Below are positions 1-64,000 of a DNA stretch of 64,000 bases, one piece after another; position 1 is the stretch's first letter; every line of letters begins with the position of its first letter. The DNA comes from Gammaproteobacteria bacterium (GTDB taxonomy: Bacteria; Pseudomonadota; Gammaproteobacteria; Xanthomonadales; SZUA-36). The position numbers and the translations under genes are program-made. The notes under the pieces were generated by a model. It was not told the DNA's origin and searched no databases. It was given only the letters and a program-made list of their open reading frames with translations. Location of the stretch: assembly GCA_024279945.1 (NCBI GenBank), contig JAJRRA010000070.1, forward strand, positions 1-64,000, given 5' to 3'.

Positions 1-165
1 CTGTCCCCATGGAAATCCAGGGGGAATCATGTCTGGCGAGTAGGTAACGGTTCAAGTCGGTAACACCTATAAAATGGCTACTTTTCTTTTATGTACATAT
101 GCTTAGAGCACTCAGTTTTAACTTTAACGGGACAGTAGTGAAATCATGCATCAACAAGTACCAAA

Positions 166-193
166 TTGTAATTATGCTTCCCTCTGTTACAGT
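166..193 (+). promoter_or_regulatory. candidate sigma-70 promoter
   Basis: TTGTAA (166-171) and TACAGT (188-193) are separated by 16 nt and lie about 60 nt upstream of the start chosen for the secreted protein gene. The rest of the first 256 bases is AT-rich and shows no convincing gene. A weak hairpin occupies bases 4-25. The promoter call rests only on resemblance to the consensus. Confidence 0.3.
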
Positions 194-256
194 CAATGAG
201 CTTGCGAAAAATTCCCAATGGTCATAACACCAATGCCTGCCGTGAGGAGAAGTTCA

Positions 257-1126
257 GTGAACGACTCAAAAATCACCCGTATTGCATCGTACATCATAAC
301 TGCTTGTATTCTCTTCCAGGGGCAGGTTTATGCCAGCATGGTTCGACTGCCCACCGATACCCGGGTCTACGTGGAAACCAAGCAAGAACTCATTGCTAAA
401 GGCGACAGAGTTCAACAAGGTCAACTTGTCAGGTCGTCGGTTTGGCGCGATGTAGTTGTCGATGGTCGCATACTGATTGCAGCCGGCACTCCAGTAATTG
501 CGAAAGTTGACCAGGTAAAACACAGGAGCATCGCAGGTGTCAAAGGGACAATGACTGTTGGGGCTTACGAGACAGAGAGCACCGATGGTCAGACTATTCA
601 GTTGAGCGGTGGCTATCACAAAGAAGGAAAAAGCCGCATGGCTTTATCCATTACTCTTGGGGTTCTGTTCATTCTTCCAATCTTTATTCCGGGCACAGCC
701 GCCGAGCTCCCAGCAGGAACTGTGTTTGACGCTTATGTTGACAGGAGTTGGCAGATTGACGTTGGAGATACATCCGCTGCCAGGATAATCAACTTATCAT
801 TTCTCGACTCAGAGATTGAAGCTGAGCTTCTGTATGACAGGCTGGATGAGCAAGAGAAGCCAAAGTATTTTGAGTTTGAAATCACAGTTCCAGTAGATGC
901 CTCGCGGAAATTTGTAATTGACCGCATAAACTCTGAGGCTATTAAACCCATAAAACTGAAAAACATTTCTGAAACCGTCGAGGACGATGAAGCAGTGGTC
1001 AATGCCCAGATCAAGATCAAGACCTTGGTGAAGAAATTTGAAAAGGGCATTAATTCAATCGAAATTTCAAGTTTAGGTGGCAACGAGCGAGTCTCCACGA
1101 AGTTAATCATAAACATTGAGATTTAG
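257..1126 (+). CDS. secreted protein of unknown function
   Basis: I do not recognise this 289-residue protein. The GTG at 257 is preferred because AGGAG (245-249) sits 7 nt upstream and because this start gives a clean Sec signal peptide: a short charged n-region with Lys5 and Arg8, a hydrophobic core, and likely cleavage after Val-Tyr-Ala at residue 26. An upstream ATG at 218 has no ribosome-binding site. After the signal come alternating polar/hydrophobic stretches suggesting beta structure (about residues 28-125). A hydrophobic segment, MALSITLGVLFILPIFIPG, follows at about 128-146 and could be one membrane helix. The C-terminal half (150-289) is acidic and rich in Lys/Glu. The gene stands alone; its neighbour is a decayed transposase. 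Location in the periplasm or envelope is inferred from the signal peptide. Confidence 0.6.
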   Translation: MNDSKITRIASYIITACILFQGQVYASMVRLPTDTRVYVETKQELIAKGDRVQQGQLVRSSVWRDVVVDGRILIAAGTPVIAKVDQVKHRSIAGVKGTMTVGAYETESTDGQTIQLSGGYHKEGKSRMALSITLGVLFILPIFIPGTAAELPAGTVFDAYVDRSWQIDVGDTSAARIINLSFLDSEIEAELLYDRLDEQEKPKYFEFEITVPVDASRKFVIDRINSEAIKPIKLKNISETVEDDEAVVNAQIKIKTLVKKFEKGINSIEISSLGGNERVSTKLIINIEI

Positions 1127-1223
1127 AGAGTGTTGGCGAATGACGGAACCTTCAAATCAGGCTACTCCCAAACCCATTGAAAGCCTTTGGCGTGTATCTG
1201 ATATAGCAGTACACCTGGGATTA

Positions 1224-1930
1224 GATCACTTTTTTCGCTGAGTCATCGGTCGGAAATAATACGCTTTCTGATCACCTTGCGGATTACACTACCCAAGGTG
1301 TTGAAATTATCCCAGTGGGCACGCCAGGAACGACTGATTTGGGGACATTTATCGTCCCAGCACTCAGAAAAAGCATCCAGTGCCAACAGAGCTTCTTCTT
1401 CAGTGACGGCCTGGTAAATCCGCCTCACGTCGCTCGTGACTGGCTTGTAGTCTTTCCAGGGCACGTATTTGATGTGATGGTGTTGCGCACCATGTGGACG
1501 ATACAGAGCTGGATATGGGTCTCGAGATAGACGGTGTTGATCGCGTTGGGAAAGCCCTTCAAGCCATCAACACAGGCACCTTCACGCCCCGGTTCTGAAG
1601 CTCTGTCAGTACGTTGAGCCAGAATTTGGCGCCCTCATTTTCCGACAGCCACATGCCCAGTAATTCCTTGTGGCCCTCCAGATTGATACCCATAGCCAGG
1701 TAAAGGGACTGGTTGATCTCTCGCCGATCCTGGCGGATTTTGACCACCAGACGGTCCAGGTAAACGATGGGATAGACTGCATCCAGGGGCCGGGATTGTC
1801 ATTCAACGACTTGCTCAATTACTGCGTCCGTGACTTTGGAAATGTGCGTAGCTGAGACATCCGCATCATACATTATCTTTGAAAGTGGCTACGATTTCCC
1901 GGGTCGTCATGTGGTGAAACAGAAAATCTT
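1224..1930 (-). mobile_element. decayed IS256-family transposase remnant
   Basis: Translating the minus strand piecewise gives blocks typical of IS256/Mutator transposases. In order they are MTTREIVATFK, then DADVSATHISKVTDAV, then [56 protein letters not shown], then KYVPWKDY, EEEALLALDAFSECWDDKCP, ISRSWRAHWDN and SVIRK. The blocks sit in different frames, so there are frameshifts near 1874, 1570, 1480 and 1256. A TGA replaces the Trp codon expected after Val-Glu at 1799-1801. The segment between NTL and SVIRK (about 1303) is deleted; in the family it carries the catalytic Glu in NAIES. Both catalytic Asp motifs (YLD, CVDG) are still readable. The N-terminal third and any terminal inverted repeats were not found. 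It is a dead element; the region 1127-2048 contains nothing else convincing. Confidence 0.85.
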
Positions 1931-2048
1931 CTCCTATACTTTTTGTGATTGAAAAGGTAACAACCCGGATGGGCTGTGTATTGATATACACAGATATGCT
2001 GCGCTTGTCCCTCTTTACCGCCCTGGCAATTAATGAATGGAGGTTCGT

Positions 2049-2687
2049 ATGACACATCAGGACTGGAGTATGAAGGGACAGTGGTTGAAAAACTGCAACT
2101 GCGCCTATGGCTGCCCCTGCGATTTCAACGCGAGGCCAACACACGGGCATTGCGCGGGCATGGTCGGGATGAGAATCGAGTCTGGACATTTTGGTGACGT
2201 GGATTTGAGCGGTCTCCACTGGGCTGCTGTCTATCACTGGCCCGGCGCGCTGCATGAAGGCAACGGCACTTTGCAGCCGGTTATCGATGAGCGCGCAGAT
2301 GAGCAACAGCGTGCGGCGCTTCTCACGATCCTGAGCGGGCTGGAGCAAAACGATGGCACCTTTTTGCATATCGTCAGCATGATCGTCAGTGAGGTGCTGG
2401 AACCGCAATTCGTGCCGATGGAGTTTGAATTCGACCTCGAAAAGCGCAGGGCCCGCTTCGCTGCAGCCGGTGTTTTCGAGACCGTCAGTGAACCGATTCT
2501 CAATCCGGTGACCGGTGATGAGTATCGGGTCCAGGTGAGTATCCCTGAGCCATTTGAGTACGGCCTTGCCGAAATCGCCAGCGCCACCGTCAATAAGGGA
2601 ACCGGTGCGATCAAGTACGATTGGCCCAACTCCCACAGTTCCATGAGCTACGTCGAGCATACTCCGACCGGAGTTATCCAGCACTGA
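2049..2687 (+). CDS. DUF1326 domain protein
   Basis: This 212-residue cytoplasmic protein belongs to the DUF1326 family, whose function is not established. A tight N-terminal cysteine cluster is visible: Cys16, Cys18, Cys22, Cys24 and Cys35, in CNCAYGCPCDFN followed by HGHC, which suggests metal binding. ATG 2049 is chosen because TGGAGG ends 5 nt upstream; the in-frame ATG at 2037 would precede that site. The gene is followed after 48 nt by a DUF2182 membrane protein, a pairing I know from other proteobacteria, so the two probably act together. The upstream neighbour is transposon debris, so the pair may sit at an insertion hot spot. Metal binding is an inference from the cysteines. Confidence 0.85.
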   Translation: MTHQDWSMKGQWLKNCNCAYGCPCDFNARPTHGHCAGMVGMRIESGHFGDVDLSGLHWAAVYHWPGALHEGNGTLQPVIDERADEQQRAALLTILSGLEQNDGTFLHIVSMIVSEVLEPQFVPMEFEFDLEKRRARFAAAGVFETVSEPILNPVTGDEYRVQVSIPEPFEYGLAEIASATVNKGTGAIKYDWPNSHSSMSYVEHTPTGVIQH

Positions 2688-2735
2688 ACCACGGCAGTGG
2701 TTCACCCGAACATGGATTGACCGGAGGTAACCTCA

Positions 2736-3518
2736 TTGCTTGAGCGTCCGCTCGAAACCTTGTTGAAACAGGACCGGGCAGTGATCCTGACCGGCATGGC
2801 CGGGGTAACCGCGTTGGCCTGGGCTTATATGCTCTACCTCGCCTGGGCCATGCGCCCAATGGAAATGGCCATGGACCAGGCCATGCCCCGGATGCAGGCA
2901 TGGGGGCCCGTCGAGTTGTTACTAACCTTCGTCATGTGGTCGATCATGATGGTGGCAATGATGGTGCCTTCCGCAGCGCCGATGATCCTGCTGTTTGCCA
3001 CCATCAACCGCAAGCGGCGCCAGCAGGATCGGCCCCATGTCGCCACCGGCATATTCCTGGCCGCTTACCTGCTTGTCTGGACCCTGTTTAGCGTGTTTGC
3101 CACGCTGGCGCAGTGGGGTTTGCATTCTGCCGCGCTGCTGTCGCCAATGATGGTCAGCACCAATCATATCCTGGGCGGCACGCTGCTAATCGCCGCCGGG
3201 GTGTTTCAATGGACACCGCTCAAACACGCATGCCTGGCGCACTGCCGGGCGCCGTTTGAGTTCCTGATGTCCGACTGGCGCGAGGGCACCGGTGGCGCCT
3301 TCGTTATGGGGCTTAAACACGGCACATACTGTCTCGGCTGCTGCTGGTCCCTGATGGCGCTGCTGTTCGTCGTCGGTGTCATGAACCTGCTGTGGGTGGC
3401 GGCAATCGCCCTTTTCGTGCTGGTGGAAAAGGCAGCCCCCGGTGGCCCCGTAATTGGCCGCGCGACTGGCGCACTGCTTGTGGTCGCGGGTATCACGCTA
3501 CTCAGCCAGGGGGGCTGA
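2736..3518 (+). CDS. DUF2182 integral membrane protein
   Basis: This is a 260-residue polytopic membrane protein of the DUF2182 family, described as a predicted metal-binding integral membrane protein. The start is TTG 2736 with GGAGG at 2723-2727. About six to seven hydrophobic segments alternate with short loops. Features visible are a methionine-rich helix, MWSIMMVAMMVPSAAPM, at about 67-83, a Cys166/Cys170 pair, and the family motif KHGTYCLGCCWSLM with His195, Cys199, Cys202 and Cys203. Met, Cys and His lined up in membrane helices are typical of proteins handling copper or similar soft metals, but the substrate is unknown. It forms a two-gene unit with the preceding DUF1326 gene. Downstream are only weak hairpins before the ilv leader region. 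Confidence 0.85.
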   Translation: MLERPLETLLKQDRAVILTGMAGVTALAWAYMLYLAWAMRPMEMAMDQAMPRMQAWGPVELLLTFVMWSIMMVAMMVPSAAPMILLFATINRKRRQQDRPHVATGIFLAAYLLVWTLFSVFATLAQWGLHSAALLSPMMVSTNHILGGTLLIAAGVFQWTPLKHACLAHCRAPFEFLMSDWREGTGGAFVMGLKHGTYCLGCCWSLMALLFVVGVMNLLWVAAIALFVLVEKAAPGGPVIGRATGALLVVAGITLLSQGG

Positions 3519-3702
3519 TTCCATCTGCGGTAGGGGCTGTGAATTGAACAACAGCCAGGTCATCAAGGGTGAAAAACGACCTTGTGTTTTATGGTAACGA
3601 AGCCAACCGGTTTACCCGTTGATTAGTAGATACCGCGAGTGTATTTATGCGATTATTCCAGAGCCTTTCGATTGCATACCCACCCCCTATAAAAAAAAGT
3701 TG
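3519..3702 (+). other. intergenic, no gene seen
   Basis: The stretch between the DUF2182 gene and the ilv promoter shows no credible gene. It contains two small stems, GGCTGT/ACAGCC near 3535-3556 and CAAGG/CCTTG near 3569-3585. The second is followed by TGTTTT and could be a weak terminator for the DUF1326-DUF2182 unit. Confidence 0.35.
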
Positions 3703-3731
3703 TTGACTTCAAAAATTCGCTATGTTTCTAT
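3703..3731 (+). promoter_or_regulatory. promoter of the ilv-leu supraoperon
   Basis: TTGACT (3703-3708) is followed after 17 nt by TTCTAT (3726-3731), preceded by TG at 3723-3724 as in an extended -10 element. An A-tract lies just upstream of the -35. The predicted transcription start near 3738 leaves a leader of about 240 nt before ilvD, which contains the leader peptide and attenuator described below. The -35 is close to ideal and the -10 is weak. Confidence 0.55.
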
Positions 3732-3804
3732 CCGATGTATGCATGCGCGCAACGTCAATGTAGTCCAGCTTTCCCACCAGATTTTCGGTGCCTTGCCCGC
3801 GCGT

Positions 3805-3888
3805 ATGCTGAATGTGGATAGCCAAAACCTCATTCTAGCTTCTCTTATTGTGCTTCTTATTATTGGAAGAGGTGCGGGCACAGGCTGA
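3805..3888 (+). CDS. ilv/leu operon leader peptide
   Basis: This 27-residue ORF lies directly upstream of a strong terminator and of ilvD. Ten of twelve consecutive codons specify branched-chain amino acids (LILASLIVLLII, about 3829-3864): CTC, CTA and CTT for Leu, ATT for Ile, GTG for Val. This is the hallmark of an attenuation leader: scarcity of charged Leu-, Ile- or Val-tRNA would stall the ribosome before the terminator. The peptide ends GRGAGTG, and the stop (3886-3888) lies just after segment GCGGG (3874-3878). No good Shine-Dalgarno sequence precedes ATG 3805. An in-frame ATG at 3739 would give a 49-residue version nearly leaderless relative to the predicted transcript start. Composition and position, not homology, support the call. 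Confidence 0.7.
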   Translation: MLNVDSQNLILASLIVLLIIGRGAGTG

Positions 3889-3910
3889 GGCAACACAACA
3901 AACAAGCTGA

Positions 3911-3943
3911 AAAACCCGCGACAAGGATTGCGGGTTTTTTTTT
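3911..3943 (+). terminator. attenuator terminator before ilvD
   Basis: AAAACCCGC (3911-3919) pairs perfectly with GCGGGTTTT (3930-3938) around a 10-nt loop, and T-residues run from 3935 to 3943: a textbook intrinsic terminator. CCCGC of its left arm (3915-3919) can alternatively pair with GCGGG at 3874-3878, at the end of the leader peptide ORF, giving an antiterminator. A ribosome that reaches the leader stop codon would cover 3874-3878 and favour termination; one stalled in the Leu/Ile/Val run would leave it free. GCCCGCGC (3795-3802) can also pair with 3872-3879, completing a four-segment arrangement. Confidence 0.8.
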
Positions 3944-3977
3944 AGAATTTTGAACCAAACACCCTGGGATAGAAATA

Positions 3978-5669
3978 ATGCGTAGTGACCAAATCAAAAA
4001 AGGAACGGATCGGGCGCCGGCCCGCGCCATGCTTCGTGCAACCGGGCTGAATGACAAGCAGATAGCACAGCCCATGATAGCCGTCGTGAATACCTGGTCG
4101 GACGTCACGCCATGCAATATGCATTTGCGTGACCTGGCCAGGCCATTGAAAGAAGGGATCAGGGATGCCGGTGGCACCCCGGTCGAGTTTGGTAGTATTG
4201 TCGTCACCGATGGCATTTCGATGGGCTCGGAGGGTATGAAATGCTCCCTGATGTCCCGCGAAGTGGTCACCGACTCCATTGAACTGGCTACCCGCGGCCA
4301 TTGCCTGGACGGAGTGGTCACGCTGGTGGGCTGCGACAAGACCATCCCGGCCGGGGCCATGGCCCTGGCCCGTCTTGATATTCCCGGCATGGTGATCTAC
4401 GGCGGATCCATCATGCCTGGCGTGCACAAGGGCATCCCCATTACCATCCAGGAAGTTTTCGAGGCCGTGGGCGCCCGTGCTGCCGACAAGATCGACGATG
4501 AGGAACTCAAGGCCGTTGAAAGTAGCGCCTGCCCCGGCGCCGGTGCCTGCGGTGGGCAATTTACCGCCAATACCATGGCCCAGGTGCTCACCACGCTGGG
4601 CTTGTCGCCCATGGGCGTGAACGACATTCCGGCTGTTCATCCGGACAAGGCAGAAGCCATGTATGCCTGCGGTAAAATACTGGTGCAACAGGTCAAGGAC
4701 GGGCAGAGTGCGCGCCGGATGATCACGCTCGACTCACTGCGCAATGCCGCCACAGTGGTGACTGCAACCGCCGGGTCCACCAATGCCGTGCTGCACCTGC
4801 TGGCCATCGCCAGGGAAGCCGGTGTCGAGTTCAACATCGACGAATTCGATCAAATATCACGCAGCACACCGATTATCGCTGACCTGAAACCGGCCGGCCG
4901 CTTTATGGCTCCCGACCTGTTCCTGGCCGGCGGCACCCGCCTGGTGATTGAAAAGCTGCGGGAAGCAGGCCGTATGGTGAACGCTCCCACCGTCAGCGGC
5001 AAAAGCCTGTTCGAGGAAGCTGCGCAAGCCGAAGAAAGTCCGGGGCAGCAAGTCGTTGTTCCATTTGATCGGCCGCTGGAGATGCGCGGCGGCTTTGGCA
5101 TACTCTACGGCAACATTGCCCCCGAAGGCTGCGTCGCCAAATTGGCCGGCCACGGCGAGTTCTCTTTCAGCGGCCCGGCGCGGGTTTACGAGAGCGAGGA
5201 AGAATGTTTCCAGGCGGTCCAGAACCGCGAAATCAACAAGGGCGATGTCATCGTGATCCGTAACGAAGGCCCACGCGGCGGCCCGGGCATGCGCGAGATG
5301 CTGGCGGTAACCGCTGCACTGGTTGGCCAGGGTCTGGGTGACGATGTCGCCTTAATGACCGATGGGCGCTTCAGCGGCGCCAGCTATGGCTTTGTCATTG
5401 GCCATATCGCACCGGAAGCCGCCAACGGCGGACCCATTGCACTGCTTCGCGAAGGCGATATGATTACTATCGATGTAGACAAACGGGTGATCGATACCGA
5501 TGCAGACCTCGAATCCCGCCGCTGCGAATGGCAACCGCGAAAACCAGCTTACACATCAGGCGCGCTGGCCAAATACGCCTACATGGTGTCTTCCGCCTCG
5601 GAAGGCGCCGTTACCTCTTTCCCTCCATTAATGAATGACCAAACAAACGAATCAGAAACCCAGGAGTAA
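3978..5669 (+). CDS. ilvD: dihydroxy-acid dehydratase
   Basis: IlvD dehydrates 2,3-dihydroxy-isovalerate and 2,3-dihydroxy-3-methylvalerate to the keto acids that precede valine and isoleucine. The 563-residue length matches the shorter IlvD type rather than the roughly 616-residue E. coli enzyme. The three cluster-ligand cysteines appear as Cys46 (DVTPCNMH), Cys119 (VGCDKT) and Cys191 in [16 protein letters not shown]. The C-terminal motif GRFSGAS is present. It is the first structural gene after the attenuator. Its stop codon lies 7 nt before the ilvC start, indicating one transcript. The start ATG 3978 gives the normal N-terminus; only a weak GGGA precedes it. Confidence 0.96.
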
Positions 5670-5676
5670 ATGCACC

Positions 5677-6669
5677 ATGACCATGTATTTCGAAAAAGAC
5701 GCGAGCCTCAGCCCCCTTGAGGGCAAAACCGTTGCTGTGATCGGCTACGGCAGCCAGGGCCGCGCACATTCCAACAACCTGCATGAAAGCGGCGTCAACG
5801 TGGTAGTCGGCGTACGCGAAGGCGGCCCTTCGTGGACACAGGCGACGGCAGACGGACTGGCGGTTACCACGCCGGCACAAGCCGCAGCACAGGGCGACCT
5901 GATCGCCATCCTGCTACCCGATATGGTGCAGAAGAAGGTATTCGAGGAAGACATCAAGCCCAATGCAAAAGACGGTGCATCTATCCTGTTCGCACACGGC
6001 TTCAACATCCACTTCGGGCGCATCACCGTGCCGGACTCCATGGACGTGGTGATGGTGGCGCCCAAGGGCCCTGGCGATCTGGTTCGTCGCCAGTACCAGG
6101 AGGGCAAAGGCGTGCCCAGCCTGATGGCCGTTGAGCAGGATGCTTCCGGCGAGGCCTTTGACCGCACGCTGGCTTATGCCCATGGCATCGGCGGTACCCG
6201 CGGCGGCGTTATCACAACCACTTTCAAGGAAGAGACCGAGACGGATCTGTTTGGTGAGCAGGCCGTGTTGTGTGGTGGTGCAACGGAACTGGTGGTGCAG
6301 GGATTCCAGACCCTGGTTGATGCCGGCTATCAGCCTGAAGTGGCTTATTTTGAATGCATGCACGAGTTAAAACTGATCGTTGACCTGCTGTTTGAAGGCG
6401 GCCTGGCCAAGATGAACAAGTTCATCAGTGAAACCGCCCAGTACGGTGATTTCGTCAGCGGCCCGCGGATCATCAACGCTGAAACCAGGCAACGCATGAA
6501 GGAAGTTCTCGACGACATAACCAGCGGAAAGTTTGCCCAGGAATGGGCCGAGGAGTATGAATCCGGACTAACGAACTTCCGCCGCATGGAACAGGAAGAC
6601 CTGGATCAACCCATCGAGAAAGTGGGCGCTGCCCTGCGCGCACAGATGAGCTGGATCAACAGCGACTAA
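5677..6669 (+). CDS. ilvC: ketol-acid reductoisomerase
   Basis: IlvC isomerises and reduces acetolactate and acetohydroxybutyrate with NADPH, supplying the substrates of IlvD. The product is a 330-residue class I (short) enzyme. Visible are the Rossmann motif [17 protein letters not shown], the APKGPG motif, GGTRGG, and acidic metal ligands in [18 protein letters not shown] and the later [16 protein letters not shown] 5677 is preferred to upstream in-frame codons because AGGAG (5662-5666) is correctly placed and family members begin with a similar MxxYxxKD sequence. It lies between ilvD and leuA in the supraoperon. The reaction order IlvC then IlvD is reversed in the gene order. Confidence 0.96.
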
Positions 6670-6686
6670 GTTAAGGAGAGCCACTC

Positions 6687-8240
6687 ATGGCTGACTACGT
6701 ACATATTTTTGACACCACCCTGCGCGATGGCGAACAGTCACCAGGCTGTTCCATGAACATGCAGGAGAAACTGCAAGTGGCGCGAACCCTGGAAGATCTC
6801 GGTGTTGACGTCATAGAGGCCGGATTCCCGGCCGCATCTGATGGTGACTTCGAGTCTGTGAAAGCCGTGGGTGAACTGGGTCTCAATGCCACCATCTGTG
6901 GCCTGTCGCGCACACGCCGGGGCGATATTGATGCCGTTGCGCGGGCCCTGGAGACGGCCAACAAGGGGCGCTTACATATCTTCATCGCCACCAGCCCCAT
7001 CCACCGTGAATTCAAGCTCAAGATGAGCAAGCAACAAATTATCGATGAAGCCACCGGGGCGATCGAGTACGGCCTGCAATTTTTTGATGACGTTGAAATC
7101 ACCGCCGAAGATGCAGGACGCACGGAAATGGACTACCTGGTGGAATACTTCCAGGCAACAATCGACGCCGGGGCCCGTGTGCTGAATGTTCCGGATACCG
7201 TGGGCTATGTCACACCCAGCGAGATCCGCCAGCAATACCAGCACCTCAGCGACCACCTGGTCAAAGCGGATTCGGTCATCCTGAGCTGTCACTGCCACAA
7301 CGACCTGGGCCTGGCTGTGGCCAACAGCCTGGGCGCCATTGAGGGCGGCGCACGCCAGGTCGAGTGCACCATTAACGGCATCGGCGAGCGCGCCGGCAAC
7401 TGCTCACTGGAAGAGGTCGTGATGGCCTTGCGCACGCGGCATGACCGCTACAAACTGAGAACCGGCATCGATACCACGAAACTGTACCCGGCCAGTCGCG
7501 TCGTATCGGCTGTGACCGGTTCCAGCGTACAACCCAACAAAGCCATCGTCGGGCGCAATGCCTTCGCCCACGAGGCAGGCATCCACCAGGACGGCATCCT
7601 CAAGCACGCGGAAACCTACGAGATTATGAGACCGGAAACGGTCGGTGTGCCTGAAAACACACTGGTACTGGGCAAACACAGCGGCCGCCACGCTTTCAAT
7701 AACCGCCTGGAGATCCTCGGATTTTCCATTGGCAAGGAAGAGATGGAACAGCTTTTCGTTCGGTTCAAACAATTGGCGGACCGCAAAAAGAGTGTCTACG
7801 ATGAAGACATTGAAGCGCTGGTACTGGGAACACAGCACAGCGGCCCCTGGCACCTGGATGCAATCTCTATTCACACCGAAGTCGAGCAAAGCGACCAGTG
7901 CGCTGAGGCCAGCCTGAAAATGCGCTTCGACGGTGGGGCGCCGCGTATCTACAGCGGTCGGGGCGACGGGCCGGTCAATGCCATTGTGAACGCCATCAGG
8001 AAAATCATTGATGATGAACTGCACGTGGAAGAATTCCAGGTCAGCGCGGTCTCCAGCGGCAGTGATGCCCAGGGCCGCGCCACGGTGCGCGCCACCATTG
8101 GTCCCAGTCGCTATCAGGGCACCGGTGTCTCCACCGATATCGTAGAAGCATCGGCCCAGGCCATGGTCAGCATCATGAACCGGCACCACCAACACCAGGG
8201 CAAAGAGATTTCAGAGTCCCGGATTACTGCGGCGATCTGA
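6687..8240 (+). CDS. leuA: 2-isopropylmalate synthase
   Basis: LeuA condenses 2-ketoisovalerate with acetyl-CoA, the first committed step to leucine. The 517-residue protein begins with the catalytic TIM-barrel: [16 protein letters not shown] (residues 7-22), metal ligand motif HCHNDLGLA and the GIGERAGN loop. The C-terminal LeuA regulatory domain (roughly 390-510), which in relatives binds leucine for feedback inhibition, is complete. GGAG lies just upstream of ATG 6687, and ilvC ends 17 nt before. Leucine control is therefore probably two-layered: attenuation of the transcript and allosteric inhibition of the enzyme. Confidence 0.96.
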
Positions 8241-8293
8241 GTCGGCAACGGAATACAAAATGAATGAAAAGCTGGAAAAACGGGAGGTGACGG

Positions 8294-9724
8294 ATGCCGC
8301 AGCAGTCGCCGTCTGATTCAACGCTGTTCGAAAAGGTGTGGCAGCGCCACCTGGTCCGGGAAGAATCTGCCGAAACACCGGCCATTCTTTATATCGATCT
8401 GCACCTGTTGCACGAAGTCACCACGCCCCAGGCTTTTGCTGAACTGAAAAAGCGGGGCTTGAGTGTGCGCCGGCCGGACCGTTGCCTGGCCACCATTGAT
8501 CACTCCACACCGACTTCAGCGCCCGATGCCGAGGGCCGGCATCACTACGTGACCGAACAGGCGCGCGACCAGGTGGAAACCGTGCAACGCAACTGCGCCA
8601 AACACGGCATCGTCCTGCATGGCTGGGACAGCCCCAACCGTGGCATCATTCACGTGATGGGCCCGGAACTGGGCGCAACCCAGCCCGGCATGACCATCGT
8701 TTGTGGTGACAGCCACACCAGTACGCACGGTGCTTTCGGCGCCCTGGCATTCGGCATCGGCACAACCGAAGTCGGGCACGTGCTGGCCAGCCAGTGCCTG
8801 CTGCAGAGCAAACCGAATACCCTGGGCATTCGCATCGAGGGTGAACTCGCACCGGGCGTGACCGCCAAGGACGTGATCCTGCACATCATCGGGACAATCG
8901 GTGTAGACGGCGGCACCGGTTCGGTGATCGAGTACTACGGCTCTACCGTCCGGGCCATGGATATGGACAGCCGCATGACCCTGTGCAATATGTCCATTGA
9001 GTGCGGAGCACGCGCAGGCATGGTTGCACCGGACGAAGTCACGTTTGACTACCTGGCCGGGAGACCACTGTCCCCGCAGGGCGAAGCCTGGGATACAGCC
9101 GTAGCCGACTGGAAAACCCTGAAAACAGATGCGGGGGCGACATACGGTGCGCAGGTGGACATTGATGCCACCGCCATCCGGCCTTCGGTCACCTACGGCA
9201 CCCATCCTGGCATGGTAGTGGCGGTCGATGAGGCGATCCCGTCAGGCGATACCAATGAATCCATCGCCGCTGCACTTGAATACATGGGCTTCAAGGCGGG
9301 ACAAACACTGGCGGACGAATCTGTAGATGTTGTTTTTATCGGCAGTTGCACCAATTCGCGGCTCAGTGATTTACGTGCAGCCGCCGGTATCATGAAAAAC
9401 CGCAAAGTGGCGCACGGCCTGCGTGCCCTGGTGGTGCCCGGTTCCGAGGAGGTTCGCAGGGCTGCCGAAGCCGACGGACTGGACCGTATTTTTATCGACG
9501 CCGGCGCCCAGTGGCGCGAACCGGGCTGCTCCATGTGCATCGGCATGAACGGAGATATTGCCGCCCCGGGTGAACTGGTCGTCAGTACCAGCAACCGGAA
9601 TTTCAAGGGCCGCCAGGGTCCACTAAGCCGCACCATCCTGGCCAGCCCGCTGACAGCGGCAGCCTGCGCCATTACCGGCAGGGTGAGTAGCGCACAACAG
9701 TTCCTGGAGGCCGGCAGTGACTGA
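8294..9724 (+). CDS. leuC: isopropylmalate isomerase large subunit
   Basis: LeuC pairs with LeuD to convert 2-isopropylmalate to 3-isopropylmalate using a [4Fe-4S] cluster. The 476-residue protein shows the aconitase-family signatures [19 protein letters not shown] and the cluster cysteines in FIGSCTNSR and CSMCIGMN. A strong ribosome-binding site (GGGAGG, 8282-8287) precedes ATG 8294. The 53-nt gap after leuA is the widest between ilvD and leuC, and no promoter stands out in it. The stop codon overlaps the GTG start of leuD by 8 nt, which suggests coupled translation of the two subunits. Confidence 0.96.
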
Positions 9725-10310
9725 GCAAGCCAATAATTTAAATACTGAATTCCGTTCGCGTACGTACAATATACCGCTGGATAATATTGACACCGACCAG
9801 ATCATACCGGCCCAGTTTCTGACCACGACCAACCGTGAAGGACTGGGTGAGTTCTGTTTTTATGCCTGGCGTTTCAATGAAGACGGTACGGCAAAGGAAA
9901 ACAATCCGCTACGTGATCATCACCCGGACCGCCAGCAGGTGCTGGTCGTGGGCAGTAATTTCGGCTGTGGATCCTCGCGGGAACACGCACCCTGGGCGCT
10001 GCTTGATTACGGTATCCGGGCAGTCATCAGCAGTCGTTTTGCAGACATTTTCTGCAACAATTCCCTCAAAAATGGCCTCATACCGGTCACAGTCGAAGAG
10101 CAACTTGTCGAATATCTGCACGCCCATCCGGACAGCGCAGTTCGTATTGACATCGCCCGGCGGCAACTGACGGTCGAAAATTACGGGACCATCCAATTCC
10201 CGCTGGACGCTTTCTCCGCATTCTGCCTGACACGTGGAATCGACCAACTGGACTTCATCCTGCAAAACGAACAGGAAATCAGCGCACATGAACAAAAGTA
10301 CAACAAGTAG
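9717..10310 (+). CDS. leuD: isopropylmalate isomerase small subunit
   Basis: This is the 197-residue partner of LeuC. It carries the swivelling domain with motifs [14 protein letters not shown] near the N-terminus and [17 protein letters not shown] in the middle, which together bind substrate. It starts with GTG at 9717 inside the leuC coding region, with GGAGG just upstream. It ends with TAG at 10308-10310, inside leuB, so TAG is a genuine terminator in this genome. The length is normal for the family. Confidence 0.96.
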
Positions 10311-11388
10311 AAGTGCCAAAACCTTCCGGGTCGCCGGCCTTCCGGGTGACGGTGTCGGCCCCGAGGTCTATCAGTCCGCCCGCCAGGTGCTTGCGCTGAT
10401 GGATGCCTGCTTCAATCTCTCGATTGAACTGGATGAACAACTCATTGGCGGCGCCGCTGTTGATGCCACCGGCAATCCGTTACCCCAGGCCACGATTGAT
10501 GCCTGTAAATCGGCAGATGCCGCCCTGCTGGGTGCTGTGGGCGGGCCAAAATGGGACACCAACCCGGCAGAACAGCGCCCCGAGTTTGGCCTGCTGAAGA
10601 TTCGTTCCACATTCAATCTGTTCTGTAACCTCCGGCCCATCGTAACCCACCCTACCCTGCACGCATTTTCTCCACTCCGGCCGGAACGCCTGGCGGGCGT
10701 GGACCTGATGATGGTCAGGGAACTGACCGGTGGTATTTACTTCGGTAAAAAATGGCGTGAGGCTGACCAGGCGGAAGACGTGTGTCGTTATACCCGCAGT
10801 GAAATCGAACGGATCACGCGTGCTGCCGGTGACCTGGCCCGCCAGCGCAAAGGCCGGATCACCATGGTGGACAAAGCCAATGTGCTGGAAACCTCCCGCC
10901 TCTGGCGTGAAGTGGTCAGCCAGGTGCTGGAAGACGAATTCCCGGATGTCAGCCTGGAGAACCTGCTGGTCGATTCCGCTGCCATGCACCTGTTGACCCG
11001 ACCTGCTGATTTCGATGTGATGCTGACCGAAAACATGTTCGGCGACATCCTCTCCGATGAGGCGTCCATGCTGTGCGGCTCAATGGGTCTGCTGCCTTCA
11101 GCATCCCTTAACGAAAGCCGCTTCGGCTTGTACGAACCCATTCACGGTTCGGCCCCGGATATTGCCGGTCAAGGCAAGGCCAACCCCTACGCCATGCTGT
11201 TGTCCGTTGCGATGATGTTACGTCACTCTCTGGATTGCACCAACGAGGCCGAGGCCCTGGAGCACAGTATTTACCGCTGCTGGGACGAGGGCATACTGAC
11301 CCCGGATCTGGGTGGCGCATGCAGCACCACTCAAATCACGGATGCGGTTTGCGAGCGACTCAGTTCCAGCGCGAATACTGCCGGTTGA
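10288..11388 (+). CDS. leuB: 3-isopropylmalate dehydrogenase
   Basis: LeuB oxidatively decarboxylates 3-isopropylmalate with NAD to 2-ketoisocaproate, the leucine keto acid. The 366-residue protein has the N-terminal LPGDGVGPEV motif, the substrate arginines in RSTFNLFCNLRP and MMVRELTGGIYFG, the NMFGDILSDEA metal-binding motif and EPIHGSAPDIAG for NAD. ATG 10288 is chosen over the upstream in-frame ATG 10234 because it gives the family N-terminus and follows an AGGA. The 23-nt overlap with leuD indicates translational coupling. Confidence 0.96.
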   Translation: MNKSTTSRSAKTFRVAGLPGDGVGPEVYQSARQVLALMDACFNLSIELDEQLIGGAAVDATGNPLPQATIDACKSADAALLGAVGGPKWDTNPAEQRPEFGLLKIRSTFNLFCNLRPIVTHPTLHAFSPLRPERLAGVDLMMVRELTGGIYFGKKWREADQAEDVCRYTRSEIERITRAAGDLARQRKGRITMVDKANVLETSRLWREVVSQVLEDEFPDVSLENLLVDSAAMHLLTRPADFDVMLTENMFGDILSDEASMLCGSMGLLPSASLNESRFGLYEPIHGSAPDIAGQGKANPYAMLLSVAMMLRHSLDCTNEAEALEHSIYRCWDEGILTPDLGGACSTTQITDAVCERLSSSANTAG

Positions 11389-11413
11389 AAGTAGCGGAAT
11401 GAGGACATTCTGA

Positions 11414-13018
11414 ATGAAAGAATCCAGCCAACCACCTGCTGCCTTTCCGGCTCAGACCGATGTGTCGCGCAAGTTGTTGTTCGACAAATACATCCCGCAG
11501 ATCATGCAGTGCAGGCTGGATGACCTGGTGCAGGAGACTCCCTTACAGGATATGCCGGCACTGTCCGAACGACTTGGCGTCCGTGTTTTAATCAAGCGTG
11601 AAGACCTGCAAGCGGTATTCTCCTTCAAGCTGAGAGGCGCTTACGCCAGGCTGCTGAAACTGGATGAAGCACAAAAACGCCAGGGCGTGATCTGCGCCTC
11701 GGCCGGAAACCACGCCCAGGGCGTCGCCCTGGCAGCACGGCACCTGGACATTGATGCGGTGATTGTCATGCCGGCCATCACGCCCGATATCAAAATCGAT
11801 GCAGTGAAGAAACTGGGCGCTACCGTGATCATCCATGGAGATGATCTTGATACCGCCTGCATACGCGCCCTGGAACTGGCCCAAGAGAACAACCAGGTCT
11901 TCGTCCATCCCTACGATGACCCGGACGTGATTACCGACCAGGCAACCATTGCGCTGGAATTGTTCCGCCAAAGCCGCGCTCCCATTGACTACCTGTTCAT
12001 ACCGGTCGGTGGTGGTGGGCTGGCGGCAGGTATGGCCCTGGTGAGTCGCTACCTGTACCCGGCCACCCGGCTGATTGGTGTGGAAGCCGAAGAATCAGCA
12101 TCCATGCAGGCGGCGTTTCAGGCCGGCAGGCCCGTGTCATTGCCCGAAGTCGGCCATTTCGCCGAGGGTGTGGCTGTGAAACAGGTCGGCGACACCAGTT
12201 TTGCCATCTGTTCCCAGTTGTTGGATTAAATCATTACCGTGGACAACGATGAAATTTGTGCTGCGGTGCAGGATACCTATGAAGACACCCGGGCCATCGC
12301 AGAGCCATCCGGCGCCCTGGCCATCGCGGGCATGAAGCGCTGGTTCGCGGATAACCCCAGCGGAAATTCCGACAAAACCCCCGGCTGTGCCGCCACGATT
12401 TTGTCCGGCGCCAATGTGAATTTTGCCCGCTTGCGGCATATTGCCGAACGGGCAGCCGTGGGTGAAGATCAGGAAGCTCTGCTGGGTGTCACCATTCCCG
12501 AACATCCAGGCAGCTTCCTGGAATTTTGTGAGACCATTGGCCAGCGCGGTATCACCGAGTTCATTTATCGCTACGCGGACCGCTCCAACGCCCATCTTTT
12601 TGTCGGCATTGCACTCAAAGACGGATTGGCAGAGAAAAAGGAGATACTGAGTAGACTCCGGGAGCACGGCTTTCCGGTGTCTGATCTTTCCAGCAACGAC
12701 ATGGCGCGCCTGCATATCCGTCATATGGTTGGTGGGCGAGCGGATGTCAAAAATGAGCACCTGTACCGCTTCGAGTTTCCCGAGCGCCCGGGCGCCCTAC
12801 TCAATTTCCTGCGAGGGATGAAAACGGACTGGAACGTCAGCCTGTTTCATTACCGCAATTACGGCTCGGAATACGGTCGCGTGCTGATGGGCATCCAGGT
12901 GCCTGAAGAAGACCACATACGCTTCCAGCGTTTCCTCGCCGATACCGGCTACAGCTACCTCTCAGAAGCCGACAATACCGCCTATGACATGTTCGTTGGC
13001 CCACCAACAAACCTGTAA
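11414..13018 (+). pseudogene. ilvA: threonine dehydratase with in-frame TAA
   Basis: IlvA deaminates threonine to 2-oxobutyrate, the first step specific to isoleucine. Both parts of the biosynthetic enzyme are present in one frame. The PLP-dependent catalytic domain has the Schiff-base lysine motif FSFKLRGAY, ASAGNHAQG and the PLP phosphate loop GGGGLAAGMA. Two ACT-like regulatory domains occupy the last third. A TAA at 12227-12229 interrupts the frame after residue 271, between SQLLD and IITVDNDEIC; homologues usually have Glu there (LVDEIITVD), so a GAA-to-TAA change explains it. The second half resumes at once with GTG 12239 available. Unless the stop is a sequence error or is suppressed, the catalytic domain is truncated and isoleucine synthesis would need another IlvA or another route. 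It is the last gene of the operon. Confidence 0.9.
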
Positions 13019-13032
13019 GCATTCGCACAGCC

Positions 13033-13103
13033 GGGGTCAGACCACTTTTTCCTGTGCCACCTTTCAATGAACAAGGTCTTGCTGGAAAAAGTGCTCTGAC
13101 CCC
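13033..13103. repeat. GGGGTCAG palindrome, copy A
   Basis: The left arm at 13033-13052 and the right arm at 13084-13103 pair over 19 of 20 bases around a 31-nt loop. The arm begins GGGGTCAGA and continues CCACTTTTTCC. It lies just after ilvA, between genes on opposite strands, where it could act as a transcription terminator in both directions. It belongs to a family with copies near 15.4, 19.7 and 24.2 kb that share only the GGGGTCAG tip. Confidence 0.85.
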
Positions 13104-13196
13104 ATTCGAACTGGCGGAGCGGGTTCTGTTATCGATGCGCTTTATCAGAATGGATGTTAAACTGGACTGATACCGCTTCGCGCTCCGGAATGGAGC

Positions 13197-13219
13197 TATC
13201 GCCCCCGAGGGGGCTCTTA
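13197..13219 (-). terminator. GC-rich hairpin at the 3' end of the fad gene
   Basis: GCCCCCGAGGGGGC (13201-13214) is a perfect stem directly beside the TAA stop codon of the minus-strand beta-oxidation gene (13217-13219). A second stem, GCTCC/GGAGC, follows at about 13181-13195. No U-run is present, so terminator function is uncertain. On the minus strand the sequence reads AGAGCCCCCTCGGGGGCGATA. A near copy in opposite orientation lies at 15391-15413, upstream of the same gene, so the pair brackets it. Confidence 0.4.
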
Positions 13220-15298
13220 CAGGTTAAATTTCCCGTTTTCTTTGGCCAGCTTTTCCAGCAATGGGGCGGGCTGCCAGTCGTCTGGGCGCAAGGTGTCGCG
13301 GAACTCGCAAATCTTGTCGTAGACCACTTTGGCGCCCACCGTATCGGCGTAGAACATCGGCCCACCGCGATGTGCGGGGAAGCCGTAACCATAAATATAG
13401 ACAATATCGATATCGCTGGCGCGCTGGGCAACGCCTTCTTCGAGTATCCTTGCGCCCTCGTTGATCAGCGGGTAGATCACCCGGGCAACAATTTCCTCAT
13501 CGCTGAAGTTACGGGGCTCAATTCCGAGGCGTTTTGCCTCAGCGCGAATCATTGCTTCCACTTCCGGGTCCGCCAGTCGCTTACGGGTTTCCGGGTCATA
13601 GCGGTAATAACCCGCGCCGGTTTTCTGTCCCAGGCGCCCCATTTCAACCAGTTGATCGGCTATGTTTGTGGCCGGGTGAGTCGGTGGGTTTGCCAACGCG
13701 CGACGCGCCTTGTAACCGATATCCAGACCGGCCAGGTCACCAACTGCCAGAGGCCCCATCGCCATGCCGAAGGACTGCATTGCGCTGTCGACCTGTACAG
13801 GCGTAGCGCCTTCAAGCAACAGCATCTGGGCCTCACGAAAATACCCCCCCAGCATGCGATTGCCGATAAAACCGTAGCAAACACGTGACAAAACGGCGAC
13901 TTTACGAATCTTCTTCGCCAGTTTCATCACCGTCGCCAGGACGTCATCGGCCGTCTTTTCCCCGCGCACGACTTCGAGCAATTTCATCACGTTGGCCGGA
14001 CTGAAAAAATGCATACCCAGCACGTCTTGCGGTCGAGACGTAACCGCAGCGATCTCGTCGATGTTCTGATAGGAGGTATTGGAAGCGAGGATGGCGCCGG
14101 GCTTGCACACGGCATCGAGTTTGGTGAAAACCTCGAACTTGATCTGCGGGTCTTCAAATACGGCCTCGATCACCAGATCGGCATCTGCCAGGTCGTCATA
14201 GGAAGTGGTGCCGCTGATCAGACCCATGTAGTGTTCGACCTGCTCCTGTGTAAACCGGCCCTTCGCTGCTGATCGCTCATAGTTTTTCCGGCAAACACCG
14301 ATGCCGTGATCCAGTGCTTCCTGGTTCAGTTCAAGCAGGGTGACGGCGATGCCCGCATTGGCGAAGTTCATGGCAATACCGCCACCCATGGTGCCTGCAC
14401 CGATAATGCCCACCGAGTTGACCGGTCGCAGAGGGGTATTTTTATCGATACCCTCAATTTTCGATGTCTTGCGTTCGGCAAAAAACACATGCCGCAGCCC
14501 GGCCGATTCCGGCGAACTCATCAATTCTGCGAACTTCTCGCGCTCGAACGCGCTGCCCTGCTCAAAATCAAGCCGGGTGGACGCCTCAATGCAATCAATG
14601 ATGGCCTGCGGTGCGGGTACGCCGCGTGTTTTGCGAGCGACAGCAACACGTTTTTGCTCAAAGAAATCTGCCGCCACAGAATTTGCATCGACCGGCAAAC
14701 TGCTGCTACGGCGTGGCGCTGCGCCTGCGTCGACAAGTTCCTGTGCATATGCCAGGGCAGCTTCGAGCAGATCCCCTTCAGCAATACGGTCGATCAATCC
14801 GGATGCCAGCGCAGCCTTGGCGCCAATAGGTTTACCAGAAAGAATGAAGTCCAGTGCAGCCTCCACGCCCATCAAGCGCGGTGCACGCTGGGTACCACCG
14901 GCGCCCGGCAGCAAGCCCAGTAAAACCTCCGGAAAACCCAGGCGGGCAGTCGGCACAGCAATGCGGTAATGCGATGCGATAGCCGATTCCAAACCACCAC
15001 CCAGGGCAGTGCCGTGGAGCGCGGCAATCACCGGCTTGGAGCAGTCTTCAATACGATTGAAAACATCCGGCAGCCAGGGATCTTTCGGCGGTTTTCCAAA
15101 CTCGGTAATATCCGCACCGGCAACATAAGTACGCCCGGCACAACGCAACACGATCGCGCTACTGTCGCCGGCATCCGCTTCAACGATCCTGTCCAACAAT
15201 GCCGCCCTGACGGCATGAGAAAATGCATTTACCGGCGGGTTGTCAATAGTGATGACGTCGATATCGCCCTGACGTTCAAGTGTAACGATCTGAGACAT
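13217..15298 (-). CDS. enoyl-CoA hydratase/3-hydroxyacyl-CoA dehydrogenase
   Basis: This bifunctional beta-oxidation enzyme of 693 residues hydrates trans-2-enoyl-CoA and oxidises the resulting 3-hydroxyacyl-CoA with NAD. The N-terminal crotonase domain (1-185) has the oxyanion-hole segments YVAGADITEFG and HGTALGGGLE, and catalytic Glu104 and Glu124 (GFPEVLLG). The dehydrogenase domain starts at about 295 with the NAD motif GIIGAGTMGGGIA, followed by ASNTSYQNI and LGMHFFSPANVMKLLEVV with the catalytic His. Two C-terminal 3HCDH domains follow. It resembles FadB/FadJ alpha subunits and peroxisomal multifunctional enzymes; no thiolase gene is adjacent, so I leave the symbol empty. ATG 15298 follows AGGAAGG. 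Confidence 0.92.
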   Translation of the reverse strand: MSQIVTLERQGDIDVITIDNPPVNAFSHAVRAALLDRIVEADAGDSSAIVLRCAGRTYVAGADITEFGKPPKDPWLPDVFNRIEDCSKPVIAALHGTALGGGLESAIASHYRIAVPTARLGFPEVLLGLLPGAGGTQRAPRLMGVEAALDFILSGKPIGAKAALASGLIDRIAEGDLLEAALAYAQELVDAGAAPRRSSSLPVDANSVAADFFEQKRVAVARKTRGVPAPQAIIDCIEASTRLDFEQGSAFEREKFAELMSSPESAGLRHVFFAERKTSKIEGIDKNTPLRPVNSVGIIGAGTMGGGIAMNFANAGIAVTLLELNQEALDHGIGVCRKNYERSAAKGRFTQEQVEHYMGLISGTTSYDDLADADLVIEAVFEDPQIKFEVFTKLDAVCKPGAILASNTSYQNIDEIAAVTSRPQDVLGMHFFSPANVMKLLEVVRGEKTADDVLATVMKLAKKIRKVAVLSRVCYGFIGNRMLGGYFREAQMLLLEGATPVQVDSAMQSFGMAMGPLAVGDLAGLDIGYKARRALANPPTHPATNIADQLVEMGRLGQKTGAGYYRYDPETRKRLADPEVEAMIRAEAKRLGIEPRNFSDEEIVARVIYPLINEGARILEEGVAQRASDIDIVYIYGYGFPAHRGGPMFYADTVGAKVVYDKICEFRDTLRPDDWQPAPLLEKLAKENGKFNL

Positions 15299-15390
15299 GC
15301 TGAACCTTCCTGAGACAAAAACGAAAGTATGCCACGAAGCCGCAACGCGGTGGCATAAGATCCAAAGGAAACTTGATGCAGATCGGTTCT

Positions 15391-15413
15391 GTCAGAGCCC
15401 CCTCGGGGCCGAT
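15391..15413 (+). repeat. second copy of the AGAGCCCCCTCGGGG hairpin
   Basis: The sequence AGAGCCCCCTCGGGGCCGATA matches, with one or two differences, the hairpin at 13197-13219 but in the opposite orientation. It lies in the 146-nt gap between hemH and the beta-oxidation gene. The rest of that gap shows no gene and no clear promoter. Confidence 0.5.
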
Positions 15414-15420
15414 ATTTCCT

Positions 15421-15472
15421 AAAGCCGGGGTCAGAAAGCCGGGGTCAGGTTTGAAAACCTGACCCCGGCTTT
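15421..15472. repeat. GGGGTCAG palindrome, copy B
   Basis: An 18-bp perfect inverted repeat (15435-15452 with 15455-15472) has a 2-nt centre. Its first 14 bases, AAAGCCGGGGTCAG, are duplicated in tandem at 15421-15434. The hemH stop codon (15445-15447) lies inside the palindrome, so the repeat encodes the last residues of ferrochelatase. It probably also ends hemH transcription. Confidence 0.88.
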
Positions 15473-16437
15473 ACCAGCTCCAGCAACAGGTCCGCATGCT
15501 GCTCACTGTCATTCAAAGCGGGTATGTATTCCAGTTTCTCCCCACCGGCCGCCACGAACCGTTCACCATTCTGCAGCAAAATTTCTTCCAGTGTCTCCAG
15601 GCAATCCACAGCAAAACCCGGGCAGACAACCTGGACGTGTTTCACACCCGATTGGGCCAGTTCCTGCAAACTCTTGTCGGTGTATGGCTGCAACCAGGGC
15701 TCTCGACCGACCCGCGACTGATAAGTCAAAAGCCATTCATCCGGCCCAAGACCCAGTGCGGAAACGATCGAATCAATGCTTTGACGGCACTGATCTTCAT
15801 AGGGATCACCGTTTTCTACAAAGCGCTGCGGGAGGCCATGCAGGGAGAAAATCAATTTCTCTGCGCTGCCGTGCTTTTCGCGGAAAGCCCGGATGCTGTC
15901 GGCCACAGCCTCAAGCCAGGCCGGCTGATCATGATATTGCTCAATCCGCTGAATTTCAGGCTGCCACTGCATGGCCGTGAGGGCTTGCTCCACAGCATCA
16001 TAAATGGACGATGTTGTACTCGCTGAAAACTGTGGGTACAAGGGCAGAACGACCAGCCTGTGAACACCGGACTGACGGAATTGATCCAGCGCCAGGCGAA
16101 TCGAAGGCTCCCCATAGCGCATACCGATATCAATAACTGCCCTGCCACCGAGCTTCAATTTCATCTGCTCGCACAATCTTTGGGTCAGCACCAGCAACGG
16201 CGACCCCTCCGGCCACCAGATCTTGCGGTAAGCGGCAGCAGAACGACCCGCACGAAGCGGGATAATGACCAGATACAGCAGCGGCAACCACAGGTAACGT
16301 GGCAGATCCACTACCCTGCGGTCTGACAGAAATTCCCGGAGAAACCGGGCCACCGCTGAGCGCCGGGGGGCTTGGGGCGTACCCAGGTTGGCCAGCAGGA
16401 TTGCGGTTTCCGGATTATCGTTCGCTGTATTTTCCAT
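15445..16437 (-). CDS. hemH: ferrochelatase
   Basis: HemH inserts ferrous iron into protoporphyrin IX, the last step of haem synthesis; the cytochromes in this window need it. The 330-residue protein shows LLANLGTP at the N-terminus, YPQFSASTTSS, the catalytic-histidine motif FSLHGLPQRFVENGDPY and TYQSRVGREPWLQPYTD, ending with CPGFAVDCLETLEEI. ATG 16437 (MENTAND) is preferred over an upstream in-frame ATG because family members begin shortly before the LLANLGTP motif. The last eight residues, KPGSGFQT, and the stop codon are encoded by an inserted palindromic repeat, at the point where homologues also end. Confidence 0.94.
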   Translation of the reverse strand: MENTANDNPETAILLANLGTPQAPRRSAVARFLREFLSDRRVVDLPRYLWLPLLYLVIIPLRAGRSAAAYRKIWWPEGSPLLVLTQRLCEQMKLKLGGRAVIDIGMRYGEPSIRLALDQFRQSGVHRLVVLPLYPQFSASTTSSIYDAVEQALTAMQWQPEIQRIEQYHDQPAWLEAVADSIRAFREKHGSAEKLIFSLHGLPQRFVENGDPYEDQCRQSIDSIVSALGLGPDEWLLTYQSRVGREPWLQPYTDKSLQELAQSGVKHVQVVCPGFAVDCLETLEEILLQNGERFVAAGGEKLEYIPALNDSEQHADLLLELVKPGSGFQT

Positions 16438-16643
16438 ATGTTGCACATACACCACAAAAACAAGCTTATATTCCAACAAAAACCACAAAAATGATAGCCA
16501 CCATACACAGAATTTATATAAATCCTTACAATTTCAAGACTTCCACGCAGGTGAGAACCTATTGCCGGAATTTCACCACTGTCCTGCCCTGTTGTGAATC
16601 CACCACAGCCGTCTTCAGGCACAAGGAAAACTTAACTAAGGTC

Positions 16644-16671
16644 TTGTTTTATTTGTTTTTTCTGCTAGGAT
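16644..16671 (+). promoter_or_regulatory. candidate promoter of the IPTL-CTERM gene
   Basis: TTGTTT (16644-16649) and TAGGAT (16666-16671) are 16 nt apart, with TG one base before the -10 (extended -10). They lie in the AT-rich gap of about 275 nt between the divergent hemH and the IPTL-CTERM gene. The rest of that gap has no visible gene. Confidence 0.45.
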
Positions 16672-16713
16672 GACCCATCCGGCGTGTAAACAACGAGATA
16701 AGGTTCTGCGCTG

Positions 16714-18318
16714 ATGCAAAAGTTGATGAAGACCATGGTTGTGATGTTGCTGACGGCGCTGTCTGCGTCTGTGGCCGCCGCACCCTTTGGCTACAGCATC
16801 AATTCAGACAGCGGTTCCAACAATGCTGACAGCCTGTACCTGATCGATCTGGCCACCGGCAATGAGACCCGCATCGGAAAAGTGACCTTACCGTTCGTGC
16901 AACAGGTCAAGCTCGATGTCGAAGGTCTTGCCTTCGCCCCTGACGGCACGCTTTATGGCGTTGACGATGATTCGATGACGCTGTTTCCCCTGAACATAGA
17001 CACCGGACAGGTACAAAGCACCGGTGGAGCCTTTATCTCCGTCCTGCCTATTGGTGGAGGCAATGATTTCGGCATGACTTTCGCATGTGACGGCAATCTG
17101 TACGTAACTTCCGTTGCAAAGAAGTCCTTGTACAGCCTGGACCTAAACGGAGTTCCCCAACTGAAGGGTCCGCTGGGTGTGAAAATTAGTGCCCTGGCAG
17201 CTTACGGGAGTCCGGTCAGGCTCTACGGTCTGGGCAATGGCCTGGATGCCAACGGCAACGTGGACTCACCCAACCTTTACGAAATCAACCCCACCACCGG
17301 CACTGCAACCCTGGTCGGTGCGCTGGGTGCTGCAGCGGGTCAATACGCTGAAGGTGGCCTGGCTTTTGACGATTCCGGCCAACTCTGGGCCATCCTCGAC
17401 AGCCGCCAGCAGTTAATACCCAGTCCGAGCCAAATCCTGAAGATCGATACCAGTACCGGATTGGCTTCTGGTGCGCAAAACACGTCAGAAATTGGTCACG
17501 AAAGCCTCGCCATTTCCGTACCCAGGGGCTGTGACAATGTCCCGGAAGGCCCCCACGCCATATTTACCGTGCAAAAACGCTTTGTGGACAGGAACAACAT
17601 CACGCCGGTTGATCTCAACATCAGTTGTAACACGGGGCTGCCTATAAAAAGTGCCCTGACGGTATTGCCGAACGAAGGTGTTTTTGGCAAGTTTGAAGTC
17701 ACTTTTTTTGTTGAAAAATTTGCGGATGGTCAACTGGACTGCGAAGTATGGGAAGACACGCCGCCAGGGTACACAGCCACCTACAACTGCCAGGCTGAAG
17801 CAAACTGCACCGCCAGCGCAGACAGCGGAACCTGCTCTTTCCAGGGCGTAGGTTTTGGTGAAGATAATCTGTGTCTAATCCAGAACTACGTTGAGCCGAT
17901 CACATTCACGGTGAATACGGAATGGCTGATGATCAGCGAGGATGTCAACATCAACGACACCGCTAAAATCAGTCTGTTTTGCAACAATGTTGTGGATGGG
18001 GACGGTACATACCAGGATGGAAGTATGAAATGGATCTGGGATTTCGATTCTGAAAATACCACACAAACTGCAACCGTTTATCCCCGCTTCGATGGAACGA
18101 CTGCCTGCCGGGCAAAAGAGAAGGTATTTGACAGTGCCATAGAGTCTGACCGTGGCTGCGCAGACCCGATGGTTATGAATGTCGGCGACGCGCCCCGTTC
18201 CTGCACCATCGTCAACTCGGTTTTCTTTGAAGGCATACCCACCCTGAACCCCTACGGCCTGCTTTTGTTTTCTGCACTGATGCTGCTGACCGGCCTGTTT
18301 GCCAGTCGGCGGTTCTGA
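16714..18318 (+). CDS. IPTL-CTERM surface/exported protein
   Basis: This 534-residue exported protein has an N-terminal Sec signal (about 1-23, cleavage near VAAA-PFG). Residues 25-270 contain repeated beta-propeller-like blades: SLYLIDLATGNETRIGKV, VEGLAFAPDGTLYGVD and LAFDDSGQLWAIL. A cysteine-rich region (about 270-500) follows. The C-terminus, IPTLNPYGLLLFSALMLLTG plus a short RRF tail, matches the IPTL-CTERM sorting signal: an IPTL motif, one transmembrane helix and a basic tail. In known systems such proteins are processed by an exosortase-type enzyme (XrtH type) and end up on or outside the outer membrane. No exosortase gene is in the window. Ligand and function are unknown. Confidence 0.85.
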   Translation: MQKLMKTMVVMLLTALSASVAAAPFGYSINSDSGSNNADSLYLIDLATGNETRIGKVTLPFVQQVKLDVEGLAFAPDGTLYGVDDDSMTLFPLNIDTGQVQSTGGAFISVLPIGGGNDFGMTFACDGNLYVTSVAKKSLYSLDLNGVPQLKGPLGVKISALAAYGSPVRLYGLGNGLDANGNVDSPNLYEINPTTGTATLVGALGAAAGQYAEGGLAFDDSGQLWAILDSRQQLIPSPSQILKIDTSTGLASGAQNTSEIGHESLAISVPRGCDNVPEGPHAIFTVQKRFVDRNNITPVDLNISCNTGLPIKSALTVLPNEGVFGKFEVTFFVEKFADGQLDCEVWEDTPPGYTATYNCQAEANCTASADSGTCSFQGVGFGEDNLCLIQNYVEPITFTVNTEWLMISEDVNINDTAKISLFCNNVVDGDGTYQDGSMKWIWDFDSENTTQTATVYPRFDGTTACRAKEKVFDSAIESDRGCADPMVMNVGDAPRSCTIVNSVFFEGIPTLNPYGLLLFSALMLLTGLFASRRF

Positions 18319-18370
18319 TCCTGCGCGCTTTGCGTTAGAATCCTAGGAGTCTGTTTAACGGAGTACGATC

Positions 18371-18619
18371 ATGGGATTTGGTGGAATCAGCATGTGGCAG
18401 TTACTAATTCTGCTGCTTATTGTCGTCCTGGTCTTTGGTACCAAGCGGCTACGTAACATGGGCAGTGACCTCGGCGCGGCCGTCAAGGGTTTTCGCAAAG
18501 GCATGGATGAAGGACTGGGCGACAAGGAAGAAACACTTGAACCGGACCAGATCGCTGCGGCCGAAGGCTCGTCTGCCCCGGCTGAGGAGTCCGTCAAGAA
18601 AACCGAATCCAATAGCTGA
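18371..18619 (+). CDS. tatA: twin-arginine translocase TatA
   Basis: TatA is the pore-forming subunit of the Tat system that exports folded, often cofactor-containing proteins. The 82-residue protein has a short N-terminus ([10 protein letters not shown]), one membrane helix ([13 protein letters not shown]), the hinge [14 protein letters not shown], an amphipathic helix ending in FRKG, and an acidic tail. It is the first gene of a compact tatABC operon; tatB begins 9 nt after its stop codon. Confidence 0.94.
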
Positions 18620-18628
18620 TTTTTGCTG

Positions 18629-18958
18629 ATGTTCGATGTAGGGTTCGCAGAACTCCTCCTTCTTTCTATCGTTGGTCTCCTGGTACTTGGCCCCGAGCGT
18701 CTGCCCCGCGTTGCCCGTACCCTGGGCGGCTTTGCACGAAAGGCACGCAGTAGCTGGACCAACCTCAAACACACCATTGAAGCCGAAATCCGTGCGGAGG
18801 AACTCAAAGAGCCACTCAAACACTTTGAGAATGAAATCAGATCCACGGTTAACAGCGTAAAATCCGGCGTGGACAAGCTGAAAGAGCCCCTGCAAGACCT
18901 GGATTCCGGAGCTACACCTGATACCGGCAAGCCGGATGAGCCCGATGACAGAAGCTGA
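18629..18958 (+). CDS. tatB: Sec-independent translocase TatB
   Basis: TatB forms the substrate-receptor complex with TatC. The 109-residue protein begins [26 protein letters not shown], the typical TatB start with the conserved Glu in the membrane helix and the GPxRLP hinge. A long charged amphipathic/coiled-coil segment follows (about 30-95). ATG 18629 is preferred over ATG 18623, two codons upstream, because it gives the standard MFD start. The 3' end overlaps tatC. Confidence 0.93.
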
Positions 18959-19742
18959 TACAGGCGAAAACCGGGAATTTGACGACCCGGAGCATGAAGA
19001 CCAAGAACATGAAGATCAGGAACTCAGTTTCCTTGAGCACCTCATCGAACTGCGCAGCCGCTTGCTCAAAGCCTGTTTTGCCGTACTCGTTGTACTGATC
19101 GCCCTGCTGCCCTTCTCCCGCAAGCTTTATGCCCTGCTGGCGACACCGCTAACCGCCGTGCTGCCCGAGGGTAGCAGCATGATTGCGATTGACGTGGCCT
19201 CACCATTCCTGACTCCATTCAAACTCTCTCTTTTACTGGCGCTGATCCTGTCCATACCGGTGGTGCTGTACCAACTGTGGGCATTCGTGGCGCCGGCCCT
19301 GTACCGCAAGGAAAAGCGCCTGGCCCGCCCGCTTCTTTATTCGGCAGTCGTCCTGTTCTATACCGGCTGTGCGTTTGCCTATTTCGTGGTGTTCCCGCTG
19401 GTGTTTGGATTCTTCACACGTGTTGCGCCGGAAGGGGTAACGGTGATGACAGACATCAGCAAGTACCTCGACTTTGTGACCACGCTGTTTCTTGCTTTTG
19501 GTATTACGTTTGAAGTACCCGTTGCCACGATTATCCTGGTCGCCACCGGAATAACCACAGTTGAGAAGCTGGCGAAAATGCGCGGCTATGTGCTGGTGGG
19601 CGCCTTTGCGCTGGGTATGTTGTTGACGCCACCGGATGTGATTTCCCAGACTTTGCTGGCCTTGCCGATGTGGTTGTTATTCGAAATCGGCCTGCTGATG
19701 TCCCGAATCTTGTTGCCGGAACCGAAAAAGGGGTCAGGTTGA
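18945..19742 (+). CDS. tatC: Sec-independent translocase TatC
   Basis: TatC binds twin-arginine signal peptides. The protein has six membrane helices and a cytoplasmic, strongly acidic N-terminal extension ([14 protein letters not shown]) before the conserved [16 protein letters not shown]. Also seen are [18 protein letters not shown], containing the first-loop recognition region, and [12 protein letters not shown] near the last helices. The start is ATG 18945 (MTEAD), or ATG 18936 three codons upstream; both overlap tatB. The C-terminal residues KKGSG and the TGA stop lie inside the left arm of the palindrome that follows, so a repeat insertion has set the end of the protein. Confidence 0.93.
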
Positions 19743-19781
19743 ATTAACCGAGAGGTTAATTCAACCTGACCCCTTTTTTTT
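19725..19781. terminator. GGGGTCAG palindrome, copy C, bidirectional terminator
   Basis: A perfect 25-bp stem (19725-19749 with 19754-19778) closes a 4-nt GAGA loop. It has A-residues on the left and an eight-T run on the right, so it can terminate transcription on both strands between the convergent tatC and the following minus-strand gene. The arm reads GGGGTCAGGTTGAATTAACC from 19730. It contains the tatC stop codon (19740-19742). Confidence 0.88.
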
Positions 19782-20625
19782 AGGCCACCAGTTGGCTGTC
19801 ATCCGTCCCTGCTGATGGCAACAACTCACTTTCAAGGCCGAAGATATCGCGGAAGGCACAGTACTGGGTGGCGAATAGAATCAACTGGAAAGCCAGTAAC
19901 AGGATCATGACCAGCGCCATCAGAATAACGGACAGGAATCCGGCGCTGCCGGCAATATTTACCAGTACCCCGGCGATCAGCACCACCGGCACCAGCACCA
20001 CAGTCATCCCCAGGCCAAGCACCAGGAAGGGTTTCCAGTTAAGCGCCAGCGCCCTGAGACCGTCTGCCAGCGCTGAACCCAGCTTCCGGTTGCGAAACCA
20101 GATCAAGGGAATGGTCATATAGCTCAGAGTGCCGCTGATCAATATCCCGATCAGAAAAGCAATTATCATGCGACTGATGGCATCCTGATCCAGCGCCGAC
20201 AGGGCTTCGATATCACCCTGCTCAATCCGGGTCAGCAAATCCGGATCGAGCAATGTCCCGTTACTCGACAGGAACAGTGAAGCAGTCAGAATACCGACCG
20301 CAAACATCAAAGCACCCAGTGACAACATGCGACCTGTATGGCTGCCGGAAAACAGGGATGAAAACAGCAGGGCTGGCGCCGGCCGCCCACCCTCAGCCGT
20401 AACATGAAAAGCCTGCAGTACACCAGCCGTCAATGCGGGAACCGAGATGATCAGGAGAAATCCGACCAACGGCACCTGGGTGAGGCCCATCATGATTTGC
20501 AGTAATACGGCAATGAGTAACAGCCTGCTGGGCTGGGCCCGTAACAAGGCTATGCTCTGCACCAGCCAGGCGATACCGTGACGTGGCGGCGCTACGCGGA
20601 TCGCTCTATCGGGTGTTGGATTCAT
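19780..20625 (-). CDS. BPSS1780-type membrane protein
   Basis: This 281-residue polytopic membrane protein resembles the BPSS1780 family, of unknown function. The N-terminus has the family-like stretch RHGIAWLVQSIALLRAQPSRLLL, followed by about six hydrophobic helices. A soluble loop at about 120-160 (LDPDLLTRIEQGDIEALSAL) separates them into two groups. Its start overlaps the end of the upstream LOG gene by 4 nt, so the two are co-transcribed. The stop codon lies at the edge of palindrome copy C. Confidence 0.75.
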   Translation of the reverse strand: MNPTPDRAIRVAPPRHGIAWLVQSIALLRAQPSRLLLIAVLLQIMMGLTQVPLVGFLLIISVPALTAGVLQAFHVTAEGGRPAPALLFSSLFSGSHTGRMLSLGALMFAVGILTASLFLSSNGTLLDPDLLTRIEQGDIEALSALDQDAISRMIIAFLIGILISGTLSYMTIPLIWFRNRKLGSALADGLRALALNWKPFLVLGLGMTVVLVPVVLIAGVLVNIAGSAGFLSVILMALVMILLLAFQLILFATQYCAFRDIFGLESELLPSAGTDDSQLVA

Positions 20626-21239
20626 TTGCTCAGCGCCGCGAACTTGGAGGCATCACTGCTCCAGGACGTGGCCGATGACAGGGCGTCCGGCAACTGCTCC
20701 GGCTGGTCGATCACCGACCACATTTCCAGGTGTCGCCGGGACATGAAGTGCTCACTGACGCTGTATTCAAGGAAATCCACCAGTCGGTCAAAATAATGGT
20801 TGGTGTTCACCAACACGATGGGCCCCAGGAATTGCCCCAGGCGTTTCAGGGTGAGAACCTCAAACACTTCCTCAAAGGTGCCACTGCCACCCGGCAAGGA
20901 AACAACGGCATCTGAATCAACCAGCATCCGGTGTTTGCGCTCACGCATGTTGTCCACAATTTCCAATTGGCTCAGGTTTTTATGACCATGCTCAACCGTA
21001 TTAAGGAAGCCGGGTATCACGCCGCGGACATGTGCCCCTGCATCCAGCGCACTATCGGCCATGGCGCGCATCAGGCCAACGCCACCACCCCCGTAAACGA
21101 CATCAAAACCGGCACCGCCCAAAACACGACCCAGACGGCGGGCAGCATCATAGTAAGAATCAGCGAGCGCATTGCTCGAGGAGGCATACACGGTAACGCG
21201 GCGTATACCGGCCGTCATATTTTGTTTTTGCATATCCAC
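20622..21239 (-). CDS. LOG-family nucleotide hydrolase
   Basis: The 205-residue protein belongs to the LOG/TIGR00730 Rossmann-fold family, whose characterised members cleave ribose-5-phosphate from cytokinin or purine nucleoside monophosphates. The diagnostic motif PGGSGTFEE (about residues 118-126) is intact, with a GGGGVGLM glycine-rich loop near residue 51 and RKHRM in between. ATG 21239 gives a short N-terminal tail; ATG 21218 is an alternative. It is the first gene of a two-gene minus-strand unit with the BPSS1780-type membrane protein. The true substrate in a non-plant-associated bacterium is unknown. Confidence 0.88.
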   Translation of the reverse strand: MDMQKQNMTAGIRRVTVYASSSNALADSYYDAARRLGRVLGGAGFDVVYGGGGVGLMRAMADSALDAGAHVRGVIPGFLNTVEHGHKNLSQLEIVDNMRERKHRMLVDSDAVVSLPGGSGTFEEVFEVLTLKRLGQFLGPIVLVNTNHYFDRLVDFLEYSVSEHFMSRRHLEMWSVIDQPEQLPDALSSATSWSSDASKFAALSK

Positions 21240-21326
21240 AAGCTATTGTAATATGAACTCCCCCACGAGTGCTCTGTCAACCTTGTGTATTACAGGATAA
21301 TTAATGGCCACCAGGAGCAAGCCTTT

Positions 21327-21926
21327 TTGAATCAATTCCAGAGAACATCCATGCTCCCCCCGGTGTCAATGGGGATTATCGTCATCAGCGCCGCCATCTT
21401 CCTGGCCAGGAATCTTTCACCTGAACTGGCGCTGTGGCCCCTGGACAGCGGCTATTTCCAGCCATGGCAACTACTCAGCTACGGCTTTCTTCATGGATCC
21501 TTCAATCACCTGTTCTTCAACATGTTTGCAGTGTGGATGTTCGGTACACCGCTGGAGAGATCCTGGGGCAGTCAGCGCTTCGCCAGCTTCTATGTCACCA
21601 GCGTCATCGGGGCCGCCATCGCCCAGTTGCTGGTGCAAACATTCCAGGGCGGCCTTTACCCGACCATTGGCGCCTCCGGCGGTGTGTTCGGACTATTGCT
21701 GGCTTATGGCGTCATGTGGCCGGAAAACCGGCTATTCCTGATTTTCGTGCCGGTGCCGATCAAGGCCAAATGGTTCGTGATAATTTATGGCGGCCTTGAG
21801 TTGCTGTTCGGCGTTACCGGCACCCTTCCAGGCATCGCACATTTCGCTCACCTGGGCGGCATGGTCTTTGGCGCCGGTCTGCTGTACAAATGGGGCTGGC
21901 GGCCCGGTATGACATGGAAACGCTGA
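21327..21926 (+). CDS. rhomboid-family intramembrane serine protease
   Basis: The 199-residue membrane protein has six predicted helices and the rhomboid catalytic dyad, Ser117 in GASGGVFG and His175 in AHFAHLGGM, with HGSFNHLFFNM (56-66) in helix 2. It should cleave transmembrane substrates within the inner membrane; the substrate is unknown. I choose TTG 21327 because CAGGAG lies about 10 nt upstream; GTG 21285 and ATG 21351 are alternatives. It is convergent with the patatin-like gene, only 6 nt away. Confidence 0.85.
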   Translation: MNQFQRTSMLPPVSMGIIVISAAIFLARNLSPELALWPLDSGYFQPWQLLSYGFLHGSFNHLFFNMFAVWMFGTPLERSWGSQRFASFYVTSVIGAAIAQLLVQTFQGGLYPTIGASGGVFGLLLAYGVMWPENRLFLIFVPVPIKAKWFVIIYGGLELLFGVTGTLPGIAHFAHLGGMVFGAGLLYKWGWRPGMTWKR

Positions 21927-21932
21927 TGGCCA

Positions 21933-24149
21933 TCAGAAGCGTTTTCTCCTGAAGGGATTGCCGAGGTAAAAATACAGGGTGCTATCACTGCTGTCGCTAT
22001 AGCCCCAGGCCAGGTAGACCGGGCCCAACGGGGTTTCCACACCGACAAAGATGCTGCCGGATTTGCGCGATCCACTGAAACTGATATCGTCCGCATAATT
22101 CCAGACATTACCCGCCTCAAGCGTAATACCGGCATAGGCCGGGAAGAGATCAATGTTGTTCAGCCTGCGAAGGTAGGCAAGGTCCAGCAGGCCCATGTGC
22201 CGGCCGGATAACTGATCAGGTACCAGGCCGGAGAGCCTCCCGAAGCCGCCCAGTTCAAACCATCGCTCCACGGGCGCCGCATCATCGAAACTGTAGCCTG
22301 CTTCATAACTCAGTAATACCGTATTCTTGCCGCTGGAAAATGAGAACGTACCTGCTGCCAGGGCCTGCTCATAGTTAAACGCCGCGCCGAGTGTGTCACG
22401 GGCAAAGCGGAGGTCCAGGCGGTGAAACATTCCTTTGGTTGGAAACCACAGGTTGTCCAGGCTGTCGCGCCGGTATTCAAAAACCAGCTCGCCAATTCTT
22501 ACCTCATCATCCAGCGGAAAGTCCGGCACGCCGATAAGCAAATCTGCATTGCCGCGAAAATATACGTAGTCCAGACGGATCAGGTCCGTTGTGCCAAAAT
22601 TCCGGCCGAAACCCATAGACGCCCCAAACCCGCTGATATCCAGCTTTGCAATCAGGCTGTCATCCTCCCAGACATTGAATTGCTCTCGGCGGATAAAAGC
22701 CTGAGGCTCAACGAACCACCGCGCACCTTTATCAAGAGGCTGGTAAAAATCAACGGTCAACTCATCTTCCCGGCCAAATGCAGCAACGATGCGCAAGTCC
22801 CCACCGAGTGAGTTCAAGGCATTTCGAGTGTATGCCGCACCGATCTTGAAGTCGTTGTTGCCGGAAAAATCATCTGAAAACTCCAGGCCGAACTGCATGT
22901 AGTTTGGCCCCCAGGATCGGGGCAGGGCGCTGATTTCCACGCCCTGCTCTCCGTCTTCGTTCCGGACCAGGTTGTAGGTCACGGACTCAAACACATCCAG
23001 GCCGTAGACGCGATCAACCGCTTTCTCCAGTTCGGGGATATCCAGCGGTTTCCCCGGTTCCAGGCCCAGTTGTGAACGAATAAGCTCATCGTCAAGAACC
23101 GAACCGTTTTTGATGGTGATGAACTGTACCAGATACACCGGCAGTGGCTGCCCCAGCACGGGGGCGCGCTCAGCGCGATTCAGGGTCTGAGGTGTAGACA
23201 GGGAAACCAGATCCTGCCGCCTGGACATGGCGGACTCCAGCCCTTTTTGAACGATTTCATCGGCATTTTCAAAATCTGCCGCACCCACACCCTCGAGTTC
23301 CGGGATCAACAGGATATCGTCAGACCCCAGGCTGGCTATCTGTTCTTCAGTATTTTTTCGGGTCAGGAAACCGGTTAATTGCTCGGCAACCTTGACCACA
23401 GAGGTCAACTGTTCCCCGCTCAGCAACGGGGTGGAAATATCAACTGCTATAACAATATCCGCACCCATGGCGCGCACCACGCTGATAGGCAGATTGTTCG
23501 CCATTCCGCCATCAACGAGCTTACGGCCATCAAGCTGCACGGGGGCAAACGCACCCGGTACAGACATGCTGGCGCGGAGCGCATCTGTCAGGCTACCGCC
23601 CGACAGCACAACTTCTTCCCCGGTAACCAGATCGGTCGCAACCGCACGAAAGGGTATCGGTAGCTGATCAAAATCAGAAACCTCCTGGGCCGGCAACAGT
23701 ATCCGGTGCAATACCTGGTCGAGGTGCTGGCCTTCGATCATCCCGAGCGGCAATTGGACACCCCCTTTATTGAAACCAATCCGGTAGGGAATGAGAAACT
23801 GGGCATCCAGATCTTTCTTCCGCATGGTCTGTTCGCGCCTGGGAGGGCGGTCAGACATGGCGGCCGTCCAGTCCATTTCGCGAAGCACCTGTTCAATCTC
23901 ATCAGCGCTGTATCCCGCCGCGTAAATCCCGCCGATGATGGCGCCCATGCTGGTGCCGGCAATGTAGTCAATCGGAACATTCAGCTCTTCCAGAGCTTTC
24001 AATACGCCAACATGGGCGCCGCCACGGGCTCCGCCACCACTCAGTGCCAGGCCGATTTTGGGCCGCTCCTGGTCCTCGCCTGCATAGGCGGGCACGCCCT
24101 GTGCCATCAACAACACAAAGATGATTAACGCTGCTCCAGGCAACTTCAT
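21933..24149 (-). CDS. patatin-like phospholipase with beta-barrel (PlpD type)
   Basis: This 738-residue protein has the order of type Vd autotransporters. A signal peptide (1-23) is followed by a patatin domain with oxyanion motif GGGARGG (38-44), nucleophile Ser67 in GTSMG and Asp213 in DGG. A POTRA-like domain comes next (about 335-410, FITIKNGSVLDDELIRSQLG), then an Omp85-like 16-strand barrel ending in Phe (FYLGNPFRRKRF). In characterised members the patatin domain is a phospholipase A1 exported through the barrel. Length matches PlpD of Pseudomonas (about 730). Catalytic residues are intact. The gene lies alone, divergent from acs. Confidence 0.92.
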   Translation of the reverse strand: MKLPGAALIIFVLLMAQGVPAYAGEDQERPKIGLALSGGGARGGAHVGVLKALEELNVPIDYIAGTSMGAIIGGIYAAGYSADEIEQVLREMDWTAAMSDRPPRREQTMRKKDLDAQFLIPYRIGFNKGGVQLPLGMIEGQHLDQVLHRILLPAQEVSDFDQLPIPFRAVATDLVTGEEVVLSGGSLTDALRASMSVPGAFAPVQLDGRKLVDGGMANNLPISVVRAMGADIVIAVDISTPLLSGEQLTSVVKVAEQLTGFLTRKNTEEQIASLGSDDILLIPELEGVGAADFENADEIVQKGLESAMSRRQDLVSLSTPQTLNRAERAPVLGQPLPVYLVQFITIKNGSVLDDELIRSQLGLEPGKPLDIPELEKAVDRVYGLDVFESVTYNLVRNEDGEQGVEISALPRSWGPNYMQFGLEFSDDFSGNNDFKIGAAYTRNALNSLGGDLRIVAAFGREDELTVDFYQPLDKGARWFVEPQAFIRREQFNVWEDDSLIAKLDISGFGASMGFGRNFGTTDLIRLDYVYFRGNADLLIGVPDFPLDDEVRIGELVFEYRRDSLDNLWFPTKGMFHRLDLRFARDTLGAAFNYEQALAAGTFSFSSGKNTVLLSYEAGYSFDDAAPVERWFELGGFGRLSGLVPDQLSGRHMGLLDLAYLRRLNNIDLFPAYAGITLEAGNVWNYADDISFSGSRKSGSIFVGVETPLGPVYLAWGYSDSSDSTLYFYLGNPFRRKRF

Positions 24150-24199
24150 TTCGAGCTCCGCTTCTATGATCAGTCAGTAGATTATAACCAGCACCCCTA

Positions 24200-24286
24200 A
24201 AAAGGGGTCAGGTTCAATTAATCAATGGACGTATGATCAGGTAGAATAAATTGTACCGAATAGATTAATTGAACCTGACCCCTTTT
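24200..24286. repeat. GGGGTCAG palindrome, copy D
   Basis: Perfect 24-bp arms at 24200-24223 and 24263-24286 flank a 39-nt AT-rich centre. The arm begins AAAAGGGGTCAGGTTCAATT. It lies between the divergent patatin-like gene and acs, ending 15 nt before the acs start codon, so any acs transcript starting inside or upstream would carry it in its 5' leader. Unlike copies A-C it is not at a 3' end. Confidence 0.88.
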
Positions 24287-24301
24287 GAAGAAGGCTAAGC
24301 C

Positions 24302-26245
24302 ATGAGCAATATTTATCCCGTACCCGAGTCATTCAGGCAAAACGCACTGATTGATCAGCAGGACTACCGGCGTATTTACCGGGAGTCCATTGAAAACAGT
24401 GATCAGTTCTGGTCGGACACGGCGAAACGCCTGGACTGGATTCGCTTCCCCACCGTAATCAAGGATGTTTCCCTGGATCGTTCCGACCTGCACATCCGCT
24501 GGTACGAGGATGGCGTATTGAACGCCTGCTACAACTGCATCGACCGTCATCTTGATGAGCGTGGTGATCAGACGGCCATTATCTGGGAAGGAGACGACCC
24601 GACACGGGATGAACACATCAGTTACCGCCAGTTGCACCAGCGTGTTTCCCGGATGGCCAATATTTTGAAAAAACTCGGCGTGAATAAAGGAGACCGGGTA
24701 ACGATTTACATGCCTATGATCCCGGAGGCGGCCATTGCGATGCTGGCCTGCGCCCGCATTGGCGCGATTCATTCGGTGGTCTTCGGCGGTTTTTCTCCAG
24801 ACGCACTGGCAGGGCGCATCATTGACTGTGATTCCAATACCGTAATCACCGCCGATGAGGGACTGCGCGGCGGTAAAACCATCCCGCTCAAAGACAATGT
24901 CGATGCTGCCTGCGACATTGATGGCGTTCTGGACAGCCTGCAATCCGTACTGGTGGTGCGTAACACCGGTGGTGACATCCACTGGACGCCCGGCAGGGAC
25001 TTCTGGTACCACGAAGAAGCGGATGCGGTCTCTGACGACTGCCCGGTAGAGGAAATGAATGCCGAAGATCCGTTGTTCATCCTGTATACATCCGGATCCA
25101 CCGGCAAACCCAAGGGCGTATTGCACACCACCGGCGGTTACCTCGTTTATGCCTCCTACACGCACGAAATTGTTTTTGACTACCATGACGGGGATGTTTA
25201 CTGGTGTACGGCCGATGTGGGATGGGTGACCGGGCACAGCTATATTGTCTATGGCCCACTGGCCAACGGCGCCATCACGATGATGTTTGAGGGCGTGCCG
25301 AATTACCCCACTCCGAGCCGTTTCTGGGAAGTTTGTGACAAGCACCAGGTCAACATTTGCTATACCGCACCAACGGCCATTCGTGCCTTGATGCGCGAGG
25401 GAGACGGCCCGGTTAAATCCACTTCCCGAAAATCCCTGAAATTACTGGGTACCGTGGGTGAACCCATCAATCCCGAGGCCTGGGACTGGTATTACCGGGT
25501 GGTCGGTGAGGAGCGCTGCCCGATCGTAGATACCTGGTGGCAAACCGAGACAGGCGGCATTCTGATCAGCCCCCTGCCCGGCGCCACCGCCCTCAAGCCG
25601 GGTTCCGCCACCTTGCCGCTGCCCGGCGTACAACCCGCACTGTATGACGACCAGGGCCAGCAGATTGAAGGCGCCAGCAACGGCCTGCTGGTGCTGACCG
25701 ACAGTTGGCCAGGGCAAATGCGCAGCTTGTACGGAGACCACCAGCGATTTATCGACACTTACTTCTCTACCATTCCCGGTACCTACTTCACCGGTGACGG
25801 CGCACGCCGCGATGAAGACGGTTACTACTGGATAACCGGTCGCGTAGATGATGTGCTGAACGTATCCGGCCACCGGCTTGGAACGGCGGAAATCGAAAGC
25901 GCCCTGGTCAGTCACAAGGCAGTGGCCGAAGCTGCCGTTGTAGGCTACCCGCACGAGATCAAGGGTGAAGGAATTTATGCCTACGTCACACTGGTGCTTG
26001 GGGTAGAGCCAACAGATGAACTCCTCGCTGAATTAAGACAGTGGGTGCGCAAGGAGATCGGGCCCATTGCAACGCCGGATCTGCTGCAATGGGCGCCCGG
26101 CCTGCCCAAGACCCGTTCCGGCAAGATCATGCGGCGGATTCTGCGCAAGATCGCTGCCAATGATTACGAAAACCTGGGGGATACATCCACCCTGGCCGAC
26201 CCCGATGTGGTCGCGCAACTGGTCGACCGGCGCATGAACCGTTAG
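24302..26245 (+). CDS. acs: acetyl-CoA synthetase
   Basis: Acs activates acetate to acetyl-CoA via acetyl-AMP, scavenging acetate. The 647-residue protein contains the AMP-binding P-loop [19 protein letters not shown] (about 260), [30 protein letters not shown] and the C-terminal regulatory lysine in TRSGKIMRR, the site of acetylation in relatives. AAGAAGG precedes ATG 24302. Palindrome copy D lies immediately upstream in the leader. The natural stop is TAG (26243-26245). Confidence 0.96.
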
Positions 26246-26270
26246 CCGCCAGACAACTTGCCCGGAGTCC

Positions 26271-26288
26271 GTCCCCGGTACCGGGGAC
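26271..26288. repeat. 18-bp perfect palindrome
   Basis: GTCCCCGGTACCGGGGAC is a perfect palindrome between acs and the LysM gene, flanked by partly complementary GGAGTC and GACTTC. It could be the acs terminator stem, without a U-run, or a small repeat unit. Confidence 0.6.
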
Positions 26289-26346
26289 ATGACTTCGGTA
26301 TAATGAGCCTGAGTTCCATCAAAGGATTGATATACAGGAGCGAACC

Positions 26347-26691
26347 ATGGGAATTTTTGAGTCATTCAAGAAGGTTTTAGGCGGTAAAACTGAAGCCGGG
26401 GTAGACGAAATATCCGTTACGGACCCGGAACCGGCTAACAAAGTGCAAACAGAAGCTGAGCCCGCCCCGGCAGAGCAGGCCGAAAAAGTGGCCGAAGAGA
26501 AGGGCTGCTACACCGTCCGGTCAGGCGATACCTTGTGGAGTATTGCTCAGACAGCCTACGGCGACGGCTCCAGATATTCCACAATATTCGATGCCAATAC
26601 CGGCCAACTGGAACAACCCGAACAAATATTGCCAGGCCAGAAACTGCTGATACCCGACCTGGATGACCAGGACTTGAATACGGGAACTTGA
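26347..26691 (+). CDS. small LysM-domain protein
   Basis: The 114-residue protein has an N-terminal tail (1-55) rich in Ala, Glu and Pro and a single C-terminal LysM domain (about 56-105; YTVRSGDTLWSIAQTAYGDG, then ILPGQKLLIPD). No signal peptide is seen, as in cytoplasmic YgaU/Kbp-type LysM proteins, but it lacks their BON domain. LysM normally binds peptidoglycan or chitin-like glycans; in YgaU it contributes to potassium binding. CAGGAG precedes ATG 26347. The ycgL gene follows in the same direction. Confidence 0.85.
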   Translation: MGIFESFKKVLGGKTEAGVDEISVTDPEPANKVQTEAEPAPAEQAEKVAEEKGCYTVRSGDTLWSIAQTAYGDGSRYSTIFDANTGQLEQPEQILPGQKLLIPDLDDQDLNTGT

Positions 26692-26702
26692 AATAGCTCC
26701 AT

Positions 26703-26969
26703 ATGAATTGCCAAATATTTCGATCCGGTAAGAAAGACGAGACCTATCTCTACCTGGCTGCACACCAGTCATTTGAAGAATTACCCGACGATTTATGTGC
26801 CATGTTCGGTGAACCGGTCTTTGTAATGGCCCTGAAACTTTCTTCCGACAGCAAACTGGCCAGGGTAAAGACACAGAAGGTACTGGATGGCCTGCGCGAG
26901 TCAGGTTACTTTCTTCAGCTTCCCCCAAAATTGCCCATAGAAGAGGAAATTTCAAAGCGGTTTTCCTGA
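26703..26969 (+). CDS. YcgL domain protein
   Basis: This 88-residue protein matches the YcgL (DUF709) family of gammaproteobacteria. It has the pattern CxIFRSGKKDETYLYL, then LPDDLCAMFG, and the closing GYFLQLPPK. The biochemical function is unknown; the family is small, cytoplasmic and largely restricted to gammaproteobacteria, which supports the taxonomic assignment. It starts 11 nt after the LysM gene, so the two probably share a transcript. It converges on the minus-strand dehydrogenase with a 24-nt gap. Confidence 0.9.
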   Translation: MNCQIFRSGKKDETYLYLAAHQSFEELPDDLCAMFGEPVFVMALKLSSDSKLARVKTQKVLDGLRESGYFLQLPPKLPIEEEISKRFS

Positions 26970-26993
26970 TATCGTTGTACCATCGCAGCCGGA

Positions 26994-27962
26994 TTAATTT
27001 ACCGAGTTCAGAATCTCTCCGTTGGTAAACGCGCCGATGATATCCGCCAACTGATTCACTGCTGCCTGCCGGGACACCCTGCTTGCCCAGGCGTTATGAG
27101 GAGTGACAATCAGGTTGGGAATACCCTCAGCCAACAGGGGATGATCCCGCGGAGGCGGCTCCTCGCTCAGGGTATCCAAACCTGCCCCGCCAATAATTCC
27201 TGCTCGCAAGGCATCAACCAGGTGTTTTTCATTGATGATCCCGCCCCGGGCTGTATTAATCAGCAAAGCATCGGGTTTCATCGCCTGCAAGACCTCAAGA
27301 TTGATCAGTTCGCGTGTATCCCCGGCCAGCGGGCAGTGAATACTCACTACATCAGCCCGCCTGATGGCCTCCTCGAAGGAAACCCTTCCCGGGCGAGTAG
27401 TGCAGCCCTTGCGCTCGGCGATCAGCACCTCCATTCCCATGGACTGCGCCAAATCTGCGGTCGCCCGGCCCAGCACGCCGTAGCCGATAACGGCAAAAAC
27501 CAGGCCCCTGAACTCCCTGATGGGCCGGTCATTGAGGCAAAACTGCCGCGAATTGCTCCAGTCACCCCGGCGTACACTTTGCCAGTACCAGGGCTGGGCG
27601 GTCAGCAGGTTCAGCATCAGCGTGATGGCGTGCTGGGAAAGCGAATTGCTCGCGTAATCCCGGATGTTACAGACCGTAATTCCCAGTTCCGAGGCCGCCT
27701 CCAGATCCACGTTGTTGGTGCCGGTGGCGGCCAGAGCAACCAGTTGCAGTTTGCTGGCTGATTTCAGTGCGGCGCGATCCAGTACACATTTGTTGCTGAT
27801 GACCACATTCGCCATGCGGATACGTTCAGCAATCTGCTGCGGTTCACTGAAAGCATGCCAGTCCCAGTGCGCCAAAACGGACGACAACCTGGAGCGATCC
27901 AGATCACCGTTATCGACTGTTTCAAGATCCAGAAACACACCTTGTTGAAGTGCATCGGGCAT
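26994..27962 (-). CDS. D-2-hydroxyacid dehydrogenase (HprA-like)
   Basis: The 322-residue NAD(P)-dependent dehydrogenase resembles hydroxypyruvate/glycerate dehydrogenases. Visible are the glycine-rich motif GYGVLGRA, the substrate-binding segment ATGTNNVDLEAA, and the catalytic residues Arg (NTARGG), Glu (DTLSEEPP) and His (VTPHNAWAS). ATG 27962 (MPDAL) gives the normal N-terminus; an in-frame codon at 28025 would overlap exbD. It lies 7 nt downstream of the broken exbD gene. The exact 2-ketoacid substrate cannot be decided from sequence. Confidence 0.88.
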   Translation of the reverse strand: MPDALQQGVFLDLETVDNGDLDRSRLSSVLAHWDWHAFSEPQQIAERIRMANVVISNKCVLDRAALKSASKLQLVALAATGTNNVDLEAASELGITVCNIRDYASNSLSQHAITLMLNLLTAQPWYWQSVRRGDWSNSRQFCLNDRPIREFRGLVFAVIGYGVLGRATADLAQSMGMEVLIAERKGCTTRPGRVSFEEAIRRADVVSIHCPLAGDTRELINLEVLQAMKPDALLINTARGGIINEKHLVDALRAGIIGGAGLDTLSEEPPPRDHPLLAEGIPNLIVTPHNAWASRVSRQAAVNQLADIIGAFTNGEILNSVN

Positions 27963-27969
27963 TTTCTGC

Positions 27970-28377
27970 TTACTGCACAGTAGTGGCCACGCTGACCGAT
28001 TCAATTCCAACCGCTTTCGCCGCATCCAGAATGGTCACCAGCGCCTCGGTATCTGCTTCCGGATGTGCAGCAATGATCAGCGGAGAATTCGGCTTTACCG
28101 CTTTTTCACGTTCCAGGTTGGCCTCCACAGCCCCGCGCTCCAGGATACGGCCTTTAACGCTGATCAGGCTGGAGGCATCGATTCTCACCACGATCGGACC
28201 CTTGTTCTGCTTCTGCTCTTCTTTGGGTGGCGCACTGGAAGGACGGGAAACCTAGAGACCCTGTTCCTTCACAAAGGATGTGGTCACGATAAAAAAGATA
28301 AGCATGATGAAAACGATATCCAACATCGGTGTGATGTTGATTTCGGCTTCGTCATCTATGTGATGTTTTCTGCGCAT
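27970..28377 (-). pseudogene. ExbD/TolR-type protein with in-frame TAG
   Basis: One continuous frame of 136 codons encodes a biopolymer-transport protein of the ExbD/TolR family. The N-terminal cytoplasmic tail ends [20 protein letters not shown], with the essential membrane Asp in the MLD motif. A periplasmic linker follows, then a domain ending PLIIAAHPEADTEALVTILD. A TAG at 28252-28254 interrupts it after VKEQGL, where homologues usually carry Glu; GAG-to-TAG is the simplest change. The downstream part has a possible restart (GTG-rich, VVRIDAS) but would lack the membrane helix. No exbB/tolQ or tonB gene is adjacent, so the gene is both interrupted and orphaned. A 30-bp palindrome lies upstream where a partner gene would be expected. 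Confidence 0.85.
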
Positions 28378-28446
28378 TTCAAAAAGTTTGTGGCACGGCC
28401 GGACAGCTTACTGAAACCCGGGACTTTTTGCTACTGTATCCGCAGG

Positions 28447-28476
28447 CCTGCGAGCGGATATATATCCGCTCGCAGG
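28447..28476. repeat. 30-bp perfect palindrome
   Basis: The 15-nt half CCTGCGAGCGGATAT (28447-28461) is immediately followed by its exact reverse complement (28462-28476), with no spacer. It lies in the 158-nt gap between the CHRD gene and the broken exbD. Its CGAGCGGA core also occurs in the REP-like element at 49.2 kb. Confidence 0.85.
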
Positions 28477-28535
28477 AGTGACCAAGACTATTACACAATG
28501 AATCCTCGATCGTCGAACGCTACCGGCGATTCCCC

Positions 28536-30347
28536 TTACCGGCGCCTGTCTTTCTCGGTCACGATCTTCTTGTAAGCATCGCAGTAAGTATCGTACACAC
28601 GCCGGTAGTCTCCTTTGGGATTGCCAGCCAATTTGCTGGCTTTGTTCAGAAGTCTATCGGCTTCGCCGGTATTCAAGCCAGCGTCCTGCGCCTTGATGAC
28701 CAAATCACGGATCAATTCGTCCACATCCTCAAGTTGCCCGCCGTTCTCTCGTGGCAACATCAGGCTCACCACGGGGTAGCAGCGCTGGAGGTTCATTTCG
28801 ATGTCACGCCGGTCAAGGATGACGACGGACTTATCAAAGCCATCGAACTGCTGGCCAATCGAGTCGAACTTACTCTGTATGCGGCAACGGTACATATGGG
28901 TCAACAGAAAGTCCCCGGCTGACGATGCGGCTTTGGCTAACTCTCCCAGGACAGTCAACCCGGCCCGCCAGGGGTTGGCGTAAACCGTCGATCCCTCGCC
29001 TGCTGCCACGATCACTGTGTCCTTGGGAACACAGGCCGCGATGCCCTTAAATATCAACTGCGCGAGCATGCCACCCCCCCTCAGGGATATTGCAGCAATA
29101 TACATCTCTTGAGAATCGAACCAGTCGAGGTCACACATCTGGGGCAATGCGAGTGCCTGTTTCCCATTACCCTCTTGCTCGGTTTGCAGCACGGTTGGCA
29201 AAATTTCAGCACAGGGGTTGCCGATGACGTTCAAAGGATCGAGCATCGTATCAGGGATGTCGTACCAATGCGGTGAGACCGCCGAGAAGGCCTTGCTCAT
29301 GACGTAGAGCAAAACGTCGGGAGTCAGGTTGACGGCTGTTTGCAGAAAAGCACTGTCGGTGTCGATGGTGGGAAGCGACTCGACGCAAAGGAGACCGACG
29401 GTCTTGTCCGCAACGATCTGCATCTTGGAAAAGAAGGTGATCATATTGTTGCGGAAACCATTGGCATCGAAGGTGTCAAAACCTTCCCTCAGCGCCAACA
29501 GGAGTTGCAGCGCCTTGCTGAACGCGTCGTCGATGTCCGCAAAGGCATCGCCGAGCTGAAGTTCGGCGTTCAGCGTATTGCCGATGGTCCTGACTTTGTT
29601 CCAGGTATTAGTGGCCGTGTTCTTCAGTGTAGCGAGCGCATCGTTAAATGCTTTTGCCACCGCGTTGGAAATGTTCGTTATATCATCTTCGCTCAGCTCA
29701 ATGCGCTGCCGGACATCACCCGAGGCGAGCGCGGTTCCACCCGCCTGGGCAGCATCGACTTCCAGGTAAGCCACGCCGTTCTGCTGGATTTCCATCGCCA
29801 CTCGCTGAAACTCTTCGGGACTCATGCGCAGCAACTTTTCTAGAATGACAAGCTGCCTGGCGTTAAGATTGAGCTCACCAACTTGCTCATCGCCCGGAGC
29901 GTAAACAGGCACATCGCCCAGCCGTACGATCTGGCCACCGATTTCTCCTTCAGGGTAAAGATCCGTACTCAGGCCAACGGAATATTCACCATCCGCCAGG
30001 GCTCTCTGTTCCTCCAGCGTCAGGGGTCCGATGCAGTCGAGCAGGGGGTTGCCGACCAGTGTCCGCAATGGCGCACCTTTTGATGCTTCATCGACGCCGG
30101 GGAATAGTTCTACCTGGATGGCAACACCTTCCAAATTCAAAACTGTCACGTCGTAGCACAAGAGATTGTCCCGCCCGTCGAGCGTGAAGCTCATCCGTCC
30201 AAAGGCCGGGCTGCCCGAGTAGAGCCCATCTCTGAGCTGGGCCTGGTTGAGTACGGTGGTGAATGTGCCCCCAACACCGGCATGCGCGGACGAAGCAAAC
30301 AGCAGGGCGCACGAAACGGCAAGCAAAAGCAAGGCTTTGATTTTCAT
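28536..30347 (-). CDS. CHRD-domain exported protein
   Basis: This 603-residue protein has a Sec signal (1-23, cleavage AHA-GVG) and an N-terminal CHRD-like domain (about 25-135): LNQAQLRDGLYSG, then ISIxL-type strands including VAIQVELFPG and YSVGLSTDLYPEGEIGGQIV. CHRD domains occur in chordin and in many bacterial exported proteins; their bacterial role is unknown. The remaining 450 residues are unrecognised: a helical region (about 200-290) rich in Asn/Ala/Thr, two long hydrophobic stretches, several Cys, and a Lys/Arg-rich end. ATG 30347 follows GGGAG; an upstream TTG at 30386 is less likely. It stands alone between repeats and glmS. Confidence 0.7.
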   Translation of the reverse strand: MKIKALLLLAVSCALLFASSAHAGVGGTFTTVLNQAQLRDGLYSGSPAFGRMSFTLDGRDNLLCYDVTVLNLEGVAIQVELFPGVDEASKGAPLRTLVGNPLLDCIGPLTLEEQRALADGEYSVGLSTDLYPEGEIGGQIVRLGDVPVYAPGDEQVGELNLNARQLVILEKLLRMSPEEFQRVAMEIQQNGVAYLEVDAAQAGGTALASGDVRQRIELSEDDITNISNAVAKAFNDALATLKNTATNTWNKVRTIGNTLNAELQLGDAFADIDDAFSKALQLLLALREGFDTFDANGFRNNMITFFSKMQIVADKTVGLLCVESLPTIDTDSAFLQTAVNLTPDVLLYVMSKAFSAVSPHWYDIPDTMLDPLNVIGNPCAEILPTVLQTEQEGNGKQALALPQMCDLDWFDSQEMYIAAISLRGGGMLAQLIFKGIAACVPKDTVIVAAGEGSTVYANPWRAGLTVLGELAKAASSAGDFLLTHMYRCRIQSKFDSIGQQFDGFDKSVVILDRRDIEMNLQRCYPVVSLMLPRENGGQLEDVDELIRDLVIKAQDAGLNTGEADRLLNKASKLAGNPKGDYRRVYDTYCDAYKKIVTEKDRRR

Positions 30348-30531
30348 TATTGTCTCCCTCTTTTGTGAACACTGGGCAGGGCGCAATTGACATGCGCACT
30401 CTCGCTGGTCTGCACAGAAGGAGCCTTGTGGCCGGCAACACCAAGGAGTACCTAACCTACCGTTATTAAAGCAGTAATAAAACCGGGCCTACTTGATTTG
30501 TATCATATACTTTTTGAATTATTATCATTAA

Positions 30532-32367
30532 CTACTCGACGGTTACCGATTTGGCCAGATTGCGGGGTTGATCGACATCGGTGCCGCGCAGTACGGCCAC
30601 GTGGTAGGCCAGCAGTTGGAGTGGAATGGTTAAGATCACCGGGGCCAGCAGCGCCCCACCGGTATCGAGTTCGATGATTTCGCCGTGCCGGTCTTTCAGG
30701 CTGGCAACGGCTTTGGCATCTGCGATCACGTACATTTCTCCACCCCGGACCCGCACTTCCTCAATGTTACTGATCAGTTTTTTCAGCAAGCTGTTATTGG
30801 GCGCTACCGCGACCACCGGCATATCGTGATCAACCAGTGCCAGTGGGCCGTGCTTAAGTTCACCAGCCGGGTAGGCTTCAGCGTGGATGTAGGAGATTTC
30901 CTTGAGTTTCAGGGCGCCTTCCATCGCGATGGGGTAATGGCTGCCACGGCCCAGGAACAAGGCGTGGCGTTTTTCAACAAATCGCTCGGCGAGTAACTCA
31001 ATCCGTTTATTCAGCTTCAGGGCCTGCTTGATCAGACCCGGCAGGCCATTGAGCTCACTGACCCATTGCGCCAACTGTTTTGCCTCGACCCGGCCGCCAA
31101 TTTGCGCCAGCGTCAGAACCAGCAATTGCAGAGCGACAAGCTGTGTGGTGAAGGCCTTGGTGGACGCAACGCCGATCTCCAGCCCTGCGCGGGTCATCAA
31201 CACCAGGTCGGCCTCTCGTACAATGGAGCTTTCCGGTACATTACAAATGGCCAGAGTCGCCAGGTAAGCGGATTCCTTTGCGTGCTTCAGCGCTGCCAGG
31301 GTATCGGCTGTTTCACCGGATTGGGAGATGGCGACAAACAGGGTGTCGTCCGGAATCACCGGGCTGCGATAGCGGTACTCGCTGGCTACTTCCACCGTGC
31401 AGGGAATGCCGGCAAGCTGCTCCATCTGGTAGCGGGCAACCAGACCGGCATGATAACTGGTGCCGCAGGCAACGATGTGCACCTGCCTGACGTTCCTGAA
31501 CCTCGCCTGGGTACCAACACCGAAAATATTGGCTAATACGCAGTCTTTACCGAGCCGGCCTTCCAGCGTTTCCGAGACCGCTGCGGGCTGCTCAAAAATC
31601 TCCTTCTGCATGTAATGGCGGTATTTTCCGCGCTGCACCGCATCCGCCGTCAGGTCGGCCTTTCTGACCGGTCGGCTGACCACTTCATCCTGCCGGTCCC
31701 GGATCTCGTATCCGCCGGTATCAAACCGGACGATGTCCCCTTCCTCGAGGTACACAAAGCGATTGGTCACCGGCAGCAGGGGGTGGGCATCAGAGGCCAG
31801 GTAATTTTCGTCAAAACCCAGCCCCAGCACCATCGGGCTGCCTTCCCGGGCGCCTACAATGACTCCGGGTTCCTGTGCGCTGAGCACCGCGATGGCAAAC
31901 GCACCTTGCAGGCGCTTGACCATCAGGCGAACCGCGCCGAACAGGTCGTTTCCCTGCGACATCAACTGGTGAACCAGGTGCACCATCACCTCGGTGTCTG
32001 TTTCCGAGCTGAATTCATAACCGGTGGTGAGTAATTCCTGGCGTAGTGCATCGTGATTTTCAACAATGCCGTTATGAACCAGCGCAATCTCATTACTAGA
32101 AACGTGCGGGTGGGCGTTTTGCGTATTGGGCACGCCGTGCGTAGCCCATCGCGTATGGGCGATGCCGCAATGGCCGATTAGTGGTTCGTCAACCAACAGG
32201 GATTCAAGCTCCCTGACTTTACCCTGGGTCCGGCGACGGTTGATCACACCATCCGTCTGAATGGCAATACCGGCTGAATCATAACCCCGGTATTCCAGCG
32301 TTCGGAGTCCGGAAACCAGTATTTCGCAGACATCACGATGGGCCGAAGCCGCTACGATGCCACACAT
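30532..32367 (-). CDS. glmS: glutamine-fructose-6-phosphate aminotransferase
   Basis: GlmS makes glucosamine-6-phosphate from fructose-6-phosphate and glutamine, the entry to peptidoglycan and LPS amino sugars. The 611-residue protein starts MCGIVAA, exposing the catalytic Cys1 after Met removal, followed by the glutaminase domain (RWATHG, GNDLFGA). Two SIS domains follow (SQSGETADT near 350; GRGSHYPIAMEGALKLKEISYIHAEAY near 500), and the conserved end DQPRNLAKSVTVE. It overlaps glmU by 1 nt. The stop codon is TAG (30532-30534). Confidence 0.96.
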   Translation of the reverse strand: MCGIVAASAHRDVCEILVSGLRTLEYRGYDSAGIAIQTDGVINRRRTQGKVRELESLLVDEPLIGHCGIAHTRWATHGVPNTQNAHPHVSSNEIALVHNGIVENHDALRQELLTTGYEFSSETDTEVMVHLVHQLMSQGNDLFGAVRLMVKRLQGAFAIAVLSAQEPGVIVGAREGSPMVLGLGFDENYLASDAHPLLPVTNRFVYLEEGDIVRFDTGGYEIRDRQDEVVSRPVRKADLTADAVQRGKYRHYMQKEIFEQPAAVSETLEGRLGKDCVLANIFGVGTQARFRNVRQVHIVACGTSYHAGLVARYQMEQLAGIPCTVEVASEYRYRSPVIPDDTLFVAISQSGETADTLAALKHAKESAYLATLAICNVPESSIVREADLVLMTRAGLEIGVASTKAFTTQLVALQLLVLTLAQIGGRVEAKQLAQWVSELNGLPGLIKQALKLNKRIELLAERFVEKRHALFLGRGSHYPIAMEGALKLKEISYIHAEAYPAGELKHGPLALVDHDMPVVAVAPNNSLLKKLISNIEEVRVRGGEMYVIADAKAVASLKDRHGEIIELDTGGALLAPVILTIPLQLLAYHVAVLRGTDVDQPRNLAKSVTVE

Positions 32368-33737
32368 CAGGATTTGTCCTTTTTCGACCGCTGCCAGTGC
32401 GTAATGGTGACCTGTTTCGCTCGGCTGATGGTCAGGGCCTGTGGCGGCGCGTCCTTGCTTAATGTGGTGCCGGCGCCAATGGTCGCGCCCTCGCCGACCG
32501 TTACTGGCGCAATCAGTTGTGTATCTGAACCAATGAAGGCGCCATCTTCGATAAGCGTTCGGTACTTATTCACGCCGTCATAATTACAGGTAATGGTGCC
32601 GGCGCCAATATTGACATCCTTGCCGATGGTAGTGTCGCCCAGATAGCTCAGGTGGCCGGCTTTACTGCCTTCACCCAGTTGGGCATTCTTGACCTCAACA
32701 AAATTTCCGATGCGCGTGCCGGCGGCCAGTTCCGTGCCTGGGCGCACCCGGGCGAAGGGTCCGATATCGCAGGGCCCGCTGGTCCTGACCCCTTCCAGCA
32801 CACTGTACGCATGCACCCGCGTACCCGCTGCCAGGTCACAGTCTTTCAATATCGCGCCGGGTCCAATCATCACACCGTCCCCCAGGCTGTTGGTGCCTTC
32901 CAGGACAACATTAATATCCAGACACACATCCGTTCCGGTTGCCACCTTACCGCGGATTTCCACCCGTTCCGGGTCGACGATGTGAACCCCCTTGTCCATC
33001 AGGCGATTCGTTGCCTGCTGCCGGTAGCGTTGCTCCAGCGTCGCCAACTGACGCTGATCGTTTGCGCCCTGCAGATCCCGGGCATCCGGGGCCAGCACCC
33101 CGTAAATTTCTTTCTTCTCACTGTGCGCCATGGCAAAAATATCGGTCAGGTAGTACTCCTGCTTGATATTGTCGCAATCGAGTTTTTCCAGCCAGCGGAG
33201 CAATTGAGCCGCATCGGCCAGGATAATCCCGGTATTCACTTCGCGAATTTTCCACTGCGCCGGGGTCGCGTCCCGATCTTCGATGACCCCGCTGATGCGT
33301 CCGGTCCGGTCACGCTCAATGCGCCCGTAGCCGCGCGGTTTATCGAGCTCCATGGTCAAAACGGAAAGGGGAGCCAGATTCTTTTCCATCATCTCAGCCA
33401 GCACAGAAGACGGGATCAGGGGATGGTCACCCAACAGCACCAGAACCGAAGCATCATCGGGAATTCCCGGCATGGCCTGCAGGACGGCATGACCGGTGCC
33501 CTGCCTTTGCTCCTGGATCACCCAGTTAACATCGAAACCGTCACAGACCTCTTTCACCTGCTCCGCACCACTGCCGATCACCACGTGAACCTGTTCTGGG
33601 TCCAGTTCGGCTGCCGTCTCCAGGAGATGGGCCAGCATGGGGCGCCCACCCAGTCTCTGCAACACTTTTGGCAGGCTGGATTGCATACGTGAGCCCTCAC
33701 CTGCGGCGAGTATCACTATGTGTAAAGACTTACTCAT
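32367..33737 (-). CDS. glmU: bifunctional UDP-GlcNAc synthase GlmU
   Basis: GlmU acetylates glucosamine-1-phosphate and couples it to UTP, giving UDP-GlcNAc. The 456-residue protein has the N-terminal pyrophosphorylase motif LAAGEGSRMQSSLPKVL (residues 10-26), LLGDHPL, and EVNTGI. A C-terminal left-handed beta-helix acetyltransferase domain (from about 250) has hexapeptide repeats and GAGTITCNYDGVNKYRT with the catalytic His replaced in context by neighbouring motif residues not individually verified here. The operon is glmU-glmS. In many relatives these genes directly follow atpC; here about 5.3 kb of other genes intervenes. Confidence 0.95.
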   Translation of the reverse strand: MSKSLHIVILAAGEGSRMQSSLPKVLQRLGGRPMLAHLLETAAELDPEQVHVVIGSGAEQVKEVCDGFDVNWVIQEQRQGTGHAVLQAMPGIPDDASVLVLLGDHPLIPSSVLAEMMEKNLAPLSVLTMELDKPRGYGRIERDRTGRISGVIEDRDATPAQWKIREVNTGIILADAAQLLRWLEKLDCDNIKQEYYLTDIFAMAHSEKKEIYGVLAPDARDLQGANDQRQLATLEQRYRQQATNRLMDKGVHIVDPERVEIRGKVATGTDVCLDINVVLEGTNSLGDGVMIGPGAILKDCDLAAGTRVHAYSVLEGVRTSGPCDIGPFARVRPGTELAAGTRIGNFVEVKNAQLGEGSKAGHLSYLGDTTIGKDVNIGAGTITCNYDGVNKYRTLIEDGAFIGSDTQLIAPVTVGEGATIGAGTTLSKDAPPQALTISRAKQVTITHWQRSKKDKS

Positions 33738-33956
33738 GGGATCACAGATTTCTCATCATACACAGCTACACAGTATAGCCCGATAGCCTTGCAGGCTCTA
33801 TTTGTTATAGTTTGCATATTGTGCCGGTAGAAATACGATCATAGACAAGACGCGAAATAAACAAGCTGTGCGGAGAATCCTGGATGGCTGGGCAGAAATT
33901 TTTGTCAGTGCTGTGGATAAAACGATGCAGGTGATTCCGGGCGTCAGGGTGAATAA

Positions 33957-35930
33957 TTGAGATACGAATACATTATTGCGCTGCTGTTTATTCTGCTCGC
34001 TCCATTAACGGGAAGCACTGCTGAAACGAGCCGGCGAACCGTCAATAACGGGCAGTTGATCCTGCAGGATGTTCCGGAAATCCCGGCTGCTCTGGCTGCT
34101 CGGCTGAACCAATTCCAGAACACACGATCGGCCAGGTTCCTGGACTGGGCTGAAGATGGAAACGGCATGTTTATCCGCACCCGCTTTGGTGAAATCGACC
34201 AGATTCACTTTGTTTCCAAAGCCGGTGGAAGCCGCCGACAACTGAGCTGGTTCGATGATCCGGCCGGCCAGGTTGAACGCCGCTATCGTGGGCGTGAACT
34301 GGCTTTCACAATGGATCGCGGCGGCGGTGAATTTGATCAGATTTACTTATTCGACCCCGCCACGGCCACCACAAGCCTGCTCACAGATGGCAATTCACGC
34401 AACCGCGTTCTGTGCTGGAGCCGGGACGGCAAGTGGCTGGCTTACCAGTCAACACGCCGGGATGGCCGCAGCAATGACATCTGGATAATGGATCCCGACC
34501 AGCCCGAGAATGCCGAACTGCTGGTAGAAGCCAGCGATGGCGACTGGTGGGGGCCTGCCGATTTCAGTAGGGATGGAAAGTACCTGCTGGTTCAACAATA
34601 CATCAAGGTTGCAGATTCGCGTATTTACCTGGTGGATCTGAAAAGCCGGGAGATGCGGATCATGGCGGGTGATGCCGAAAACCCTTCCGCCAACCGGGCT
34701 GCCGGTTTTGACAAGCGCGGCAAGGGATTTTACCTGGTCACCAATTCACGTGGCATGGCGGCCGAACTGGCATGGAAATCATTGCAGCCTGGTGCAGAAA
34801 TCGAGTATATCTCCACAAAAATCCCCTGGGATGTAGCCGAGTTTGCGCTCAGCGATAACGGTCGGCGAGGTGCTTTTGTCACCAATGAGGGTGGCGTCAG
34901 CCGACTCTACCTGCTGGATACCAAAACCCGCCTCTACTCCTTGATCAAAAGTATGCCCCTGGGTCTGATCTTCGGCCTGGCTTTCCATCCAGACAACAAG
35001 CGCATCGCAATGAACCTGAACACGGCTCAAACACCCAGTGATGTATTCGTTATGAGCCTGGGGCGACGTGCAACTGATGCCCGCTCTCTGCACCGCTGGA
35101 CCAGCAGTGAGGTGGGCGGACTTGATACCGCCGGATTTGCACAAGCGGAGCTGATCCACTACCCGAGCTTTGATAGGGTTGACGATAAAACCCGGCGGAT
35201 ACCCGCCTTTGTGTACCGTCCCGACAGCGAAGGGCCTCATCCCGTCATCATCTACATTCATGGCGGACCGGAAGGACAATACCGGCCCACCTTCAGCAGC
35301 ACCTTCCAGATGTGGATAGCCGAACTTGGCGTGGCCATCATCGCACCCAATGTCCGTGGCTCCACTGGCTACGATAGTGAGTACGTGTCGCTGGATGATG
35401 GCTACCAGAGAGAAGATGCAGTGAAAGATATTGGCGCCCTGCTGGACTGGATTGCAACTCAGCCGGATCTGGACGAGAACCGTGTGGCAGTCTATGGGGG
35501 CAGTTACGGCGGCTATATGGCGCTGGCCTCAGCGGTTCACTACAGCGATCGGCTAAAGGCGGCAGTAGATGTAGTTGGCATCAGCAATTTCGTGACATTC
35601 CTGGAGAATACCGAGGACTATCGCCGTGAACTGCGCCGGCGGGAATACGGTGACGAACGCGACCCGGAGATGCGGGCTTTCCTCGAACGGATCAGCCCAC
35701 TGAATAATATTGACCGAATTCAGGTGCCCCTGCTGGTGGTGCAGGGCCAGAACGATCCACGTGTGCCGGTAAGCGAATCGGAACAGGTTGTTGCCGCGCT
35801 AAAGCAACGCGACCAGCCCGTCTGGTACATCAATGCACTGAACGAGGGTCACGGCTACAAACGGAAGGAAAACCGGGATGTTTTTCAACAGACCACCATT
35901 TTGTTCCTTCAGCGCTACTTGCTTGACTGA
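33957..35930 (+). CDS. S9-family prolyl oligopeptidase-like peptidase
   Basis: This 657-residue exported peptidase starts at TTG 33957 after AGGGTG. It has a signal peptide (about 1-22, ALLFILLAPLTGSTA). Residues 40-400 form a seven-bladed beta-propeller-like domain with repeated WSRDGKWLAYQS, FSRDGKYLLVQQ and ALSDNGRRGAFVTNE blades. The C-terminal alpha/beta-hydrolase domain carries Ser in GGSYGGYMA (about 518), Asp in QGQNDPRVP (about 599) and His in NEGHGY (about 630). Such enzymes cleave short peptides after proline or related residues in the periplasm. The end overlaps the convergent mvaB gene by 16 nt. Confidence 0.92.
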   Translation: MRYEYIIALLFILLAPLTGSTAETSRRTVNNGQLILQDVPEIPAALAARLNQFQNTRSARFLDWAEDGNGMFIRTRFGEIDQIHFVSKAGGSRRQLSWFDDPAGQVERRYRGRELAFTMDRGGGEFDQIYLFDPATATTSLLTDGNSRNRVLCWSRDGKWLAYQSTRRDGRSNDIWIMDPDQPENAELLVEASDGDWWGPADFSRDGKYLLVQQYIKVADSRIYLVDLKSREMRIMAGDAENPSANRAAGFDKRGKGFYLVTNSRGMAAELAWKSLQPGAEIEYISTKIPWDVAEFALSDNGRRGAFVTNEGGVSRLYLLDTKTRLYSLIKSMPLGLIFGLAFHPDNKRIAMNLNTAQTPSDVFVMSLGRRATDARSLHRWTSSEVGGLDTAGFAQAELIHYPSFDRVDDKTRRIPAFVYRPDSEGPHPVIIYIHGGPEGQYRPTFSSTFQMWIAELGVAIIAPNVRGSTGYDSEYVSLDDGYQREDAVKDIGALLDWIATQPDLDENRVAVYGGSYGGYMALASAVHYSDRLKAAVDVVGISNFVTFLENTEDYRRELRRREYGDERDPEMRAFLERISPLNNIDRIQVPLLVVQGQNDPRVPVSESEQVVAALKQRDQPVWYINALNEGHGYKRKENRDVFQQTTILFLQRYLLD

Positions 35931-36820
35931 GTTTTTTCCAGCCAGGCAGCGGCACGACCGCCAGGCGCCGTACCGGTCAGTTCCTGCGCCAGCGCAGATG
36001 CCTGCATCAAATCTGCCAGACTGATCCCGGTATCAAAACCCATCTGCTCCAGCATCATCACGACATCCTCCGTTGCCACATTACCCGAAGCGCCCGGTGC
36101 AAAAGGACAGCCGCCCAGGCCACCGATGGCCGCATCGAATTTGCGGATACCGGACTCCACCGCGGCAAACACGTTGGCCAGTCCCATGGCGCGCGTATCA
36201 TGAAAGTGACAGGCAAGTTGCCCGGAACCATACTCTGACACCAGCACTTCGGTCAGTGAACGGACCTGCTTTGGATTGGCGGCGCCGATGGTATCGGCGA
36301 TGGCAACTTCGTCTGCACCCAGTTCCAAAAAACGCGCGATGACTTCCTGCGGCAGCGATGGATCGACCGGCCCGTCAAACGGGCACTCAAAAGCCACCGC
36401 GATTGTGGCCGTGACGCGAATGCCGTCCTGGCGGGCGCTGGCGATGATTTCCGCCGTGGCCTGCTCTGCCGCCGCCCGGCTCATTCGGACATTCGCCTGC
36501 GCCATGGCATCTGTGCCATAGAGAACCGTTGAAACACTTTTCGCACCGGCATCCCGTGCCAGTTCATAGCCCTTGAAATTGGGCACCAGCACCGTAAACA
36601 CACTACTGTCACCCGTTGGCAATCCCGCCAGTACCGCAGCGGCCCCGGCCATTGCCGGAACCGCCTTTGGAGAAACAAACGCACCGACTTCAATATGACC
36701 CAGGCCGGCACCGAGCAAGGCTTCAATCAGTCGCACACGCTGATCCGGGCGCAGGATTTTCTGCTGGTTCTGCAGACCGTCACGAGGGCCTACATCATTG
36801 ATAATGACGGATTGACTCAA
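35915..36820 (-). CDS. mvaB: hydroxymethylglutaryl-CoA lyase
   Basis: The 301-residue TIM-barrel enzyme of the HMG-CoA lyase family cleaves HMG-CoA to acetyl-CoA and acetoacetate in leucine degradation. The motifs are VGPRDGLQNQ (9-18), EVGAFVSPKAVPAMAG, the HFHDTRAMGLANV metal site and GLGGCPFAPGASGNVATED with the catalytic Cys. It starts with TTG 36820; this codon overlaps, as TTGA, the TGA that ends the full-length reading frame of the upstream cytochrome gene, which suggests translational coupling. No other leucine catabolic gene is nearby. Confidence 0.93.
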   Translation of the reverse strand: MSQSVIINDVGPRDGLQNQQKILRPDQRVRLIEALLGAGLGHIEVGAFVSPKAVPAMAGAAAVLAGLPTGDSSVFTVLVPNFKGYELARDAGAKSVSTVLYGTDAMAQANVRMSRAAAEQATAEIIASARQDGIRVTATIAVAFECPFDGPVDPSLPQEVIARFLELGADEVAIADTIGAANPKQVRSLTEVLVSEYGSGQLACHFHDTRAMGLANVFAAVESGIRKFDAAIGGLGGCPFAPGASGNVATEDVVMMLEQMGFDTGISLADLMQASALAQELTGTAPGGRAAAWLEKTQSSK

Positions 36821-38067
36821 TCTGATTTTTGCCCGGCACGCATTTCCTTAGCCATCGCACGAATCTCATCCAGATCCTGCACCATTTCGCTCCAACCATA
36901 CCAAAGAGTGTAGTCCGGGTTCATATGGAAAGCACCCTGGAAGGCCCTCATCCGATGTTTGAGGTGCATGTTAAAAAGCCGGTTTTCAATCGGCGTCGGC
37001 GAATCAGAAAAGGTCAGCAGGTCAGGATACGCATAGGCGTAGCTGTCCGGCTTCTTGAGCAGTCCGTCCTTCTACAAACCGGCAACCTCACGAATCGCCT
37101 GGGCCATCAGGTGATCAATCTGCTCAATCAGCGAATCTCCTTTCGCCATTTCTTCCCGCGCAAAATTCTCTGAGTGGCATTTACTGCAGGCCTTGATCAT
37201 TTTGGCGCGCTCAAGGTCAAACTCCTTGGCACTCAGGCGGGCTACCTGGGCATCCCGAACCAGGTCCAGTCGGGCTGTGGGTTTTCCATCGGGATCCAGC
37301 ACACCAAGCGCCATGAGAATGGTCACCCGGTCAGCCCACCACTGATCGCTCTCCCCGGGATAGCGTTCAAGACCATTGGTGCGAACGGCAAGGAAACCCC
37401 AGGCGGTGCGGACTTCATGATCGCCATCGGGCATATGGCAGTCCTGGCAGGTCGGCGCTGAAGCCGTTTCAGGCAGTATCCCATCCCGTTTCAAGGCATG
37501 ACGAATGCCGTGCTTGGAGGTCGAGTACATCTCCCACTGCGGATGGTCGAAGCCCATGTGACAGGTCGCACAGGCCTCCGGTTCGCGGGCCTCAGCAACG
37601 GAGAAGGTATGGCGGGTGTGGCAGGAATCACAGGAGGCATGCCCGAATGTCGACCCGTTTTTCTTCATTTCTGCAACTGCTTCTTCGCTCTTGAGCCCGA
37701 TCTTGTGGCAGCCGCCACAACCCTTCTGTCCATCAATCAGTTCCATCGGCTTAAAGTGGGTGGTCGGCATGGATTTCAGAACCGTCCAGGCCAGAGCGTG
37801 TTTACCGGCTTCGAACTGGTCGAAGCGATCCGGGTGGCAACCGGAACAAGTCTCTGCGGTCACAGTCAGGACTTTTTGCACATCAGCGGCAGAGGAATGC
37901 TCGTCACCGTGGCAATCATCGCAGGTGATTTCTTCGCTAAAGTGACGGCTGAGCTTCCAGTCCGCGACCGCACCTGGAGTCACTTTTTCGTGACAGGTGA
38001 CACACTCCTGGGCACTGATGCTGGTGGCCAGAGACAATAGGAAAATTAAAATAGTTAAACGAAACAT
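36817..38067 (-). pseudogene. octahaem cytochrome c (HAO-like) with in-frame TAG
   Basis: The reading frame of 417 codons encodes an exported multihaem cytochrome. It has a signal peptide (1-19) and eight CxxCH sites at residues 22, 49, 74, 117, 146, 166, 207 and 294. Octahaem proteins with this spacing belong to the hydroxylamine oxidoreductase/octahaem reductase superfamily. A TAG (37072-37074) stops the frame after residue 331. The next 84 codons continue without further stops and read as a conserved family tail (TPIENRLFNMHLKHRMRAFQ, then AFHMNPDYTLWYGWSEM). They end in TGA exactly at the mvaB start. The TAG therefore looks like a recent nonsense change or sequence error. A truncated protein would keep all eight haems but lose the C-terminal helices. 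ATG 38067 follows GGGGAGG. The divergent neighbour is a dihaem cytochrome. Confidence 0.85.
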
Positions 38068-38228
38068 ACAGATACCTCCCCTGGGTCGTGAAGACAAATA
38101 CGGAATCCGATATGACTGCTCGTGCGAGGGTACACCGACCACCGTGTCGAGAATGGAACACAGATCAATAAATAGTCCGGAATAGTGGACTATAGTGATG
38201 AGGAAAGAGCGACTATAAGGGAGCAATC

Positions 38229-38834
38229 ATGAACTATGCACCTGTCTGCTTATTAGCTGTAGCGCTAAGCTTTCCACTGCTGGCCACAGGCGCTGATCTC
38301 GATGCGCTGATCGAAGAATGTGACAGTTGTCATGGCCCGCAGGGGGCTTCAAGCGATAGCGATGTGCCAATCATCGGCGGTCAATCCTCAAGCTATATTG
38401 CAACTTCCCTGGCTTATTATCAGGAATGGGGACGCCCTTGTATTAAAAGTGCCTACCGGCATGGAGACACCTCGAAACCCGTTACTACCATGTGCAAAAT
38501 CTGCGCTGACATGAGTTTCGATGAAATGGAGGCACTTGGCGATTATTACGCCAGTCAGAAATATGTTGCTGCAAAACAGGACTTCAACCAGGCCCAGGCT
38601 GAAAAGGGTGCCCTACTCCATGAAAAACTCTGTTTTTCATGTCATCCGAAGGGCGGAACAATTGCAGAACGTGGTCCCATCCTGGCGGGCCAGTGGGCCG
38701 GCTACCTGAAAACTGCAGTGGGACAGGCCTTATCCGGGGAACATCTGGTGCCGCCCTTAATGGAAAAGCAGTTTGCCGATCTCGGTATTGAGGATATTGA
38801 TGCCCTGGCGAATTATTACGCCAGCCAGCAATAA
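38229..38834 (+). CDS. dihaem cytochrome c (c4/FccA-like)
   Basis: The 201-residue periplasmic cytochrome has a signal peptide (about 1-21) and two class I cytochrome domains with haem sites CDSCH (about 31) and CFSCH (about 136). Candidate axial Met residues lie in ADMSFDEM and PPLMEKQF, each followed by the family ending ALxxYYASQ. The first domain includes IIGGQSSSYIATSLAYYQ, as in cytochrome c4 and flavocytochrome c haem subunits. A CKIC pair lacks His and binds no haem. AGGGAG precedes ATG 38229. It is divergent from the octahaem cytochrome gene by 161 nt and is a natural candidate for its electron partner; that link is inference. Confidence 0.88.
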   Translation: MNYAPVCLLAVALSFPLLATGADLDALIEECDSCHGPQGASSDSDVPIIGGQSSSYIATSLAYYQEWGRPCIKSAYRHGDTSKPVTTMCKICADMSFDEMEALGDYYASQKYVAAKQDFNQAQAEKGALLHEKLCFSCHPKGGTIAERGPILAGQWAGYLKTAVGQALSGEHLVPPLMEKQFADLGIEDIDALANYYASQQ

Positions 38835-38879
38835 ATTTACCCGGATAACGGGAAATCACTTCTTAGCCCGGACATTTCA

Positions 38880-38987
38880 GGTCGGGATCGGCTGGCTGTT
38901 TTCAGGACACGCTTAAAACGTCCCTGTGCGCTAATCGGCTGTTCCCGACAGCCCGATTGTCCTGAAAACAGCCAGCCGATCCCGACC
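38880..38987. repeat. perfect 30-bp inverted repeat
   Basis: Arms at 38880-38909 and 38958-38987 are exact reverse complements (left arm begins GGTCGGGATCGGCTGGCTGT). The 48-nt centre contains a smaller stem, GGCTGT/ACAGCC (38937-38953). It sits between the convergent dihaem cytochrome gene and atpC and could act as a terminator or mRNA-stabilising structure, though no U-run is present. Confidence 0.85.
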
Positions 38988-39030
38988 GCACTGCACTGCA
39001 GCAATTCCGGTAACTCATGCGATGTGTGGA

Positions 39031-40853
<1,823 letters not shown>

Positions 40854-40875
40854 CTAAATTTGTCAGTGTCCTGCC

Positions 40876-41739
40876 TTAGACGGCAGCGGCACCACTGACG
40901 ATTTCTGAAATTTCCTGTGTGATCGCCGCCTGGCGGGCCTTGTTGAAGACCAGCGTCAGATCATCGATCAATTCGCCTGCATTATCTGTTGCGTTCTTCA
41001 TCGCAATCATCCGGGCGGCATGCTCAGAGGCGACATTTTCCAGTACCGACTGATACACCAGCGACTCAATGTAACGGACCAGCACCGTGTCCAGCAGTGA
41101 TTCCGCATCCGGCTCGTAAATATAGTCCCAGATATCACGGATTTCCTCGTCGTCTGTGTCCGGCAAGGGGAGCAAGCGCTCCAGGGTCGGTTTCTGGGTC
41201 ATTGTGTTGATAAAATCGTTGTAGACGATATACAGCCGGTCCAGCGTACCCTCACGGTAGGCGTCCAGCATGACCTTGATCGAGCCGATCAGGTCTTCGA
41301 TCTGGGGCTTTTCGCCCAGGTCACTGGCATGCGCCGCTATCTCAACTTTAAGGTTTCTGAAGAATGCCGATGCCTTCTTGCCCAGGGTAACCAGGCTGAC
41401 CTGTGCACCCTTGCCCTGCCACTCACTGATATCCGCCAGCGCCAGCTTGAACAGGTTGATGTTCAGGCCGCCGCACAAGCCGCGGTCGGTGGACACGATG
41501 ATGTAGCCAACCTTTTTTGTCTCCGCACGCTGGACCGTGAATGGATGACGATATTCCGGGTTGGCCTTGCTCATGTGCCCCATCACCCGGCGCATCATCC
41601 GCGCGTATGGACGGGTGGCATTCATCAGCTCCTGTGATTTGCGAATCTTGCTCGCAGAGACCATCTCCAGCGCCGAAGTCACCTTGCGGGTGTTCTCGAT
41701 ACTGCGGATCTTGGTGGTGATTTCTTTACCGCCTGCCAT
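40876..41739 (-). CDS. atpG: ATP synthase gamma subunit
   Basis: The 287-residue rotor shaft of F1 has two long terminal helices forming a coiled coil: [30 protein letters not shown] at the N-terminus, written here only as a range (about 5-35), and [20 protein letters not shown] near the C-terminus. The central Rossmann-like domain contains [11 protein letters not shown]. Spacing to atpA is 42 nt. Nothing unusual was seen. Confidence 0.96.
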
Positions 41740-41781
41740 CAGTCTGCTCCGCTATTGTCTCGCCGGTCCCTTGCAGGACCA

Positions 41782-43326
41782 CTACCAGGACCCTGTGGAC
41801 TTGAAGTCTTCCACCGCTGCGGTCATCTGCGCCTCAAGTTCATCGTTCCAGTCGCCGCCGGCCAGTGCCGTCATAAATTCCGTTTTGGAATTGTTCATGA
41901 AGTCCAGCATGGCGCCTTCAAAGGCAGTGACTTTGGCCAGTTCCACGTCATCCATGTAACCGCGATCGACCGCGAACAGGGACACTGCCATCTCGGCCAC
42001 GGACATCGGGCTGTACTGGGCCTGTTTCATCAACTCGGTGACGCGTTGGCCACGCTCCAACTGGGCGCGCGTTGCGTCATCGAGATCTGAGGCAAACTGT
42101 GCAAAGGCTGCCAGTTCACGATACTGCGCCAGCGCCAGTCGCACACCGCCGCCGAGTTTCTTGATCACCTTGGTCTGAGCTGCACCACCGACGCGGGATA
42201 CCGACAGGCCGGCGTGCACGGCCGGGCGGATACCACCGTTGAACAGGTCGGTCTCGAGGAATATCTGGCCATCGGTGATGGAAATCACATTGGTCGGTAC
42301 GAAGGCCGATACGTCGCCGGCCTGGGTCTCAATGATCGGCAGCGCGGTCAGTGATCCGGTTTTGCCCTTGACCTTGCCATCGGTGAACTTCTCGACCCAT
42401 TCCTCGTTGACACGGGCCGCACGTTCCAGCAGGCGCGAATGCAGATAGAACACGTCACCCGGATACGCTTCGCGGCCCGGTGGGCGGCGCAGCAGCAGGG
42501 ATACCATGCGGTAAGCCCAGGCCTGCTTGGTCAGATCATCATAAATAATCAGGGCATCTTCACCGCGGTCGCGGAAATACTCACCCATGGTGCAGCCTGA
42601 ATACGGTGCAATGTACTGCATGGCCGCAGACTCGGAGGCCGAGGCGTTGACCACGATGGTGTGTTCCATGGCACCGTGCTCTTCGAGCTTGGCTACCACG
42701 TTGGCCACCGTGGACTGCTTCTGGCCGATAGCGACATAAATACACTTGATGCCGGATTTAGCCTGGTTAATGATGGTGTCGATGGCAATGGCAGATTTAC
42801 CAATCTGGCGGTCACCGATGATCAATTCGCGCTGACCCCGGCCAATCGGAACCATGGAATCGATAGACTTCAGACCGGTCTGCACCGGCTGATCGACTGA
42901 CTTGCGCCAGATCACGCCGGGGGCGACTTTTTCAATCGGGGCGAAGCCGTCATGATCGATCGGACCCTGACCGTCAATCGGGTTACCCAGTGCATCAACC
43001 ACGCGACCCAGCAAGCCGGGGCCCTGCGGCACTTCGAGGATACGCCCGGTACACTTGACCGTATTGCCTTCGGTGATGTGCTCGTAGTCACCCAGGATCA
43101 CGGTGCCGACCGAGTCACGCTCCAGGTTGAGCGCCAGGCCAAAGGTGTTGCCCGGAAACTCGATCATCTCGCCCTGCATGGCGTCCTGCAGGCCGTGTAT
43201 ACGAGCGATACCGTCGGAAACACTGACCACAGTGCCTTCATTGCGCGTTTCGGCCGAAATATTCAGCTCTTCAACACGTTGTTTGATCAATTCGCTGATT
43301 TCAGATGGATTCAATGTCGTCTGCAT
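41782..43326 (-). CDS. atpA: ATP synthase alpha subunit
   Basis: This 514-residue non-catalytic nucleotide-binding F1 subunit has an N-terminal crown, the P-loop [13 protein letters not shown] (about 170-182), the arginine-finger region [12 protein letters not shown] and the closing helices. The usual GDRQTGKT reads GDRQIGKS here, a conservative but uncommon variant that keeps the GxxxxGKS pattern. The gene lies between atpH and atpG. The stop is TAG. Confidence 0.97.
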
Positions 43327-43387
43327 CTTCCTTTTCCCATGTGATCATCGTTTCGTGATGACCGGATTATTAAATTCTTCAGGTTCC

Positions 43388-43924
43388 CTAGTGGGAGAGG
43401 TTTTGTTCCAATTTGTGCAAGCGGCCCAGCAAAGACCCGTCGATTACCTGGTCACCGGCATAAATCACGGCACCGCCGAGCACACCCGGGTCAATTTCAC
43501 TTTCCAGTTCAATCTCACTCTCAAAACGCTTCGCCAGAGCATCGCGCAAGCGGGAGGCCTGGTCTTCTTCCAGCGGTACGGCGGACACCACCCGCACATG
43601 AAGTCGCTTCTCCGCTTCCTGGCGCAAACGGCGGTAGAGCCTGGTGATCTCCGGCAGAAGGGGCAGGCGGTCGTTAGCGCCCAGTACCGAAAGAAAATCC
43701 TGGAACTTCGCGTTAAAGTGCTCACCCCCGATGTCAAGCAACAGCTTTACTACACGATCGGCACCCACATGCGGGCTCTCCAGCAAATCAGCCATGGACT
43801 CATCTGCGGCAATCGTGGCGGCCAGTGTCAGCATGTCGTCCCAGCCAGCCAGGTCATTCGCGGCCCGGGCCAGTTCAAATGCCGCCTTCGCATAGGGGCG
43901 GGCCAAAGTGGTCAGGCTGCTCAT
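43388..43924 (-). CDS. atpH: ATP synthase delta subunit
   Basis: The 178-residue subunit links the F1 head to the peripheral stalk. The N-terminal helical domain begins LARPYAKAAFELA, and the C-terminal part contains VVSAVPLEEDQ and DPGVLGGAVIYAGDQVIDGSL, as in the family. It overlaps atpF by 4 nt. The stop is TAG. Confidence 0.95.
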   Translation of the reverse strand: MSSLTTLARPYAKAAFELARAANDLAGWDDMLTLAATIAADESMADLLESPHVGADRVVKLLLDIGGEHFNAKFQDFLSVLGANDRLPLLPEITRLYRRLRQEAEKRLHVRVVSAVPLEEDQASRLRDALAKRFESEIELESEIDPGVLGGAVIYAGDQVIDGSLLGRLHKLEQNLSH

Positions 43925-44391
43925 ATTTCAGCAATCAACTTGTCAAGCAACTCACGGTGAGCCTGAGCGTCGATTTCTTTTTCCAGAATTTTCCCCGCAC
44001 CCAGCACGGCCAGGCTGGCGACCGAAGAGCGCAAGTCCTCGCGCGCCTGGTTGCTTGCCTGGGCAATATCGGCCTCAGCAGCAGTTACCTGACGCTGACG
44101 CTCAGAAAGAGCATCATCCTTGGCCTGGTCGAGAATCTGTGTGTGACGCTGATTGGCCTGCTCGATGATTTCGCTGGCCTTGTCACGAGCCTCGCGAATC
44201 TGCTCACTGACCTGGACCTTCGCTGCCTCAAGTTCCTTCTCTGCCTTATCAGAAGCCGCCAGCCCTTCAGCAATGCGTTCCCGCCTCTCGTCCATCGCCT
44301 GGATCAGCGGCGGCCAGAGATACTTCATGCAGAACCACACGAAGATCATCATCGCGATCGACTGCAAAATTATTGTGGCATTAATATTCAT
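43921..44391 (-). CDS. atpF: ATP synthase b subunit
   Basis: This is the peripheral-stalk subunit, 156 residues. One N-terminal membrane helix (MNINATIILQSIAMMIFVWF) is followed by a long charged coiled-coil, rich in Ala, Glu, Lys and Arg (about 30-150), that dimerises and binds delta. The start overlaps nothing upstream; atpE lies 88 nt away. Confidence 0.95.
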   Translation of the reverse strand: MNINATIILQSIAMMIFVWFCMKYLWPPLIQAMDERRERIAEGLAASDKAEKELEAAKVQVSEQIREARDKASEIIEQANQRHTQILDQAKDDALSERQRQVTAAEADIAQASNQAREDLRSSVASLAVLGAGKILEKEIDAQAHRELLDKLIAEI

Positions 44392-44479
44392 GCCTTACCT
44401 CGTTCAGTTGCTTCGGTTTAGCTGTCCGGATCAGCGGACAGGCCTGCCTACAGGGTGATTGCAACCCCCAAGGCCCGCA

Positions 44480-44764
<285 letters not shown>

Positions 44765-44843
44765 TCAGAGATTAAAGCCAAAAAAACATTTAAAAACTTA
44801 CGTACAAATCGTTACAGCAATAAAGCCAATTACAAAATTCCGC

Positions 44844-45896
<1,053 letters not shown>

Positions 45897-46000
45897 TTAG
45901 TGCAACTGTGCCTGTTGCTTTATTCCAATGGAGTGGCGGCTTGTCCGCCCACCCGGAAGGTGTGTCCCATTACTCAAAATTCAAGTACATACCTAAATCT

Positions 46001-46387
46001 TTATCGCCCCTGGAACACCAGGGCCATTCCAATCCAGCCCGCGATCAGAACACTGATCATACCGAAGAAAAAGTACCCGGCCGCCAGTGGTTTTACCCAA
46101 ATGAACACCACCGCGCATAACAAGCCGGTCAATGCCAGTTTACCGAACTCAGCCAAAGCTGCCGTGCCCAGAAAGGCCGCACTGTCACCGCCTATTTTTC
46201 GCATCACAAGAACGGTAAAGACCAGGCCCGGTAAAAATACCGCAAGGCCCCCGAACAGTGACGAGTAGGCTGCTACCCGACCCACCAGTAACAAGCCAAA
46301 GGTCAACAAGACCATCACCAGAGTCTGGATTCTCAAGCTCCTGGCCAGATTGATCCCGGTCGAATCGACCGGCGGAACCTGGTTCAT
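46001..46387 (-). CDS. atpI: ATP synthase accessory protein AtpI
   Basis: AtpI is a small membrane protein that helps assemble the c-ring. From ATG 46387 (preceded by CCGGAGG) the product has 128 residues and four hydrophobic helices, with GKLALTGLLCAVVFIWVKPL in the middle, as in the family. In-frame codons up to 46516 add an unsupported N-terminus. It opens the atp operon. Confidence 0.85.
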   Translation of the reverse strand: MNQVPPVDSTGINLARSLRIQTLVMVLLTFGLLLVGRVAAYSSLFGGLAVFLPGLVFTVLVMRKIGGDSAAFLGTAALAEFGKLALTGLLCAVVFIWVKPLAAGYFFFGMISVLIAGWIGMALVFQGR

Positions 46388-46614
46388 CCCCGCCTCCGGT
46401 AGCACAGCCATCAGGATTTCAATCCTGTAACCCGGTGCACAATTTACCTTCCCATTCATCTCGAATCGTTGACCTCGGTCAGTTCTGTTTAAAGACACTG
46501 AACAAAATGCGGCCAAAGACCGCCCATTTTAACATTTTCCAATATGCAACGGCAACGAACAGACCAATGAATTCAGAATTCCGACTGCCGGCTTTTGGAT
46601 AGCGGTGGGGGAGT
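46388..46614 (-). other. atp operon upstream region
   Basis: No gene is seen here. A stem, GCGGCC/GACCGC (46509-46523), is followed on the minus strand by ATTTTGTT and may end the rsmG-parA-parB transcript. The atp promoter must lie in this region or in the repeat next to it, but I found no clear -35/-10 pair. Confidence 0.35.
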
Positions 46615-46812
46615 GCCAGGAAGAAGGCTTTTTTCTTCGTCCTTTTAGCCGCCGAGTGAATGATCCAGCCCGGGGCGATTTTCAGGGATGAAAATCGAGG
46701 ACTGATTGGGCAGGATGCCCAACCAGGCCGGTCCCGACCAGGCTGAATCATTCGCGAGGGCAGCCCACAGGGCCGGATAAGCAGGACGAAGAAAAAAGCC
46801 TTCTTCCTGGCG
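46615..46812. repeat. large nested inverted repeat between parB and atpI
   Basis: Outer arms of 29 nt (46615-46643 and 46784-46812) are exact reverse complements; the left one begins GCCAGGAAGAAGGCTTTTTT. Inside, GTGAATGATCCAGCC (about 46655-46669) pairs with GGCTGAATCATTCGC (about 46743-46757) at 13 of 15 bases. The whole unit is about 198 bp and could fold as one long structure. It ends about 20 nt from the parB stop codon. Confidence 0.82.
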
Positions 46813-46832
46813 CTCCTACGTACCGAAGCAAC

Positions 46833-47702
46833 TTATTCGGAAAGCTTCAGTCGCTCCAGGATGCCCTCGAACTCATCGGTATTGTTATAGGAGATCACCA
46901 GCGTCCCCTTGCCCGAAGCCAGGTGGTTGATCTTGACCCTGGCGCCCAGGCGCTCACCCAGGCGATTCTGCAGCCGGAGAATATCCGGATCAATCCTGCG
47001 CCCGGTCCGCTTTTTAGGATGAAGCAGGCGGCGCACAAGATTTTCTGTTTCCCGTACCGAGAGCCGCTTATTGACTACTTCACGCGCTACTTCAAGCTGA
47101 AGATCCTCATCCAGCGACAACAAGGCCCGCGCGTGGCCCATTTCAATGGCGCGGACATCCACCAGGTCCTTTACTTCCTGCACCAGGTCGAGCAAACGCA
47201 GCAGGTTGGAAACCGATGCCCTGGACCGGCCCACCGCATCGGCCGCATCCTGGTGTGTCATCTGAAACTCTTCAATCAGGCGGCGCAGCGCCGTTGCTTC
47301 CTCCAGCGGATTGAGGTCTTCGCGCTGTATATTCTCAATCAGCGACATCGCCACCGCCACTTCATCCGGGACATCCCGAACAACCGCCGGTATCACATCA
47401 ATTTTAGCCAGTTGAGCCGCCCGCCAGCGGCGTTCTCCGGCGATCAGTTCAAATTTACCCTTACCCGTTGCCCGCACCACGATGGGCTGAACCACACCCT
47501 GCGCCCGGATGGAATTGGCCAATTCTTCCAGCTTTTCTTCATCAAAAACGGAGCGGGGCTGATAACGCCCGGGACGGATAACATCAAGGGGCAGTCGCCG
47601 AAGTTCCTCACCGCTTGCACGTTCCTTGACATGTTTCAGGGTGGTCTGGCTCAGCATGGAACTCAGATTTCGTCCCAGTGCAGGTTTTTTTCTTGCCGTC
47701 AT
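46833..47702 (-). CDS. parB: chromosome partitioning protein ParB
   Basis: ParB binds parS sites and spreads on DNA as a CTP-dependent clamp to segregate the origin region. The 289-residue protein has the N-terminal LRRLPLDVIRPGRYQPR box, the CTP-binding motifs IVVRATGKGKFELIAGERRWRAA (quoted only as a range, about 76-98) and ENIQREDLNPLEEA. A helix-turn-helix (THQDAADAVGRSRASVSNLLRLL) and a C-terminal dimerisation domain complete it. It overlaps parA by 4 nt. Confidence 0.96.
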   Translation of the reverse strand: MTARKKPALGRNLSSMLSQTTLKHVKERASGEELRRLPLDVIRPGRYQPRSVFDEEKLEELANSIRAQGVVQPIVVRATGKGKFELIAGERRWRAAQLAKIDVIPAVVRDVPDEVAVAMSLIENIQREDLNPLEEATALRRLIEEFQMTHQDAADAVGRSRASVSNLLRLLDLVQEVKDLVDVRAIEMGHARALLSLDEDLQLEVAREVVNKRLSVRETENLVRRLLHPKKRTGRRIDPDILRLQNRLGERLGARVKINHLASGKGTLVISYNNTDEFEGILERLKLSE

Positions 47703-48484
47703 TGATGAACCTCTTTCTTTTCATAGCGGCGTAACATCTCACCCGCCAGCGCCATGTGAGCCACCGCGCCCTTCGAACGCGGATCGTACAACAGGACGGG
47801 CAGCCCGTAGCTGGGCGCCTCGGCAACCCGTATGTTGCGGGGAACCAGTGTACGGTAAACGCGGTCTCCGAAATTCTCGATCAACTGCTCCGATACCGCA
47901 GTGGCAAGGTTATTACGACCGTCATACATGGTGCGAAGCAGGCCTTCGATCTCGAGATCCGGGTTAACGCTGCCACGGATCTGCTCGATGGTATTCAACA
48001 GGGCGCTCAGGCCTTCAAGAGCGTAGTACTCACACTGCATGGGAATCAACACGCTGTCGGCTGCCGCCAGGGCATTCAGGGTCAGCATGTTCAGGGACGG
48101 CGGACAGTCGATAAAGATCCAGGCGTAATGCGACAGCACCGGCTCAAGTGCTCGCTTCAAAGCGTATTCACGCTCATCCTGCTGCAGCAGGAATACTTCT
48201 GCAGCGGTCAGGTCACCATTAGACGGCAGCAGGTCAAATTTCAGCCCATCGGGTCGCAGAAAGGTTTCCTGCACGCCACGTTCGCCCATTAAAACCTCAC
48301 ATGCGGAGACCATTAACTTGCGTGGATCGATGCCACAGCCGGTCGTGGCATTACCCTGCGGGTCCAGGTCCAGCAGGGCCACCGGGTAATTCATACTGGC
48401 GAAAGCAGCCGCCAGGTTGACGCAGGTAGTGGTCTTGCCTACACCGCCCTTCTGGTTCGCTACTGCTATGACTCGGGCTGACAT
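47699..48484 (-). CDS. parA: chromosome partitioning ATPase ParA
   Basis: ParA is a 261-residue Walker-type ATPase that moves ParB-parS complexes over the nucleoid. The deviant Walker A KGGVGKTTTCVNLAAA (12-27), the DLDPQGNATTG motif and the Walker B region FIDCPPSLNMLTLNAL are intact. The gene lies 13 nt downstream of rsmG. This is the chromosomal ParA/Soj type, without an N-terminal DNA-binding domain. Confidence 0.96.
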   Translation of the reverse strand: MSARVIAVANQKGGVGKTTTCVNLAAAFASMNYPVALLDLDPQGNATTGCGIDPRKLMVSACEVLMGERGVQETFLRPDGLKFDLLPSNGDLTAAEVFLLQQDEREYALKRALEPVLSHYAWIFIDCPPSLNMLTLNALAAADSVLIPMQCEYYALEGLSALLNTIEQIRGSVNPDLEIEGLLRTMYDGRNNLATAVSEQLIENFGDRVYRTLVPRNIRVAEAPSYGLPVLLYDPRSKGAVAHMALAGEMLRRYEKKEVHQ

Positions 48485-48497
48485 TTCGCTTATTTAC

Positions 48498-49148
48498 TTA
48501 GCTGGATTTATTGACGGACATAATGACGAGGTGACGGTCCTCTTGCAATCCCGGCACATGAAGTTTTTCAACTGACTGGATCCGGACCCAGCCCGGCAAG
48601 GCTTCCAGTTCGGCTTCAGGATACTTGCCTTTCATGGCAAGGAGCCTTGTCTCCGGGGCGGCAAGATGCCGTGAAGCTTCCGCGAACCGGGGCAGGCTTG
48701 AGAAGGCCCGGCTGATAATGCAGTCCGGTATTTTATCCCCTCGCCACGATTCCAGCCGCGCCTGCACCGGCTGGATATTTTCCAATCGCAATTGGCGCCT
48801 GACGTGACGCAGAAAGCGAATTTTTTTGCCGGTGCTGTCCAACAAAGTGACCGTCAGTTCTGGTCGTACGATGGCCAGTGGAATGCCGGGCAATCCGGCA
48901 CCTGTGCCGGCATCCAGCAAGTGGTCACCGCGAATCCAGGGCCGTACGGAAAGTGAATCCAGCAGATGACGCGATACGATTTCGTGTGGGTCCCGGACCG
49001 CAGTCAGGTTGTAGCTTGCATTCCACTGGACCAGCAATTCCATATAGAAAAGAAACTGCTGAACCTGCTCCGGTTGCGGGTCTTCACCGGGCAGCTCGTT
49101 CAGGCCGGCGATAAGTGCTTTAGTCAGTACGTCACGCCCGGTCTGCAC
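48498..49148 (-). CDS. rsmG: 16S rRNA m7G527 methyltransferase
   Basis: RsmG methylates G527 of 16S rRNA with SAM. The 216-residue protein has the SAM-binding motif LLDAGTGAGLPGIPLAI and upstream YNLTAVRDPHEIVSRHLLDSL, both diagnostic. The start is GTG 49148; the ribosome-binding site is weak. In most gammaproteobacteria mnmG lies directly upstream; here a REP-like repeat and a lipoprotein gene take that place, so the ancestral mnmG-rsmG link has been broken. Confidence 0.95.
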   Translation of the reverse strand: MQTGRDVLTKALIAGLNELPGEDPQPEQVQQFLFYMELLVQWNASYNLTAVRDPHEIVSRHLLDSLSVRPWIRGDHLLDAGTGAGLPGIPLAIVRPELTVTLLDSTGKKIRFLRHVRRQLRLENIQPVQARLESWRGDKIPDCIISRAFSSLPRFAEASRHLAAPETRLLAMKGKYPEAELEALPGWVRIQSVEKLHVPGLQEDRHLVIMSVNKSS

Positions 49149-49164
49149 AACTCAAACCGAAAAC

Positions 49165-49229
49165 TGTAAGAGTCCGCTTGCGGGCGACATACTGTAATTG
49201 GAAAGATCGTCCGCGAGCGGACTCTTACA
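49165..49229. repeat. REP-like inverted repeat
   Basis: Arms TGTAAGAGTCCGCTTGCGGG (from 49165, 23 nt) and its partner at 49207-49229 match at 21 of 23 bases around a 19-nt loop. The motif resembles the well-known Pseudomonas REP consensus (TGTGGGAGCGGGCTTGCCCGCGA type). It lies between rsmG and the lipoprotein gene. Confidence 0.75.
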
Positions 49230-49252
49230 ACAGGCCTGGCGTTCTCGTATTA

Positions 49253-49912
49253 TCAATTCAGGCCGGAAGATTTCATTTGTGAAGCAATCTTTTTGGCGAC
49301 ATCCATCGCGGTGTCGGCATATTCCGTGTCCTTGGTCTCGGTAACGATGCGCCAGATGGGCTGCTGAGTCTCAATGTCATAGTAACTGGACTCGACATAG
49401 GCCATCGTCTTGTAATCAGCCCAACCCGGTCCCTCCCGGACGGTGTAAACATCGGTGGACCCGGTGAAATAGGGCCTGCCCCAACTGTATGCATGCCCGC
49501 TCCCGAGATACTCTGCCCAGTAATCGGAGCGGACATAACCCTCCGACCTCCCACCGCCTGAGTAGAACATCACGACAACGCCATCGACATTTTCAGCCTT
49601 GAGCAACTCAACGGCGACGTCCGGGTCAATCTCACCGCGAATTCCACCGCTCAAACCGGCAATGCTGCTACCGGGTACCGCAGGCGTTCCCTTCTCCCGC
49701 AATATTCTGGCGACATCGATTTCAACCGCCTTGCGCGCCAGTGCATCAGGCAGAACAACGATGACGGCTACTTTATCCGGTTTGTCGGTCACCGGCTTGT
49801 CTGTCCTCCAGTTATCCACTACCGAAGTTTGCGCGCAGGCACCCAGTAACAGGCTAAAAATTACCGGCGCCAGGATTGAACGGCCAATACTGCAGGGAGT
49901 TTGCGATATCAT
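49253..49912 (-). CDS. lipoprotein, DUF4136-like
   Basis: The 219-residue protein has a lipoprotein signal with lipobox LLGAC (Cys26) and a mature region starting AQTSVVDNWR. The pattern of a W-x-D core near the N-terminus, a conserved ARILREKG helix, and the late segment VESSYYDIETQQPIWRIVTET followed by AKKIASQM resembles DUF4136-type outer-membrane lipoproteins. A Gly/Tyr-rich stretch (about 125-165) lies between. Function is unknown. It is separated from oppF by about 68 nt and may be transcribed with the opp operon. Confidence 0.65.
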   Translation of the reverse strand: MISQTPCSIGRSILAPVIFSLLLGACAQTSVVDNWRTDKPVTDKPDKVAVIVVLPDALARKAVEIDVARILREKGTPAVPGSSIAGLSGGIRGEIDPDVAVELLKAENVDGVVVMFYSGGGRSEGYVRSDYWAEYLGSGHAYSWGRPYFTGSTDVYTVREGPGWADYKTMAYVESSYYDIETQQPIWRIVTETKDTEYADTAMDVAKKIASQMKSSGLN

Positions 49913-49929
49913 ATGATTTCCTTCAATAA

Positions 49930-49947
49930 GGGCCAGTTAACCGGCCC
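49930..49947 (-). terminator. hairpin after oppF
   Basis: GGGCCAGTTAACCGGCCC forms a near-perfect 18-nt palindrome 34 nt downstream of the oppF stop codon. On the minus strand it is followed by TTATT, so it may end the opp transcript. Confidence 0.4.
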
Positions 49948-49980
49948 GGACAGATGCGCATCTTAACCCATGCCGCCGCC

Positions 49981-51009
49981 TTAGTTAATGCCGGAAGCGG
50001 AATCGAGGTGGATTGAAAGATCCAGATCCTCTGCCTGGTGACAAGCCACCCAGTCACCCTGTTCCATACGTCGCAGCGCAGGCACATCCGTCTGACAACG
50101 ACTGACCTTGTAGGGGCAACGCGTGTTGAAAATACAGCCTTTCGGCGGATCATAGGGTGACGGCATGTCTCCGGCCAGCCAACTGTCCTGCCGTGCCCGG
50201 GCAGCCAGTTTCGGATCTGGAATTGGTACCGACTTTATCAGCGCATGGGTATAAGGATGCAGCGGACGCCGGTAGAGTGCTTCCCGCTGCGACAGTTCCA
50301 TGGCGCTGCCCATGTACATCACCATAATGCGATTACTGATGTGCTTCACCAGCGACAGGTCGTGAGCGATAAAAATCAGAGCCAGGCCGAGTTTTTGCTG
50401 CAGGTCCTTGAGAAGATTGATGATCTGGGCCTGGATCGAAACATCCAGGGCACTGACCGGCTCATCACAAATCACCAGCCTGGGGTTGAGCACCAGTGAT
50501 CGCGCGATGCCGATTCTCTGGCATTGCCCGCCAGAGAATTCATGCGGGTAGCGATTGATCTGGTTCGGCAGCAAGCCAACCACCTTCATCATACCCCGGG
50601 TGCGTTCCTCCACCTGAAGCGGAGCCATATGGGGGTAAAAAGTCCACAATGGCTCAGAGATGATATCCCCGGCAGTCATGCGTGGGTTCAATGAGGCCAC
50701 CGGATCCTGGAACACAATCTGGATTTCCTTGCGTTTCTGACGCAGTTCTTCCTCGCCCAGCAGAGTCAGATCCTCGCCTTCCCACATGACCCTGCCCCGG
50801 TTTGCCTTAATCAGTCCCAGGATGGCCCTGGCCAGAGTTGACTTTCCGGAACCCGTCTCTCCGACAATGCCCAGAGTTTCACCCGCATTGAGATCAAAAC
50901 TGATTCCATTAACCGCTCTCAATACGCGTTCTTTGCGCTGCAGAATGCCGCCGGTGAAGCTGGTGAAGTTAACCACCAGATCCTGGACTCGCAATACGGG
51001 CGCAGTCAT
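49981..51009 (-). CDS. oppF: peptide ABC transporter ATPase OppF
   Basis: This is one of two ATPases of an Opp-type peptide importer, 342 residues. It has Walker A GETGSGKST, signature FSGGQCQRIGIA (the usual FSGGQRQR has Cys here), Walker B LVICDEPVSALD, and the C-terminal oligopeptide-transporter domain with the CxxxxxC...C cluster (GCIFNTRCPYKVSRCQ) that in relatives binds an iron-sulphur cluster. ATG 51009 (MTAPVLRV) overlaps the oppD stop by 4 nt. It is the last gene of the operon. Confidence 0.93.
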   Translation of the reverse strand: MTAPVLRVQDLVVNFTSFTGGILQRKERVLRAVNGISFDLNAGETLGIVGETGSGKSTLARAILGLIKANRGRVMWEGEDLTLLGEEELRQKRKEIQIVFQDPVASLNPRMTAGDIISEPLWTFYPHMAPLQVEERTRGMMKVVGLLPNQINRYPHEFSGGQCQRIGIARSLVLNPRLVICDEPVSALDVSIQAQIINLLKDLQQKLGLALIFIAHDLSLVKHISNRIMVMYMGSAMELSQREALYRRPLHPYTHALIKSVPIPDPKLAARARQDSWLAGDMPSPYDPPKGCIFNTRCPYKVSRCQTDVPALRRMEQGDWVACHQAEDLDLSIHLDSASGIN

Positions 51010-52055
51010 TCGACTGTCTCGGTAGATTCTTTTTCGCAATCACCTGAGCCAACAAGCTCAGCGCTGTCGCCTGTTTCAGTGCTTGCTATTTCACCATCCG
51101 TCATTTCTATGAAACAACGACTCTGACGCCCGTCTTGCGCCACTTGAAGGGGTGGATCATCCTTGCACACATCCATCACCTTGCTGCACCGTTCGCGGAA
51201 ATGGCACCCACCACCCAGGTTCATCAGATTAGGTGGATTGCCGGGAATGGAGTGAAGTTCATCGTCAGACAAGCGGTCCATACGTGGCAAGGAAGCAAGC
51301 AAGCCCTGTGTGTAAGGGTGTTGAGGACGATAAAAAATATCCTCAATGCTACCGGTCTCAACCAACTGGCCGGCGTACATCACCAGTACGCGATCACAGA
51401 TCTCGGCAACCACCGCCAGATCGTGGGTAATTAAAATCATTGCCATATTGGATTTTCGGCGCAATTCCCCAACCAACTGGGTGATCTGGGCCTGCACGGT
51501 AACGTCCAGTGCTGTCGTGGGCTCATCGGCAATCAGCAAACCGGGCTCACACAGCAAACCCATGGCAATCATCACCCGCTGGCGCATGCCCCCTGAGAAC
51601 TCGTGGGGGTATTGCTTGACCCGCTCTTCGGGTGCGGGAATTCTCACCGCACGCAACATCTCCACGGCGTGTGCCCGCGCTTCTTCACGACGCAAACCCT
51701 GATGGTGGGTGATCACCTCGGCCATCTGTTTTTCGATGGTTAAAAACGGATTGAGCGATGTCATCGGATCCTGGAAGATCATGGCGATCTCGCAGCCCCG
51801 GATCTTGTTCAGTTCCTGGCGGGACATCTGCATCAAATCCTGTCCCTTGAATTTCGCTTTACCGCAGGCGGAACCGTTCTCTGCCAGCAAACCCATGATC
51901 GCCATGACCGCCTGGCTTTTCCCGGCGCCCGACTCCCCGACAATAGCAAGACTTTCACCACGCCTGACGCTGAAATCGAGCCCATTAACAGCCTGCACTT
52001 CTCCCTCTGGAGTGTCAAATTTGACCTGCAGGTCACTTACTTCGAGCAGGGACAT
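51006..52055 (-). CDS. oppD: peptide ABC transporter ATPase OppD
   Basis: The 349-residue ATPase pairs with OppF. It contains Walker A GESGAGKSQ, signature FSGGMRQRVMIA, Walker B LLIADEPTTALD, and the cysteine cluster in GGGCHFRERCSKVMDVC. An acidic C-terminal tail (about 320-349) is longer than usual. The start codon overlaps the oppC stop by 1 nt. Confidence 0.93.
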   Translation of the reverse strand: MSLLEVSDLQVKFDTPEGEVQAVNGLDFSVRRGESLAIVGESGAGKSQAVMAIMGLLAENGSACGKAKFKGQDLMQMSRQELNKIRGCEIAMIFQDPMTSLNPFLTIEKQMAEVITHHQGLRREEARAHAVEMLRAVRIPAPEERVKQYPHEFSGGMRQRVMIAMGLLCEPGLLIADEPTTALDVTVQAQITQLVGELRRKSNMAMILITHDLAVVAEICDRVLVMYAGQLVETGSIEDIFYRPQHPYTQGLLASLPRMDRLSDDELHSIPGNPPNLMNLGGGCHFRERCSKVMDVCKDDPPLQVAQDGRQSRCFIEMTDGEIASTETGDSAELVGSGDCEKESTETVE

Positions 52056-52972
52056 CAGAGCCGGTCCTTGGGATCAAGCGCATCGCGCATCCCATCGCCG
52101 ATGTAATTGAAACAATACAGTGTGACGGTGAGGAAGGCTGCCGGGAAAATCAGGGTCCATGGCGCCGATTCCATGTCCTGCGCACCATCATTTACCAGCG
52201 CACCCCAGGAACTCATGGGCTCCTGAACGCCCAGGCCCAGAAAGCTCAGAAAGGATTCAACCAGGATAACCTGGGGGATGGTCAGGGTGACATAGACCAT
52301 GACCACGCCCAGCAGGTTGGGAATGATGTGGCGACGAATAATCGCATTGTGATCGACACCGCAAGCCCGTGCAGCTTCCACAAACTCGGTGTTCTTCAGA
52401 CCCAGGGTTTGCCCGCGTACGATGCGCGCCATGTCCAGCCAGTTTACCGCGCCAATCGCAACGAATATCAACACAATGTGACGCCCAAACACCACCATCA
52501 GGAGAATCACGAAAAACATGAAGGGCAAAGCGTAAATAATGTCCACCATGCGCATCATGATGCGATCGGTAAAGCCGCCGTAGTAACCGGCGATGGCACC
52601 ATAAGTGACGCCAATAGCCAGGCTGACCAGGGTTGCCACCAGGCCGACCAGCAGCGAGATACGCCCACCTTCCAGCGTCCGGACCAGAATATCGCGACCG
52701 ACTGAATCCGTTCCAAACCAGTGCCCGGTCTCCAGGCTGGGTGGCGAGGATGTGTTATCCCAATCGGTAAAGTCGCCCTCCCAGGGTGACAACAGCGGCC
52801 CCACGAGAACCAACAGGATCATGACCGCCATAATCACTCCGCTGATGACGGCTGCCCGGTTCTTCAGCAGGCGATGCCAGGCGTCCACCCACAGCGAGCG
52901 GCCGCGGACATCTTCCTCGGCCATCGCTGCCGCAAACGGGTCTTCAGCCGGTATGTCCGCGCTGCTGTTCAT
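52055..52972 (-). CDS. oppC: peptide ABC transporter permease OppC
   Basis: The 305-residue permease has the BPD_transp_1 fold with about six helices. An acidic cytoplasmic N-terminus is followed by a helix near 40-60. The EAA loop reads EAARACGVDHNAIIRRHIIPN. Motif GTDSVGRDILVRTLEGGRISL and the ending GDGMRDALDPK are typical of OppC/DppC. It overlaps oppB by 4 nt. Confidence 0.93.
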   Translation of the reverse strand: MNSSADIPAEDPFAAAMAEEDVRGRSLWVDAWHRLLKNRAAVISGVIMAVMILLVLVGPLLSPWEGDFTDWDNTSSPPSLETGHWFGTDSVGRDILVRTLEGGRISLLVGLVATLVSLAIGVTYGAIAGYYGGFTDRIMMRMVDIIYALPFMFFVILLMVVFGRHIVLIFVAIGAVNWLDMARIVRGQTLGLKNTEFVEAARACGVDHNAIIRRHIIPNLLGVVMVYVTLTIPQVILVESFLSFLGLGVQEPMSSWGALVNDGAQDMESAPWTLIFPAAFLTVTLYCFNYIGDGMRDALDPKDRL

Positions 52973-53913
52973 TGCACCTCGTTATAGCGAATTCTGGGAT
53001 TCATCCACGCATACAGGAGGTCAACGATGAAATTGAGCAGGATGATAATAACGCCATAGAAAATCACCACGCCCATAACCAGCGTGTAATCACGATTCAG
53101 CGCACCTTGCACAAAGTAACTGCCCAGGCCGGGGATGCTGTAGATGCGCTCAATAACAACAGAACCCGTAATCAGGCCTGCCGTGGCAGGACCCATGAAT
53201 GAAATCACTGGCAGCAGTGCCGGTTTAAGCGCGTGCCTGAGAATAACCAGTAGTTCCGGCAAGCCCTTGGCCCGGGCGGTGCGAATATAGTTGCTGTGCA
53301 ACACTTCGATCATGCTGCCACGGGTCAGTCGCGCGATATAAGCAGTGGTTGGAAGAGCCAGTGTAAGTACCGGCAGAACCATGCGCTGCACTGACCAGTC
53401 CCAGCCACCGGCCGGCAACCATCCGGCATAGACAGCCACCAGTAGTATCAGCAGGGGTGCCACCACAAAATTCGGGATGGAGATGCCCAGCATGGCGACA
53501 CCCATGAGGGAATAGTCCGTACCGGTATTTTGCTTCATGGCAGCCACAATGCCGATCAGGGTGCCCAGCAAAAATGCCAGCAGCACCGCCAGACCACCTA
53601 TCGTCATTGAGACCGGAAAACCACGGGCGATCAATTCATTGACGGTCCAGTCCTTGTACTGGAATGATGGTCCAAAATCCAGCGTGATGATCTGCCCAAG
53701 GTAGCGAAAATACTGCATCAGCAGCGGCTCATCCAGATGGTATTTGACATCCAGGTTGGCTTTGATTTCCGGCGGCAGGATTTTCTCACTATCGAATGGC
53801 CCGCCCGGCGCCAGCCGAATCAGGAAAAATGCGATTGTAATCAACACCAACAGAGTCGGAATCAAGCCCAGCAAGCGGCTGGCCGAGTGTTGCAATATTC
53901 CCTCCTGCCTCAC
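52969..53913 (-). CDS. oppB: peptide ABC transporter permease OppB
   Basis: The 314-residue permease has six helices, an N-terminal domain with FFLIRLAPGGPFDSEK, and the EAA loop YIRTARAKGLPELLVILRHA. The C-terminus is typical (LLYAWMNPRIRY). With OppC it forms the membrane channel. It overlaps the upstream binding-protein gene by 4 nt. Confidence 0.93.
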   Translation of the reverse strand: MRQEGILQHSASRLLGLIPTLLVLITIAFFLIRLAPGGPFDSEKILPPEIKANLDVKYHLDEPLLMQYFRYLGQIITLDFGPSFQYKDWTVNELIARGFPVSMTIGGLAVLLAFLLGTLIGIVAAMKQNTGTDYSLMGVAMLGISIPNFVVAPLLILLVAVYAGWLPAGGWDWSVQRMVLPVLTLALPTTAYIARLTRGSMIEVLHSNYIRTARAKGLPELLVILRHALKPALLPVISFMGPATAGLITGSVVIERIYSIPGLGSYFVQGALNRDYTLVMGVVIFYGVIIILLNFIVDLLYAWMNPRIRYNEVQ

Positions 53914-55661
53914 TGATCTTCCTCTCGAACGATGGTTTCGCTCACTTCAGTTTTTCTCGTTGCCCTGGATTTTAGCTTGTACATGTAGCGTGTGAGGTGA
54001 TGATCCATAACGTTGTTTTGCCAGCCTTTGAGGTGCTGGTCAACCAGGCGCTTGGTAACGTAGGAATAAATCGGGATGATGGCGAAGTCTGTCAGCAGAA
54101 TTCTTTCGGCCTCGAACATCAGGCGAGACCGGCGGGCCCTTATCCGTTCGGTGCCCACTTCAAGCAGCATGGCGTCAAAAACCTCGTTGCTGTATCCATA
54201 GTCGTTACGCCTGTCTCCGGTCCTGAACAACTCGAGAAAACTGTATGGGTCATTGTAGTCGCTGATCCATCCGGCCCGGAAAACCTGGGTGATGATTTTT
54301 TGTTGCCGGTTCTGCAGAAAAACTCTTAATTCTTCATTCACCAGGGTGGTGTGAACTCCGAGAACCTGTTTCCACATGGATGCCACAGCCAGCGCAATTT
54401 TCTTGTGATTTTCACTGGTGTTGTAGCGGATTTCAATTCGCAGGGGATTTTCATCCGAATAGCCAGCCATTTCATACAGCCGGCGCGCCTCTTCGTTTCT
54501 CTGCTCCTGGGTCCAGTCCGCATACTCGGGCACGAAGGGAATGTAGTCCTCGATCCCGGGCGGCACCAGGGCGAACGAGGGCTGCTCCCCAAAACGAGTG
54601 ACTTTGTCGGTGATGATCTGGCGGTCGATAGCGAAGATCAGAGCCTGCCTCAACTCTGGATTCTGGACAAATGGCTCGACCGTGAGGTTGAAACCAAAAA
54701 AATACGATCCCGTCCAGGGGCTAATGACCAGTTCATCCGGATAATTGCGCTTCAACCAGGCAAATTGGTTATTGGGCACTTCATTGGTCCAGTCCAGCGC
54801 TCCCGAACGAAACTGGGTGACTTCAACGGACACATCCTCAATCGGCAGAAAAACCACGCGATTGACGATTGTGTCTTCCGCTTCCCGGTAAAGTGGATTT
54901 TTTTCCAGTTTGATGGAAACCCTGTGTTTCCAGTCCTTCAGCACGTAGGCGCCATTGGAAACCAGCTTGCCCGGGCGGGAAAATTCACCACCAAATTCTT
55001 CCAGGTTCCGGCGATTGACCGGATAGGCCACGGGGTGAGTCAATAAGCCCAGGAAATACGGCGTTGGTCCGGTCAGCGTAATCTGCAGCGTGTATTCATC
55101 CAGCAAGGTGATACCCAGTTCTTCAACCGGAAGTTCATCGGCCAATACCTCCCGGGCATTCTGGATGGGCAGCAGCATGGTGGCTGAAGGCGATGCCGTT
55201 GCAGGGCTGGCCGCGCGGCGCAGGCTGAAGACGAAATCATCCGCGGTTACCGGATCACCATTGGACCACAGCATGGCCCGGCGCAGGTAAAAAGTGTAAG
55301 TTCTCGCATCCCGGGAAATATTCCAGCGAATCGCTGCCCCCGGGATAATGTCGCCATTCGCCGCTTCGGTCGTCAGGCCTTCGAACAGATCACGCAGGAT
55401 GTTCGCCGAGGGCACTCCTTCCGCCTGGTGGGGATCCAGAGTCTGTGGCTCTTCCCCGTTGCCCCTGATAACGGTTTGGTCTTCTGCCAGTACCGCAGGA
55501 TCGGGACGGCCATTCTCGAGCAACACCAGCTCAACGGGCTGATCCCTGTTCTCAGGCGGCCGCACAAATTCTCCATCCTTATCCCGGCACGCAGCAAGTG
55601 ACACGAAGCTGAGAGCCATTAAGCAATGAGTCAATATTCTGATTGAAAGCGAGACGGTCAA
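53910..55661 (-). CDS. oppA: peptide-binding lipoprotein OppA (SBP_bac_5)
   Basis: The 583-residue substrate-binding protein has a lipoprotein signal (lipobox LAAC, Cys24) and the family-5 fold: GEEPQTLDPHQAEG, LFEGLTT, LRRAMLWSNGDPVTADDFVFS, then FAIDRQIITDKVTRF. It should deliver peptides to OppBC. A charged tail (about 555-583) follows the domain. It overlaps both neighbours by 4 nt, so all six genes of the importer are translationally linked. Confidence 0.92.
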   Translation of the reverse strand: MTVSLSIRILTHCLMALSFVSLAACRDKDGEFVRPPENRDQPVELVLLENGRPDPAVLAEDQTVIRGNGEEPQTLDPHQAEGVPSANILRDLFEGLTTEAANGDIIPGAAIRWNISRDARTYTFYLRRAMLWSNGDPVTADDFVFSLRRAASPATASPSATMLLPIQNAREVLADELPVEELGITLLDEYTLQITLTGPTPYFLGLLTHPVAYPVNRRNLEEFGGEFSRPGKLVSNGAYVLKDWKHRVSIKLEKNPLYREAEDTIVNRVVFLPIEDVSVEVTQFRSGALDWTNEVPNNQFAWLKRNYPDELVISPWTGSYFFGFNLTVEPFVQNPELRQALIFAIDRQIITDKVTRFGEQPSFALVPPGIEDYIPFVPEYADWTQEQRNEEARRLYEMAGYSDENPLRIEIRYNTSENHKKIALAVASMWKQVLGVHTTLVNEELRVFLQNRQQKIITQVFRAGWISDYNDPYSFLELFRTGDRRNDYGYSNEVFDAMLLEVGTERIRARRSRLMFEAERILLTDFAIIPIYSYVTKRLVDQHLKGWQNNVMDHHLTRYMYKLKSRATRKTEVSETIVREEDQ

Positions 55662-57232
55662 GGGCTCTCCGCAGTTGATCCCAAGTAGCGTGAAAGGTGA
55701 ATATCACGAACATTATCCGCGAAACCGGTAATGCGTGTACTAACCAGGTGACGCGAGACATAATAGTAAAGCGGGATGACCGGCATGTCCTGCATTAAAA
55801 CAGACTCTGCTTTGTGCAAACGTTCCATTCGCACTACACCACTGTCCCGATCAGCGGATGCCAGGATCTGATCAAACTCTGAATCAGCATAAAAAGTGGT
55901 ATTCAAAGCGCTGCCACTGGTAAATAAATCCAGAAAACTGGACGGATCACCATAATCTGCAATCCATCCGCCACGGAAAATTTCGGTTACTACTCCCATT
56001 TTGCGATTGTTTACAAAGACTTTCCACTCTTCGTTCACTAACTCAGTCGCAACACCCAACACCTGCTTCCACATGGCTGAAACTGCGACCGCCATGCGGC
56101 GATGAAGCTGGGACGTGTTGTAACGTAACTCAATAACGAGGGGCTTATGCTTGCCAAAGCCTGCCTGGAAACCCACCTCCCTGAATAAACGAACGGCTTC
56201 GGCTTCCCTCCGTTCCTGGCTCCAGCCACGCTCCACCATTTGCGCGGGCCGGTAGCCACTGATTCCCGGGGGCACGATACTCCAGGCGGGCATCTCTCCG
56301 GCTCCCAGCACAACCCGCACCAGAATCTCACGGTCAATTGCCAGCGCAAGTGCTCTCCGCAAGCTAGCTGAATGCCCCAGAATCGGACGCCTGAAATTTA
56401 TCCCCAGCCAGAAGCTACCCAGGTAGGGATAGGTTCGCAGTTGTGCAGCCAGGTTCTTTTCCAGCCAGTCATAGCGGCCTGATGGGATGGTCTCGGTGAT
56501 ATCCAGTTCATGGGCGCGGAAACGCAGAAGTTCAGCGGCAGGTTCTTCGATGGGAAAGTACTTAACGCTGTCGATCAGGATCGAATTGGCCGCATAGTAC
56601 TCAGGGTTTTTTTTCAGGCTGATCAATGCCCGGGGCACCCACTTTTCCAGCATAAAAGGACCATTTACCGGCGCATGTCTCGGGTCATCCATTGAAGAGG
56701 GGTGCAGTGGATAGCTTACCGGGTGAGCCAGAAGTTCGAGAAACCAGGGCGCCGGTTTTGTCAGCGTGATTTCCACAACGCCTGGTTCAGGCGCCTCGAT
56801 ACCCAACGCATCGGCAGACATTTTTCCGGACATAACAGCCGTTGCGTTCACAACAGGCTGCAATAGCCCAACGGTGGAAGATGCCGTTTGCGGTGAAAAT
56901 GCCCGATGCCAGGCACGAATAAAATCTGCTGCCGTCACCGGATCTCCATTCGACCACCTTGCATCAGGCCTCAGGGTGAAGCGATATCGTTTTCCGCCGT
57001 CGAGCACCTGCCACGATTCTGCCTGGCCGGGCACCAGTTCACCCTTTGCATCAAAACTGAGTAGACCCTCGCGCAGATCCCTTAGAAGATTGATCGCAGA
57101 TAATCCCTGCGCCTGATGGATATCCAGTGAATCAGGCTCCGGACCAAGGCCCCGGTTTACCGACATCGGCCAGACGGTCTGCGCCAGCATCAACATTGTG
57201 ACTGCGACTATCACAAGCCTGACGGTATTCAT
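55658..57232 (-). CDS. second peptide-binding protein (SBP_bac_5)
   Basis: The 524-residue paralogue of the adjacent OppA has a Sec signal without a lipobox, so the protein is probably free in the periplasm. Matching blocks are GPEPDSLDIHQAQG, LRDLREGLLSF, DARWSNGDPVTAADFIRAW and ALAIDREILVRVV. The two proteins are clearly related along their length but diverged. ATG 57232 (MNTVRL) is preferred to ATG 57250. It is the first gene of the operon, which therefore encodes two binding proteins for one transporter. Confidence 0.9.
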   Translation of the reverse strand: MNTVRLVIVAVTMLMLAQTVWPMSVNRGLGPEPDSLDIHQAQGLSAINLLRDLREGLLSFDAKGELVPGQAESWQVLDGGKRYRFTLRPDARWSNGDPVTAADFIRAWHRAFSPQTASSTVGLLQPVVNATAVMSGKMSADALGIEAPEPGVVEITLTKPAPWFLELLAHPVSYPLHPSSMDDPRHAPVNGPFMLEKWVPRALISLKKNPEYYAANSILIDSVKYFPIEEPAAELLRFRAHELDITETIPSGRYDWLEKNLAAQLRTYPYLGSFWLGINFRRPILGHSASLRRALALAIDREILVRVVLGAGEMPAWSIVPPGISGYRPAQMVERGWSQERREAEAVRLFREVGFQAGFGKHKPLVIELRYNTSQLHRRMAVAVSAMWKQVLGVATELVNEEWKVFVNNRKMGVVTEIFRGGWIADYGDPSSFLDLFTSGSALNTTFYADSEFDQILASADRDSGVVRMERLHKAESVLMQDMPVIPLYYYVSRHLVSTRITGFADNVRDIHLSRYLGSTAESP

Positions 57233-57292
57233 TCTGGGTGGGGGTTCCATAGTTTCTGTTCCAGCGTGTATGCTAGTGCAAAATGAGAATCA

Positions 57293-58669
57293 GTGGAGAA
57301 TAAATTGGCATCATCTGACAAATTGGTGACTGTCGAATCGGCAGAGGATCTTGCCGCATACCTGGCAAGTGGCTGCAAACCCCAGGACCAGTGGAAGCTG
57401 GGTACCGAGCATGAGAAATTCGGTTACACTCTGGATGACCTGAGGCCACTGCCCTATTCAGGCAAACGTAGTATACACGCCATTCTCACTGGTCTGGCCG
57501 AGCAGTTCGGCTGGCAACCCGTGCAGGAAAATGGCCTGCTAATCGCTCTCCTTAACTAGGCTGGCGCATCCATCACGCTGGAACCCGGAGGGCAACTCGA
57601 ACTCTCCGGCGCCATACTCGACAACATTCATGAAACCTGTACGGAGGTGAATACCCATCTGCGGCAGGTCCGGGCTATTTCCGAGCCTCTTGGGGTCGCG
57701 TTTGTCGGTATGGGTTTCCATCCCAAGTGGCGGCGGGAAGACATGGAATGGATGCCAAAAGCACGCTACCGCATTATGCGGGACTATATGTCCAAAGTCG
57801 GCACCCTCGGACAGGACATGATGAGCCGCACCTGTACCGTTCAGGTCAATATGGATTTCAGTTCGGAGGCCGATATGGTGCAAAAATTCCGGACATCTCT
57901 CGCCTTGCAGCCCATCGCCACCGCCCTGTTTGCGAACTCGCCGTTTACCAACGGCCGCCCCAATGGTTTTTTAAGTTATCGATCTCATGTCTGGGAAGAC
58001 ACTGACCCCGACCGCACCGGTATGCTGCCGTTCGTCTTCGATGGTGACATGGGTTTCGAAAAGTACACCGATTACATGTTGGATGTGCCCATGTATTTCG
58101 TTTACCGGGAAGGTGAATATCTCGATACATCTGGCCAGTCCTTCAGGGACTTCCTGAACGGCAGATTGCCTGCATTGCCGGGAGAATTGCCTACGCTCGT
58201 TGACTGGGAAAACCACCTGACCACCGCTTTTCCCGAAGTCCGTCTGAAACGCTACCTGGAAATGCGCGGCGCTGATGGCGGACCATGGGCGCGTCTTTGC
58301 GCCCTGCCCGCGCTGTGGGCTGGCCTGCTTTATCATCAGCCGTCTCTGGACGCAGCCTGGGATATCGCACGGGACTGGAGTATGGAAGAACGGCTGAAGC
58401 TGCGGGCAGATGCTCCCCGGCTCGGCCTTCGGGCAGAAATTCGCAAACGCTCAATTCAGTCAATCGCGCTGGAACTTATCGAGCTGGCTTCCGCTGGCCT
58501 GAGCGCGCGCAAACGGCTGAATTCTGCCGGCGAAAACGAAACCGGTTTCCTGTCTCCCCTACTGAAGGTAGCTGAAGGCGGTATCACGCCGGCGGAGAGA
58601 AAGTTGGCTTTGTACCACGGCGACTGGCAGGGATCAGTTGATCCGCTGTTCACTGAGTGTGCCTATTGA
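57293..58669 (+). pseudogene. gshA: glutamate-cysteine ligase (plant type) with in-frame TAG
   Basis: GshA makes gamma-glutamylcysteine, the first step of glutathione synthesis. The 459-codon frame encodes the GCS2-type enzyme found in plants and many proteobacteria: GTEHEKFGYTLDDLRPLPY (about 39-57), [11 protein letters not shown] (about 98-108), then [28 protein letters not shown] and [14 protein letters not shown]-like C-terminal motifs. TAG at 57557-57559 interrupts it after ALLN and before [11 protein letters not shown]; the frame is otherwise open. The downstream half has a possible internal ATG at 57647, but that would omit the substrate site. The ancestral residue at the stop cannot be fixed because the alignment here varies. 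The gene is divergent from the opp operon; GTG 57293 is the likely start. Confidence 0.88.
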
Positions 58670-58707
58670 ATCAAGCCTGCTGGCAGGCCCGGGCCCGAGA
58701 ATCAGTA

Positions 58708-59133
58708 TCAGTCGCAATCCCCAACCCGCTTGCCGTCCCATTTCATGGTCATCACCATGGACTGGCCCTGCATGTCCACCGTGATCGTTCCACCGCCGGT
58801 CATGGTGTCACCGTAAGAACTAGCTTCCCACTCACCGCGCGAAGCGCCTCCCTTGGAATCGCAGGCCATTGACCATTTCATGGTGTTGCCATCCACTGTT
58901 CTGCTGGTAAAAGTACAGTTCGAGTCCATAGCCTCCTGGTTCATAGTCTCCGGAGAAAGTTCATCTTTATCAATGCACTGGGTGTTTGTACTAACCCTGG
59001 GACTGGGCAGCATGGGCATGGTCATGGTCGAGGTCATTTCCCACAAACCCGGCTCAATCGGGATACCTCCCGCAAAGATCGGGATTGAAACCAGGCTAAA
59101 CAACAGGGCAATGCCTATGGATTTTCCTTTCAT
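58708..59133 (-). CDS. DUF3617 exported protein
   Basis: The 141-residue protein has a Sec signal (about 1-22, SIGIALLFSLVSIPIFA-G). The mature part fits the DUF3617 family: the starting motif PIEPGLWEMTSTMTMPM, CIDKDEL, then CTFTSRTVDGNTMKWSMAC and a C-terminal KWDGKRVGDCD. It is Met-rich (about one in ten residues) with four conserved Cys, likely forming disulphides in the periplasm. Function is unknown. ATG 59133 follows AAGGAA; upstream in-frame codons lack a signal peptide. It converges on gshA, with a small hairpin (58675-58688) in the gap. Confidence 0.82.
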   Translation of the reverse strand: MKGKSIGIALLFSLVSIPIFAGGIPIEPGLWEMTSTMTMPMLPSPRVSTNTQCIDKDELSPETMNQEAMDSNCTFTSRTVDGNTMKWSMACDSKGGASRGEWEASSYGDTMTGGGTITVDMQGQSMVMTMKWDGKRVGDCD

Positions 59134-59218
59134 ATTGCATTCCTTCTTTGGATAGGTGCGCACTCGCGCGGAACAATTTGTGACGAACAGATTTTCACAC
59201 CAGTATACTCTTCCCGGT

Positions 59219-59779
59219 TTATTGGCCGGGCAGCGGTTCTTTGCGCCACTGCCCGGGCTGCAGGCCATGCAGATCCCAGGCGCCGACCGACAGGCGCACC
59301 AGACGCAGGGTAGGAAGCCCAACCGCAGCCGTTATTCTCCTCACCTGACGGTTTCGACCTTCCGTCAAGGTGATCTCAAGCCAGGAAACCGGAATGTTTT
59401 TTCTCTGGCGGATGGGTGGATTCCTCGGCCACAACCAACCCGGCTTCTTCGCCAGCAGCTCAACAGAATATGCGCGGGCCGGGCCGTCTTTCAGTTTCAC
59501 TCCCTGGCGTAAGCGGGCCAGTTGAGACGCTGAAGGCAGGCCTTCCACCTGCACCAAATAGCATTTGCGGGAAGCAAAAACCGGATTCGTGATGCGATCC
59601 TGCAACTTACCATCATCCGTCAGCAACAACAGTCCTTCGCTGTCCCGGTCCAGACGCCCTGCCGGATACACCGCAGGAATGCTGATAAAATCCGCGAGGG
59701 TTGCAGACGATGCTGCTCCGCTTTCACGATTGGAAAACTGGCACAGCACACCCCAGGGTTTGTTGAACGAGATAAGCAC
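59219..59779 (-). CDS. rluE: 23S rRNA pseudouridine synthase (RluE-like)
   Basis: The 186-residue RsuA/RluB/E/F-family enzyme has the catalytic Asp in AGRLDRDSEGLLLLTDDG (about 40-57) and the KPWGVL N-terminal motif, and ends with GRNRQVRRITAAVGLPTLRL. There is no S4 domain, as in RluE. E. coli RluE modifies U2457 of 23S rRNA; the same target is inferred. It is preceded by the algC-like gene with a 33-nt gap on the same strand. Confidence 0.88.
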   Translation of the reverse strand: MLISFNKPWGVLCQFSNRESGAASSATLADFISIPAVYPAGRLDRDSEGLLLLTDDGKLQDRITNPVFASRKCYLVQVEGLPSASQLARLRQGVKLKDGPARAYSVELLAKKPGWLWPRNPPIRQRKNIPVSWLEITLTEGRNRQVRRITAAVGLPTLRLVRLSVGAWDLHGLQPGQWRKEPLPGQ

Positions 59780-59812
59780 GGATTGTTTCCACCCCAGCTT
59801 CGCGCAATATGC

Positions 59813-62257
59813 CTAAAAAGGAAGTTCAAGGTCCGGGCTAAGTTCCAGCATCTGCGACCTGAATACGGTCTTGATTCGCTCCAGCGCTTCCTCCGATTCG
59901 GCATCAAAACGCACCACGAGAATCGGCGTCGTATTGGATCCACGGACCAGCCCCCAGCCATCGGGCCAGTCTGCCCTGATTCCGTCTATTGTGTTGATGC
60001 TGGCACCATCAAACTGTGCCAGTTTAATGAACGCTTCAACAAAAGCAAAATTTTCGCCCTCTTCCATCTGCACCTTTAGTTCCGGCGTACTGAAACTGGT
60101 CGGTAACGCATTAAGAATATCCTCCGGAGACTGCTCCGCAGCGGCCAGGATTTCCAGCAGCCGGGCCGCTGCATAAATTCCATCATCCACGCCATACCAG
60201 CGTTCACCGAAGAAGAAATGACCGCTCATTTCACCGGCGAAGGGGGAATCTATTTCCTTCATCTTCGACTTGATCAATGAATGACCGGTCTTGTACATAA
60301 CCGGATTTCCACCTGCCTCACGAATCACCTGGGCCAGATGACCGGTGCACTTGACGTCATAAATGATGGTGGCCCCCGGTTTGCGATCCAGTACATCCCT
60401 GGCCAGTAACATCATCACCCGGTCGGCATAAATAATGTTTCCGGCTTGTGTCACCACACCCAGCCGGTCCGCATCACCATCAAGTGCAAAACCCAGATCA
60501 GCTTCAATCAGTCGAACGGACTGGATCAATTCTGTCAGATTTTTCGGCTCACTCGGATCTGGATGATGGTTCGGAAACGTACCATCCACCTCGTCAAACA
60601 GCGGCAACACTTCCGCCCCAATTGCCCGCAGAACATCCGCAGCACACACACTGCCAATTCCGTTACCGCAATCAATCACGACTTTCAGTGGTTTCTCAAG
60701 CTGAATGTCTTGTGCAATGCGTTCGATATACCGTGGAACCACATCTTCCTGTTGCACCTGCACCGTACCCGCACCAGGCTTTACCTCTTCCTCGATGATG
60801 CGCCGGTAAAAATCTGCAAGTTCCTCACCGTGCACCGGATCACCGCCCACCATGATCTTGAAACCATTGTAATCCGGTGGATTGTGGCTGCCGGTGATCA
60901 TAACGCCTGAACCGGAGGCCAGTTCATGAGCCGCAAAATAAAGCACACCTGTCGGCACTGCACCAATATCGAGCACATCACAACCAGTGGAACTAATGCC
61001 TTCAATCATGGCTTCATGCAGATAAGGCCCGGATAAACGCCCATCACGGGCCACCACAACCGGGCCGGCATCTCTTTCCAGCACGACAGTACCCACTACC
61101 TGCCCTACCCGCCTGGCAATTCCGGCATCCAGCGTCTTGCCAACCACTCCGCGGATATCGTAAGCACGAAATATATCCGCAGTCAGCTCTACTGGCTGAT
61201 GTTCAGCTTCTTTCATCTTTCGCCGCTCGGCGATATTGTAGCGAAGTATCATGGGAGGGGGGTCCAATTCTTTATGGGTGGTTTCCGGCATATCACCGGA
61301 CTGTTCGTCCCCGGTAAGCCGCTTATGAGTAATTTCCACTGCCGCAGAGGGTTCAGGGTCAGGCCTGATTATTGCCCGTTTAACGGCAGCCTTTTTTTCC
61401 ACCGCTTCTGCCTTTGTAAGCTTGCGATTATGGAAAAACAGCAAGGTGGATCCGACCAGTAATAGGAAACCTGTGAGCAACATGTTCAACAGAACGCTGC
61501 GACTGCTCAGGATCGACGTATATTGCTGACTTGGAATTTCAATCCGAAACAGCGTGCCGGGCAGAGCTTGCCTTTCCGGCACTTCCCCGGCCAGGAAGCG
61601 ATCGCCCAATTCAGCAAGGATATTGGATGCCTGCCGGCCGTTATACTGCGAAAGGCTGATATAACCCAATAAAGAATAATCCGGCTTGAAGTGAGACAAC
61701 AGGTAATTCGGCTCCAGCATCACCAGCATATAACCGACCAGATCATCCCCCGACAGAATCCGAACGGCGTCCACCATTCGCGGAGGGGCGAGACTATTGT
61801 GAAGTTGTAAGCGGGGATTCGTGTTTTCCTGCAAATCCAGCAGCATGTCGAAAACCGCAAAGCCGTTTGGCCCCAGCTTAAGCGGATCAACAGCTTTCAG
61901 ATTGGTGCCAAAAACCTGGACGTCACTGATTTCACTGATCAGGTTATGCAGGTAAGATTGGAGACCCTCAACCAGGGCAGGATTCGCTATGGCCCGGGCC
62001 GCCAGCGCCTGCACCTGTTCATCATTCATTACGTCCTTCAGCGCCTGAACAGGTTTCACCAACTGATCGATCACCACCTGTTGTTGCGCCGCTGCTTGTG
62101 AAATAGCCTGCTGCGACCGCATGTCGTGAAAGGCAAACCATAAGGTGAGCACGACAATGACCAGGCCAAGAAAACCTATGACCAAAAGCAGCCGCGAATC
62201 CAGGTGCTTGTGTTTGGCTGACTGCAAAAAGTTTTGCTGTGCGTCCTTCAAACCCAT
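59813..62257 (-). CDS. algC: phosphomannomutase/phosphoglucomutase with membrane-anchored extension
   Basis: This 814-residue protein interconverts hexose 1- and 6-phosphates, supplying exopolysaccharide, LPS and nucleotide-sugar synthesis. The C-terminal 460 residues are a complete AlgC-type enzyme: phosphoserine loop TGSHNPP with Ser457, metal-binding DGDADRLG, and sugar loop GEMSGHFFF. The N-terminal 350 residues are extra: a membrane helix (22-43), a sensor-like periplasmic part (44-250), a second helix (about 254-276) and a basic linker. Such extensions occur in some gammaproteobacteria; they tether the catalytic domain to the cytoplasmic face and may sense an envelope signal (inference). 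The gene sits in the conserved coaBC-dut-algC order. Confidence 0.92.
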   Translation of the reverse strand: MGLKDAQQNFLQSAKHKHLDSRLLLVIGFLGLVIVVLTLWFAFHDMRSQQAISQAAAQQQVVIDQLVKPVQALKDVMNDEQVQALAARAIANPALVEGLQSYLHNLISEISDVQVFGTNLKAVDPLKLGPNGFAVFDMLLDLQENTNPRLQLHNSLAPPRMVDAVRILSGDDLVGYMLVMLEPNYLLSHFKPDYSLLGYISLSQYNGRQASNILAELGDRFLAGEVPERQALPGTLFRIEIPSQQYTSILSSRSVLLNMLLTGFLLLVGSTLLFFHNRKLTKAEAVEKKAAVKRAIIRPDPEPSAAVEITHKRLTGDEQSGDMPETTHKELDPPPMILRYNIAERRKMKEAEHQPVELTADIFRAYDIRGVVGKTLDAGIARRVGQVVGTVVLERDAGPVVVARDGRLSGPYLHEAMIEGISSTGCDVLDIGAVPTGVLYFAAHELASGSGVMITGSHNPPDYNGFKIMVGGDPVHGEELADFYRRIIEEEVKPGAGTVQVQQEDVVPRYIERIAQDIQLEKPLKVVIDCGNGIGSVCAADVLRAIGAEVLPLFDEVDGTFPNHHPDPSEPKNLTELIQSVRLIEADLGFALDGDADRLGVVTQAGNIIYADRVMMLLARDVLDRKPGATIIYDVKCTGHLAQVIREAGGNPVMYKTGHSLIKSKMKEIDSPFAGEMSGHFFFGERWYGVDDGIYAAARLLEILAAAEQSPEDILNALPTSFSTPELKVQMEEGENFAFVEAFIKLAQFDGASINTIDGIRADWPDGWGLVRGSNTTPILVVRFDAESEEALERIKTVFRSQMLELSPDLELPF

Positions 62258-62306
62258 GTTTCAGTCCATTCTTTGCAAGCCCTGGTATTTCCTGCCTGCG
62301 CCCACA

Positions 62307-62771
62307 TCAGGAGTGACCTGTATGCCCAAAGCCCCCGCCCCCCCGGTCGGAAGTGTGAAAATCTTCAACCCGTTCCCAGCATACCGGCACCACCGGCAAA
62401 AAAACCAGTTGAGCAATTCGAGCGCCGGGTTCAATTTGAAAAACTTCTTCCGAACGATTCCAGCACGAAACAAATACCTGGCCCTGGTAATCGCTGTCAA
62501 TCAGGCCCACCAGGTTGCCCAGCACAATGCCGTGCTTGTGTCCCAGCCCTGAGCGGGGCAGGATGACAGCCGCCATTCCGGTATCTTCCATGTGCATGGC
62601 AAAACCGGTTGGAATCAGTTGGGTTTCACCCGGTTCAATGGTTAACACATCATCCAGGCAGGCCCGTAAATCCATCCCGGCGGAACCGGTGGTCGCATAG
62701 TCTGGCAGGGGAAAATCAGTGCCCAGCCGTGGGTCGATTATTTTTATCTGAACTGCTTTCAATATCTGCAT
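62307..62771 (-). CDS. dut: dUTP pyrophosphatase
   Basis: Dut hydrolyses dUTP to dUMP, preventing uracil incorporation and supplying thymidylate. The 154-residue trimeric enzyme has all five motifs: [38 protein letters not shown] and the C-terminal [13 protein letters not shown] 62771 matches the family start ([15 protein letters not shown]). It overlaps coaBC by 56 nt, as expected for the coaBC-dut pair. Confidence 0.96.
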
Positions 62772-63960
62772 CCTTGAGTTTGGAAGCAATCGCCTCTATC
62801 AGAAGCTGTGCCAGTTCCTGTTTGCTGCCCTTGCCCAGATTCTGCTCTCCGCACGGGCTTAATAATACTATTTCATTTTGATCACTTTCAAAACCGGAGC
62901 CAGCCTGGCCCACCCGGTTTGCAGCAATCATATCAAGCCCCTTGTTCGAAAGCTTCTCTCGTGCATGCTCTTTCAGTTTTTCCGTTTCAGCAGCAAAGCC
63001 AACGGTTAGCGGGCCAGGCTCCAGAGCCGCCACTGCAGAAACTATATCCGGATTGACCACCAAATCGATCTTTTGCACGGGCAGGCCCTTTTTTATTTTC
63101 TGGGTGGCAAGCCGGGCCGGACGGTAGTCACCAACCGCTGCCACAGCGATGAAGACATCTGCTTTAGCAGCCAAAGCAAGTACAGCACAACACATCTCCT
63201 GCGCACTGCGGACGTCCGTACGCTCGACACCCTGCGGCGTCTCCAGACTAACCGGTCCTGCCACCAGGCTGACTCGTGCACCGGCGTCACGGGCAGCCTG
63301 CGCAACGGCGAACCCCATGCGCCCGGAAGATCGATTGCCAATGAAGCGGACCGGATCAATATCTTCGTAAGTGGGGCCCGCAGTTACCAGCACATGCCTG
63401 CCTGCCAGGACCGATGCTTCAGATGCCGACAGGGCCTCGACAATCCCGACAGGCTCAGCCATGCGGCCAGGCCCGGTTTCGCCACAAGCCTGAGCGCCGC
63501 TTGCTGGGCCAATCAGGCGCCCTCCGCGCGCCTCCAGTGTCATGCAATTGGCGCCGGTGGCCGGATGTGACCACATGTTCCGATTCATGGCCGGGGCCAG
63601 GACGATGGGCGCTGCAGTGGCCAGGCACAGGGTGGACAAGAGATCATCCGCCATACCATGAGCAAGCCGGGCAATGAAATGGGCCGTGGCCGGAGCCACC
63701 AACACCAGGTCTGCCCATCGAGCCAGTTCAATATGGCCCATGCCTGCCTCGGCTGATTCATCAAGCAACTCCGTGTGAACCGAATTGCCGGAAACAGCCT
63801 GGAAAGTCAAAGGTGTAACAAAAGCCTGCGCACCACGACTCATAACGACACGAACCTCGGCACCGGCCTCGCGCAAGCGCCTGACCAGATCGGCCGATTT
63901 ATAGGCAGCGATTCCACCGGTCACACCGAGGAGAATTCGTCTGGCAATTAACGGCTTCAT
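62716..63960 (-). CDS. coaBC: bifunctional CoaBC (pantothenate to CoA)
   Basis: The 414-residue protein condenses phosphopantothenate with Cys (CoaB) and decarboxylates the product (CoaC). The N-terminal flavin domain has [36 protein letters not shown] and the C-terminal-facing loop with catalytic Cys in [20 protein letters not shown]. The CoaB domain shows [24 protein letters not shown], and KKGLP. The start ATG 63960 lies 40 nt from the window edge; the divergent gene beyond (often radC) is not visible. Confidence 0.95.
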
Positions 63961-64000
63961 ATCGTTCAGCAGGCTCCTTTAAATTATTTACCTCTTGAGG

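Follow-up and report, generated by a model that had tools for sequence, protein, structure and literature searches.

A predicted ribosome-mediated attenuator with a promoter-proximal leader start ahead of the ilv-leu operon in a gammaproteobacterium and its relatives

Ribosome-mediated attenuation of operons for the synthesis of branched-chain amino acids (BCAAs) is textbook knowledge. In the 64,000-nucleotide stretch of a gammaproteobacterial contig analyzed here (hereafter the window), an ilv-leu operon is preceded by a promoter, a small open reading frame (ORF) and a hairpin, which raises the question of whether the operon is governed in this way and, if so, where translation of the leader begins. 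An earlier note, made from the letters of the DNA, had proposed attenuation of the entire supraoperon through a 27-codon leader. Our reading, a prediction from sequence to which we give a probability of about 0.9, is that of a ribosome-mediated attenuator whose leader very probably starts at ATG 3739 and which controls ilvD-ilvC-leuA-leuC-leuD-leuB-ilvA.

The ilv-leu operon and its BCAA-rich leader

The seven genes are separated by gaps of no more than 53 nt or overlap (Table 1), and between 3.9 and 11.4 kb the operon contains no convincing forward terminator with a genuine T run. The last gene, ilvA, is split by its in-frame TAA into ORFs of 271 and 259 aa in the same frame. Threonine ammonia-lyase is the match for both halves, neither of which reaches the NCBIfam cut-off for the whole protein, and the residue at this site in relatives is mostly Glu, in some cases Asp or Ala. 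The TAA in this assembly is either a nonsense mutation or an assembly error. Acetolactate synthase and ilvE are absent from the operon, which therefore does not span the whole pathway. Two biosynthetic-type acetolactate synthase large-subunit genes sit on other contigs of the genome, and no BCAA-rich leader is found in the ~1.4 kb upstream of them. The idea of attenuation over a seven-gene supraoperon is supported by the conservation described below, with the qualification that the operon covers the pathway incompletely and that ilvA carries a nonsense codon in this assembly.

Upstream of the operon, at 2037-3518, the window holds two uncharacterized genes of 216 and 260 aa, the latter membrane-like, with no NCBIfam family match. 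Just past ilvA, at 13030-13100, lies an inverted repeat, GTCAGACCACTTTTTCC ... GGAAAAAGTGCTCTGAC, that by eye has a REP-like look.

Table 1. Coordinates of the leader region and of the ilv-leu operon in the window.
Feature	Position	Strand	Remarks
-35 element, TTGACT	3703..3708	+	TTGAC[A/T] in 31/31 aligned leaders of the order
-10 element, TTCTAT	3726..3731	+	weak; spacer 17; position conserved
Leader peptide ORF, 49 codons, MHARNVNVVQLSHQIFGALPARMLNVDSQNLILASLIVLLIIGRGAGTG	3739..3888	+	in-frame ATG 7 nt past the -10
Possible segment 1 (protector), UGCCCGCGC	3794..3802	+	pairs with 3872-3880; not conserved in L002
Control codons, L I L A S L I V L L I I	3829..3864 (CTC..ATT)	+	10/12 Leu/Ile/Val
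Segment 2, antiterminator 5' arm, UGCGGG	3873..3878	+	within the last leader codons; core pairs in 33/33 leaders
Inner antiterminator helix, GGCU near the stop with AGCU 3905-3908	3882..3909	+	fold; L001-L004 and L008
Intrinsic terminator: segment 3 AAACCCGC 3912-3919, segment 4 GCGGGTTT 3930-3937, T run to 3943	3912..3943	+	
ilvD, dihydroxy-acid dehydratase	3978..5669	+	NCBIfam NF002068/TIGR00110 over cut-off
ilvC, ketol-acid reductoisomerase	5635..6669 (start possibly 5683)	+	TIGR00465 over cut-off
leuA, 2-isopropylmalate synthase	6687..8240	+	TIGR00973 over cut-off
leuC, isopropylmalate dehydratase large subunit	8294..9724	+	TIGR00170 over cut-off
leuD, isopropylmalate dehydratase small subunit	9717..10310	+	TIGR00171 over cut-off
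leuB, 3-isopropylmalate dehydrogenase	10291..11388 (start inferred)	+	TIGR00169 over cut-off
ilvA, threonine ammonia-lyase	11414..13018, in-frame TAA 12227-12229	+	NCBIfam, halves

Both strands of the window were scanned for ORFs of 12-70 codons that start with ATG and hold at least 10 Leu/Ile/Val codons in 12, and then for a hairpin and T run behind them. One ORF with both a BCAA run and a terminator was recovered, namely the ilvD leader, while 20 base-shuffled windows gave a single BCAA-run ORF in total and none with a terminator. The ten branched-chain codons in twelve that had been noticed before are thus present and, in combination with a terminator, unique in the window.

The control codons are biased to less-used synonymous codons. 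Leu is never encoded by CTG in the run of the window (CTG makes up 0.67 of the Leu codons of the operon), Ile is always ATT (0.33 in the operon), and in the leaders taken together GTA predominates for Val and CTC or CTT for Leu. Outside the control run, the peptide is poorly conserved between relatives; between L001 and L002 there are 9/6/6 changes by codon position, i.e. changes at all positions, and the peptide therefore seems unconstrained there.

Promoter and start of the leader

The leader was compared with those of relatives identified by a whole-genome search with IlvD, which gave 31 leaders before ilvD, that of the window included, from seven families of one order; a contig search with IlvD gave five loci. 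Since the relatives are linked by descent, the leader counts are not independent. TTGAC[A/T], a terminator and an ORF rich in BCAA codons occur together in all 31 leaders of the order, so that the leader frame and its branched-chain codons upstream of ilvD are kept in 30 relatives. The promoter postulated ahead of the leader has its -35 element in place. A sigma-70 scan of the window did not pick up this promoter because its -10 element, which matches at three of six positions, is too weak for the scan threshold; the same element reads TTTTAT in the same-genus relative L002.

The 27-codon leader of the earlier note opens at ATG 3805. This length very probably has to be revised, as the same frame opens already at 3739, with its stop codon (TGA) at 3886-3888, and it is the upstream start that is conserved in relatives. 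The first in-frame ATG lies 6-10 nt past the -10 hexamer in 30 of the 31 leaders of the order, and the distance from the beginning of the -35 element to the leader ATG is 35-39 nt, again in 30 of 31. Transcription normally begins ~7 nt past the -10 element; given this usual start and the spacing observed, the ATG is predicted to lie at or near the 5' end of the RNA, and the leader mRNA to be leaderless or nearly so. The exception is L027, where 35 nt separate the -10 element from the leader ATG, and leaderlessness is thus not universal in the order.

The same attenuator could in principle be served by a leader of conventional, short length that begins in frame at ATG 3805, behind a 5' untranslated region of ~65 nt. 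This alternative is very improbable: the codon aligned with ATG 3805 is AAG in L002, whose peptide pairs with that of the window from 3739 onwards (MYTRNVSV.. with MHARNVNV..), and the relatives share the promoter-proximal ATG instead. In addition, no Shine-Dalgarno sequence is visible in the window before ATG 3805, nor is one before ATG 3739. The leader thus very probably starts at ATG 3739.

In a Xanthomonadaceae-like group of genomes (f12), the genes are ordered leuA..leuC-leuD-leuB-ilvD-ilvC..ilvA, and a leader looked for before ilvD was not found. The three genomes of this group that were read through (L090, L091 and L104) have a leader of this kind ahead of leuA. In either gene order, the module therefore stands ahead of the gene that opens the operon. 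Judging from these comparisons, it is likely that the BCAA attenuator of the order is as a rule leaderless, with ribosomes loading on the emerging RNA without a Shine-Dalgarno sequence, and that the module stands at whichever gene comes first after reordering.

Five f12 loci (L047, L049, L050, L052 and L055) show a recurring pair, CCCCTGCGTG ... CACGCAGGGG, between leuB and ilvD, ~80-100 nt apart and with T residues after it; in the loci tested against Rfam, nothing matched it at gathering level. As to whether leaderless attenuators are general in these relatives, the surroundings of hisG yielded no His-rich leader in 30 loci, and 13 stretches in which thrA should begin yielded no Thr/Ile-rich one. 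These scans were simple, and the negatives are accordingly weak.

Antiterminator, terminator and proposed mechanism

The region shows three features of the attenuator class: a BCAA-codon ORF upstream of biosynthetic genes, an intrinsic terminator before the first of them, and an alternative antiterminator at the end of the leader. In the window, GCGGG at 3874-3878 is complementary to CCCGC at 3915-3919, as had been pointed out before, with one further U-G pair possible, and the terminator with its U-run likewise stands before ilvD. A second, inner helix lengthens the antiterminator in the window and its nearest relatives, with CAGG:CCUG in L003 and L008. Taken alone, the 5-6 bp antiterminator of the window (shuffle p ~0.10) and the fold of its whole leader (z -1.79) are not beyond chance; the support comes from conservation in relatives.

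Structures were counted in 33 leaders, namely the 31 of the order (window included), L033 and L034. In every one, the terminator is followed by a T run and its 5' arm finds a complementary segment in the last leader codons. Three pairs of the antiterminator core are found in all 33 leaders and a fourth in 32. The core of L027 has A-T in place of G-C pairs, a two-sided change, and two-sided changes also occur in the flank (GGTA:TACC in f9, GGTG:CACC in L008 and GAGT:ACTT in L009). Furthermore, the leaders' own antiterminator pairings differ from shuffles at p < 0.05 in 24 cases out of 33.

A comparison of three stems had been suggested as a check; conservation is seen for the antiterminator, with covariation, and for the terminator, and is not general for the 1:2 protector. 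The protector pairing has a p of 0.037 in the window and is significant in few relatives, L002 and most others not being among them. A universal protector stem was therefore rejected and left out of the conserved design.

L033 and L034 derive from MAG contigs deposited as Robiginitomaculum (L033:9758) and Hellea (L034:4880), and their IlvD proteins are 64-65% identical to that of the window. In both, a BCAA leader attenuator precedes the IlvD gene without a promoter-proximal start, and the leader ATG may have a purine-rich stretch ahead of it.

We read the ilv-leu leader as an attenuator because the 30 relatives retain the frame of the leader and its control codons, the core of the antiterminator, and the terminator. 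Transcription would start ~7 nt past the -10 element, which places the 5' end on ATG 3739 or 1-2 nt away from it, and the RNA on which the ribosome initiates would be (nearly) leaderless. A shortage of Leu-, Ile- or Val-tRNA would be expected to stall the ribosome in codons 3829-3864, so that segment 2 (3873-3878) would be available for pairing with segment 3 (3915-3920); this pairing would block the terminator (3912-3937 and the U run), and the operon would be read. If all three amino acids were plentiful, the ribosome would reach the stop at 3886 and cover segment 2, so that the terminator would end transcription.

A terminator and an antiterminator by themselves would suit any attenuator, and the terminator might be constitutive or controlled by a protein, a tRNA or a small molecule, the BCAA-rich ORF being incidental. 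However, the BCAA runs are kept in 31/31 leaders and show the rare-codon bias described above, and the peptide varies freely outside the run, as expected if the control codons alone matter. In Rfam searches of the window and 15 loci, nothing of the leader, riboswitch or T-box type reached the gathering threshold; among the best matches below it are Phe_leader at 28.6 bits and Leu_leader (RF00512) at 20.4 bits, short of its cut-off of 50. We therefore regard control of this other kind as very improbable. Equally slight is the chance that the main role of the leader is to release, upon termination, a short RNA or peptide acting in trans. There is a precedent in the leaderless trpL of Sinorhizobium meliloti, whose products rnTrpL and peTrpL are reported to act in trans (PMC7298713), but the poor conservation of the peptide outside the control run speaks against such a role here, and nothing else points to a trans target. 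Attenuation by the translating ribosome thus remains our preferred reading.

Relation to known attenuators

The corrected leader start and the conserved, predicted leaderless initiation are in our view the most interesting part of these results: what is unusual is that, in this order, the first nucleotides of the RNA seem to be those of the small leader gene, with no ribosome-binding region before it. The open-access literature searched did not yield any account of leaderless BCAA leaders from Xanthomonadales; the key comparative survey of 2004 lies outside that search, and novelty is thus claimed cautiously. For a group that has received little study, the results describe a combined ilv-leu operon with an attenuator that is well supported, and they show a regulatory module that keeps its place at the head of the operon when the genes are reshuffled. 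In addition, the order lends itself to a wide natural test of the idea that, in attenuation, a leaderless start favors the coupling of RNA polymerase with the first ribosome.

The classical BCAA attenuators of enterobacteria include those of E. coli ilvGMEDA, ilvBN and leuABCD (compare the Leu_leader of Rfam RF00512). The leader described here resembles them in its BCAA-coding peptide, its mutually exclusive antiterminator and terminator and its U run. In contrast to them, it stands as one leader before a joint ilv-leu operon, it is long (36-53 aa in most of the order, from the predicted 5' end), and its protector stem is not conserved. Leader-peptide attenuators of proteobacterial amino acid operons, reportedly including ilv/leu operons of Xanthomonadales, are said to have been predicted comparatively by Vitreschak et al. 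in 2004, and the present case, itself a comparative prediction, would be of the same kind.

The ilvBNC attenuator of Corynebacterium glutamicum (ilvB-II motif) has an mRNA start one nucleotide from the start codon and translation-dependent attenuation (PMC11857589; PMC10272879), and as a near-leaderless BCAA attenuator it is backed by mutational evidence (PMC11857589), so that the kind itself is already known. It shares with the present leader the BCAA codons and the near-leaderless start (predicted here), and differs in its 15-aa leader, its ilvBNC operon and its phylum. The attenuator transcript of S. meliloti trpL likewise has its 5' end at the leader ATG (PMC7298713), whereas it belongs to a Trp operon of an alphaproteobacterium and encodes a 14-aa peptide.
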